Assembly (NCBI GenBank): GCA_030038075.1
Contig: JASHPO010000017.1
Location: forward strand, 1-43,209
Reading direction: 5' to 3'
Length of the DNA stretch: 43,209 bases
DNA from: Nitrososphaerales archaeon
Lineage (GTDB): Archaea; Thermoproteota; Nitrososphaeria; Nitrososphaerales; CADDZS01
Position 1 is the first letter of the stretch; each line of letters begins with the position of its first letter. The notes under the pieces are model-generated. The model was not told where the DNA came from and did not search any database. It saw nothing but the letters and a program-made list of their open reading frames with translations. Of the stretch, positions 1 to 43,209 are shown one piece after another. Both the position numbers and the translations under genes were made by a program.

Positions 1-150
1 GCTGATTACAACATTCTAGGTGGGTTGCCGCTCGGAAGGTTCTACGAGGATCTAGGGCACGTTTCGCTCTTTTCATTCAGCGAGTTACATTCGCAACCTG
101 ACATCGAAACTCTGGTAGCTTCCTTGAAGAAGGTCGAGAGGACGAGCTAA
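1..150 (+). CDS. gcvPA: Glycine dehydrogenase (decarboxylating) subunit 1, C-terminal end (truncated by window start)
   Basis: Open frame from base 1: ADYNILGGLPLGRFYEDLGHVSLFSFSELHSQPDIETLVASLKKVERTS*, with the GcvPA-type C-terminal LGGLPLGRFY; stop TAA 148-150 overlaps the gcvPB ATG (TAATG). Confidence 0.8.
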   Translation, partial: ADYNILGGLPLGRFYEDLGHVSLFSFSELHSQPDIETLVASLKKVERTS

Positions 151-1676
151 TGGTTTACCGTCAAGCCACATGGGACGAACCGCTTTTGAAGGAACTCTCG
201 AAGAAAGGGAGACGTGGATACTCACTTCCCCGGATCGACGAGAAAATAAAATCCAAAGTCGGGGATCCCTTGAAACTCGTGCCGAATTCCATGCTTCGAA
301 ACTCTCCACCATCCCTTCCAGAACTTTCGGAACCCCAGATCGTCAGACATTTCACACGCTTGTCGCAGATGAACTTTGCAATAGACATCGGAATGTATCC
401 TTTGGGAAGCTGCACGATGAAATACAATCCCAAGGTATCGCAGCGCATTGCTAGGAATCCCAGGATAGCCAATCTTCATCCTTACCAGGACGAATCAACG
501 ATTCAGGGAACGCTCGAACTGCTCCATGATCTGGAACGAATGCTTTGCGAGATAACAGGCATGGATCGGTTTTCCCTTTGTCCCGCCGCCGGTGCGCAAG
601 GCGAATATGTCGGAGCATTAATCACAAAGAATTACCTTCGCGACCAAGGTCTCGGAGAGAAAGATGAGATGCTCGTTCCCGATTCCGCCCATGGAACAAA
701 CCCGTCGAGTGCCGCGATGGCGGGCTTTAAGGTTGTGAAAATTCCTTCATCCGAGGAAGGGATTGTGACCGCCGAGGCTGCGAAAAAACTGATCTCGAAG
801 AAGACTGCGGGCATGATGCTAACTGTTCCCAACACGCTTGGCATATTCGAACGGGAAATTGTTGAGGTTACAAAGATGGTTCATGAAGCCAGAGGCATCA
901 TGTACTATGACGGCGCGAATATGAATGCTCTCTTGGGCTTCGTCCGGCCTGGCGATATGGATTTTGACATTGTCCACATTAACGTGCACAAGACATTCGC
1001 GACGCCCCACGGGGGCGGAGGTCCAGGAGCAGGACCAGTCGGCGTGAAAGACCGTCTGAAGGATTACTTGCCCGTCCCGCTAGTATCCAAATCCGAATTG
1101 GGATACAAACTCGACTACAGTGTCTCAAAGAGCATTGGCTACATCAAATCGTTCTACGGCAACACTGCCGTGTTGCTTAGAGCCTACTGCTACATAATGA
1201 GCCTAGGGAAAGACGGACTGAAAATTGTCTCGGAGCAGGCTATCCTATCCTCCAATTATCTTCTCAAACTTCTTGATAGAGAGGCATATTTCACACCGTA
1301 TTCGACCGGACATCCAAGGATGCATGAATTTGTCGTAAGTGCTTCGCCGCTGAAGAAGAAAACCGGGATCAACGCGGGTGATGTCGCGAAGGCGATACTC
1401 GATTATGGCATGCACTCACCAACGACCTATTTCCCCCTTATCGTCCCCGAAGCGTTGATGGCGGAGCCAACCGAAACGGAGACGATGGAGAGCCTAGAAG
1501 CCTACGCGTCGAACGTGAACAGAATCTCAAAGCTCGCTTCTGAGAATCCAAAGGATATAACAGACTCCCCCAAGAACACGTCGGTTGGACGTTTGGATGA
1601 GTACAGGGCATCCTACCCAAGTACGATGATCCTGAACTGGAACGAGATCGGAAAGGAAATGGCCGAGGCTGATTGA
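150..1676 (+). CDS. gcvPB: Glycine dehydrogenase (decarboxylating) subunit 2
   Basis: 508 aa; PLP-binding region DIVHINVHKTFATPHGGGGPGAGPVGV, and MYPLGSCTMKYNPK typical of GcvPB. Confidence 0.97.
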   Translation: MVYRQATWDEPLLKELSKKGRRGYSLPRIDEKIKSKVGDPLKLVPNSMLRNSPPSLPELSEPQIVRHFTRLSQMNFAIDIGMYPLGSCTMKYNPKVSQRIARNPRIANLHPYQDESTIQGTLELLHDLERMLCEITGMDRFSLCPAAGAQGEYVGALITKNYLRDQGLGEKDEMLVPDSAHGTNPSSAAMAGFKVVKIPSSEEGIVTAEAAKKLISKKTAGMMLTVPNTLGIFEREIVEVTKMVHEARGIMYYDGANMNALLGFVRPGDMDFDIVHINVHKTFATPHGGGGPGAGPVGVKDRLKDYLPVPLVSKSELGYKLDYSVSKSIGYIKSFYGNTAVLLRAYCYIMSLGKDGLKIVSEQAILSSNYLLKLLDREAYFTPYSTGHPRMHEFVVSASPLKKKTGINAGDVAKAILDYGMHSPTTYFPLIVPEALMAEPTETETMESLEAYASNVNRISKLASENPKDITDSPKNTSVGRLDEYRASYPSTMILNWNEIGKEMAEAD

Positions 1677-1679
1677 GAA

Positions 1680-2003
1680 TTGCCGGCCAGACGTGGACAC
1701 GGCTTCGATTCTCGCAGAGAACAGCGAAGGAAGGTCGCAAAGCAACATATTCAGCAACTTATGGATTCTGCACTGGCGAAGAACGTAAAGAATCCTGAAC
1801 AAGCTGAGAGGCACGCCTCGCTAGCCTGGAAACTCTCCACCAGATTCAATGTCCGGCTCAGAGAGAAGCGGTTATTTTTTTGTCACAAGTGCAAAAAGTT
1901 CATTGTTCCACCTCGCACCGCAAGAATCAGACTGAGCAGGAAGCGAAGGAGCCTTAACATCACTTGTTTGAAGTGTCAGAGCACCTATCGAAGGATCTTC
2001 TGA
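1680..2003 (+). CDS. rnp4: Ribonuclease P protein component 4 (Rpp21/Rpr2 family)
   Basis: 107 aa; CHKCKKF...CLKCQSTYRRIF zinc ribbon plus basic helical N-terminus; TTG start. Confidence 0.88.
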   Translation: MPARRGHGFDSRREQRRKVAKQHIQQLMDSALAKNVKNPEQAERHASLAWKLSTRFNVRLREKRLFFCHKCKKFIVPPRTARIRLSRKRRSLNITCLKCQSTYRRIF

Positions 2004-2134
2004 CTTGTTACGAGGTTGCTGTTCATCAGTAAATAGCCTAAGATGGTATTAGTCATCGAGCAAGGATTTTAGTTAAATAGAGCTTCAAAACAATGACTAT
2101 TCTACGAAGTCTAGACCAAGGAGTTTGAACTGAT

Positions 2135-2590
2135 TTGACGACAGCCTACGAAGTCCCGCAAGAATTGCTGATCTCAAAGCTTGCAGATCACCTGAAGAGA
2201 GTTTCTCAGATTGAACAGCCGATCTGGACTGCCTATGCAAAAACCGGTTCACATGCGCAGAGGCAGCCGAGCGAGAAAGATTGGTGGTACACTCGTTGCG
2301 CTTCACTTCTAAGGAAGATATACGTTCACGGTCCAATCGGGCTCTCACAGTTGAGAAGTGATTATGGCGGCCGAAAGGAAATCGGATACTACGTAGGTCA
2401 TCACCGCGACTCCGGAGGTTCCGCAATCAGAAAGGCGATACAGCAGCTTGAAGCAGCCGGTTTTGTCGCAAAGCAGGGCAGACACGGGAGGATTCTCACA
2501 GGCAAGGGCGTCAGCCTCGTGGACAAACAAAGTACGGAGATACTCAAGGAACTGGCAAAAGCAAAGCCCGAATTGGCACGCTATCTCTAG
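2135..2590 (+). CDS. rps19e: Ribosomal protein S19e (eS19)
   Basis: DWWYTRCASLLRKIYVHGPIGLSQLRSDYGGRK...GSAIRKAIQQLEAAGFV; TTG start. Confidence 0.97.
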   Translation: MTTAYEVPQELLISKLADHLKRVSQIEQPIWTAYAKTGSHAQRQPSEKDWWYTRCASLLRKIYVHGPIGLSQLRSDYGGRKEIGYYVGHHRDSGGSAIRKAIQQLEAAGFVAKQGRHGRILTGKGVSLVDKQSTEILKELAKAKPELARYL

Positions 2591-2617
2591 TTCATCCCTA
2601 AATCTGCAAATCGAGGA

Positions 2618-2920
2618 TTGACTGCTTTGAGCGGAGAAAGCGACGAAAAACCCTCCCAAGAACGATCCGCTGGAGATCAAGAGAGAAGAGCGAAAGCCGC
2701 CCGTGACCAAATGCTCCGCGTAGTGTTTACCAGCGAGGCGAGAGAGAGGTTGACTAATATACGGATGGTGAAACCTGATTTGGCGGAATCTATAGAAAGC
2801 CAGATCATTCAACTCGTGTCCTCTGGGCGTTTGAAGCACCAAGTCACTGATGAGGAGTTGAAACAGATGCTGGGTCAACTACAACAGCCAAAAAGGGAAT
2901 TCAAGATCAATTACAAATAG
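2618..2920 (+). CDS. PDCD5/TFAR19-family DNA-binding protein
   Basis: Basic N-terminus, EARERLTNIRMVKPDLAESIESQIIQLVSSGRLKHQVTDEELKQMLGQL is diagnostic; position between S19e and L39e. Confidence 0.93.
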   Translation: MTALSGESDEKPSQERSAGDQERRAKAARDQMLRVVFTSEARERLTNIRMVKPDLAESIESQIIQLVSSGRLKHQVTDEELKQMLGQLQQPKREFKINYK

Positions 2921-2930
2921 TGTGAAGAAA

Positions 2931-3086
2931 ATGAGCAAGAAAACTTCGGGCGTTAAGAAAAGATTGCTTAAGATGAGAAGGCAGGCTTGGCCAGTCCCAA
3001 CGTGGGTCATTGCGAAGACCAAGCAAAAAGTGCGAACTCATCCCCAGCAAAGACAATGGAGACGCCAGAAGCTAAAGATAAAGTGA
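2931..3086 (+). CDS. rpl39e: Ribosomal protein L39e (eL39); not in the supplied ORF track
   Basis: 51 aa MSKKTSGVKKRLLKMRRQAWPVPTWVIAKTKQKVRTHPQQRQWRRQKLKIK*; L39e pattern PxPxWVxxKT...RxWRRxKLK; conserved context before L31e. Confidence 0.95.
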   Translation: MSKKTSGVKKRLLKMRRQAWPVPTWVIAKTKQKVRTHPQQRQWRRQKLKIK

Positions 3087-3095
3087 TGAAGCTGT

Positions 3096-3632
3096 TTGTC
3101 GAAGCAGGAAGAAAATCTCGAAAGAATTTACACCGTGCCTCTGACACGGGCCTGGATTACTGCGCGCCACAAGCGAACAAAACGCGCGGTTAAAGTGCTC
3201 AGAGAATTTGCCGAGAAGCACATGAAGTCCGAAGAGGTCAAGATCGACACTGAGCTTAATGAGCGCTTATGGAGCCGAGGCATAACAAAGCCTCCGCGCA
3301 AGATAACCGTAAGAATGGAAAAGGACGAAGACGGGGTCGTAACAGTTTCTCTTCCGAAGGTTGAGAAGCCTTCAGAACTTCTAGAGGAAAAGAAGGCACT
3401 TCCTGAGAAGAAGAGAGAGTCCCTACCATCAGCAGAAGCTCTACCGGGAACTAAGGGCGAAGCAGCTCTTCCACCAGCCGAGCCGACTGCCGCCGCCGAA
3501 CCAGAAGCTCCCAAAGCCGAGGAAGAGAATAAGGAAAAGCCGAAGACAAAGGCCTCGCCGAAGAAGAAGAATTCTGCTACGAAAAAGGCTGCTGCAAGGA
3601 AGAGAGCCGAGAAGAAGCACGACGACGAGTAG
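3096..3632 (+). CDS. rpl31e: Ribosomal protein L31e (eL31) with long low-complexity C-terminal extension
   Basis: ERIYTVPLTRAWITARHKRTKRAVKVLREFAEKHMK...IDTELNERLWSRGITKPPRKITVR is L31e; followed by a roughly 90-residue E/K/A/P-rich tail; TTG start. Confidence 0.93.
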   Translation: MSKQEENLERIYTVPLTRAWITARHKRTKRAVKVLREFAEKHMKSEEVKIDTELNERLWSRGITKPPRKITVRMEKDEDGVVTVSLPKVEKPSELLEEKKALPEKKRESLPSAEALPGTKGEAALPPAEPTAAAEPEAPKAEEENKEKPKTKASPKKKNSATKKAAARKRAEKKHDDE

Positions 3633-3638
3633 CCGCTC

Positions 3639-4160
3639 TCAGTTAGCGCAAACCCTGAACCAATTCCGATAGAGCATGGGTATTGGGCTCCCATACCACT
3701 TTTCGAACATTCTTCGAATATCGTCGGCAGTGTCAACTCCTGCCAGTTGCGCCTCGTCGTCGGACAGGTTGTACGCGCTCACCTTGTCAGTCCTGTAGAA
3801 CTCGATCAAGAGTCTCGATGAGTCCGACTTTTGCTTGAACCTGTTCATAAGAACGTAATACGTGCCGACCTTGGGCGATGTACGATAAGTCACCTGAATC
3901 TTGCCGTCCGCAATCTTCTGGATCAATTCCTTCACGAAGACGATCTGTTTTGGCTTTGTGTCCTTAGTCTTAATCGCTTCGGATTTCCAGAGTGTCGGAA
4001 ATTTTTGGATGGCAAGACCCACCGCTTCGTTGTAGGTCAAATCCTTACCGAACTCCGCTTCAACGTCGAGCTTCCGTATTGCGTCCGCATTAGCGGTGTT
4101 TTCTCGCATCCATGAAACGAATTTATCCATCACTCTCTGGTCTGAAAGGGTTCGCGACAT
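3639..4160 (-). CDS. ASCH/PUA-like domain protein
   Basis: IVFVKELIQKIADGKIQVTYRTSPKVGTYYVLMNRFK...DKVSAYNLSDDEAQLAGVDTADDIRRMFEKWYG...YRNWFRV follows the ASCH pattern; N-terminal extension of about 65 aa. Confidence 0.6.
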   Translation of the reverse strand: MSRTLSDQRVMDKFVSWMRENTANADAIRKLDVEAEFGKDLTYNEAVGLAIQKFPTLWKSEAIKTKDTKPKQIVFVKELIQKIADGKIQVTYRTSPKVGTYYVLMNRFKQKSDSSRLLIEFYRTDKVSAYNLSDDEAQLAGVDTADDIRRMFEKWYGSPIPMLYRNWFRVCAN

Positions 4161-4248
4161 CGTGGTCAGCAGCCTAGTAAGTGCAGGGCGTAACGTAACC
4201 GAGTTATATTATTTTTACTTCGCCCGACTGGGCTCAGCGGGCTTCGAT

Positions 4249-5313
4249 TTACTCTGCTTCCAAGTCGGACAGCAGCGATTCATAGCGAGGAGAGTCGTCA
4301 AGGTCTTGCTCAAGGTTTCCGGCGAACACTTTGAGAGCCGCATCTATGGGATCGTAGCTGTCGAACTTTGTCGTCCTGAAGCCTGTCGCCATTATAATTG
4401 CGGTTGTCGTCGTCGTGGAGTTCGCAGAGAGACCGAACTCAATCTGCATCGATCCTGTTCCGAGCACGCCAGACAAGCCTCCGATAGATGCCGAGAGATC
4501 TTTCATCGTTATCGATTTCTCAGTGCATAGGTGGACCAACGAATGAGAGGCTTGCGAGGTGTCAACGATCTTGCTAAAGTGGCCAGCCGCCTCCATCACA
4601 GCCTGCTTGTATTCTGATAATTGGCAATCCCCGACGCACATTACGCTGTACGAGTTTGATTTCACGAATTCCACCACTTTGTTCAGTCCAATGCTGAATT
4701 CGTGCTGTTCTGTGGAACCCAAAAGCTTGTTCAGTGCAAGAGCAATCTTCTGATTCATGAGCGCGTAAGAATCAATAACAGGCATGTCTTGCGCCAGAAG
4801 CTCGTCGTTGTCGATGACAATGACCCCGGTCGCGAGGTCTCTTACCTGCCTCAAAGCAACCCCAGCGAAGAAGTGCTTTGGCTTTTCAAAGATGTACGGC
4901 ATTACTAAAACAGCCACGCTTACCGCACCCTTTGACCTCGCCTCCCTTGCGACCAGAGGGGCTAATCCGGAACCATCGCACCCTCCCAAGCCGGCTATAA
5001 TGAACACGATGTCACTGTCTGAGAGCATCTGTCTCAGTTCGGGAATCCTTTCGTGGGCCAGACCTCGGACATGAGTCGGGGATGACTTGCCTGTCGCGGT
5101 GGCGCTGACGAGGATCTTCTCACCCTTTGTGATCGTGGCAATATCGTGATCGTCGCAACTCAAGTAAACAAAATGTTCCAAAAGCTTGCTTTCTTTAGAG
5201 AGCTGAGCTGCAATCTTGCAACCGGCGCTTCCAACACCGACAACGGCGACTTTTCTTCCATAACCAGGGTTCGAGTACGGAAAGTCTGTTAGTTTGGTAA
5301 TTTTTTCGGACAA
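4249..5313 (-). CDS. Divergent FtsZ/tubulin-superfamily GTPase-like protein
   Basis: VAVVGVGSAGCKIAAQL and VFIIAGLGGCDGSGLAPLVAREA (degenerate GGGTGTG signature loop), YIFEKPKHFFAGVALRQV...GVIVIDNDEL; TTG start. Confidence 0.8.
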   Translation of the reverse strand: MSEKITKLTDFPYSNPGYGRKVAVVGVGSAGCKIAAQLSKESKLLEHFVYLSCDDHDIATITKGEKILVSATATGKSSPTHVRGLAHERIPELRQMLSDSDIVFIIAGLGGCDGSGLAPLVAREARSKGAVSVAVLVMPYIFEKPKHFFAGVALRQVRDLATGVIVIDNDELLAQDMPVIDSYALMNQKIALALNKLLGSTEQHEFSIGLNKVVEFVKSNSYSVMCVGDCQLSEYKQAVMEAAGHFSKIVDTSQASHSLVHLCTEKSITMKDLSASIGGLSGVLGTGSMQIEFGLSANSTTTTTAIIMATGFRTTKFDSYDPIDAALKVFAGNLEQDLDDSPRYESLLSDLEAE

Positions 5314-5414
5314 GGGTAGGACTCGCCCGCAGGGAAAGAAAGATTCGATATTAATTCCGATACTTTACTAAATGTCAATCCTGTGTCAAAAGTACTAGTA
5401 CAATGTTATGTAAT

Positions 5415-6752
5415 TTATTGCCCTAAGATTGATTCAGTAATAAAACCTCGAAGAGTCGACGACGTATAGTCGACAATTCTGGCGCTGACTTCCTTTCCCA
5501 ACAGATCAGCCGCCAGATCTTTGAAGAGGCACGGCTTGTAGAAGGAGTTTCTACCTACCGCGGCGCCATCGACCAGCTCGTCTATCAAAACGCGACCGTT
5601 CCAGCCAACCCATTTAGAGTTTACTTCCCTTTGGATTTGTTTTACGAGCACAGTCATCCTAGCCGACCTGCCTTTGGATGTCTCCGAGTCGATCTGGTCG
5701 CTCATTCTCGCAGCTTTTGTACCATCCCTCGCGCCGAATCTTGAGATGTTCACAACATCGGGTCTGGTCCTCTTAAGGAGCTCTTGAGATTCCAAAAACT
5801 CTTGCTCTGTCTCAGAAGGGAAACCGACTATCATGTCAGTGCTCAAAGTGACCCTAGGAATGGACTGCCTGAAGGCGTTCACAATATCGTAATAGTCATC
5901 AACTTCATATCCCCTTTGCATCTCTTTTAGAATCCTGTCACTGCCCGACTGGACGGGAAGGTGCAAGAATTTGAAGACCTTCTCATGCTTGAAGCATTCA
6001 ATCAGATCTCCAGCGAACCTGCGGGTTAGAAGCGGGTTCATCATCCCGATCCTGACCTTGAAATCACCTGGAATCGAGCACACTTTCCTGATGAGGCTGG
6101 GGAGGCTGGTTTTCGAGTCCTTCCCGTAGGCGGCATTATCCGTTGATGTAAGCCATATCTCTTTGGCGCCTTGAGCGACGAAGCTCCGCGCCTCCTCAGC
6201 GATTTGATTCTCCGGGTAGCTGAAGACGGTCCCCTTCACCAGTTTGACCTGACAGAAGGTGCAGCTGCTAAGGCAGCCGGAGGATATCTCGACTATCCCG
6301 ACCACACTGTTGAGCCTGCTTCGAGGCATCCCCACTTTGACGAGTCTCTGTGATTCCAAGGAAACCATCCGTTGTCCTGAGAGAGTGCTCTCGATGGTAG
6401 GCAGAATCCTGTCTAGATTCCCCGGACCCACCATGCTCAGGTTTGCTTTTATCTTCTCAATCTTGGCGGGGTCTGCCTTTGGAAGGCAACCTGCTACAAT
6501 CAGTTTGTTTCCTCCTTTTGAGAGGTCTCTTATCCTGCCAAGCATCCTTTGCTCGGTGACAGACTTTACGCTGCAGGTAACCAGAACGCTCAGGTCGGCG
6601 CTACTCTCGTTCTCAACTAGGTCGTAGCCGCCCTGCTCAATGATTCCTCTCAAAATTTCGGTGTCAGCGAGACTAGCGGAGCATCCATGCCCTTCAACAT
6701 AGATCCGTTTGGGAACCGCCTGCATAGCGAGGATTTCTTCTCTTTCAAGCAA
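5415..6752 (-). CDS. Archaeal MiaB-like (e-MtaB/CDKAL1-type) tRNA t6A37 methylthiotransferase
   Basis: N-terminal UPF0004 IYVEGHGCSASLADTEILRG; radical SAM CLSSCTFCQVKLVKG; C-terminal TRAM-like region. Confidence 0.92.
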   Translation of the reverse strand: MLEREEILAMQAVPKRIYVEGHGCSASLADTEILRGIIEQGGYDLVENESSADLSVLVTCSVKSVTEQRMLGRIRDLSKGGNKLIVAGCLPKADPAKIEKIKANLSMVGPGNLDRILPTIESTLSGQRMVSLESQRLVKVGMPRSRLNSVVGIVEISSGCLSSCTFCQVKLVKGTVFSYPENQIAEEARSFVAQGAKEIWLTSTDNAAYGKDSKTSLPSLIRKVCSIPGDFKVRIGMMNPLLTRRFAGDLIECFKHEKVFKFLHLPVQSGSDRILKEMQRGYEVDDYYDIVNAFRQSIPRVTLSTDMIVGFPSETEQEFLESQELLKRTRPDVVNISRFGARDGTKAARMSDQIDSETSKGRSARMTVLVKQIQREVNSKWVGWNGRVLIDELVDGAAVGRNSFYKPCLFKDLAADLLGKEVSARIVDYTSSTLRGFITESILGQ

Positions 6753-6816
6753 AAACTCGACACTTATTCATTGCTCGGGGAATCCTTAACTTGGGTATCT
6801 CATCGTATTTTTCCAT

Positions 6817-7509
6817 TTGAACCCGCCGCAGAATGTGATTATTCTGGAAGAGTCAACGCTTGAGCTTGTTCCCGCCAAGTTTCGTAGGCACGAATCCTGC
6901 AGGCTGGTCGAAGAAAGGTTCGGAATCCCGCCGGAAATGCAGATTCTGGACGACAACTACCATCACAAGTTGATTACCAAACTCTCCAACAAGGAAAAAC
7001 GCGGCAGGCCGGACATCGTTCATTTTGCTTTGCTTGACATTACGAGCACTCCTGCTTACATGGAAGATCTAGTGGAGGTATACGTTCACACCGTCAACAA
7101 TGAGACGATCAGGCTACTCCCAAAGGTGAGGCTACCCCGGACTCTCCAGAGGTTCTGCGGCGTTATGGCGAAGGTGCTTGCAGACAAAATAGAGCAACAG
7201 AAGAAGGAGCTTTTCGAGCTAAAGAAAGATGATACGATTGAGCACCTTGTAACTTCAATTGACGCGGAAAGAGTCGTCTGCCTTACTACCGAGGGAGTCG
7301 GGACAGATCTTCTGCCATTCGCAAAGGAAATTCATTCAAAAAATGAGAAGGCCATTTGGATAGTTGGCGGATTTCCCCGCGGTCATTTTGGAGATGATGT
7401 AAAGTCATTGGCTACCGATGTCATTTCGATTTCGAGATATTCACTCACGGCTAACGTTGTCACATCCAGGATATGCTATGCGTTTGAATTGGTTCAACCA
7501 ACTGTTTGA
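6817..7509 (+). CDS. nep1: 16S rRNA pseudouridine N1-methyltransferase Nep1/Emg1
   Basis: RRGRPDIVHFALLDITSTP-type motif (KEKRGRPDIVHFALLDITSTPAY), VRLPRTLQRFCGVM, ISISRYSLTANVVTSRICYAFE; TTG start. Confidence 0.95.
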   Translation: MNPPQNVIILEESTLELVPAKFRRHESCRLVEERFGIPPEMQILDDNYHHKLITKLSNKEKRGRPDIVHFALLDITSTPAYMEDLVEVYVHTVNNETIRLLPKVRLPRTLQRFCGVMAKVLADKIEQQKKELFELKKDDTIEHLVTSIDAERVVCLTTEGVGTDLLPFAKEIHSKNEKAIWIVGGFPRGHFGDDVKSLATDVISISRYSLTANVVTSRICYAFELVQPTV

Positions 7510-7534
7510 TTGAAGTTCAATCAAACAGTTGGTT
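7496..7534. repeat. Perfect 19-bp inverted repeat with 1-nt centre (39-nt palindrome) across convergent gene ends
   Basis: aaccaactgtttgattgaa-g-ttcaatcaaacagttggtt; the arms are exact reverse complements; spans the stop codons of nep1 (TGA 7507-7509) and fumC (7517-7519, minus strand). Confidence 0.97.
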
Positions 7535-8926
7535 AGATGTCATCTTCTTGATATCTAGGAGCTTGTCGAGTTCCTCATCTGAGAGATTGGTCATTTGCTT
7601 TGCGATCTCCCTAATTGATCTCTTCGTCGCGACCGATTTCTTTGCAATCTCGGCCGCCTTCTCGTAGCCTATTTTTGGGGACAACGCTGTCGAGAGCTGG
7701 CTACTCATCTCTGCATAAGTCCTGCAGACAGTTTCGTTAGCTGTAATCCCGTCGACACATCTCTTCGCAAATACCGTCGAGCCATTTGCCGCAATCTTGA
7801 TCGAAAGCAAGAGATCCCAAACGGTCACTGGCATCATGACGTTAAGCTCCAGTTGTCCAGCCTGACCTGCCAGACTGACACAGAGGTCATTTGAGATTAT
7901 TTGCATTGCAACCATGTTGAACATCTCGACTATGCTGGGGTTCACCTTGCCAGGCATGATGGAAGAGCCTGGCTGCACACTCGGCAGAAAGATTTCGCCG
8001 AGACCCGCCGCAGGCCCTGAAGACAGCAGCCTTAGATCATTTGCAATCTTCGTGAAACTCACAGCGACAACTTTTAGGGCAGCTGCAATTTCGACGGCCG
8101 CGTCAAGGCTCTGTGTCGCCTCGAACATGTTGCTTGCTCTTCGGAAATCTATCTTCGTCAGCGCCGAAACCTCCTTGATTGCAAGTTCAGTAAACCTCGG
8201 GTGTGCATTTAACCCGGTGCCGACCGCGGTGCCGCCAAAGTTCAATTCCTTCAGATTTTCACTCGCCCTCTCAATGCGACCAATGCCATGCTCGATCATG
8301 CTCGCGTAACCGCTGAACTCCTGCCCCAGAGTCACAGGGACTGCGTCCTGCAGGTGAGTTCTCCCGATCTTTACCACATCTTCAAACTCCTCAGATTTTC
8401 TCTTTAGAGAAGCGTGAAGCGTCCTAAGGGCAGGCAGAAGATCGTTCACGATACTTTCTAGGGCCGAGATGTGGATCGCTACGTGGAAGGTGTCGTTGGT
8501 TGACTGCGCCATGTTCACGTGGTCGTTGGGGTGGACGAGCTTGTAATTTCCTTTCTCGCCGCCTAGAAGTTCTATTGCGCGGTTTGCAATGACCTCATTT
8601 GCGTTCATGTTCTGGGAAGTTCCAGCCCCAGCTTGGAAAACGTCAACTACAAAGCTGGAATCGAACTTGCCTTCAATAACTTCCCTAGCCGCCTTCGCGA
8701 TAGCGTCACCAATCTTCCTGTCAAGCAAATCAAGCTCCATGTTCGCCTTCGCGGCGGAGTACTTGATTATTCCCTGAGCTCGGATAAACTCCCTAGGAAG
8801 CCTGTATCCGCTGATCGGAAAGTTCCCAACAGCCCGCAGGGTCTGCACGCCATAGTAGGCGTCCGCCGGGACCTCGACTTCGCCAAGAAAGTCCTTCTCT
8901 ACTCTGAATTTTGAAGCGCTCGACAA
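7517..8926 (-). CDS. fumC: Class II fumarate hydratase
   Basis: 469 aa; GSSIMPGKVNPSIVEM signature, THLQDAVPVTLGQEF, AQSTNDTFHVA. Confidence 0.96.
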   Translation of the reverse strand: MSSASKFRVEKDFLGEVEVPADAYYGVQTLRAVGNFPISGYRLPREFIRAQGIIKYSAAKANMELDLLDRKIGDAIAKAAREVIEGKFDSSFVVDVFQAGAGTSQNMNANEVIANRAIELLGGEKGNYKLVHPNDHVNMAQSTNDTFHVAIHISALESIVNDLLPALRTLHASLKRKSEEFEDVVKIGRTHLQDAVPVTLGQEFSGYASMIEHGIGRIERASENLKELNFGGTAVGTGLNAHPRFTELAIKEVSALTKIDFRRASNMFEATQSLDAAVEIAAALKVVAVSFTKIANDLRLLSSGPAAGLGEIFLPSVQPGSSIMPGKVNPSIVEMFNMVAMQIISNDLCVSLAGQAGQLELNVMMPVTVWDLLLSIKIAANGSTVFAKRCVDGITANETVCRTYAEMSSQLSTALSPKIGYEKAAEIAKKSVATKRSIREIAKQMTNLSDEELDKLLDIKKMTSNQLFD

Positions 8927-8981
8927 AACTGTTCTCTTTACCTCCTGTCTTCAACAACTATTGTACTTTTACCCAGACTAG

Positions 8982-9518
8982 TTACTTCGTTTCTGTGGCA
9001 GATTTGCTAGCTTTCAACTTCTCCAACTCTTCCCTCTGCTCAATCGCGAGTCGTCCGAAGCTATCGTAGAATGATCCCAGCACGTAGCCGAAGATGAAGG
9101 AAACTGGAAGACCGGCAGCCAGAAAGACGTAGGGAAGAAACGCAGGGCTACATTGGTATCCGAAAAAAGCGGGACCTGCCAAGAGTCCGATTATGAACAC
9201 GGGAACTCCAAGCGCGATACCTTTCCTCTTTGAAGTTCTTCCAGGCAATCTCAGGTAGATTATGCCGAACACCGCGCCGTAAATCACTCCGTAAACGAGG
9301 CTCCAGAGACCGTAGATCATGGGATAATAGATTACATCAGTTGCGAATAGTTCGTCTGCAGTGACGTTCGAGAGATTCTCTTTTTGAAGCTGCGCCGTGA
9401 TATATTGAATCTGAGTCGTCCGGCATGCTTCTAGCGTGCCAAAATGCAGCATCCCTACCAAGAGACCGTAGACGACTCCTGCCGCCAAACCCGCTTTGAG
9501 TCCCTGAGAAACTGGCAC
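8982..9518 (-). CDS. Hypothetical multi-pass membrane protein
   Basis: 178 aa with about four to five hydrophobic segments (GLAAGVVYGLLVGMLHFG, YGVIYGAVFGIIYL, VPVFIIGLLAGPAFFG, YVFLAAGLPVSFIFGYVLG); GTG start. Confidence 0.7.
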   Translation of the reverse strand: MPVSQGLKAGLAAGVVYGLLVGMLHFGTLEACRTTQIQYITAQLQKENLSNVTADELFATDVIYYPMIYGLWSLVYGVIYGAVFGIIYLRLPGRTSKRKGIALGVPVFIIGLLAGPAFFGYQCSPAFLPYVFLAAGLPVSFIFGYVLGSFYDSFGRLAIEQREELEKLKASKSATETK

Positions 9519-9652
9519 GAGATCTAAGCACTTGTTAGACTCATTCCTTGAAGTAGCCTATTTACAGTTCGCTATCGAAATTCGACAATGATGAATTCGT
9601 CAGAGTTCCAAGCAGTGATAACTAAATACTCGCCGGAAATTGTCTTGGCAAG

Positions 9653-10324
9653 TTGGAGAAAATCGGATTCGTAGGAGGCACTGGCGATCTCGGAAGGGCT
9701 ATTGCTATTCATCTAGCAAAACATTATGAAATTCTTGTGGGCTCTCGCAGCATAGAAAAGGCAGAAGAGACAGTTAGCACAATTCTCAGGGAGAAGCCTG
9801 GCAAGGATTATCTACAAGAAAACCTGAGATCCGCTGAGAACAGGAACGTCGTCGAATCCTGCAAGATAATTTTCCTCACGGTGCCGCACGAGAACGCGAT
9901 TGAAACCATCAGGAGTCTTGTCAGCAACTTCTTGGGCGGCCAAATACTAATTTCCGCCGTTGCTCCGGTTGTCAAGGTTGGCAAAGAATTTCATTCGAAG
10001 TTTGATTCCAGCGGAAAATCTGTATCTCAGCAAATTGCAGAATTGATTCCTAAATCCATCAAAGTGGCGACAGCTTTCCAGTCGGTTCCCGCCCACATTC
10101 TTTACGAGGAAAGACCAATATCCGCCGATGTCTTGGTTGCCTGTGATGAGCTTGAGACCTACAGGATCGTTTCAGAACTGATTTCAAAAATCGAGGGGTT
10201 GCGCCCGCTATACTTGGGAACGCTCGATCTGTCCGGAGAAATCGAAAGGCTGACCGCTCTAGTACTGAATATTGCCATCAAAAACAAGCTAAAGAGTCCG
10301 ACGCCAAAGTTCAATTCTTTTTGA
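9653..10324 (+). CDS. npdG: NADPH-dependent F420 reductase
   Basis: KIGFVGGTGDLGRAIAIHLAKHYEILVGSRS and VATAFQSVPAHILYEE are typical of Fno/NpdG; TTG start. Confidence 0.88.
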   Translation: MEKIGFVGGTGDLGRAIAIHLAKHYEILVGSRSIEKAEETVSTILREKPGKDYLQENLRSAENRNVVESCKIIFLTVPHENAIETIRSLVSNFLGGQILISAVAPVVKVGKEFHSKFDSSGKSVSQQIAELIPKSIKVATAFQSVPAHILYEERPISADVLVACDELETYRIVSELISKIEGLRPLYLGTLDLSGEIERLTALVLNIAIKNKLKSPTPKFNSF

Positions 10325-10796
10325 GGCGTTTCTCGAGCTTTGTGCCGCAGACCAGGCAATCCGCTCTTTGCTTTGTGTAAATTTTGCCGCAAGCGGGACA
10401 GAAAAAAACCCACTCGCTAACGTTCTTTATACCGTTAGTCATTAACGGTCTCGCCTTTATTCCCAAACGAGAAGCGACGTTCTCGACAGCAAAATCATCC
10501 GAGAGCAGTATCGCGTCGTTTCCGTCAGCCGCGATAGAAAGGCAGAGCGCGAGTACGCTCATGTCCGCTTTCGTCATGTTGTTGTCGCCCGATCTTCGTG
10601 CAGCTTCTTTCACCTTGTTATAATGATCAGGGCCTGCCTGCCACACATTGATTTTCGATAGGGCGATCAGAGTTCGAGTCCTTTCGTTCGATACCTCACT
10701 GATTACATCTGGAGTGGTAACCAGATTTTCTGTCGTGTTAGTGTAGGGAACTCCCGCATAAAACGCGGTAGTATCCAAAACGAGGTACTGACTCAA
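10311..10796 (-). CDS. nob1: Nob1-type PIN-domain endoribonuclease with C-terminal zinc ribbon
   Basis: LVLDTTAFYAG...TPDVISEV...DMSVLALCLS...ILLSDDFAVENVASRLGI; CPACGKIYTKQRADCLVCGTKL; TTG start; 14-nt convergent overlap with npdG. Confidence 0.88.
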   Translation of the reverse strand: MSQYLVLDTTAFYAGVPYTNTTENLVTTPDVISEVSNERTRTLIALSKINVWQAGPDHYNKVKEAARRSGDNNMTKADMSVLALCLSIAADGNDAILLSDDFAVENVASRLGIKARPLMTNGIKNVSEWVFFCPACGKIYTKQRADCLVCGTKLEKRLKKN

Positions 10797-10924
10797 AAGA
10801 GAGATCGAAAACCTGCATCAATTAGAGGAGGATAAAATGGATCTATACATCAGGAAACACGATAGAAAGGGAGAGATTGTGACTACTTCCTATAGTACGT
10901 CGAGAGATTACTTTGAACGCCTTA

Positions 10925-11779
10925 TCAAACTTTTCGCTTGTCCCCGCCGGAATTGCTTTCCAGTGAAATCAGGTTCGCCAGCTGTCTGTAAGGCCCGGCC
11001 TTCTCGAATCTTACAAACTCCGCGTCTTTGTCGTGTTTTTGGATTGAAACCCGGACTCCAGCCTCCACTCGAAAGGTTTCCTGACCGTCGATGACTAGTT
11101 GGGTCGCGTATTCACCTTCCACGCTGATTTTTGTTGGTTGCATGATGATCGGAGGGAAACGGTAAATCGGCGCCAGTGGAGTCAACGTGATAGCCTCCAG
11201 AGTTCCCTGGACGAACGGGCTTCCGTACGAAAAGGAGTGACCCGTCGATCCTGTCGGCGTGGTAACGATCAGACCATCCATCCGCTGGTTGAATACCGCA
11301 CTGTCTCCCAGGTCGATCCTAAATGATGGCGTCTTTGCATATGACTGTCTCACAAGCACAATCTCATTTAACGCAGGAGGGAGTTTTCTCGATCTTATAG
11401 CGGGGGAAATCCGCAGTCTCTTCTCGATTTCGAATTCATCATCAAGTATTTTTTCAATTGATTTTCCGATTTCCTCGGGCTTTATTTCCGCGAGCACTCC
11501 ACGACCTCCGACGTTCGCGCAAAGACATGGGATGGACTTCTCGAACGATCTTACCAGCCGAAGTATAGTGCCGTCCCCAGAAAATGTGATCGCGAGATCA
11601 ATTTCTGATCTGGCGATATCATGCACCGACGGAACATGATCTACGCCTTTCATTTTGAGGTTTGGAAAACTCACGACGCCAATTCCCTTTTCGAGCAAGA
11701 TATTCGTGGCATATCTCGCCCAGTCTTTGGCGAGCTGATTTCCTTCCTTGGAGATGATTCCAATCTTTGATATTTTCAA
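10925..11779 (-). CDS. nadK: NAD kinase
   Basis: TFSGDGTILRLVR (GDG motif) and DGLIVTTPTGSTGHSFSYGSP; TTG start. Confidence 0.94.
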   Translation of the reverse strand: MKISKIGIISKEGNQLAKDWARYATNILLEKGIGVVSFPNLKMKGVDHVPSVHDIARSEIDLAITFSGDGTILRLVRSFEKSIPCLCANVGGRGVLAEIKPEEIGKSIEKILDDEFEIEKRLRISPAIRSRKLPPALNEIVLVRQSYAKTPSFRIDLGDSAVFNQRMDGLIVTTPTGSTGHSFSYGSPFVQGTLEAITLTPLAPIYRFPPIIMQPTKISVEGEYATQLVIDGQETFRVEAGVRVSIQKHDKDAEFVRFEKAGPYRQLANLISLESNSGGDKRKV

Positions 11780-11893
11780 TAAACCGCCACCGTAGCTAAG
11801 GCCGACCTAAAAATTTCGTTGATACTATTTTCAATTTTCGCCATGAATTTGTAACTTCAGAAATTTTCTGTCAAACGTCAGGTACGATTAACG

Positions 11894-11900
11894 TTATATA
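11894..11900 (+). promoter_or_regulatory. Putative TATA box for aIF5A gene
   Basis: ttatata about 38-44 nt upstream of the aIF5A ATG at 11938. Confidence 0.55.
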
Positions 11901-11937
11901 GAGTACGCGCGGCCCTCGTGCTCCATTGTGCTGAGCT

Positions 11938-12336
11938 ATGAGCAAGCCCGTTGATCTTGGGAGCACGAAGGAGGGCTCTTATATTTTGATCGACGGCGAG
12001 CCCTGCAGAATCGTGGAATACGACAAGAGCAAACCAGGAAAGCATGGAGCCGCCAAAGCACGGGTCGTGGGTATCGGAGTTTTTGACGGCGTAAAGCGAA
12101 GTCTGGTATTGCCGGTGTCCACCAATGTCGAGGTTCCGCTGATCGAGAAGAAATCCGGGCAGGTAATATCCCAGTCATCGAACAAGGTTCAGATTATGGA
12201 TCTTGAAACATTCGAAACTATCGACGTTCCCACACCTACGGAGGAAGATGTTGCGTCAAAATTAGCCAACGGGGCCGAAGTCGAGTACTGGCAGGCGATG
12301 GGAAAGACGAAAATTGTCAGAGTAAAGAACGCTTAG
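11938..12336 (+). CDS. eif5a: Translation initiation factor 5A (aIF5A)
   Basis: KPGKHGAAKARVVGIGVFDG with hypusination-loop lysine. Confidence 0.97.
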   Translation: MSKPVDLGSTKEGSYILIDGEPCRIVEYDKSKPGKHGAAKARVVGIGVFDGVKRSLVLPVSTNVEVPLIEKKSGQVISQSSNKVQIMDLETFETIDVPTPTEEDVASKLANGAEVEYWQAMGKTKIVRVKNA

Positions 12337-13466
12337 AAGTGGAAGAACGAGCCTTTCTTCTTATCGTCTTCAAGCTGTTTGAATTCCTTCAGAAGCTCCT
12401 TCTGTTTATCAGAAAGTTTCTGGGGAATAGCTACGTTAACCGTGACAAGCTCGTTGCCTCTGTTAGCACTGCCCAGAGTCGGCATTCCCTTACCTCTTAA
12501 CTTCAATACCGTGCCCGTCTGAGTCCCAGGAGGCACCGTTACGTCAGTAGTTTTGCCGTCAATTGTGGGAACCTGTATCGTTGTTCCGAGAGCCGCGCTG
12601 GCGAAATCAATTGATACCTGGGTGTGCAGATCGTTCTCCTCTCTCTGGAACGTCTTGTGCGGAAGAACGTGACACACTACATAGAGGTCGCCCGCGGGCG
12701 TGCCCATCTCTCCGGCATCTCCCTCAGCCCTAAGTCGCAGAGAAGACTCGTTGTCAATCCCCGGTGGAATCTTTACAGAAATCTTTCTCGTCTTCTGGAT
12801 GGTGCCGTTGCCCCTGCACTCGCGGCAGGGATTGTCCAGTATCTCGCCTTTTCCCTTGCAGACGCGACAAGTTTCAATTCTCACGAACTGCGCGAAGCCA
12901 GAGGAATTTATCCTCTGAACCTGCCCCCTGCCTCCGCATTCCGTGCATCTCCGCGGTTCGCTGCCGGGTTTTGCACCTGTACCTTTGCAAACAGGACATC
13001 TCTCGGTTCTCGGGATTTCAATCTCGGTCGTCAAGCCGGAAGCCACCTGCTCAAGCGTAATGTCGAGGTCGTACCTCAGATCAGCGCCGCGCCTCGCGCC
13101 TCGACCAGAGCCGGTCATGTTGCCGAAGAACATGTCGAAGATGCTCCCGCCGCCGAAACTGCCGAACCCGAAACCGAGGTCGCGCAGTATCTCGTCAAAG
13201 TTTGCTGATCTGAAAATGTCCTCCGAGCTGTACCGTCCCTGGATTCCTTCATGTCCGAATCTATCGTACTGGGCGCGCTTCGCATCGTCGGACAAGACTG
13301 CATACGCTTCTGAGATTTCTTTGAACCTATCTTCCGCGCCGGGGGCCTTGTTCCGGTCTGGGTGGTACTGAAGTGCCAGCTTTCTGTAGGCTGCCTTTAT
13401 CTGATCTTTAGTAGCGTCCTTTGGAACTGCAAGGACTTCGTAATAGTCTCGTTTCTCTACAGACAT
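12333..13466 (-). CDS. dnaJ: Chaperone DnaJ
   Basis: J domain with YHPDRN; four CxxCxGxG zinc repeats (CPVCKGTG, CTECGGRG, CRVCKGKG, CRECRGNG). Confidence 0.97.
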   Translation of the reverse strand: MSVEKRDYYEVLAVPKDATKDQIKAAYRKLALQYHPDRNKAPGAEDRFKEISEAYAVLSDDAKRAQYDRFGHEGIQGRYSSEDIFRSANFDEILRDLGFGFGSFGGGSIFDMFFGNMTGSGRGARRGADLRYDLDITLEQVASGLTTEIEIPRTERCPVCKGTGAKPGSEPRRCTECGGRGQVQRINSSGFAQFVRIETCRVCKGKGEILDNPCRECRGNGTIQKTRKISVKIPPGIDNESSLRLRAEGDAGEMGTPAGDLYVVCHVLPHKTFQREENDLHTQVSIDFASAALGTTIQVPTIDGKTTDVTVPPGTQTGTVLKLRGKGMPTLGSANRGNELVTVNVAIPQKLSDKQKELLKEFKQLEDDKKKGSFFHF

Positions 13467-13472
13467 TTACCC

Positions 13473-15320
13473 TCAGCTTTTCTGTTGATCCTGATCCACT
13501 TTGTACTCTGCGTCTACGACCTTTTGGCCGGAAGAGTCGGTCTGGGTCGCTTGTCCACTGCTCGTCGTCTGCGCCGCCTGCTGATATGCGACCGTCCCAA
13601 TGTCCTTCAGTACGCTCGTTAGAGATTCAGTCTTTAGTTTGATGGCATCGATGTCATTGGCGGCGACCGCATCCTTCAGTTCTTTGGATGCATTGTCTAG
13701 TTTCGTCAGAAGTTCCGCAGGGATCTTATCCTTGAGATCTGATTTCGTTTTTTCCACAGTGTAGAGAAGACTGTCTGCTTGGTTCTTGATCTCCGCTTCT
13801 TCCTTCTTCTTCTTGTCGGCCTCAGCGAACTGCTCTGCTTCCTTCACCATTCTCTCCTTTTCCTTATCGGACAGTTTGGTCGAAGCTGTGATCGAAATGC
13901 CCGTCTGCTTTCCCGTCGCCAGATCTTTTGCTGCGACGTTCAAAAGACCGTTGGCGTCAATGTCGAAAGTCACCTCAATCTGCGGGACTCCCCTAGGAGC
14001 TGGCGGAATGCCGACGAGGTTAAAGTTCCCCAGCGACACGTTATCCGACGCCATGGCTCTCTCTCCCTGTAGAATATGAATCGTCACTGAAGTCTGGAAA
14101 TCGGCGGCGGTTGTGAATATCTGGCTCTTCTTAGTTGGAATCGTTGTGTTTCTGTCAATTATTTTCGTAAATATTGAACCCATCGTCTCGACTCCCAGAG
14201 AGAGAGGCGTCACATCGAGTAGCAGAATATCCGTGACTTCTCCGGACAGGACCGCACCCTGTATAGCAGCACCCATTGCAACGCATTCCATCGGGTCTAC
14301 ACCTCTTTCAGCAGGTCTCCCCATGATCTTCTCAACAAAGTTTCGGACTATCGGCATCCTTGTCGGGCCGCCGACAAGAATTATCTTGTCAACCTGGTTT
14401 GGCTCTAGCTTCGCATCCCCCAGCGCCTGCGTCATCGGGTGACGGCATTTTTCGATGATCGGCGAAACAAGTTCCTCAAGTTTCGCCCTTGTCAGAGTCA
14501 TCGCAAGGTTCTTTGGGCCAGAGGAATCAGATGCGATGAACGGCAAGTTAATGTCAGTTGAAATTGTCGTCGAGAGTTCTATCTTCGCCTTCTCAGCGGC
14601 TTCCCTAACTCTCTGGACTGCTACCTTGTCGTTTCTCAGGTCTATTCCGCTCTGAGTCTTGAACTGCGAGGTGACGTAGTCAACGAGAATATTGTCCATG
14701 TCGGTTCCACCGAGCTGAGTGTCCCCGCTGGTTGATTTTACTTCGAAGACTCCGCCTCCGAACTCCATTATCGTGACATCAAGCGTGCCGCCTCCGAGAT
14801 CGAAGACCATGATCTTCTGATCTTTACCGGCCTTGTCGAGACCGTAAGCCAGAGACGCCGCAGTTGGCTCGTTGATTATCCTGACAACTTCCAGACCAGC
14901 AATCGCGCCTGCGTCCTTGGTCGCCTGCCTCTGGTTGTCGTTGAAGTACGCAGGAACCGTGATAACGGCCTTTGTAACCTGCTCGCCGAGAAACGCTTCC
15001 GCATCAGCCCTGATCTTTTGGAGAATGAAAGCTGAAATCTGTTGGGGCGTAAACTCCTTGCCGTAAACCTTGACCTTGTAGTCGGTGCCCATCTTGCGCT
15101 TTATGGCCATGATCGTTCCCTCCGGGTTCGATACCGCCTGTCTTCTTGCGGGCTCGCCAACAAGGAGAGCGCCTTCCTTAGTGAAGGCCACGTACGATGG
15201 GAAGGCCTTTCCTCCAACGCTAGTTCCTTCCGCGCTGGGGACGATCGTGGGACGTCCTCCCATCATCACTGCCGCAGCTGAGTTACTCGTTCCGAGGTCT
15301 ATTCCGATTATTTTTGGCAT
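13473..15320 (-). CDS. dnaK: Chaperone DnaK (Hsp70)
   Basis: [44 protein letters not shown]; 615 aa. Confidence 0.98.
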
Positions 15321-15345
15321 TTATTTTCTACCTAGTAACCACAAA

Positions 15346-15954
15346 TTATTTTTCAGGAGAGTTATTGACAGGCACTTCGCTTGGGGCGGTCTGGGGTTTT
15401 CTCCGGGCAACCTCAATCAAAGCTGGCTTTATGACCTTTCCGTCGATAGTATAGCCGTAGGCAATGACCGACAGAACTGTTCCTTCAGGTTCGTCCTCTG
15501 TCTCCTTCGACGCCACAGCTTCATGCAACTTCGGATCAAATCTCGTCCCGACATCTACCTTGATTTGCTTCACGCCCTCTGTTTTTAGATCGTTCTCTAT
15601 GCGAGAACCGAGGAGCTTCAAACCATCCACAATGGGTGATTTGTTTGATTCAGCCGACATCAGAGCTCGGTCAAGATCCTCTTTGATCGAAATTATTTCC
15701 AATATCCAGTTGAGCTTTACCTGAATTTTCGAGTCTGCGACCATTCGGTCCGCCTGGCGCTGCATGTTGATCAAATCCGCCTGGAGGTATCTCAGACGGG
15801 TCATCTGGTCGGTATTCTTCTTGCGCTCGCTCTCAAGGTCAGTTTCCAACCGCTCCACTTGCGATAACAACGACCAGAGATCCCGGTGAAGGGGAACTTC
15901 CTCTTTCGGCTTCAAGTTTTCATTCTCGGATTCCAAAATGCGGCAAAACCTCAC
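15346..15954 (-). CDS. grpE: Nucleotide exchange factor GrpE
   Basis: Coiled-coil N-terminus; KVDVGTRFDPKLHEAVASKETEDEPEGTVLSVIAYGYTIDGKVIKPALIEVAR. Confidence 0.95.
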   Translation of the reverse strand: MRFCRILESENENLKPKEEVPLHRDLWSLLSQVERLETDLESERKKNTDQMTRLRYLQADLINMQRQADRMVADSKIQVKLNWILEIISIKEDLDRALMSAESNKSPIVDGLKLLGSRIENDLKTEGVKQIKVDVGTRFDPKLHEAVASKETEDEPEGTVLSVIAYGYTIDGKVIKPALIEVARRKPQTAPSEVPVNNSPEK

Positions 15955-15980
15955 GAAAGATCAATAATTTGGTTACGCTT

Positions 15981-15989
15981 ACATATAAA
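15981..15989 (-). promoter_or_regulatory. Putative TATA box for grpE-dnaK-dnaJ
   Basis: Plus strand catataaac (minus gtttatatg), 27-35 nt upstream of the grpE ATG; spacing suits a leaderless or near-leaderless transcript. Confidence 0.5.
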
Positions 15990-16224
15990 CTCAGGGGTTA
16001 GCAACCAAAAACTGGCAATTGAAAAATGCTTCAAAGTTTTGACTGGCATACACAAAGCAAAGAAAGATTTGGACTTCCGAAAGAATTTAAGATTACCCCT
16101 TCGGTTTTGGATTCGACCCGATGATGCGCTGGAGCAATCTAGCCGGAAGAGCCGTCTGAGATTGATTCTGTGAATCATTCTCTAAATGATGAGAAACCAC
16201 AAGCGATGCAGATGGGTCAACCAA

Positions 16225-17403
16225 TTACGCGTCTTCCGAGAGTTCCTCAACTGGATTCTCAGGATGTTCCCTGACTCTCCTGTTCGGATTGGGCCTCCTT
16301 GTTTTCACGTCCAGAATGTCAAAAGGTTTTTCCGGATCGATCGCGTATCCCAAAATCAGGTTGGAGAGGTTTGGCTCTACGCTGTTATCCTGGCCGGTGA
16401 TCAGTTTCTTTATGGGAATTCCGCCTTCGCAGTCAATCAGGAGTTCCAAGTCATTTCGGTCTGATTGTTTTGGAGAAATTGAATGAATCACCCTGTGGAC
16501 GACCCTGTTTTTTCGCGAAAGGCGAACGTTGATAATCGCCTCAGTGAAGTTTCGCTTTATTTCTTCGAGTTGCGTCTCATATTGTGAAACCTCATTTCGC
16601 GAAAGGTATACTCGACACCTCACATCAAATTGCGGTACTTCAGTGATTCTTTTCTCCAACCGCTCAACTTTTGATATTCGAATGTCTTTTGACTTGAAGG
16701 AGAGACTCGATCTAAATTTGTTTGGAGTCTTTCCGGAGAGTCTTTTTTTCGGGCGCAGTACTTCCACGTAAAATGGTCTTCCCGAACCCTGGACGAGGCT
16801 ATTCTCATCCTCGCTCCCGAGCCACACAAAGTTGCAGGATTCTGCCAGGAACTTGCTCGTAAAGAAAGCTGTAGCTATCGATTCAACGCTCTCCCCGGAC
16901 CTACCGCGGTAATCGCACTCCGCGCAACCTAGCCCGTTGCAAGTCTGACATTTCGAGTCCCTCTGTGAAATGCCTCTCGTTGATTTCTCATAACGCGCAG
17001 AAATCCAGACAGATCTCGGGCTAATCGAAACAGATCCGTCGGAAAGCGAGAGTAGAACGGTGATGTCCGGTCTGGAATAATCCGGGCGTTTTCCCGTAGA
17101 TTTGGCAATCTTTGCGGTCAACATTCCGGTAATTTGAGATTTGACGCTCTCCTTTCCCTTGATCTTGAGACGGGAGCGAAGCTCGTCCTCCTGGTCAAGT
17201 ACGCTTTGTGGAATTGACACGCCGATCAGGAATGTTTCGTATTCGTACTCCGAGAGCTTTTCAATGATCTCTCCGGCGCTGGAACCGATGCGACCAAGCA
17301 AGCCGCCACAGAGGTCGCAGCTTGTAGAAATACGGGCCCTTATTCCTTCTCTTGCAAGGCAGTATTTGCAGAGATTAATTTCTGTCTGTACGGCAAGACG
17401 CAT
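16225..17403 (-). CDS. pus10: tRNA pseudouridine(54/55) synthase Pus10
   Basis: CKYCLAREG...CDLCGG zinc site; ISARYEKSTRGISQ, CQTCNGLGCAECDYRG, GSGRPFYVEVLRPKKR. Confidence 0.93.
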   Translation of the reverse strand: MRLAVQTEINLCKYCLAREGIRARISTSCDLCGGLLGRIGSSAGEIIEKLSEYEYETFLIGVSIPQSVLDQEDELRSRLKIKGKESVKSQITGMLTAKIAKSTGKRPDYSRPDITVLLSLSDGSVSISPRSVWISARYEKSTRGISQRDSKCQTCNGLGCAECDYRGRSGESVESIATAFFTSKFLAESCNFVWLGSEDENSLVQGSGRPFYVEVLRPKKRLSGKTPNKFRSSLSFKSKDIRISKVERLEKRITEVPQFDVRCRVYLSRNEVSQYETQLEEIKRNFTEAIINVRLSRKNRVVHRVIHSISPKQSDRNDLELLIDCEGGIPIKKLITGQDNSVEPNLSNLILGYAIDPEKPFDILDVKTRRPNPNRRVREHPENPVEELSEDA

Positions 17404-17422
17404 TGCGATAACTCTTCAGGGA

Positions 17423-18754
17423 TTATTTCTGCGCGCCCATCTGTCGCATCATTTGTCGGAACTCCCTTCCCTTGCTTGCCTTCATCATCGACTTTGCCTG
17501 CTTGTAGCGATTGAGAAGTTCCTTCACATCTCGATCGGCAACTCCGGTGCCTCTCGCAATTCTCTTGATCCGCTGGGAGTTTAGCACGTCTGGTTCCTCC
17601 CTTTCATCCGGAGTCATCGCCTGAATCATCGCTCTCCAATAGGGCAACTTGATCTCCGTTTCTTCGATATTCTTCGAGTCCACATTCATCTGCGAAAACC
17701 CAGGTAGCGATTCGAGTATCTTCCGAAGAGAACCCATCTTATTCACGGACTCGATTTGCAACATAAAGTCGTTCATCGTGAGTTTCCCCGACATCATACG
17801 TTTGATCTGTTTCTCGTCCGCGACCTGTTCGAGTTCCTTTGCCCTGTCCAAAAGGCCCTGAAGATCGCCCATTCCTAGCAGGCGGCCGACAAACCTCGTG
17901 GGGCTAAATATTTCCAAGTCATCGATTCGCTCGCCGGTGCCGATAAAGTAGATTCGAGCGCCCGTTGCAGCCGCGGCAGCAAGAGCACCGCCACCTTTCG
18001 CGGCACCGTCTAACTTCGTGATAATAATGCCTCCGACAGGTACAGCGCTGTGGAAAGCCGAAGCCTGAGCAAGCGCTGCCTGGCCGATAGTACCGTCTAT
18101 GACAAGGAAAGACATATCCGGCGTGACAGCCTTTGAAATCTGTTTCATCTCATCCAGTAGTCCTTTTTCTTCCTTGTGCCTTCCAGCGGTATCAACAATG
18201 ATAATGTTCGAATTTTGTGCCTTGAAGGATTCAACGCCAGCCTTAGCTACCTTCACAGAGTTTTCTTCACCGTCGATTGAGAAGACGGGCACATTAATCG
18301 AAGAGCATAAAGTCTTCAGTTGCGTGATCGCTCCCGGTCGAAAAGTGTCTGCGGCAACGACGCCAACTCTGTAACCTTTTTTCACGAGAAGCCTGGAAAG
18401 CTTTCCAACAGTAGTGGTCTTGCCGCTTCCCTGGATTCCGATAAGCAGAATCACATTAGGTCTGTTTGTAGGGAGATCTAATTTTCCTTCTTCTCCTAGA
18501 ATCCGCGCAAACTCTTCATAAAGAATTTTTACGATGTGATCTTTTCTGGGCAATCCCGGCGGAGGCTTTTCCTCTAGCGCTCTTTTCTGGATCCTGTCGC
18601 AGACCTCTATCACGATCTTCAGGTTTACGTCGCTGGGCAAAAGCGAGCGCTGGATGTCCTTGACGAACTCTTTGATTTCCTTCTCGTCAACTGTAGGCGC
18701 CCCAACGAGTCTGTTGACAGCATTCTGGAGGCCTTCCTTGAGCTTGTCTAACAT
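17423..18754 (-). CDS. srp54: Signal recognition particle 54 kDa protein
   Basis: GIQGSGKTTTVGKLSRLLVKKGYRVGVVAADTFRPGA; DTAGRHKEE; TKLDGAAKGGGAL; M domain. Confidence 0.98.
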   Translation of the reverse strand: MLDKLKEGLQNAVNRLVGAPTVDEKEIKEFVKDIQRSLLPSDVNLKIVIEVCDRIQKRALEEKPPPGLPRKDHIVKILYEEFARILGEEGKLDLPTNRPNVILLIGIQGSGKTTTVGKLSRLLVKKGYRVGVVAADTFRPGAITQLKTLCSSINVPVFSIDGEENSVKVAKAGVESFKAQNSNIIIVDTAGRHKEEKGLLDEMKQISKAVTPDMSFLVIDGTIGQAALAQASAFHSAVPVGGIIITKLDGAAKGGGALAAAAATGARIYFIGTGERIDDLEIFSPTRFVGRLLGMGDLQGLLDRAKELEQVADEKQIKRMMSGKLTMNDFMLQIESVNKMGSLRKILESLPGFSQMNVDSKNIEETEIKLPYWRAMIQAMTPDEREEPDVLNSQRIKRIARGTGVADRDVKELLNRYKQAKSMMKASKGREFRQMMRQMGAQK

Positions 18755-18784
18755 GGAATCCGATCTGTGTCCATCGTCGGCGAT

Positions 18785-19501
18785 TTAAACCTGTAGAACT
18801 GGATTAATTTTCGGCACCAATTCGGCTTGCGTGATTTCAAGCAACCCTTGATATCCGTTCCAGTTTTTTCGGTACTCTACTAGCTTCAATCTCTCTTTTT
18901 GGAAAAGAGGACAGTCCAGTACTAGAGTCTCTCCTTCGCCTCCTTCTAGAGCAGGATTGAAGGAATATTTCTCAGACAATCTGACCAGTTCTGCCACGGA
19001 TTTTTCGTCAATATTCTTGCCAAGCCATCCATCGTCAAGACCTGCGGCGGAAACTGAAGTCAGGACGAAGTGATAACCTTGCTCGACCAAACTCGTCATG
19101 TATCTTTTCTGGTCGATTCCCCAGAGCGGCGCGGCCGAGTCTAGATTACAATCGGCCGCTATTCTTTCTATTCGGGTCTTTTGGTAGTTACTCGCGAGAC
19201 CTCCACAACCGATCATGTCGAAAGAATATCTTACCTTAGCATCGAGTACAGTTCTTTTGATGTCTTCAAGCTCTTCCTCCTTGTTTCCCTTTGTACGGCC
19301 GATAACGAGTGGTATCTGCAGAGCTTTTGCGGAGAGCTGGACAAGCTCGATGTTGGCAGTATGGAGCATGTAGCTTTCTTGATTCTCCGAAAATAGCGTG
19401 ATCAAACAGGAGATTTCAAAGCTCTTACGTCTCAGGAGATCGATCGTGTAGGTACTGTCTTTGCCACCCGAGTAGAGGACAGCTGCCTTCATGGAAATCA
19501 T
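18785..19501 (-). CDS. Diphthine--ammonia ligase-like ATP pyrophosphatase (Dph6)
   Basis: AAVLYSGGKDSTYTIDL (PP-loop), NPALEGGEGETLVLDCPLF; start possibly at the internal ATG (MKAAV). Confidence 0.88.
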   Translation of the reverse strand: MISMKAAVLYSGGKDSTYTIDLLRRKSFEISCLITLFSENQESYMLHTANIELVQLSAKALQIPLVIGRTKGNKEEELEDIKRTVLDAKVRYSFDMIGCGGLASNYQKTRIERIAADCNLDSAAPLWGIDQKRYMTSLVEQGYHFVLTSVSAAGLDDGWLGKNIDEKSVAELVRLSEKYSFNPALEGGEGETLVLDCPLFQKERLKLVEYRKNWNGYQGLLEITQAELVPKINPVLQV

Positions 19502-19554
19502 GCGTGAGTTGAACTGATATTAAATTGACTCGATCTGGTCAGTGGAAGAGAAGC

Positions 19555-19562
19555 ATTTAAAG
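19555..19562 (+). promoter_or_regulatory. Putative TATA box for L21e operon
   Basis: atttaaag about 34-41 nt upstream of the L21e ATG. Confidence 0.45.
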
Positions 19563-19595
19563 CACTAACTTGCAAAGTGACTTGAGTAATCGTTC

Positions 19596-19886
19596 ATGCC
19601 GAAGTCTCGTGGTTACAGAAGGAAGACTAGAGCGAGATTCAGGGCAAAACCGCGTTCACCGCTCGGAGCTCTGTTGAGGGAGTACAAGGTCGGAGACAAG
19701 GTCGTAATTGATGTTGATTCGCGTCAGACGAAAGGAATGCCTCACAGAAGGTTCCAAGGCAGCGTCGGTACGGTTGAGGAAATTAGGCGGCGTAGCCTCG
19801 TGATCGACGTACCGGTCGGAGACGCCGTAAAGCAGGTGATCGCGAGACTGGAACACGTAAAGCCTCACGGAATTGCGAGCGCTTAA
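19596..19886 (+). CDS. rpl21e: Ribosomal protein L21e (eL21)
   Basis: SRGYRRKTRARFRAKPRSPLGALLREYKVGDKVVIDVDSRQTKGMPHRRFQGSVGTV. Confidence 0.97.
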   Translation: MPKSRGYRRKTRARFRAKPRSPLGALLREYKVGDKVVIDVDSRQTKGMPHRRFQGSVGTVEEIRRRSLVIDVPVGDAVKQVIARLEHVKPHGIASA

Positions 19887-19901
19887 ACCGGATGACATAA
19901 T

Positions 19902-20240
19902 TTGACTGAACAGGCACAGCAACAAGTCTCAAAGAAGGCGAGAGTAATCTCCATTCCTGAAGCCAAGGAAATACTCTCGAAGATTGATCCGGAAAAGACC
20001 GATCAGATTCAAAAGAGAACGATGGATTATCTTCTAAAGTTCTCGAAGATTGAACCTGAAAAAGCGAAGAAAGACAGGAAACTTCTGATGGAAGATTGCG
20101 GCCTCACGATAGAAGAGGCAACTGAGTTGATCAACATCATGCCAAAGTCTCAGGAAGAGCTCAGAGTTTTCACAGCAGGCTGGCGGAAGCTAATCCCCAC
20201 CGCAACGGTCGAGAAGATACTGAAAATACTGAACGAATAA
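19902..20240 (+). CDS. rpo4: DNA-directed RNA polymerase subunit Rpo4/RpoF
   Basis: RVISIPEAKEILSKIDPEKTDQIQKRTMDYLLKFSKIEPEKAKK...LTIEEATELINIMPKSQEELRVF; between L21e and DUF655; TTG start. Confidence 0.93.
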   Translation: MTEQAQQQVSKKARVISIPEAKEILSKIDPEKTDQIQKRTMDYLLKFSKIEPEKAKKDRKLLMEDCGLTIEEATELINIMPKSQEELRVFTAGWRKLIPTATVEKILKILNE

Positions 20241-20326
20241 ACTGGTTATTCTTCAAGCAATGCAAATGTAATATCCAAGGACAACTACTGATCGGCTTAG
20301 AGTACATCTCTTATCGATAAAGTAGG

Positions 20327-20899
20327 ATGTGGTATTTCCTGTATCCCGAGAGCACCAAAAAGTACGAAGAATTCGCCTACGTTCTAGACTTCATCCCCAA
20401 CGGCAAGTCAGTGATAATCAGGGAAAGGGAAGGTCCCATCCTACAGGCAATTGGAGAGGAAAGGCTCACCCTACTGGAGATTCTTGCAGTGGAGCGCGAG
20501 TCTTTTTCCGCGGGAGAAAAAATTCCCATTGGGAAGGACAACCGGAGCAAGATAGTGAGCGTTCTGGGCAAGCTCAACTACACAGAACTGACTGACGAAG
20601 CGAAGAGCGAGATCTTGGGAGTGCTTGAAAAAATGGTACGCGATAACGAGAAAAGATACGTGGACTACTTCAATGAGCTGCAGCCGATAACGCCGAGACT
20701 TCACGCGCTGGAATTGATACCGGGCATCGGAAAGACCTTCATGCACGAGATCCTGGACGAGCGGGACAAGAAAAAATTCATTAGCTTTGTCGACTTGGAG
20801 CAGAGAATTGGTCTTAGAGATCCTGCAAAACTGATTGCGAAAAGAGTGATCGAGGAGCTCTCCGGAGAGTCCAAGATAGCAATCTTCACTGGACACTGA
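20327..20899 (+). CDS. DUF655 family putative RNA-binding protein
   Basis: AYVLDFIPNGKS...PIGKDNRSKIVSVLGKLNYTELT...LELIPGIGKTFMHEILDERDKKKFISFVDLEQRIGLRDP (HhH region). Confidence 0.92.
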   Translation: MWYFLYPESTKKYEEFAYVLDFIPNGKSVIIREREGPILQAIGEERLTLLEILAVERESFSAGEKIPIGKDNRSKIVSVLGKLNYTELTDEAKSEILGVLEKMVRDNEKRYVDYFNELQPITPRLHALELIPGIGKTFMHEILDERDKKKFISFVDLEQRIGLRDPAKLIAKRVIEELSGESKIAIFTGH

Positions 20900-20918
20900 C
20901 CTTTCTGGTGCGGTCCTG

Positions 20919-21686
20919 ATGCTTAGTGGCCGAAGAAGGGTTAGGGTACACGGCCAGCACATGCTAGCTTCGCCGGAGATCGCCGACGATCTGATCGAGG
21001 CATCGGCAATTTCAAAGGATGAAGTCGTCCTAGAGATCGGTACCGGTAAAGGAATGCTGACCGGACGGTTGTGCCAAAAGGCCAAGCGCGTGATTAGCTT
21101 CGAAATTGACCGACGATTGTATGAGTCTGCCGCGCGATTGCTGTCAGAATACTCGAATCTTGAATTGAGATTCGGAGATGCATTTGTCCATATGGAAGTT
21201 CAATTCGACGTGTGCGTAACCAGTCTCCCCTATTCAGAATCTCTTCGGTTTGTCAAGTGGCTAGCGATCAGATCTGGTTCTTTCAAGAGGTGCGTCGCAG
21301 TTCTTCAGTCAGAGTTTGTGGGAAAGATCACTTCTTCGCCCGGACGGGACAGCTACAGAGCAATTTCCGTCGTCGCGCAGAATAGTTTCAAGATAGAAAG
21401 ATTGTTTTTTGTCGAAAACGAAAAATTTGACCCGCCTCCCGGAGTTCTCTCTGAAGCGGTGAGAGTAGTACCGAGAAAAGATCCGCAACAACCATTTTTT
21501 GACGAAGGGCGAATTGCTTTGTTGAACAAATTATTCTCCTTTCGCGGCAGGCTGTTATCAGGAGCGATTAAGAAAATCGATCATGAGATTGATATTCCCT
21601 CCGAATTGCAAAAATCCCGAATTGAGGATTTGTCGCCAAATCAATTTGCAGATTTGATTCCAATGTTGGAGAGTTTCAAAGCGTGA
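20919..21686 (+). CDS. ksgA: KsgA/Dim1-family rRNA adenine dimethyltransferase
   Basis: GQHMLASPEIADDLIEASAISKDEVVLEIGTGKGMLT, FEIDRRLYESA; conserved L21e-Rpo4-DUF655-KsgA-HemK order. Motif IV reads SLPYSES rather than NLPY. Confidence 0.9.
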   Translation: MLSGRRRVRVHGQHMLASPEIADDLIEASAISKDEVVLEIGTGKGMLTGRLCQKAKRVISFEIDRRLYESAARLLSEYSNLELRFGDAFVHMEVQFDVCVTSLPYSESLRFVKWLAIRSGSFKRCVAVLQSEFVGKITSSPGRDSYRAISVVAQNSFKIERLFFVENEKFDPPPGVLSEAVRVVPRKDPQQPFFDEGRIALLNKLFSFRGRLLSGAIKKIDHEIDIPSELQKSRIEDLSPNQFADLIPMLESFKA

Positions 21687-22222
21687 ACGCCCAAAGCTAC
21701 ACTTATGCCGAAGATTCAAAATTCATGGGAGACGTGCTTTCAACTTTGGAACCTGGTTTATCATTTCTTGAAATCGGGGTTGGAAACGGCGGAAATCAGA
21801 GAGTCGTGAGGAATAAGTTCGGCCTCGTGGTCGGGACTGACGTTGTATACCCCCATGAGGCTAAATTGGAGAATCCGTTTGCTGAAATGATCGCCGCCGA
21901 CAGGGCTAGCTGCTTTCGCAGTTCAGTATTCGATGTAGTCGCTTTCAATCCTCCCTACATTCCAACTGATGCGATTCAAGACAGGGCGGTTGACGGGGGG
22001 CAGGGCGGCGTGGAGGTTCCCATCGCGTTCCTTGAAAGTGCTCTAACAGTCGTCAAAGGCACCGGAAAGATTCTGCTCCTTCTATCAAGCGAGGATGACA
22101 TGAAAACATTTGAGAAATTCTGCTCCAGAAACCATGTTTATGTCAGAAAGATTGCAGAAAGAAGACTATTTTTCGAAACGCTCACAATTTTTGAGTTGAG
22201 ACCCAATGCCTCAAAAACGTAG
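21683..22222 (+). CDS. HemK/Mtq2-like protein N5-glutamine methyltransferase
   Basis: LEIGVGNGGNQRVVR and VAFNPPYIPTDAIQDRAVDGGQGGVEV (NPPY motif); GTG start overlapping the ksgA stop. Confidence 0.88.
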   Translation: MNAQSYTYAEDSKFMGDVLSTLEPGLSFLEIGVGNGGNQRVVRNKFGLVVGTDVVYPHEAKLENPFAEMIAADRASCFRSSVFDVVAFNPPYIPTDAIQDRAVDGGQGGVEVPIAFLESALTVVKGTGKILLLLSSEDDMKTFEKFCSRNHVYVRKIAERRLFFETLTIFELRPNASKT

Positions 22223-22997
22223 TTGGGCATCACGCAAAGAATCGACAATTTCACGCATCTCCGTTGCGATTGTTGAACCGGAATTCGGGCTTAATCTTGG
22301 CTATGTGGCAAGAACGATGGCCAATTTCGGTTTGAAAAGACTAATTGTCGTTTCTAAAAGGAAACCCGACAAGCGGCTTTTAGATCAAGCAAGAATATTC
22401 GCTTCGCACGGAAGGAATCTGGTCGAAGAGATTGAATTCGTTCCTTCAGTCGCTGAGCTGAGGAAAAAATTCGGCCTGTTGATTGGAACTACGGCCATTG
22501 AAGGCACGAGAAAAGCGAACTTGACAAGAAGGACGCTGGAATTAGACGAATGCGCCTCGAGAGTGGCGAAAAGGATCTCATCGAGTCCTGAAAAGACATG
22601 CGTACTCTTCGGCCGGGACACGACGGGTATGACAAACGAAGAGCTAAGGAGCTGCGACTATAACATGACGATTCGCGCGAGTCCGGGCTACAACACGCTG
22701 AACGTATCTCATGCCGCTGCAATAACATTGTTCGTCTTTTCAAAACATCTGGCAAGAAAACCCCGCGTTCCTGCGAAGTTGATAATCACCACGAGGAAAG
22801 AACGGGAGCGGGCAGTTATGTTGTTCGAGGAGCTCGCAGAGGTTTCCGAGTTCCAAAAGTTCAAGTCAGGTCTTTTGAAGGAGGCTATCACGCGATTGTT
22901 CGACAAAGCAGATCCATCGCGGCGAGAAGTTTATTTGATGATGGGCCTCGCGAGCAAGGCAACCTCCAAGATGAAAAGACTCAGTTCGCGGTCATGA
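22206..22997 (+). CDS. SpoU/TrmJ-family RNA 2'-O-methyltransferase
   Basis: VAIVEPEFGLNLGYVARTMANFGLKRLIVV; CVLFGRDTTGMTNEEL; NTLNVSHAAAI. Confidence 0.92.
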   Translation: MPQKRSWASRKESTISRISVAIVEPEFGLNLGYVARTMANFGLKRLIVVSKRKPDKRLLDQARIFASHGRNLVEEIEFVPSVAELRKKFGLLIGTTAIEGTRKANLTRRTLELDECASRVAKRISSSPEKTCVLFGRDTTGMTNEELRSCDYNMTIRASPGYNTLNVSHAAAITLFVFSKHLARKPRVPAKLIITTRKERERAVMLFEELAEVSEFQKFKSGLLKEAITRLFDKADPSRREVYLMMGLASKATSKMKRLSSRS

Positions 22998-24195
22998 CAT
23001 AGACGTCGCGCTGTATTATTTTCTTCTTCGAAGTCGGGACTCGTATCGGGTATTCGCCAGAGCCCGCCGGCCGGTACTGCGTGTATCCTAGAGATTTGAA
23101 CACTGGGCTCAAATCAAGCCTGTGTTCCCTGCCTCTATCGTCAAACACTACGGGAGCGGTTATAGCTATTCTCGAGCCTTTGTCCAATATTTCCCTAAAG
23201 ACTTCAAGGGATTTTTCGTAGATAGGCAGGGTCTCCCTGACTGATTCAATTGCAACTGGCGATTGGGGATTTCTTTCAAATTTTGGGAGAAGGAGCGGTT
23301 CGGTGGCGATTCCGTCAATCTTTGGGAGGTTCTCCTTGCGTAAGTTCAGAACGTCTGAACGTGTGAGCTTCGCCTTTAATCTCGTTGCAGCGGGATAATT
23401 GGTTCTGATCCAGTCCAGATTAGTGTTCGATCTTATGATGTTGTTCCTTGCAATGTCAGTTCCGACCACGTTGTACCCCGAAACCAGTGCCTCCTGAAGG
23501 ATCGTTCCCAGTCCGCAGAACGGGTCGAGCATCGTGCTTTTTTGTTCTTTCATTGCCAAATTAACAAGGACTCTAGCGAGCCGCGGGCCAATAGTGATCG
23601 TGGGGTCTTGATAAGACCTGGAGAAGTCTCGCTTTTCAAATCCCAGAACGTCTGAAGCTCCGACTGTGTAACCGAAAAGAGTCTTACCTCCTGTTACGGT
23701 AGCAGCAACTATGTCGAATCCGGTTGGAATTTTGCCACTCGGGAAAAGCACTTCCTCGTAAAGCTCCTTGAGCTTTAGTTCAGCGAAGCTTCCATGTCCG
23801 TTAACCTCGTTCGATTCGATGTCCGATTGCAGGAATCTGGACTTTCCCAGTGATTTGGATTTAAGAAAACTTTGGACAGAAATTCTTGTTTCTTCGAGAA
23901 CCTCAGGATCAGAATCATATCCAGAGACCGTCCAGTTGAATTTTGGTTCGTAGGGGAGAGATAGTCCTTCCAGAAGCTCATCGATCGAGCTGCCGCAGAC
24001 TGCCGCTACCTTGTATGAACCGCCCGATTTTTTGATAACGGATGTTGCAGTTTTGCCGTCGCATTTTGCCAAGGCGATTAATTCCGAAGACCAGAGAATT
24101 TCCGAGTTGGTATCCATTAGAGCCGTAAGCTCAAGCGTCGAAAGCCTCCCGTACGCCAGAGTATACAGAAACTGGGAGGAGTCTTGGTTGTTCAA
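22981..24195 (-). CDS. THUMP/Trm-G10-like tRNA guanosine-N2 methyltransferase (COG1041-like)
   Basis: GYTVGASDVLGFEKRDFSRSYQDPTITIGPRLARVLVNLA; LDPFCGLGTILQEALVSGYNVVGTDI; TTG start; 17-nt convergent overlap with the TrmJ-like gene. Confidence 0.85.
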   Translation of the reverse strand: MNNQDSSQFLYTLAYGRLSTLELTALMDTNSEILWSSELIALAKCDGKTATSVIKKSGGSYKVAAVCGSSIDELLEGLSLPYEPKFNWTVSGYDSDPEVLEETRISVQSFLKSKSLGKSRFLQSDIESNEVNGHGSFAELKLKELYEEVLFPSGKIPTGFDIVAATVTGGKTLFGYTVGASDVLGFEKRDFSRSYQDPTITIGPRLARVLVNLAMKEQKSTMLDPFCGLGTILQEALVSGYNVVGTDIARNNIIRSNTNLDWIRTNYPAATRLKAKLTRSDVLNLRKENLPKIDGIATEPLLLPKFERNPQSPVAIESVRETLPIYEKSLEVFREILDKGSRIAITAPVVFDDRGREHRLDLSPVFKSLGYTQYRPAGSGEYPIRVPTSKKKIIQRDVYVMTAN

Positions 24196-24318
24196 TTAAA
24201 GGAAAGCTCGCAAGAATTATCAGTTATTTTTCATCGTGATAAATGCAGTGCACACTAGAACGAGTACTCTGAACGGGTAAGGTTAATTACCCCAAAAGAG
24301 AATTGATTCTGAATTTCT

Positions 24319-24843
24319 TTGAAGGGTAAGAATTACCGGATTACCAGCGGCATGCCCTTGACGAGCAAGGTTTACTGCGCCGGTTCTCCGAACTCGAAAA
24401 TTGCAAGATTTAGCACTGGTCAAGCCAGCCCTGACTATGATTATCAATTGAAACTAGTCAGCACTGAAAAAGTTCAGATAAGACACAACGCGCTCGAAGC
24501 CGCAAGAGTTGCCGCGAACAAGAAGCTTACTCCGATAGGCGAGACGGCGTATTTCCTCAGAGTCAAGGTATATCCTCATGTAATCTTGCGAGAGAACAGA
24601 ATGATCGCGACGGCGGGCGCAGATAGACTGCAAGAAGGGATGCGCAAGGCGTGGGGAAAGCCGATGGGACTCGCCGCTCGAGTGATGCCCGGCTCGGTGA
24701 TTTTGGAATTATCCATCAAGAAAGAGAACTTGGAAAAGGCCAAGGAAGCCATGAAGAGCGCCTCGACGAAGCTTCCAATGCCGACCGAAGTCGTCATTGA
24801 ACCATTGCAAAAGGCAGCTCAGGAAATTCCAGTCACAGCATAA
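24319..24843 (+). CDS. rpl10e: Ribosomal protein L10e (uL16)
   Basis: VQIRHNALEAARVAANKKL...FLRVKVYPHVILRENRMIATAGADRLQEGMRKAWGKPMGLAARV; TTG start. Confidence 0.97.
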   Translation: MKGKNYRITSGMPLTSKVYCAGSPNSKIARFSTGQASPDYDYQLKLVSTEKVQIRHNALEAARVAANKKLTPIGETAYFLRVKVYPHVILRENRMIATAGADRLQEGMRKAWGKPMGLAARVMPGSVILELSIKKENLEKAKEAMKSASTKLPMPTEVVIEPLQKAAQEIPVTA

Positions 24844-24893
24844 TTCGAGTTGGGTACTCTTTCAAGAGACCAGCTCCTCTGGGTGAATCTTGA

Positions 24894-25907
24894 ATGGCTA
24901 TCAAAATCGACGAAGCGGCCATAGCGAAGATCCTGGACTGGACACGCCCTTCAAGGATCGTTTTCAATGCACCGGACGGGCTGCTTTCGCAGACTCGAAA
25001 GCTGGCGTCAGACTTGGAATCCAAATACAAACTTCAGGCGATAGTGATCTCAGATCCCACTTACGGTTCTTGCGACACAGTGGACATTGACGCACAGAGG
25101 CTGGGCGCACAGGTCGCCTTCCACGTTGGACACAATGTTACAGTCAAAAAGTTTGGAAAGATTACATATTCAATCGACGCCTACGACGATATTCTCTTTG
25201 ACAAAGCTATCTTGAGCGCGGAGAAGGAGCTCAAAGCTCTGAATTATAATACGGTCGGACTGGTTGCCTTTGCCCAGCACGTAAATGAACTGGACAGTGC
25301 GTCGAAAATCCTAGGAAGGGACGGGTTCAAGACCGTGGTCGGAAAGGGAATGGGACAACTCCAAGACGGCCAGATTTTCGGCTGCGAATTCTATCCGGCG
25401 TTCAACATCAGAGACAGGGTCGATGCAATGATTTTATTGGGGCACAGCATGTTCCACGCTATCGGCTTGTGCCTCTCGACGGGTAAACCCACTTTCATGC
25501 TGGACCCCTACGAGAACCAGGCGATCAACGTTCAGAAAACGGCGGAAGAACGTCTAAAGAAAGCTGTACTCGCGATATACAAAGCGAGAGACGCAACTAA
25601 GGTCGGAGTCATCATCGGCTTGAAGGAAGGTCAGATGATGACTGATCAATCAATAAAGATCAAATCCCAATTAGAAAAACTGGGCAAGGAAGTGCAGCTG
25701 ATCGCGCTGCGGGAAATCACGGCTGATAGAATAAACTCAATGACAGAAATCGAGGCTTTTGTCCAGACGGGTTGCCCCAGAATCAGCTTAGACGGCTACA
25801 CCTTTTCAAAGCCCGTTTTGAGCGTTCCCCAGACGGATGCACTAATTAACCTCCTTTCGGGAAAGGAAATTCAGATGGACCTGTTCGAAAGAAAGAACTG
25901 GCTGTAG
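24894..25907 (+). CDS. dph2: Diphthamide biosynthesis protein Dph2 (2-(3-amino-3-carboxypropyl)histidine synthase)
   Basis: DPTYGSCDTVDIDAQRLGAQVAFHVGHN; DGQIFGCEFYPA; VQTGCPRISLDGYTFSKPVLS. Confidence 0.94.
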   Translation: MAIKIDEAAIAKILDWTRPSRIVFNAPDGLLSQTRKLASDLESKYKLQAIVISDPTYGSCDTVDIDAQRLGAQVAFHVGHNVTVKKFGKITYSIDAYDDILFDKAILSAEKELKALNYNTVGLVAFAQHVNELDSASKILGRDGFKTVVGKGMGQLQDGQIFGCEFYPAFNIRDRVDAMILLGHSMFHAIGLCLSTGKPTFMLDPYENQAINVQKTAEERLKKAVLAIYKARDATKVGVIIGLKEGQMMTDQSIKIKSQLEKLGKEVQLIALREITADRINSMTEIEAFVQTGCPRISLDGYTFSKPVLSVPQTDALINLLSGKEIQMDLFERKNWL

Positions 25908-25911
25908 TGCT

Positions 25912-26484
25912 GTGCAAATAATGGAAGAAAAAGTAGTGATTCCCGGTGACAAACTAGCCTCAATTGAGGAGTTTATCCCCGGATCTGGAACCGCTAGCAT
26001 AGGCGAGTCGATAGTCTCGACTGTAACCGGCTCAAAGCGCCCGGACATGTCAAATAGGGTAATGAACGTCAAACCCGCCAGGGAACTAACTGACGCAATC
26101 CCGAAGGTCGGAGATTATGTCATTGGTTTTGTGGACAGCTCCTCGCCGACGATGGCGCAAGTAACGATCAAGGCAATCAACGACGTTCCCAGTCACAGGG
26201 AATTTTCTGGAATGCTCTCTCTGCGCGACGAGAGACGCAGGAAATCCAGTCCGATCAAGGCGGCCGACACGATTAGGGCAAGAGTGATCAGCACGAAGAA
26301 TTCAATCTTTCATCTGGGCCTTGACGACCAGAGGTGCGGCGTTATCAATACGCGATGCAGCAATTGCGGAGGCACGGTTGTGGCGCTTGGTATGGACAGG
26401 GTAAAGTGCCCCGAATGCGGCCTCGTCGACGATCGGATCTTGTCACAGGATTTCGTAAAACCTCAGCGAAAGGCGAACGCCTAG
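25912..26484 (+). CDS. csl4: Exosome complex RNA-binding protein Csl4
   Basis: VIPGDKLASIEEFIPGSGTASIGESIVSTVTGS; C-terminal zinc ribbon CSNCGGTVVALGMDRVKCPECG; start may be ATG 25921. Confidence 0.92.
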   Translation: MQIMEEKVVIPGDKLASIEEFIPGSGTASIGESIVSTVTGSKRPDMSNRVMNVKPARELTDAIPKVGDYVIGFVDSSSPTMAQVTIKAINDVPSHREFSGMLSLRDERRRKSSPIKAADTIRARVISTKNSIFHLGLDDQRCGVINTRCSNCGGTVVALGMDRVKCPECGLVDDRILSQDFVKPQRKANA

Positions 26485-26528
26485 AAATCTCTCCTCAAAC
26501 AATTGGTTACTTCGTGAGACCGAGAAGA

Positions 26529-26536
26529 CATATAAG
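26529..26536 (+). promoter_or_regulatory. Putative TATA box for rpo11
   Basis: catataag; only about 18 nt from TTG 26551 but about 33 nt from TTG 26566. Confidence 0.45.
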
Positions 26537-26550
26537 GGCGGTCTAGCCGA

Positions 26551-26910
26551 TTGTCTTTTCCATTCTTGCTACTAAAAGTAGAATCTGCTGGAGAGAACGC
26601 TATCAGCATCCAGATCGACAAAGAGGATTACAGCATCGCGGATATCGTCCACAAAGAATTGTTGAGCGTGAAACATGTCAGGTTTACAGGGGTTCCGCCT
26701 CCGCACCCGCTGGTAAAGACCTTGACGATCCAGGTACAGACGGACGGCGCGAATCCTTCAAAGGCGCTACAGGAAGCAATTGATATCTCGCTAGAAAAAA
26801 TATCAGAGCTCTTGGAGGCGGCTAGGCAGGCATTTCCCCCGACCGAAGTACGGAAGGAAACTCCATCCTCACCTACAAGCGAAGCTGTCGTCTCCGAACA
26901 AAGCACATAA
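26551..26910 (+). CDS. rpo11: DNA-directed RNA polymerase subunit Rpo11/RpoL
   Basis: QIDKEDYSIADIVHKELLSVKHVRFTGVPPPHPLVKTLTIQVQTDGANPSKALQEAI; start may be the internal TTG at 26566. Confidence 0.92.
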   Translation: MSFPFLLLKVESAGENAISIQIDKEDYSIADIVHKELLSVKHVRFTGVPPPHPLVKTLTIQVQTDGANPSKALQEAIDISLEKISELLEAARQAFPPTEVRKETPSSPTSEAVVSEQST

Positions 26911-26969
26911 ATGCGGTACTCATCGGGGACTCTTTCGGCTAGAGTCCAACAATATTTCGGTGTATTATA

Positions 26970-27302
26970 GTGAAATTCTGTCCAAAGTGCGGAACACGCT
27001 TGAGATTCAAGGCGCAAAAGCCACTCCCTCTTCAAGTATGTGACAAGTGCGGGTACTCCGAGCAGGCCGAGGTCAGCATAACACTCCCCGAGCAAATTGA
27101 CTCGAGATCAGCTTCGACAATCAAGGTCGTCGGTGACAGGGAAGAAAAGATCAAAACTATGCCAACGACAACTGCAGAGTGCCCCAAATGCGGCCATAAC
27201 GTCGCCTTCTGGTGGTTTTTGCAAACGAGGAGCGGAGATGAGCCGCCGACGCAGTTCTTCAGATGCGAAAAATGTTCGTATACATGGAGACAGTACAGTT
27301 GA
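26970..27302 (+). CDS. tfs: Transcription factor S (TFS, TFIIS/RpoM-like)
   Basis: MKFCPKCGTRLRFK N-terminal ribbon; CPKCGHNVAFWWFLQTRSGDEPPTQFFRCEKCSYTWRQY; GTG start. Confidence 0.95.
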   Translation: MKFCPKCGTRLRFKAQKPLPLQVCDKCGYSEQAEVSITLPEQIDSRSASTIKVVGDREEKIKTMPTTTAECPKCGHNVAFWWFLQTRSGDEPPTQFFRCEKCSYTWRQYS

Positions 27303-27332
27303 TAAATATGCGATTTACGAGGCTAGCTTGAG

Positions 27333-28124
27333 ATGCCGGGAGAAGCTACAAAACCGTCTGGTTTTCTTGCGCGGTCCCAGACTCCGAGCGAATGGAAGGC
27401 GGTTACTGCCTCCATACAAACTCTAGTCGAAGAGGCGACATTTGACGTCACCCCTGACGGCATTACATTCCGAGCGATGGATCCATCGCATGTCGCGCTT
27501 GTAGACCTTTTCTGGCCGAGCGAAGATTTCCAGAAATTCACTTGCGAAAAATCCGACAGGTTCACCGTGCGAATGGAGGATTTTGCAAAATTGATTAGGA
27601 GAGCAGAAAGCAAGGATTCGATCGAAATTTCAAGGGAGGGAACAGAGTCATTGAACATCAAACTGAGCAACGGTTACAAGAGAGATTTCGAGCTTCACCT
27701 CATCGAGTCAGCTCAGAGTAACACTCCGCTTCCAAAGCTCAACTTTGACGCGAACTTTGTGACGACGGAGCCAGCGTTCGACCGCGTGCTGAACGACGTT
27801 TCGGCGATCTCAAATCACATTAGCATAGAGACCGACAAGACCAAAGTCCTTTTTTCAGGCAAGGGTGATACTGGAAAAGCATCGGTCGTCCTAGAGAAAT
27901 CGGAGACCGGAAAGGGCGACCTGACGGATCTCAGCGCACAAAAGGAAGCCAAATCAACTTACAGCATCGAATATCTGCTAAAGATAACTAAGGCTGCCGG
28001 CTCGGCTTCTGACACTATAAAGTTCGAATATTCCAGCAAGATGCCGCTACGAATGGAATTCAAGCTGGGCGAAAACAGCAAGGGAAAAATCCAGTTTTAC
28101 TTAGCGCCGCGAGTCCAAGAATAA
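27333..28124 (+). CDS. pcn: DNA polymerase sliding clamp PCNA
   Basis: TFDVTPDGITFRAMDPSHVALVDLFWP; MPLRMEFKLGENSKGKIQFYLAPRVQE. Confidence 0.95.
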   Translation: MPGEATKPSGFLARSQTPSEWKAVTASIQTLVEEATFDVTPDGITFRAMDPSHVALVDLFWPSEDFQKFTCEKSDRFTVRMEDFAKLIRRAESKDSIEISREGTESLNIKLSNGYKRDFELHLIESAQSNTPLPKLNFDANFVTTEPAFDRVLNDVSAISNHISIETDKTKVLFSGKGDTGKASVVLEKSETGKGDLTDLSAQKEAKSTYSIEYLLKITKAAGSASDTIKFEYSSKMPLRMEFKLGENSKGKIQFYLAPRVQE

Positions 28125-28146
28125 AAAACTAGTAGCGGGGGGTGGA

Positions 28147-28180
28147 CTGTCATCACCGCAGAAGATTACTCTGCGATCAA
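28147..28180 (-). other. Non-canonical tRNA intron (34 nt) in the T-loop, about position 59/60
   Basis: Minus-strand TTGATCGCAGAGTAATCTTCTGCGGTGATGACAG between TTCAAA and TCCACC; BHB-like fold: central helix TTCA/TGAC (3 of 4 pairs), bulges AA^T and AG^T, inner helix TGATCGCAGA/TCTGCGGTGA with one mismatch. Confidence 0.88.
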
Positions 28181-28202
28181 TTTGAACCACCGCTCTGCGG
28201 GT

Positions 28203-28227
28203 TTCTCATGGAGCTTACAGGAAACAT
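28203..28227 (-). other. Canonical tRNA intron (25 nt) at 37/38
   Basis: Minus-strand ATGTTTCCTGTAAGCTCCATGAGAA between CTCATA and ACCCGC; 4-bp central BHB helix CTCA/TGAG is perfect, with 3-nt bulges TA^A and AA^A. Confidence 0.9.
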
Positions 28228-28297
28228 TATGAGCCCGCCGGGATAACCTGGCTTCCCCACCCCGCTAGTCAGTTTCCCTCGATTTTTCAACGGATGC

Positions 28298-28306
28298 TTA
28301 TTAAAG
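28298..28306 (-). promoter_or_regulatory. Putative TATA box for the initiator tRNA gene
   Basis: Plus ttattaaag (minus ctttaataa), centre about 36 nt from the tRNA 5' end. Confidence 0.45.
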
Positions 28307-28351
28307 CTTGACTCCGCGCTGAACGATAAATTTTCAGAAAGGTAAGTAGTA

Positions 28352-29218
28352 TTGAATGAAGTCAAAAACCACCCGGTAGGAATCCACGTCTCAATATCCG
28401 GAAAATTTGATCTAGCAGTTAACCGGGCAATCGAAGTTGGCTGCGTTGGGGCATTCCAAATTTTCACATGCAGTCCGAGACAGTGGAACGCTTCTAAGCT
28501 AAAGGAAGAAGAGATAGCCGCATTCAGAAGCAAGGTAGCGCAGAACGGTTTTCAAACGTTTGCACATATGCCATATCTTCCAAACCTCTCGACCTCGGAC
28601 GAGAAATTCTATTCAAAGTCAGTCGAAGTCTTGAAGCGTGAGGTGGCAAGATGTGAGGCATTGGGGGTCCCGAATCTCGTACTGCATTTCGGCAGCCACA
28701 TGGGCACATCAGTTGAATCCGGTCAGAGGCGGATCATTCAAGCCTGCAACGAAGCTCTACACGAATCATCGCGATCCGGCGTTAGGCTCTTGCTCGAAAA
28801 CTCTGCCAGCGTGAAAAACAGCACCGGCTCTCAGTTTCCCATGATAAAGCAGGTGATTGACGATGTGCTCGACACAAGCAGGATTGGCGTTTGCTTTGAT
28901 ACGTGCCACGCATTTGCAGCGGGCTACGATCTCCACACTGAGAATGCGGTGGAGAGGACCTTCATGGATTTCGAATGCGAGGTTGGGCTGGAGAAATTGT
29001 ATCTGATCCACTTGAACGACTCAAAGGGAGCGCTCGGCGACGGGCTCGATCGTCACGAGCACATTGGAAAGGGCAAGATAGGCTCAGAAGGAATGAGAGC
29101 TATTCTCTCTCTGAAAGAACTCTACCACATCCCAGTCGTCCTAGAGACTCCCGTTGATGAGGAAGGCGAGGACAGGAAGGATATTCAGACAGTGAAAAAA
29201 CTGATCCTGAAAAACTAG
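28352..29218 (+). CDS. nfo: Endonuclease IV (AP endonuclease)
   Basis: GIHVSISG...GAFQIFTCSPRQW; LVLHFGSHMGT; GVCFDTCHAFAAGYDL; LIHLNDSKGALGDGLDRHEHIGKGKIG; TTG start. Confidence 0.97.
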   Translation: MNEVKNHPVGIHVSISGKFDLAVNRAIEVGCVGAFQIFTCSPRQWNASKLKEEEIAAFRSKVAQNGFQTFAHMPYLPNLSTSDEKFYSKSVEVLKREVARCEALGVPNLVLHFGSHMGTSVESGQRRIIQACNEALHESSRSGVRLLLENSASVKNSTGSQFPMIKQVIDDVLDTSRIGVCFDTCHAFAAGYDLHTENAVERTFMDFECEVGLEKLYLIHLNDSKGALGDGLDRHEHIGKGKIGSEGMRAILSLKELYHIPVVLETPVDEEGEDRKDIQTVKKLILKN

Positions 29219-29853
29219 TTTGATCTGTAATCCACGCCTTCGCGAAAAGCGATCAGCTTCGCAGCGCGCTGGTCTCTGGTCCCACGTTCCCTAGTGCCTT
29301 TCCTCCGCAGAACCGAAGTCCCGCTTTCATTCACGAGCTGAATTTTGATCCGACTGCCGTACCTCGACTCAAGGTATCGAGCTAACATCGTGGCCACGGA
29401 AAGATTCCCGCATCCGATCTTCACGATTTTCTTGACATCGGGAGCATTGTCGATAAGGGCCGACACCCGATATACAGTCGCCCCGAATGTGGCGAGAACT
29501 GAGCTCTCGATCTCTCTGTGATTAAAAAAAGCGGCAATCCCGGTTCGAACACCAGGATCTATTCCGACTACAAACTTGTCATTGGGCTTTGGAGGATAAA
29601 GCATCGAGAATAATCTTTCTTTGGCAAGCCCGACGTCATCGCCTAGATCCTCGACGCAGACAATGTTTGATCCTGGGAATCGAATCCTTTCCTTTCGCGT
29701 CGTGATTATTAACTTGATATTTTCATTGTACTGAGAATAACTCTTCAGGGTAGATTCTCCCTGCAAAATCACATCTGCGAAAGGGGCGCCCATTCTCTTC
29801 AAAAGATTGGAAATCTGGTAGTAAGCTCGGCCACTTGATGTGGCAACGCCCAC
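29215..29853 (-). CDS. Putative RuvC/RNase H-fold protein
   Basis: KFVVGIDPGVRTGIAAFF (motif I), C-terminal NESGTSVLRRKGTRERGTRDQRAAKLIAFREG with RuvC/YqgF-like acidic residues. Confidence 0.6.
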   Translation of the reverse strand: MGVATSSGRAYYQISNLLKRMGAPFADVILQGESTLKSYSQYNENIKLIITTRKERIRFPGSNIVCVEDLGDDVGLAKERLFSMLYPPKPNDKFVVGIDPGVRTGIAAFFNHREIESSVLATFGATVYRVSALIDNAPDVKKIVKIGCGNLSVATMLARYLESRYGSRIKIQLVNESGTSVLRRKGTRERGTRDQRAAKLIAFREGVDYRSN

Positions 29854-29987
29854 TTCGGGGCTGGGAATTTGCAGTCCTACTATGATCCCACCTGGTCAGC
29901 CAGCAGACTCGAAAGACCAATTCAAACTTTTAAACATTCAGTTCTCGTGAATCCTAACCATAGCGTATTCCATTTGTTGATAATAAT

Positions 29988-30686
29988 TTGAAATCATTGA
30001 AGAGTTTAATTTATGATATTTCGGAGTCTGAGATTGTGTGTCTTGCCTATGATGACTCACAGGTCAAACTCGGTTCAATACAAGCTATTGTGTCATCTTA
30101 CTTGAATGCGGGAAAACAGGTTCACTATATAGACTATGATTTGCAGTACTCCTCAGCGCTTCAAAATTTTTTGACTGTTGATTTCGATAAAGTGATCGGC
30201 ACGGAATTTCACGTCCTGCAACCCGGTGGCGTCGATGATCTGGTTTCGCCGCTCTTTACATCTTTGATGAAAGGCGGTGTGATTGTTCTGGATTCGTTCA
30301 ACAGCTTGCAAAATCTCCTTTCTGTAGAACCTTCGCCCACAGACTTGGCGACGGCAAACCACAGGTCTGCCGTATTCGTCTCCGCAATTCAGATGATTGC
30401 GAGGATTTTTTCGAAGACCATCATAATTCTCAATCTGACCAAATCGCGCCCGACGAATAACGAAGGCATTGTTACTTGGGAAAGGAATATTGTCGGCGGT
30501 AGGATGACGTACTTCAAGAGCGATGTGATATTGTTTGCAAAAGAAGACTATAATTCGCAAAAAGTGGAGGGAATCACTATTACTGCGGATACCGTATCAT
30601 CGGAATCATTTCGCGGGCGGTTAAATGACGCGTATCAAGTACCGGTCAACGAAATTTTCTATCCGCCTTTTGCGTACAGAATGTAG
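29988..30686 (+). CDS. RecA/KaiC-fold ATPase-like protein lacking an obvious Walker A
   Basis: AGKQVHYIDYDLQ...GGVIVLDSFNSLQNLL (Walker B-like) ... IIILNLTKSR; no GxxxxGK[ST]; TTG start. Confidence 0.5.
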   Translation: MKSLKSLIYDISESEIVCLAYDDSQVKLGSIQAIVSSYLNAGKQVHYIDYDLQYSSALQNFLTVDFDKVIGTEFHVLQPGGVDDLVSPLFTSLMKGGVIVLDSFNSLQNLLSVEPSPTDLATANHRSAVFVSAIQMIARIFSKTIIILNLTKSRPTNNEGIVTWERNIVGGRMTYFKSDVILFAKEDYNSQKVEGITITADTVSSESFRGRLNDAYQVPVNEIFYPPFAYRM

Positions 30687-31087
30687 TAACCAAGGGTCAT
30701 TGATACTGCGACGAGGCCGATCCCTGAGATGAAGAACATCTCCGCAGACCTCGCACGAATTGTCTGCCTACCGCTCAAATACAGGGCGTAAATTCCTAGC
30801 GCGCCCACAATGTACCCGAAGAGCATAATGAACGTCTCGGACGTGTTTTGAACGCTAGAATTGGGTACGATCGTCTCCAAGTTGATCCCAGGAGTGTTTA
30901 CATTGTTTATTGCGTTGATGACGCCAGCCATGAGGAGAAAAATAACGAGTAGATAGAGCCACTCGATACCCCTAGATGCGGTTGAGCTTGTTGAACTTTG
31001 GTTGGATAATCGCCGCGCTATTCCAAGCTGTTTCAATCTCGAAGTGACCTTCGCAGATGCTCCTTGAACTCTCTTCTTCACACTCAA
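30659..31087 (-). CDS. Hypothetical membrane protein
   Basis: 142 aa with three hydrophobic segments (WLYLLVIFLLMAGVINAI, FIMLFGYIVGALGIYALYL, MFFISGIGLVAVSMTLGYYILYA) and a basic N-terminus. Confidence 0.65.
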   Translation of the reverse strand: MSVKKRVQGASAKVTSRLKQLGIARRLSNQSSTSSTASRGIEWLYLLVIFLLMAGVINAINNVNTPGINLETIVPNSSVQNTSETFIMLFGYIVGALGIYALYLSGRQTIRARSAEMFFISGIGLVAVSMTLGYYILYAKGG

Positions 31088-31095
31088 ATTGATCT

Positions 31096-31332
31096 CTACT
31101 CTACAGTGACTAGCAGGTGCCTTGCTACTTCTCTTGACGCTTCTCCAGTCTCCTTGAGTTCGATTATTCTCTCTAAATACCTTTCCCAGCTAATCTGAGG
31201 ATAGGCCCTTTCCCAATCGTGGTAGCTATCAGTAACGCGTCTGCGCGCGGCCTCGTGCATTAAGCAATACGCTCTGTTCGAAATAACAGCTCGAGCACAA
31301 ATTTCGCATTTCTCGAGTTTTGCAGTTGCCAT
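31096..31332 (-). CDS. Small zinc-binding protein (CxxC...CxxH)
   Basis: 78 aa; CEICARAVISNRAYCLMHEAARRR; located immediately after topA. Confidence 0.7.
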   Translation of the reverse strand: MATAKLEKCEICARAVISNRAYCLMHEAARRRVTDSYHDWERAYPQISWERYLERIIELKETGEASREVARHLLVTVE

Positions 31333-33408
31333 TTACCCGCTCACTTTTGATTCGCAGAAAAAATTCGAGCATTTTTGACTTGCAACTCGACGACCAATTA
31401 TCAGGACAATATTCGGCCAGCCACAAACGTTGCAAAGATTGTTCGCGGTCCTGATCAATCCGCGAGGGGGCAGAGGCGATGACGTTTTGCAACCACTGTT
31501 GTAGTTGGAGCATCGAATAAACCGCTTTTTTGTCTTGTACGATCTGATTGCAACAAGGCTCCCAGTTTTACACTTAGGGCAAGTACCGAGCGATAGATCT
31601 TTGTTCTTCTTGTATACAAGATTTCTCTCCCAGCCAAAATTTTGCAAATTCATTAGTTTTCGGACCGCTGCCCTAATCGTGGAAAGCTGTACCGCGATGA
31701 CAGGAGCTTCGCTTTCTTTCCCTATTTGCAGAAGCTCGATCATCTCTTCCAATGATTTTGTCATCTCTGGAGATACGATTTCTGGGCAATTCTCTCTTAG
31801 TTGATGCACGAGAAGCAGAGAATTTTCCTCGGGGGCAAGACCTTTGGACTTTCTGACGTATTTTCGCTCGATTAGTGTCGAGATTGTATCGGCTCTCGTC
31901 GATTTTGTCCCGATGTCCTCGTACTCCATTTTCGCAAGAAGTGTGGCGTCGTTGTATCTTGGAGGGGCGCGCGAAAACTTCGTTTCGTTGGACATTTTTT
32001 CAATTGGTATCTTATCTCCTTTTTCCAACTTGACGCCAGGTAGAGGATTAGCAGAGATTTTGAATGGATAGTACATCATCCATCCTTGTTCGATTACGGT
32101 CTGCCATTCCGTCTCGAATTCATTTGAGGAAATTTCAAAAAGCGCTTGTGTCCTTTCGATTATAGCATCTGACGCAAAGACGTTGAGGAACCTCCTGACA
32201 ATCAAATCGTACAGGTTTCTCTCGTCATCTGTCAGAGCCCCTTTTGGAATTTGACCCGTGGGATATATCGCAGGGTGTGCAGGGTCATCTCGTGAACCCT
32301 GCAGGGGATATTTTCTTCTGCGAGGGTCCGCCAGAAGCATACGGATCAGCTGTGAATAGACTTGGTTATCGTCGAGTTTGTGGAGTATTCTTTCTGGTTG
32401 AATTGCTGGCGGAAGTTTTTGGCTGTCTGTGCGTGGGTATGAAATTAATGCCTTGAGATAGAGTTTTTCAGCTGCTGTTAGCGCCCTAATCGGACTCATG
32501 CCATAATTGTAGAATGCTTGCTTTTGGAGTTCGCCCAAATCAAAGGGATATCTGGGCGGCAGCTTGATCGTATAATTTTGCAAAGATGTGACCACGGCGA
32601 ATTTCGCTTTAAGGGCTTCTGAATAGATTTTTTCGGCTTCTGGGAGGGTACGCACTGGCGAGTGCTTGTATCTAACTTCGAATGATACACCGTTGTTGTT
32701 AACGATGCACCTCAGGTCCCATGATGGGATAGGGACGTGTGTCCTTCCTTCAATTTCGCGATCTACGATAAAGGCAATAGTTGGGCCTTGGACTCGACCG
32801 ATTGTTACGTTTGCGAATTGTTCGCCACTTCCATTTGCAAGGCTGGTGAGGGCTCTCGACAGATTTATTCCCCAGAGGAAATCTATTTCGTGGCGAATTC
32901 TCCCTGCTGTTGCCAATGACACTTTGGCAACTTCTAGATTCAAGAAAGCGCGCCGTATCTCATCGTCAGTCAAAGTTGAGAACTTGGCTCTGAGTATGCG
33001 ATCAGGATTAGCGTGAATGAATTGTAAAATATTCGCCCCTATCGTTTCTCCCTCGATATCATAGTCACAGGCATTCACGAAATCAACCGCATTACTTGCA
33101 AATTTGGATATGTTCATGATTCTCCTTTGAAAGATTTGATACCGATCTTTTCTGCCTCGAACCCGTGCGGGATTCGTCTTTTCGAACCAGTCAACGTCAT
33201 ATGCAGGAAAAACTGCGCGTTCTGGAATTGGATCCTCGATCTGAAATAGATGACCTGAAGCGGAACAGACGAAGTAACTCTTTCCGTCAAACGCAACTGG
33301 TATCTCGTAGGTTTGATTTCTCAGCGGTACCCCTTTGGAGCCAAGAGCAGAAGCTATCCTCCTCGCAGCATCCGGTTTCTCAGCTAGCACGAGTGTAAAT
33401 TCTTGCAT
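31333..33408 (-). CDS. topA: Type IA DNA topoisomerase
   Basis: TLVLAEKPDAARRIA Toprim, ACDYDIEGETIG, TIGRVQGPTIAFI, ALISYPRTDSQKLP catalytic region, C-terminal zinc ribbons. Confidence 0.95.
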   Translation of the reverse strand: MQEFTLVLAEKPDAARRIASALGSKGVPLRNQTYEIPVAFDGKSYFVCSASGHLFQIEDPIPERAVFPAYDVDWFEKTNPARVRGRKDRYQIFQRRIMNISKFASNAVDFVNACDYDIEGETIGANILQFIHANPDRILRAKFSTLTDDEIRRAFLNLEVAKVSLATAGRIRHEIDFLWGINLSRALTSLANGSGEQFANVTIGRVQGPTIAFIVDREIEGRTHVPIPSWDLRCIVNNNGVSFEVRYKHSPVRTLPEAEKIYSEALKAKFAVVTSLQNYTIKLPPRYPFDLGELQKQAFYNYGMSPIRALTAAEKLYLKALISYPRTDSQKLPPAIQPERILHKLDDNQVYSQLIRMLLADPRRRKYPLQGSRDDPAHPAIYPTGQIPKGALTDDERNLYDLIVRRFLNVFASDAIIERTQALFEISSNEFETEWQTVIEQGWMMYYPFKISANPLPGVKLEKGDKIPIEKMSNETKFSRAPPRYNDATLLAKMEYEDIGTKSTRADTISTLIERKYVRKSKGLAPEENSLLLVHQLRENCPEIVSPEMTKSLEEMIELLQIGKESEAPVIAVQLSTIRAAVRKLMNLQNFGWERNLVYKKNKDLSLGTCPKCKTGSLVAIRSYKTKKRFIRCSNYNSGCKTSSPLPPRGLIRTANNLCNVCGWPNIVLIIGRRVASQKCSNFFCESKVSG

Positions 33409-33489
33409 TCATTTTTACTCCCATTTTTTCCAGAAGAGGTGATTCGAGTACGAGAGACGCAATCGCTTTATTTATGAACTTCAGGTAAT

Positions 33490-33660
33490 ATGCGGCTGAT
33501 GCCCCTCGAAATAACTTGTTCTGCGTGTGGAGCGGTACTCTACTCCGGATTCGATCTGAGACCTCCCAAAGATGTCATAAGATCGAATGGCAACAAATGC
33601 AAAGCTTGCGGAAGAATTCTTCTGATATCAGATTTTGGAATAGAAATTTCCAAAACTTGA
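33490..33660 (+). CDS. Small zinc-ribbon protein; not in the supplied ORF track
   Basis: 56 aa MRLMPLEITCSACGAVLYSGFDLRPPKDVIRSNGNKCKACGRILLISDFGIEISKT*; CxxC...CxxC; alternative ATG 33499; overlaps the cofE end convergently by 33 nt. Confidence 0.7.
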   Translation: MRLMPLEITCSACGAVLYSGFDLRPPKDVIRSNGNKCKACGRILLISDFGIEISKT

Positions 33661-34518
33661 GGGCTGATTGTATCCCGTCCATAGCCCGGAAATAATCAAG
33701 CACCTTTCCGGCGAGATGATCATCTGCTTTTCGAATCTTGTCTTGGCAGCCTCGAAGGCGGATTCGACACCTCTAACCAAAGCAATTGGAATAGCTTCGT
33801 TAGCTTCACCCATCGAAATCTCCGCAGCCGTGGCAAGTTGATCGGCCAGGCCTCGGAGCGTAACTTTCAACTTGTTATTGAAGAGGTCTTCTGTTCCTCG
33901 GACGTCTATTGTCGGGCGAATACCAGCTGAAGCTATTGCGATTCCGACAGTTCCTAACCTTGTCGGGGTGACCCGACTGTCGGAAAGTATTACTCCGAGA
34001 TTCTTTATTTTTTTCTTTTTCTTATTGAAAAAGTGCAACAAATTGTGCCTCAATTTATTAGCGGTGAGTTGAGGCCTCTTCGGATACAGTATTGCCCAAC
34101 CCTCAGGAACGTTACTGAGATCGATACCTGCATTTGGAGCTAGGACGCCGTCCTTAAGCGCGAGCAAGAATCCCGGTACCCCTCCAAGGATTGACTCAGA
34201 CTCGTTCAAAACTAGTTGCGTCAACGCCGGTCTCATATTCTGTGTTTGAGCGATTCTTTTCGCCTTTTCTGATACCGAGACCTTGGACAAGTCCACGAAT
34301 CTTCCCTCGGACACTGCCGCGAATTTGCTTGAAACAACTATGATATCTCCGTGCTTAAGCACCGCTCCGTTTTTTTCGAGTTCTTCTATGATTACTGTCG
34401 AAAGGTTAAATTTTTCAAATCTTACAGCACATTTGATAGGGATCAATTCAATTGTTTGCAAGCGTTGCATAAAACCAAAAGTTCGAAGGTCCTCTATTGA
34501 ATATGTCGGAAGGGGCAA
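33628..34518 (-). CDS. cofE: Coenzyme F420-0:L-glutamate ligase
   Basis: HGDIIVVSSKFAAVSEGR; NLGVILSDSRVTPTRLGTVGIAIASAGI; ATAAEISMGEANEAIPIALVRG; TTG start. Confidence 0.9.
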   Translation of the reverse strand: MPLPTYSIEDLRTFGFMQRLQTIELIPIKCAVRFEKFNLSTVIIEELEKNGAVLKHGDIIVVSSKFAAVSEGRFVDLSKVSVSEKAKRIAQTQNMRPALTQLVLNESESILGGVPGFLLALKDGVLAPNAGIDLSNVPEGWAILYPKRPQLTANKLRHNLLHFFNKKKKKIKNLGVILSDSRVTPTRLGTVGIAIASAGIRPTIDVRGTEDLFNNKLKVTLRGLADQLATAAEISMGEANEAIPIALVRGVESAFEAAKTRFEKQMIISPERCLIISGLWTGYNQPSSFGNFYSKI

Positions 34519-34557
34519 CTCGGTTCAACGCTAATTAATCGGTAAACTACAGTTTTC

Positions 34558-35691
34558 GTGGCATTGCCAAGAAAGTCTCATCTGTATGATTATCATAAGG
34601 ATCACGCCAAGTTGACGGAATTTTCCGGATTTGAAATGCCAATATGGTACTCGAGCATTGTTGATGAGCACATGGCAGTAAGAAACTCGGCAGGATTGTT
34701 CGATGTTTCTCACATGGGCAGAGTTTCGATTGAAGGAAAGGGAGCAAACGATTTTATTTCTTATATTCTGACCACGAATCCATCAAGGGTACGAAACGGT
34801 AGAGCGTTTTATTCTGTCATTTGCAATGAAAAGGGCGGAATTATAGATGATGTCATTACAAACAAGTTTTCTGAATCTAGATATTCGATGGTAATTAACG
34901 CTGGAAATAGAGAGAAAGATTTAGCTTGGCTCGAGCGAATCTCACGGAACTATGATGTTTCTCTGGTGGATTACTCCGATACTTCAGCACTGATTGCATT
35001 TCAAGGTCCCTTGGCTCCCGAGATTATGCAGAAGCTGGTTAACGAGAATCTATCAGAACTCAATCGATTTTCATTCTTTGAATGCAAGGTCAACGGAGAA
35101 AGGTGCCTTCTGTCTCGCACGGGATACACGGGTGAAGATGGATACGAGATCACAATTTTCGATACTCCTTTGGATCGACCTCAACGGGCGCTGAGCATCT
35201 GGACGAAGTTGCTTGATTTGGGAAGGAGCTTTGGGGTTTTGCCTTGTGGCTTAGGCGCTCGAGACTCCCTTAGACTGGAGGCCGGCATGTGTCTCTATGG
35301 TCAGGATATCGATGAAAAGACTACTCCCATCGAAGCCTCTCTTGAAAGTACAGTCACCCTAGACGAAAGAGAATTCGTGGGCAAAGCGGTAATTGAGGGT
35401 CAAATGAAAAATGGTACCGAGAAAAGAAGAGTCACTTTTTCGATGATCGACCAGGGAATCCCAAGGCATGGTTTCGAGATTTTGTTTTCTGGAAGAAATG
35501 TCGGCCTGGTGACATCTGGGACCTTTTCTCCTCTGCTGAAAAGAGGAATCGGGATGGGTTATGTTCCATCTCCTCTATCCTTTCACGGACAAAAATTAGC
35601 AATTCAGATTAGAGACTCATCGAAGATATCAGAAATAGTGCCGGTTCCGTTTTACGATACTGCAAAATTTGGACACAAGAGAGTAACGTAA
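34558..35691 (+). CDS. gcvT: Glycine cleavage system T protein (aminomethyltransferase)
   Basis: LFDVSHMGRVSIEGKGANDFI; CLLSRTGYTGEDGYEI; GLGARDSLRLEAGMCLYGQDIDE; GTG start. Confidence 0.96.
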   Translation: MALPRKSHLYDYHKDHAKLTEFSGFEMPIWYSSIVDEHMAVRNSAGLFDVSHMGRVSIEGKGANDFISYILTTNPSRVRNGRAFYSVICNEKGGIIDDVITNKFSESRYSMVINAGNREKDLAWLERISRNYDVSLVDYSDTSALIAFQGPLAPEIMQKLVNENLSELNRFSFFECKVNGERCLLSRTGYTGEDGYEITIFDTPLDRPQRALSIWTKLLDLGRSFGVLPCGLGARDSLRLEAGMCLYGQDIDEKTTPIEASLESTVTLDEREFVGKAVIEGQMKNGTEKRRVTFSMIDQGIPRHGFEILFSGRNVGLVTSGTFSPLLKRGIGMGYVPSPLSFHGQKLAIQIRDSSKISEIVPVPFYDTAKFGHKRVT

Positions 35692-35719
35692 TCTTATTTA
35701 CGGGACATCTAAAGTCATT

Positions 35720-36133
35720 GTGAAGTTTGTCTTGAAGGAAACGTACAATGTACCAGAGGGATACCAATACACCAAAGATCATGAGTGGATAATAGCAAAA
35801 GGATCAGCGTTCTTGGTCGGAATCACAGACTATGCCGCTAAAATGTTGAACGACATCGTTTATGTTAATCTTCCAGAAATATCCACATCCCTAAATCGCG
35901 GAGATGTTTTTGGACAAGTCGAATCAGTCAAGACAGTTTCTGACGTTTACATGCCAGCTTCCGGAAAAGTTCTCAAGACAAATTCCAAGCTCACTCAGAC
36001 TCCCGAGCTCGTTACAAATTCTCCGTACTCGGATGGTTGGATGCTCGAAATCGAATGTCCTGCTTTTGCTGAGGATTCTGTCGCACTTCTAAATGCAAAA
36101 GCATATTCTGACTATATTTTAAAATTGGAATGA
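35720..36133 (+). CDS. gcvH: Glycine cleavage system H protein
   Basis: KDHEWIIAKGSAFLVGITDYAAKMLNDIVYVNLPE; GQVESVKTVSDVYMPASGKV lipoylation site; GTG start. Confidence 0.96.
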   Translation: MKFVLKETYNVPEGYQYTKDHEWIIAKGSAFLVGITDYAAKMLNDIVYVNLPEISTSLNRGDVFGQVESVKTVSDVYMPASGKVLKTNSKLTQTPELVTNSPYSDGWMLEIECPAFAEDSVALLNAKAYSDYILKLE

Positions 36134-36181
36134 AAGAGACAGAAGCCTTAAAGGTTATTCAAAGGAATTCACGCGGCGCGC

Positions 36182-38581
36182 ATGACCATAAAGGACACTG
36201 TCGCCGAGGCAAAGTCGGTTTTTTATCGTCCAGTAATGTCACGCCGAACGGCCACTATTTTCCTCGCGATGTCATTGATTTTTGTAGTGGCGCTGATTAT
36301 GCGGCTTTACCCCGCTCTTTACGGATGGTATCTGAACGAGTTCGACCCCTACTGGGATTACTACGCCTCACTCCATGTCGTAACTCTGGCGCAACAGCAC
36401 GGATTGTATTATGCGCTTTTCAACAATCCGGCAGGCTGCCCTCCAACTGATCTCTCCCAACTTTGTCACGACAACCAAGGTTACTTTTTCTGGCACGACA
36501 TAAGAACATGGTATCCTTGGGGGAGAAATGTTGCAGCGACCAGTCAAGTCGGCTTGGAATTGACAGGCGCGATTACATATCTCTTCATAAATTCGGTTCT
36601 GCACATCCCAATTTCGTATTACGACTGGCTGGTCTGGTTCCCAGTCATGATGGGTTCGCTTACAATCATCCCATTGTACTTCTTGGTCAAGAAAATTACG
36701 AGTAACAGTGCAGGAGGGATTTTTGCGGCGCTCATTTTCGCGGTTTCTCCACCCATCCTTGAAAGAGGAAACCTCGGGTGGTTCAAGTCAGAGCCTCTCT
36801 CATTATTTGTATCTTCCATTGGTGCTTACTTTTTCCTCACCATGTACAGCTCGAAAACAAGCCCCCGCGGGGTAATTATCAGAGGCGCGATTGCGGGCAC
36901 AATGTTCGGATATTCGATGATTGATTGGGGAGGCGGAGATCTGTTCTCTCTGATTTTTGCTCTTGTCTTCTTGGTAGCTCCTTTTGTAAAAAGCGTTGAT
37001 TTGGAAAAGACGGTTCGGGGAGGATCGGTTACCGTTGCCCTACTGTTATTCATTTCCGCGGTCACACCCCGCCCAGGTCCATCAATTATAACAAACGTAG
37101 AGGGTCTCGGTTTGCTTGGCTCTTGGCTGTTTACTTTCGTCGCATTCTTATTGAAAAAATATGGCGACCCTGTGCTGTACTTCCGCAACTTGGTAAAGGT
37201 TCTTTTGGTCGTGATCTTTGGAGGTCTAATAGCCGCGTCATTCGGCTTAATCGGTAGCCTGTCTGGAAGATACCTTACCGTACTCGATTCCACATTAAGG
37301 TCGACCAATCCGCTTGTACAATCAGTCGCAGAGCAGGCGATCCCTACCGGAAGTCAATTCTTTGCAGATTATGCGGTGATAATTCTGCTTGCCGGATTTG
37401 GCGCGTATATTGCGTTCCGTAGAAGAACAATTGAAGGCGTGTTTGCCCTAATTCTTGGCTTGACTGCCGTCTACATCGCTTCTTCGTTTGCAAGACTAAT
37501 GGTTTATTCTACCATCGGCCTCGCTGTTTTAGGAGCTATAGGCCTTGTTGAGCTTGGCGACGCCATGATGCGTCCGACCATGTCTTCGGTTAGCAGAAAG
37601 AAAACAAGAATATATGAATCCCGAAGCGAGGTAAAAGTCGTCTTTGCAGTAATGATCATAGCGCTCGTATCTGTCCCGATGTTTCTGCCGCTAAACGCGA
37701 ACTTTGCTAGTGCGGGTTACCAACTATCGAGCTCGGGATGGATGGCTAGTGCCAACGTTCCGACAAGCATCGCAAATGGAGGCACGGCATTTAATATTCA
37801 AAGCACTGACTGGTTGCAAGCTTTCTCTTGGATGAGACAGCTTGGACAAAACACGACTGTAATGGCCTGGTGGGACTATGGATATTGGATTGCTGTGATG
37901 GGAAACGTCACCACTCTTGCCGATAATGCGACAAATAATGAGACACAGATTTCTCTGATAGGTCAAGCTTTAATGGAACCGCCCCAGCAGTCTTTGCAAG
38001 TCATGAAAGACGAACTGCATTCCCCTGAGTATGTAGCAATCTTCGTAGTTGGCTACAGATTCATTCCTTCTGGTTCAAGCACCGAGTATTACATGCTAAC
38101 GGTTCCCACTCCATATCCGACGCCCGGTGGCGGTGATGAGTCGAAGAAGCAGTGGTTCATCGCAATTGGAAACGACACTGCTTATGGGGGGTGCGGATGT
38201 CTTGAGTCAACGTCCGGGCCGAATGCCCTGATGCAGCCAGACGACTTTACACCAACACCGTATTTCTGGGCGAATTCCACCTTCGGAACGATGATACCCT
38301 ACTTGTCCCAGGGATTGTTCTATGACCCAGCAACTCAGTCGACAGAGCAAGGGTACAGCGCTACGGTGCAGTCTGATGGGGCCAGCGGAATCAATGCTGG
38401 ATATACAGAGCTTTACACTTACCAGATGAACTATCCCGCTGGGAATACAACTAATCCCTTCTCGATCGCATTCGAATCATCGAGTATGACTGCGACAACA
38501 TCTGGATTGATAACTGCGGTACTAGTCTACAAGGTAAACTACAACGCGACCACTTGGCCGGCTCAAACACCCTACGAGTAG
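36182..38581 (+). CDS. aglB: AglB/STT3-family oligosaccharyltransferase
   Basis: 799 aa multi-TM; NEFDPYWDYY acidic motif; VMAWWDYGYWIAVMGN (WWDYG). Confidence 0.95.
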   Translation: MTIKDTVAEAKSVFYRPVMSRRTATIFLAMSLIFVVALIMRLYPALYGWYLNEFDPYWDYYASLHVVTLAQQHGLYYALFNNPAGCPPTDLSQLCHDNQGYFFWHDIRTWYPWGRNVAATSQVGLELTGAITYLFINSVLHIPISYYDWLVWFPVMMGSLTIIPLYFLVKKITSNSAGGIFAALIFAVSPPILERGNLGWFKSEPLSLFVSSIGAYFFLTMYSSKTSPRGVIIRGAIAGTMFGYSMIDWGGGDLFSLIFALVFLVAPFVKSVDLEKTVRGGSVTVALLLFISAVTPRPGPSIITNVEGLGLLGSWLFTFVAFLLKKYGDPVLYFRNLVKVLLVVIFGGLIAASFGLIGSLSGRYLTVLDSTLRSTNPLVQSVAEQAIPTGSQFFADYAVIILLAGFGAYIAFRRRTIEGVFALILGLTAVYIASSFARLMVYSTIGLAVLGAIGLVELGDAMMRPTMSSVSRKKTRIYESRSEVKVVFAVMIIALVSVPMFLPLNANFASAGYQLSSSGWMASANVPTSIANGGTAFNIQSTDWLQAFSWMRQLGQNTTVMAWWDYGYWIAVMGNVTTLADNATNNETQISLIGQALMEPPQQSLQVMKDELHSPEYVAIFVVGYRFIPSGSSTEYYMLTVPTPYPTPGGGDESKKQWFIAIGNDTAYGGCGCLESTSGPNALMQPDDFTPTPYFWANSTFGTMIPYLSQGLFYDPATQSTEQGYSATVQSDGASGINAGYTELYTYQMNYPAGNTTNPFSIAFESSSMTATTSGLITAVLVYKVNYNATTWPAQTPYE

Positions 38582-39480
38582 CGGCCGTAAACTTGGAAGC
38601 TGCGAGTAAGGGAAGATTATCAAAGGTAGCAAAGGACGTATACTCACTAGTCTGGGAAGATCTCGATTCCGCTTACCCTTGGTTGAGCGCGAGCCAAGCG
38701 TTTGTTGTATTGGAGGACAACGTCCTAGTTTTTGACACGGGGTTTTCGGCAGATCAGGCAAAGACATTAGACCAAAGCATATCTGGAATTACAGACAAGA
38801 AACCGAGATATGTCGTTAATAGCCACGACCACCCTGAACAAGTATTCGGAAATTCATTCTTTTACAGAAAGTATTCTGGACAAGGTTTGGACATCGTTTC
38901 CAATGTGAATTGTGCGCGAAGGGTCCAAGAACTTGGTCCTCAAAGGCTGAGACAACTTCGCAAATCTGACAAAATGATTTCGTCACTGCTTACTTCAGTA
39001 AGGATAATTCCTCCCAACATAATCTACGATGAATCCGGATTAAAATTGGAAATCGAGGGCACAAAGTTCGTGATAATTCATCCCGAGAACGGAGCACATA
39101 CTCTGGGCGATACAGTGGTGGCAATTCCAGATAAGGGCGTTATGATCCTCGGCGACGTCCTGTGGAATTCATTCCTACCCGATCTTAAGGATGCAAATAT
39201 CGAAGCCTGGATCGAATTTTTGGAGAATATCGACTTCGGCACTTACTCGAAATTTGTTCCTGGACACGGAATCCCCTGTGGGAAGGAGGAGATACTTTCA
39301 TTTTCAAAATACTTGAGTGCAGTCCTCGAACACCTGCTCTCGGCAGATTCGAAAATGGAGAAAGACAAACTACGTTCGTGTTTTGAAATAGAAGGAAGCG
39401 AAAAGTGGAAATTCCATGATGTAGTGGACCAAAATATTAGCGCCCTCTTCAGTACACCTCTGGCGAAAAATTTGAAATAG
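38554..39480 (+). CDS. Metallo-beta-lactamase-fold protein with altered metal motif
   Basis: YVVNSHDHPEQVFGNSFF (degenerate HxHxDH), GAHTLGDTVVAIPDKGVMILGDVLW, KFVPGHGIPCGKEEIL. True start may be downstream (TTG 38593). Confidence 0.75.
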   Translation: MAGSNTLRVAAVNLEAASKGRLSKVAKDVYSLVWEDLDSAYPWLSASQAFVVLEDNVLVFDTGFSADQAKTLDQSISGITDKKPRYVVNSHDHPEQVFGNSFFYRKYSGQGLDIVSNVNCARRVQELGPQRLRQLRKSDKMISSLLTSVRIIPPNIIYDESGLKLEIEGTKFVIIHPENGAHTLGDTVVAIPDKGVMILGDVLWNSFLPDLKDANIEAWIEFLENIDFGTYSKFVPGHGIPCGKEEILSFSKYLSAVLEHLLSADSKMEKDKLRSCFEIEGSEKWKFHDVVDQNISALFSTPLAKNLK

Positions 39481-39503
39481 CTCCGGATGGTACAAATAAC
39501 GGA

Positions 39504-39665
39504 ATGTCACAGCAGAAAGATCAAACACCCGAAGGGGGCCATGATGTGGAGCCCTGTCCTTACTGCAAGGGAACATTTCCGAAGGGTCTGCCGCTAGTGA
39601 ACGGCGAGACGCAGCTTCAAAGGCACATCAAAGTGTTTCACAGGCAATTCGCTCGGGACATTTAG
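39504..39665 (+). CDS. Small C2H2-type zinc-finger protein; not in the supplied ORF track
   Basis: 53 aa MSQQKDQTPEGGHDVEPCPYCKGTFPKGLPLVNGETQLQRHIKVFHRQFARDI*; CPYC and HIKVFH. Confidence 0.65.
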   Translation: MSQQKDQTPEGGHDVEPCPYCKGTFPKGLPLVNGETQLQRHIKVFHRQFARDI

Positions 39666-39734
39666 CGACTAGTTTTTCTGAATGAGTTTGCTCTAGATAG
39701 TTCATCGAGATCGGCATTTTCCTGACCTCCTTCC

Positions 39735-39920
39735 CTATCTAAGAAGAGCATCCGCCGCTGCGTTGGCAATCACCGGGGTCGCGGCAATGGTGCCCGCCTC
39801 CCCAATACCTTTGATCTCCAAAGAATTTGCAAAGACAGTCGTCCCAGTACGAAACGATCTGATAAAGGGAACGTCTTCGGCCTGAGGAATTTTATTTTCG
39901 TCGTTAGCGATGTCTTCCAA
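39735..39920 (-). pseudogene. C-terminal remnant of CO/xanthine dehydrogenase large (molybdopterin) subunit
   Basis: KIPQAEDVPFIRSFRTGTTVFANSLEIKGIGEAGTIAATPVIANAAADALL matches the CoxL/XdhA C-terminal KGIGEAGTIxAxPAIxNAxxDAL pattern; the bulk of the protein is absent upstream. Confidence 0.65.
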
Positions 39921-40062
39921 GAGAGCCTTCTTCCTTTCTCTTTAGGGGTAAACCAACAAGAGAGGCTTCTGATTCCTGCCGGCGTTCTAAAGCGAGAATC
40001 TGGCTAGATACATCGTCTTAGAGAGCAGACAAATCGATCTACGGCTGTACTATAAAGTTTCG

Positions 40063-41595
40063 CTACTTTTCTGCCTGCTTTTCCTTTGCCGCGTTCGAAC
40101 CCTTTTCTTCTGCGTCCTTTCCGGCAGAAGACTCCTGCCCGTACTGTTTCAGCATTTCTCGGATTACCTTATCTGTCGTGTCCTTGTACTCTTCCTTATT
40201 CTTTATTCCCAGCAGGTCCACGAATCCTTCTGCGACAAAGGTCATGAGCGTCAGATCTCTGTAAGAACCAGGAATTGTCGCAAGTTGCGAGATATGAGGG
40301 TGCGACAAATTCAGTATGATCGAATCCGAGGTAGTCATTACGGGAAGGTCAGCGGGACTCAGTTGAGCCTCTTTTATCGTCCCGAAAGTTGTCTTCGCGG
40401 CCCTAATTTCTCTCGGCAACCTCGGAGTTCCCGTGATGATTTTGATCTGCTTTACTTTCTCTTTTGACTTGGAGGGAAGCTCAACTTGGAATTGCGTAGC
40501 CGCGATTTCCTGCTCGTTTACTATCTTGTATTCCTCTGGAAGTGAAATTTCGACGGTTGCCAGAGCTTTCTCCAAAACTCTCGCGAGTTTATTCAGAGAT
40601 TTCTGCACAAGGACGTTAGAATAATGTGGCGAGTCGGGAATGTCCTCTACTAGGGAATCCAACGATTTTTTGAATTTATGGAACTGATCATCTTCGACGT
40701 AAGCGCCCCGTCCAGTGACCAGAGCGAGATCCGTATTCACAAGGCCTGTTAAGTTGGGTCTTCTTGCTATGACTTCCCTTTTTACTAGAACGCCCCTGTT
40801 GTAAAATCTCACAGGTTTTCGGTCCTCAACTCTGTAAGGGTCTACTAGCGTAATTGAATAACCTTCACCTGATCTTTCGTGCATTAAACCGGTGGGGAGC
40901 TCGGGCGCAATTGCCTCGTTTCCGTTGATCAGTATCCTGAACTGCCAAGTCAGTATCGGAGCAAATGCGACACTGACGTACTCGTATAATTTGGCCACTG
41001 CGAACGATTTCTTCAGACTGCGAAGATAAATTCGCGTCCCGTATGTCAAAAAGTCTCCAGCGTCTTCAACCGGAATCGGGTCACCATTATCTATGGAATT
41101 GCGTATCAGCTCATCAGTCAGGTGAACCTTCCAGGTCTGCGGGCCGGGTCTAGAGTAAACGTCAACTTCTCTTGCGATTTTGAATACAGACAAAAATCCT
41201 AATCCCTTTTCCCCAATCAATGCTCGCCCCGACTCTGAAACTCCTTTCTTCTCCGAGCGTTTTTCCGTCATTCCCTTCGTAAGGAAGGAATTGAAATCAG
41301 AAATACCGAAACCATCGTCATCAACGTAGCAGGAACGTTCATTTTCGATCTCGATCCGAACCTTGTATGCGTTCGCATCGTAGCTGTTAGCAATCAGCTC
41401 TCTGAAAGGATCGTAAACACTGACATACGCCTTGTCCATAAGTTCGTCCATAATTCCGGAACTGAGTCTGACGCGCACGGACTGGCTTTCTTGAGGATTG
41501 GAAGTGCTGGCGAATTTTGCAGCTTGCATTTTAGGAGACAGCTTCTCGCGCCTACGTTTCTGTCTGCGAGTTATAGCGGGAAAGGTTGAAACCAA
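40063..41595 (-). CDS. Standalone GHKL (HSP90/MORC-like) ATPase
   Basis: FRELIANSYDANAYKV (N-box), YVDDDGFGISDFNSFL (G1), IGEKGLGFLSVFKIA (G2), followed by an S5-like region; Lys/Glu-rich C-terminal tail; TTG start. Confidence 0.8.
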   Translation of the reverse strand: MVSTFPAITRRQKRRREKLSPKMQAAKFASTSNPQESQSVRVRLSSGIMDELMDKAYVSVYDPFRELIANSYDANAYKVRIEIENERSCYVDDDGFGISDFNSFLTKGMTEKRSEKKGVSESGRALIGEKGLGFLSVFKIAREVDVYSRPGPQTWKVHLTDELIRNSIDNGDPIPVEDAGDFLTYGTRIYLRSLKKSFAVAKLYEYVSVAFAPILTWQFRILINGNEAIAPELPTGLMHERSGEGYSITLVDPYRVEDRKPVRFYNRGVLVKREVIARRPNLTGLVNTDLALVTGRGAYVEDDQFHKFKKSLDSLVEDIPDSPHYSNVLVQKSLNKLARVLEKALATVEISLPEEYKIVNEQEIAATQFQVELPSKSKEKVKQIKIITGTPRLPREIRAAKTTFGTIKEAQLSPADLPVMTTSDSIILNLSHPHISQLATIPGSYRDLTLMTFVAEGFVDLLGIKNKEEYKDTTDKVIREMLKQYGQESSAGKDAEEKGSNAAKEKQAEK

Positions 41596-41777
41596 TTCAC
41601 TTCGTGCTCAGTTTTTCGGGCCGAAAGCGGAACAGCTTGAGAAGAATTAGCGTGTTCTGTATAAAACCGTACTCTCTGAATTACGTCTCAAGTAAGATTT
41701 TCAAGTTTTCTCCCCAAAGACCTGAAATCTTGAATTCCCAATATCTCTTTTTTTGACTAGCGTCGGCCAAAGCTGGC

Positions 41778-43209
41778 CTATTCGCGCAGAGCTGCCATGA
41801 GTTGTTCTGCTGTCGTGGAAGGCAGTCTGCATACGAAATTTGAGCACACAAACGCTTTGGCTTTCTCGTCAGGTCTTGCAACTCTGCCCTGGACCAGAGA
41901 ACTGAGACCCTCAATCCGATGGTCAGCATGCAGAACCACCGAGTTCGGTACAAATTCAGATCGTAATGCGTTTAGAAGGGCTTTGGTTTCTGCTGATTCA
42001 AGACTTCCTGATATTACGATCTCTTTTGTCTTTGCTATGTAGAATTGCAACGCGGTTAGCATAGCAGTGAAAGAGTACGGTTGATTCGAGATCGCGCTCC
42101 AAAACGCCTCAAGCGTACCTTTTGCAGCATTCCGGAACTCTTCTCTTTCCGTGAATTCCGCTAGTCGAGCGCAAACAAAGGCCGCCATAGAATTGCCTGA
42201 GGGTGTTGCACCGTCGTACCCCTCCTTCGCGCGAACTATGAGATTCCTCGAATCGGTGAGGAAAAAACCGCCACCCTCACGATCCTGAAATTTCGAAAGC
42301 ATGGATTCGCATAACAATATGGCGTTCTGTAAGTACCTCGGCTCGAAGCATGCCTCGTACAAATCGAGCAGGCTGTTTGCGAAATAGGAATAATCATCAA
42401 GAACTCCGTCGCCCTTCGATTCTCCTTGTCTATAGCTTCGAGAAAGTTTCAACATCCCATTATCATTGACTGTTAATTCACTCAAGATTAGCTCGGCTGA
42501 GTTTGTAGCAGCAGTGAGATATTTCTCATCGCAGAATATGTTCGAAGCCTTGCTCAAAGCTGAAATCATCATCCCATTCCATGCAGTCAATACCTTTTCG
42601 TCGGTGGTCGGCCTAGAGCGCTTGCTCCTGTACTCCAGCATCAGTTCTTTTGAAGTAGTAATCGCCTTTTCTAGATCTTCTTCATTCATTCCGAATTCGC
42701 GGCAGACTATAGCTTTGGGCTTTACCGTGAGTATCGTTCTGCCCCGCTCAAAGTTCCCGTCAGTGGTTATTGAGAAATATCGCATGACAAGATCAGGATT
42801 TATTCCAGATCCGTACAAGGCCTTTCGAACGTCCTCTGGCGTCCAGAGATAGTACGATCCTTCTCCTTCTTGGCTATCTGCGTCTATCGCTGAGTAGATT
42901 CCCCCCTGTTCCGATCGCATTTCTCTCACAGTCCAAGAAAGGGTTTCCTTCGCTATCCTTGCGTATTCTTCGTTTCCTGTGATGAGATAAGCTTCCGAGT
43001 AAACCTGTGCGAGAAGTGCATTATCGTAGAGCATTTTTTCAAAGTGCGGAACTAGCCAGTAGCGGTCTGTTGAATATCGATGGAAGCCACCGCCTACATG
43101 GTCGTAAATTCCGCCACATATCATTGCGTCAAGAGTCTTTGTAACCATGCTCATCGGAAGCTTGGACTGTTCCAGTTTCGAGTATCGCGTGAGAAAGAAA
43201 AGATTTGAT
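41778..43209 (-). CDS. YyaL/DUF255 thioredoxin-domain protein, C-terminal portion (truncated by window end)
   Basis: GGIYDHVGGGFHRYSTDRYWLVPHFEKMLYDNALLAQVYSEAY; frame stays open upstream to 43209 (FLTRYSKLEQSKLPMSMV), so the listed Met at 43154 is internal. Confidence 0.92.
   Translation of the reverse strand, partial: SNLFFLTRYSKLEQSKLPMSMVTKTLDAMICGGIYDHVGGGFHRYSTDRYWLVPHFEKMLYDNALLAQVYSEAYLITGNEEYARIAKETLSWTVREMRSEQGGIYSAIDADSQEGEGSYYLWTPEDVRKALYGSGINPDLVMRYFSITTDGNFERGRTILTVKPKAIVCREFGMNEEDLEKAITTSKELMLEYRSKRSRPTTDEKVLTAWNGMMISALSKASNIFCDEKYLTAATNSAELILSELTVNDNGMLKLSRSYRQGESKGDGVLDDYSYFANSLLDLYEACFEPRYLQNAILLCESMLSKFQDREGGGFFLTDSRNLIVRAKEGYDGATPSGNSMAAFVCARLAEFTEREEFRNAAKGTLEAFWSAISNQPYSFTAMLTALQFYIAKTKEIVISGSLESAETKALLNALRSEFVPNSVVLHADHRIEGLSSLVQGRVARPDEKAKAFVCSNFVCRLPSTTAEQLMAALRE

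Follow-up and report, generated by a model that had tools for sequence, protein, structure and literature searches.

A probably single-copy initiator tRNA-Met gene with two predicted bulge-helix-bulge introns, one of them in the T loop, in a Nitrososphaerales archaeon

The window (the whole stretch of DNA that was analysed, 43,209 nucleotides of a Nitrososphaerales archaeon) contains an initiator tRNA-Met(CAU) gene on the minus strand (28266..28133), consisting of three exons and two inserts. The gene and its surroundings have the following features:

27333-28124, plus strand: PCNA gene, convergent with the tRNA gene and 8 nt off
28123..28128, minus strand: six-T run just downstream of the tRNA, a possible terminator judged from the sequence
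28133..28146, minus strand: exon 3 (tRNA positions 60-73), without encoded CCA
28147..28180, minus strand: predicted T-loop intron of 34 nt at position 59/60; relaxed bulge-helix-bulge (BHB) motif with 3/4 core pairs and a long inner hairpin
28181..28202, minus strand: exon 2 (tRNA positions 38-59)
28203..28227, minus strand: predicted canonical intron of 25 nt at position 37/38; perfect 4-bp BHB core CUCA/UGAG
28228..28266, minus strand: exon 1 (tRNA positions 1-37, including 17a and 20a), the same in eight family genomes
28299..28306, minus strand: CTTTAATA, probably a TATA-type promoter element of the archaeal kind, lying 33-40 nt upstream; from comparison by eye
28352-29218, plus strand: deoxyribonuclease IV gene, divergent from the tRNA gene

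Elsewhere in the window (12333-15954, minus strand), DnaJ, DnaK, and a probable GrpE are clustered, as judged by their translations.

Joining the exons gives a complete 75-nt initiator tRNA, AGCGGGGTGGGGAAGCCAGGTTATCCCGGCGGGCTCATAACCCGCAGAGCGGTGGTTCAAATCCACCCCCCGCTA. All of its stems are paired (acceptor 7/7, D 4/4, anticodon 5/5, and T 5/5). Archaeal initiator tRNA-Met is marked by an A1-U72 first pair, the CAU anticodon, and three consecutive G-C pairs (GGG/CCC) beside the anticodon loop; all of these are present in the spliced molecule. An earlier first-pass annotation, made from the sequence alone, had proposed two minus-strand inserts, of 25 nt at 37/38 and of 34 nt in the T loop, whose removal leaves a perfectly paired 75-nt tRNA. 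Their coordinates, lengths, and sequences proved exact, and every stem is indeed fully paired. A permuted tRNA gene was also considered and rejected; the exon order is normal, and the 3' part does not lie upstream of the 5' part.

The gene is hidden from simple tRNA searches. Over the window, ARAGORN reported no tRNA, and Rfam at gathering thresholds gave no match. The Rfam tRNA model matched 23 other places in the whole assembly, and the initiator locus was not among them. ARAGORN called nothing in the unspliced initiator sequence. With both inserts edited out, it called tRNA-Met(cat); with the T-loop insert alone removed and the intron option set, it called tRNA-Met with a 25-nt intron in the anticodon loop. 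The first-pass annotation had expected a default scan to miss the gene, and both ARAGORN and Rfam overlooked it. Simple scans can thus lose the only tRNA that starts translation, with consequences for how uncultured archaea are annotated and for how complete their genomes are judged to be.

The splice-site geometry was analysed for both inserts. Intron 1 (37/38) has a core of four pairs out of four (CTCA/TGAG) and 3-nt bulges (UA^A and AA^A); it has the 4-bp central helix and the two 3-nt bulges at the splice sites that define a canonical BHB. Intron 2 (59/60) also has 3-nt bulges (AA^U and AG^U), and its core TTCA/TGAC has three pairs out of four. In this core U54 faces C, so the motif is relaxed. 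Its inner helix has 10 pairs with one G.G mismatch. These results agree with the earlier description of a perfect first core and of a relaxed second motif, whose 10-bp inner helix carries one mismatch. The second insert has the features of a noncanonical intron, namely a BHB or relaxed BHB at the junctions and a canonical tRNA restored by its removal. When the inserts were shuffled, core and inner helix were jointly as good in 1.7e-4 of shuffles for intron 2 and in 1.6e-3 for intron 1. In the predicted minimum-energy fold of the precursor, the core of the T-loop BHB is opened into an internal loop; the free fold of the whole precursor (-54.8 kcal/mol) is slightly better than the cloverleaf-constrained fold (-54.0 kcal/mol), with a gap below 1 kcal/mol. 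In G002, a congener, the T-loop intron has four core pairs out of four, and its minimum-energy structure is a textbook BHB (z -5.25); the T-loop intron of G001 also has 4/4 core pairs, one being G-U. The register of the inner helix is common to only three congeners (G000, G001, and G002), with one clear two-sided change, from A-U in G000 and G001 to G-C in G002.

Comparison within the family separates exons from inserts. In all eight family genomes where the gene was found, the 75 exon positions are identical (75/75), and both introns occupy the same positions. The introns vary in sequence and also in length (25-73 nt at 37/38 and 32-66 nt at 59/60). Removal of the T-loop insert gives an invariant TTCAAAT T loop across the family. 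At the level of sequence, this conservation in relatives is the decisive evidence against a chance origin of the arrangement.

The initiator gene was then surveyed across the order. Among 61 genomes searched (the own genome and 60 relatives), it was found in 52. Introns were called by a script based on the T stem, and at least 3/4 BHB core pairs were required at 59/60. The script found a 59/60 intron in 19 of the 52 genomes, belonging to eight families (f1, f2, f4, f6, f8, f10, f16, and f17). It found none in 21, and 12 were left unparsed. The standard splice geometry with at least 3/4 core pairs is present in all 19 parsed cases. Among relatives, the 59/60 insert ranges from 14 to 66 nt, and some lineages have no insert. 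The 12 unparsed genes carry a T-stem insert near 52/53, in place of or besides the 59/60 intron. T-stem introns at this second T-arm site occur in L026, L028, L030, L033, L038, L051-L053, L058, L034, L037, and L039; in L034, L037, and L039 (families f3 and f13), a 59/60 intron was also read by eye. Constant exons, variable and sometimes absent inserts, and a preserved splice geometry together give the look of functional introns. The T-loop intron read by the first-pass annotation is supported, although its emphasis on rarity was somewhat too strong, because many genomes of this order have an initiator tRNA with a T-arm intron.

Family f4 (L015, L022, L023, L035, and L040) has three initiator introns, at 37/38, in the variable region, and at 59/60. 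The middle intron of L023, read by eye, fits position 45/46 with the core CCGC/GCGG. Since a BHB in the variable region would draw on the 3' side of the anticodon stem, splicing may have to follow a set order in this family.

The assembly also encodes two predicted splicing-endonuclease subunits of a fitting type. The EndA catalytic-domain family has exactly two matches (L059 and L060). L059 is the predicted catalytic EndA; it has retained the active-site residues Tyr, His, and Lys (YERGPGLDHAPYLV...VRK), and it matches the Sulfolobus EndA 2cv8 (4e-40) and the Aeropyrum 3p1z (2e-38). The other EndA paralog, L060, lacks the catalytic His (YERGDYGTKAAKYIV). The gene content has one paralog with Tyr-His-Lys and one without, the composition that defines an (alpha-beta)2 splicing endonuclease. 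Judged by these sequences, one catalytic and one non-catalytic subunit are what would be expected of the heterotetrameric type of enzyme, which tolerates relaxed BHB motifs. Heteromeric EndA has been tied to noncanonical introns and assigned to Thaumarchaeota and Crenarchaeota (review PMC4090602).

Introns were seen in most of the tRNA genes read in the assembly (L061-L080), and several lie outside the anticodon loop, such as those in L068 (Pro) and L072 (Gly). When the own genome was scanned by pattern for more T-loop introns, there were 15 matches versus 11 in the reversed control, and only two were tRNA-like on reading. A T-loop insert also appears to be present in tRNA-Glu(UUC) (L083, G000:C138:5240-5620) and in a probable tRNA-Trp(CCA) (L085, G000:C69:24180-24500), which seemingly has several introns.

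Both inserts are thus supported as BHB introns by the sequence comparisons: the geometry, the exon identity in eight genomes, the free change of the introns, and the fitting endonuclease genes all speak for the two-intron reading first proposed. Very probably (about 0.95), the locus is the single, functional initiator tRNA-Met gene of this archaeon, whose two BHB introns would be cut by EndA and whose exons would be ligated. Transcription would be driven by the TATA-type promoter, at a distance of about 35 nt. Both introns would form BHB motifs in separate arms, so each could be cut independently. The heterotetrameric (alpha-beta)2 EndA would cleave each motif in its two 3-nt bulges, in each case behind the second nucleotide of the bulge, and the three exons would be joined by a tRNA ligase. 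The 3' end would be trimmed, and CCA would presumably be added afterwards.

It is very improbable that this locus is a silent or degenerate initiator copy and that the genome has an intact one in another place. An intact second initiator had been named beforehand as an observation that would speak against this gene; none was found in the own assembly, which is 85.9% complete with about 5% contamination, so that a second gene might be missing from the assembled part. However, the family relatives have one initiator locus each, the exon bases are identical in eight genomes while the introns diverge, and CTTTAATA or a near-identical element is conserved upstream of the gene in other family members (by eye). 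It is just as improbable that the 37/38 insert is the sole intron and that the mature tRNA keeps the T-loop insert in a lengthened T arm. The mismatch in the second BHB core of this species would fit such retention, but the insert varies in length among relatives and is wholly absent in some lineages, its removal restores the invariant T loop, and the splice geometry is kept in every parsed case. The permuted-gene, pseudogene, and retained-insert readings were rejected on exon order, on exon conservation, and on insert variability with kept geometry, respectively. Least probable of all is a mobile-element relic or target site, or a self-splicing intron, in place of a BHB intron in the T loop: integration often takes place at tRNA genes, and a protective role of introns against it has been proposed (PMC3218864), but the insert has BHB geometry, no Rfam intron family matched in the window, and 34 nt is far too short for a ribozyme.

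The two-intron arrangement is not new in kind, since 59/60 is an already listed archaeal intron site and the Thermofilum pendens initiator is joined at 59/60. In T. pendens the tRNA-iMet(CAU) gene is permuted, with a BHB junction at 59/60 and, in addition, an intron at 37/38 (Chan et al. 2011, PMC3218864). Both are single-copy initiators with a 59/60 junction through a BHB and a canonical 37/38 intron; however, in T. pendens the 3' part lies upstream and CCA is encoded, whereas the present gene has the normal order, a cis intron, and no encoded CCA (PMC3218864). Noncanonical archaeal tRNA introns are known, as had been remarked at the outset. Position 59/60 is on a published list of archaeal intron positions, and a noncanonical intron together with a canonical one in a single tRNA has been described (PMC4090602). 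Those introns share the site and the pairing with a canonical intron, but they are best documented in Crenarchaeota, chiefly Thermoproteales, whereas the present case is an initiator tRNA in a thaumarchaeal-type lineage. According to the accessible part of a second report, 107 noncanonical tRNA introns were found in Thaumarchaeota by tRNAscan-SE 2.0 with a dedicated BHB model, and up to three introns per archaeal tRNA were reported (PMC8450103). These are the same kind of noncanonical BHB intron, although that part of the main text names neither the initiator tRNA nor 59/60. A search of open main texts found no description of a cis intron at 59/60 in the initiator tRNA of any member of this order.

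Other families of the order also have 59/60 introns, and some have T-stem 52/53 introns, but the lengths, sequences, and accompanying introns differ; some of their initiator genes have three introns (37/38, about 45/46, and 59/60), and some have none. What appears to be mildly new on the sequences compared is how regularly, across this order, the only initiator tRNA has its T arm interrupted, in some genes as one of three introns. The pattern extends multi-intron tRNA genes, best known in the thermophilic Thermoproteales, to another order, where many families have such a gene for the initiator tRNA. That the T-arm intron of the only initiator tRNA (59/60 or 52/53) is repeatedly used and kept by selection, instead of coming and going neutrally, seems unlikely at present. 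If it were true, the intron might, for example, shield the 3' half of the tRNA from integrases or act as a maturation checkpoint for translation initiation.
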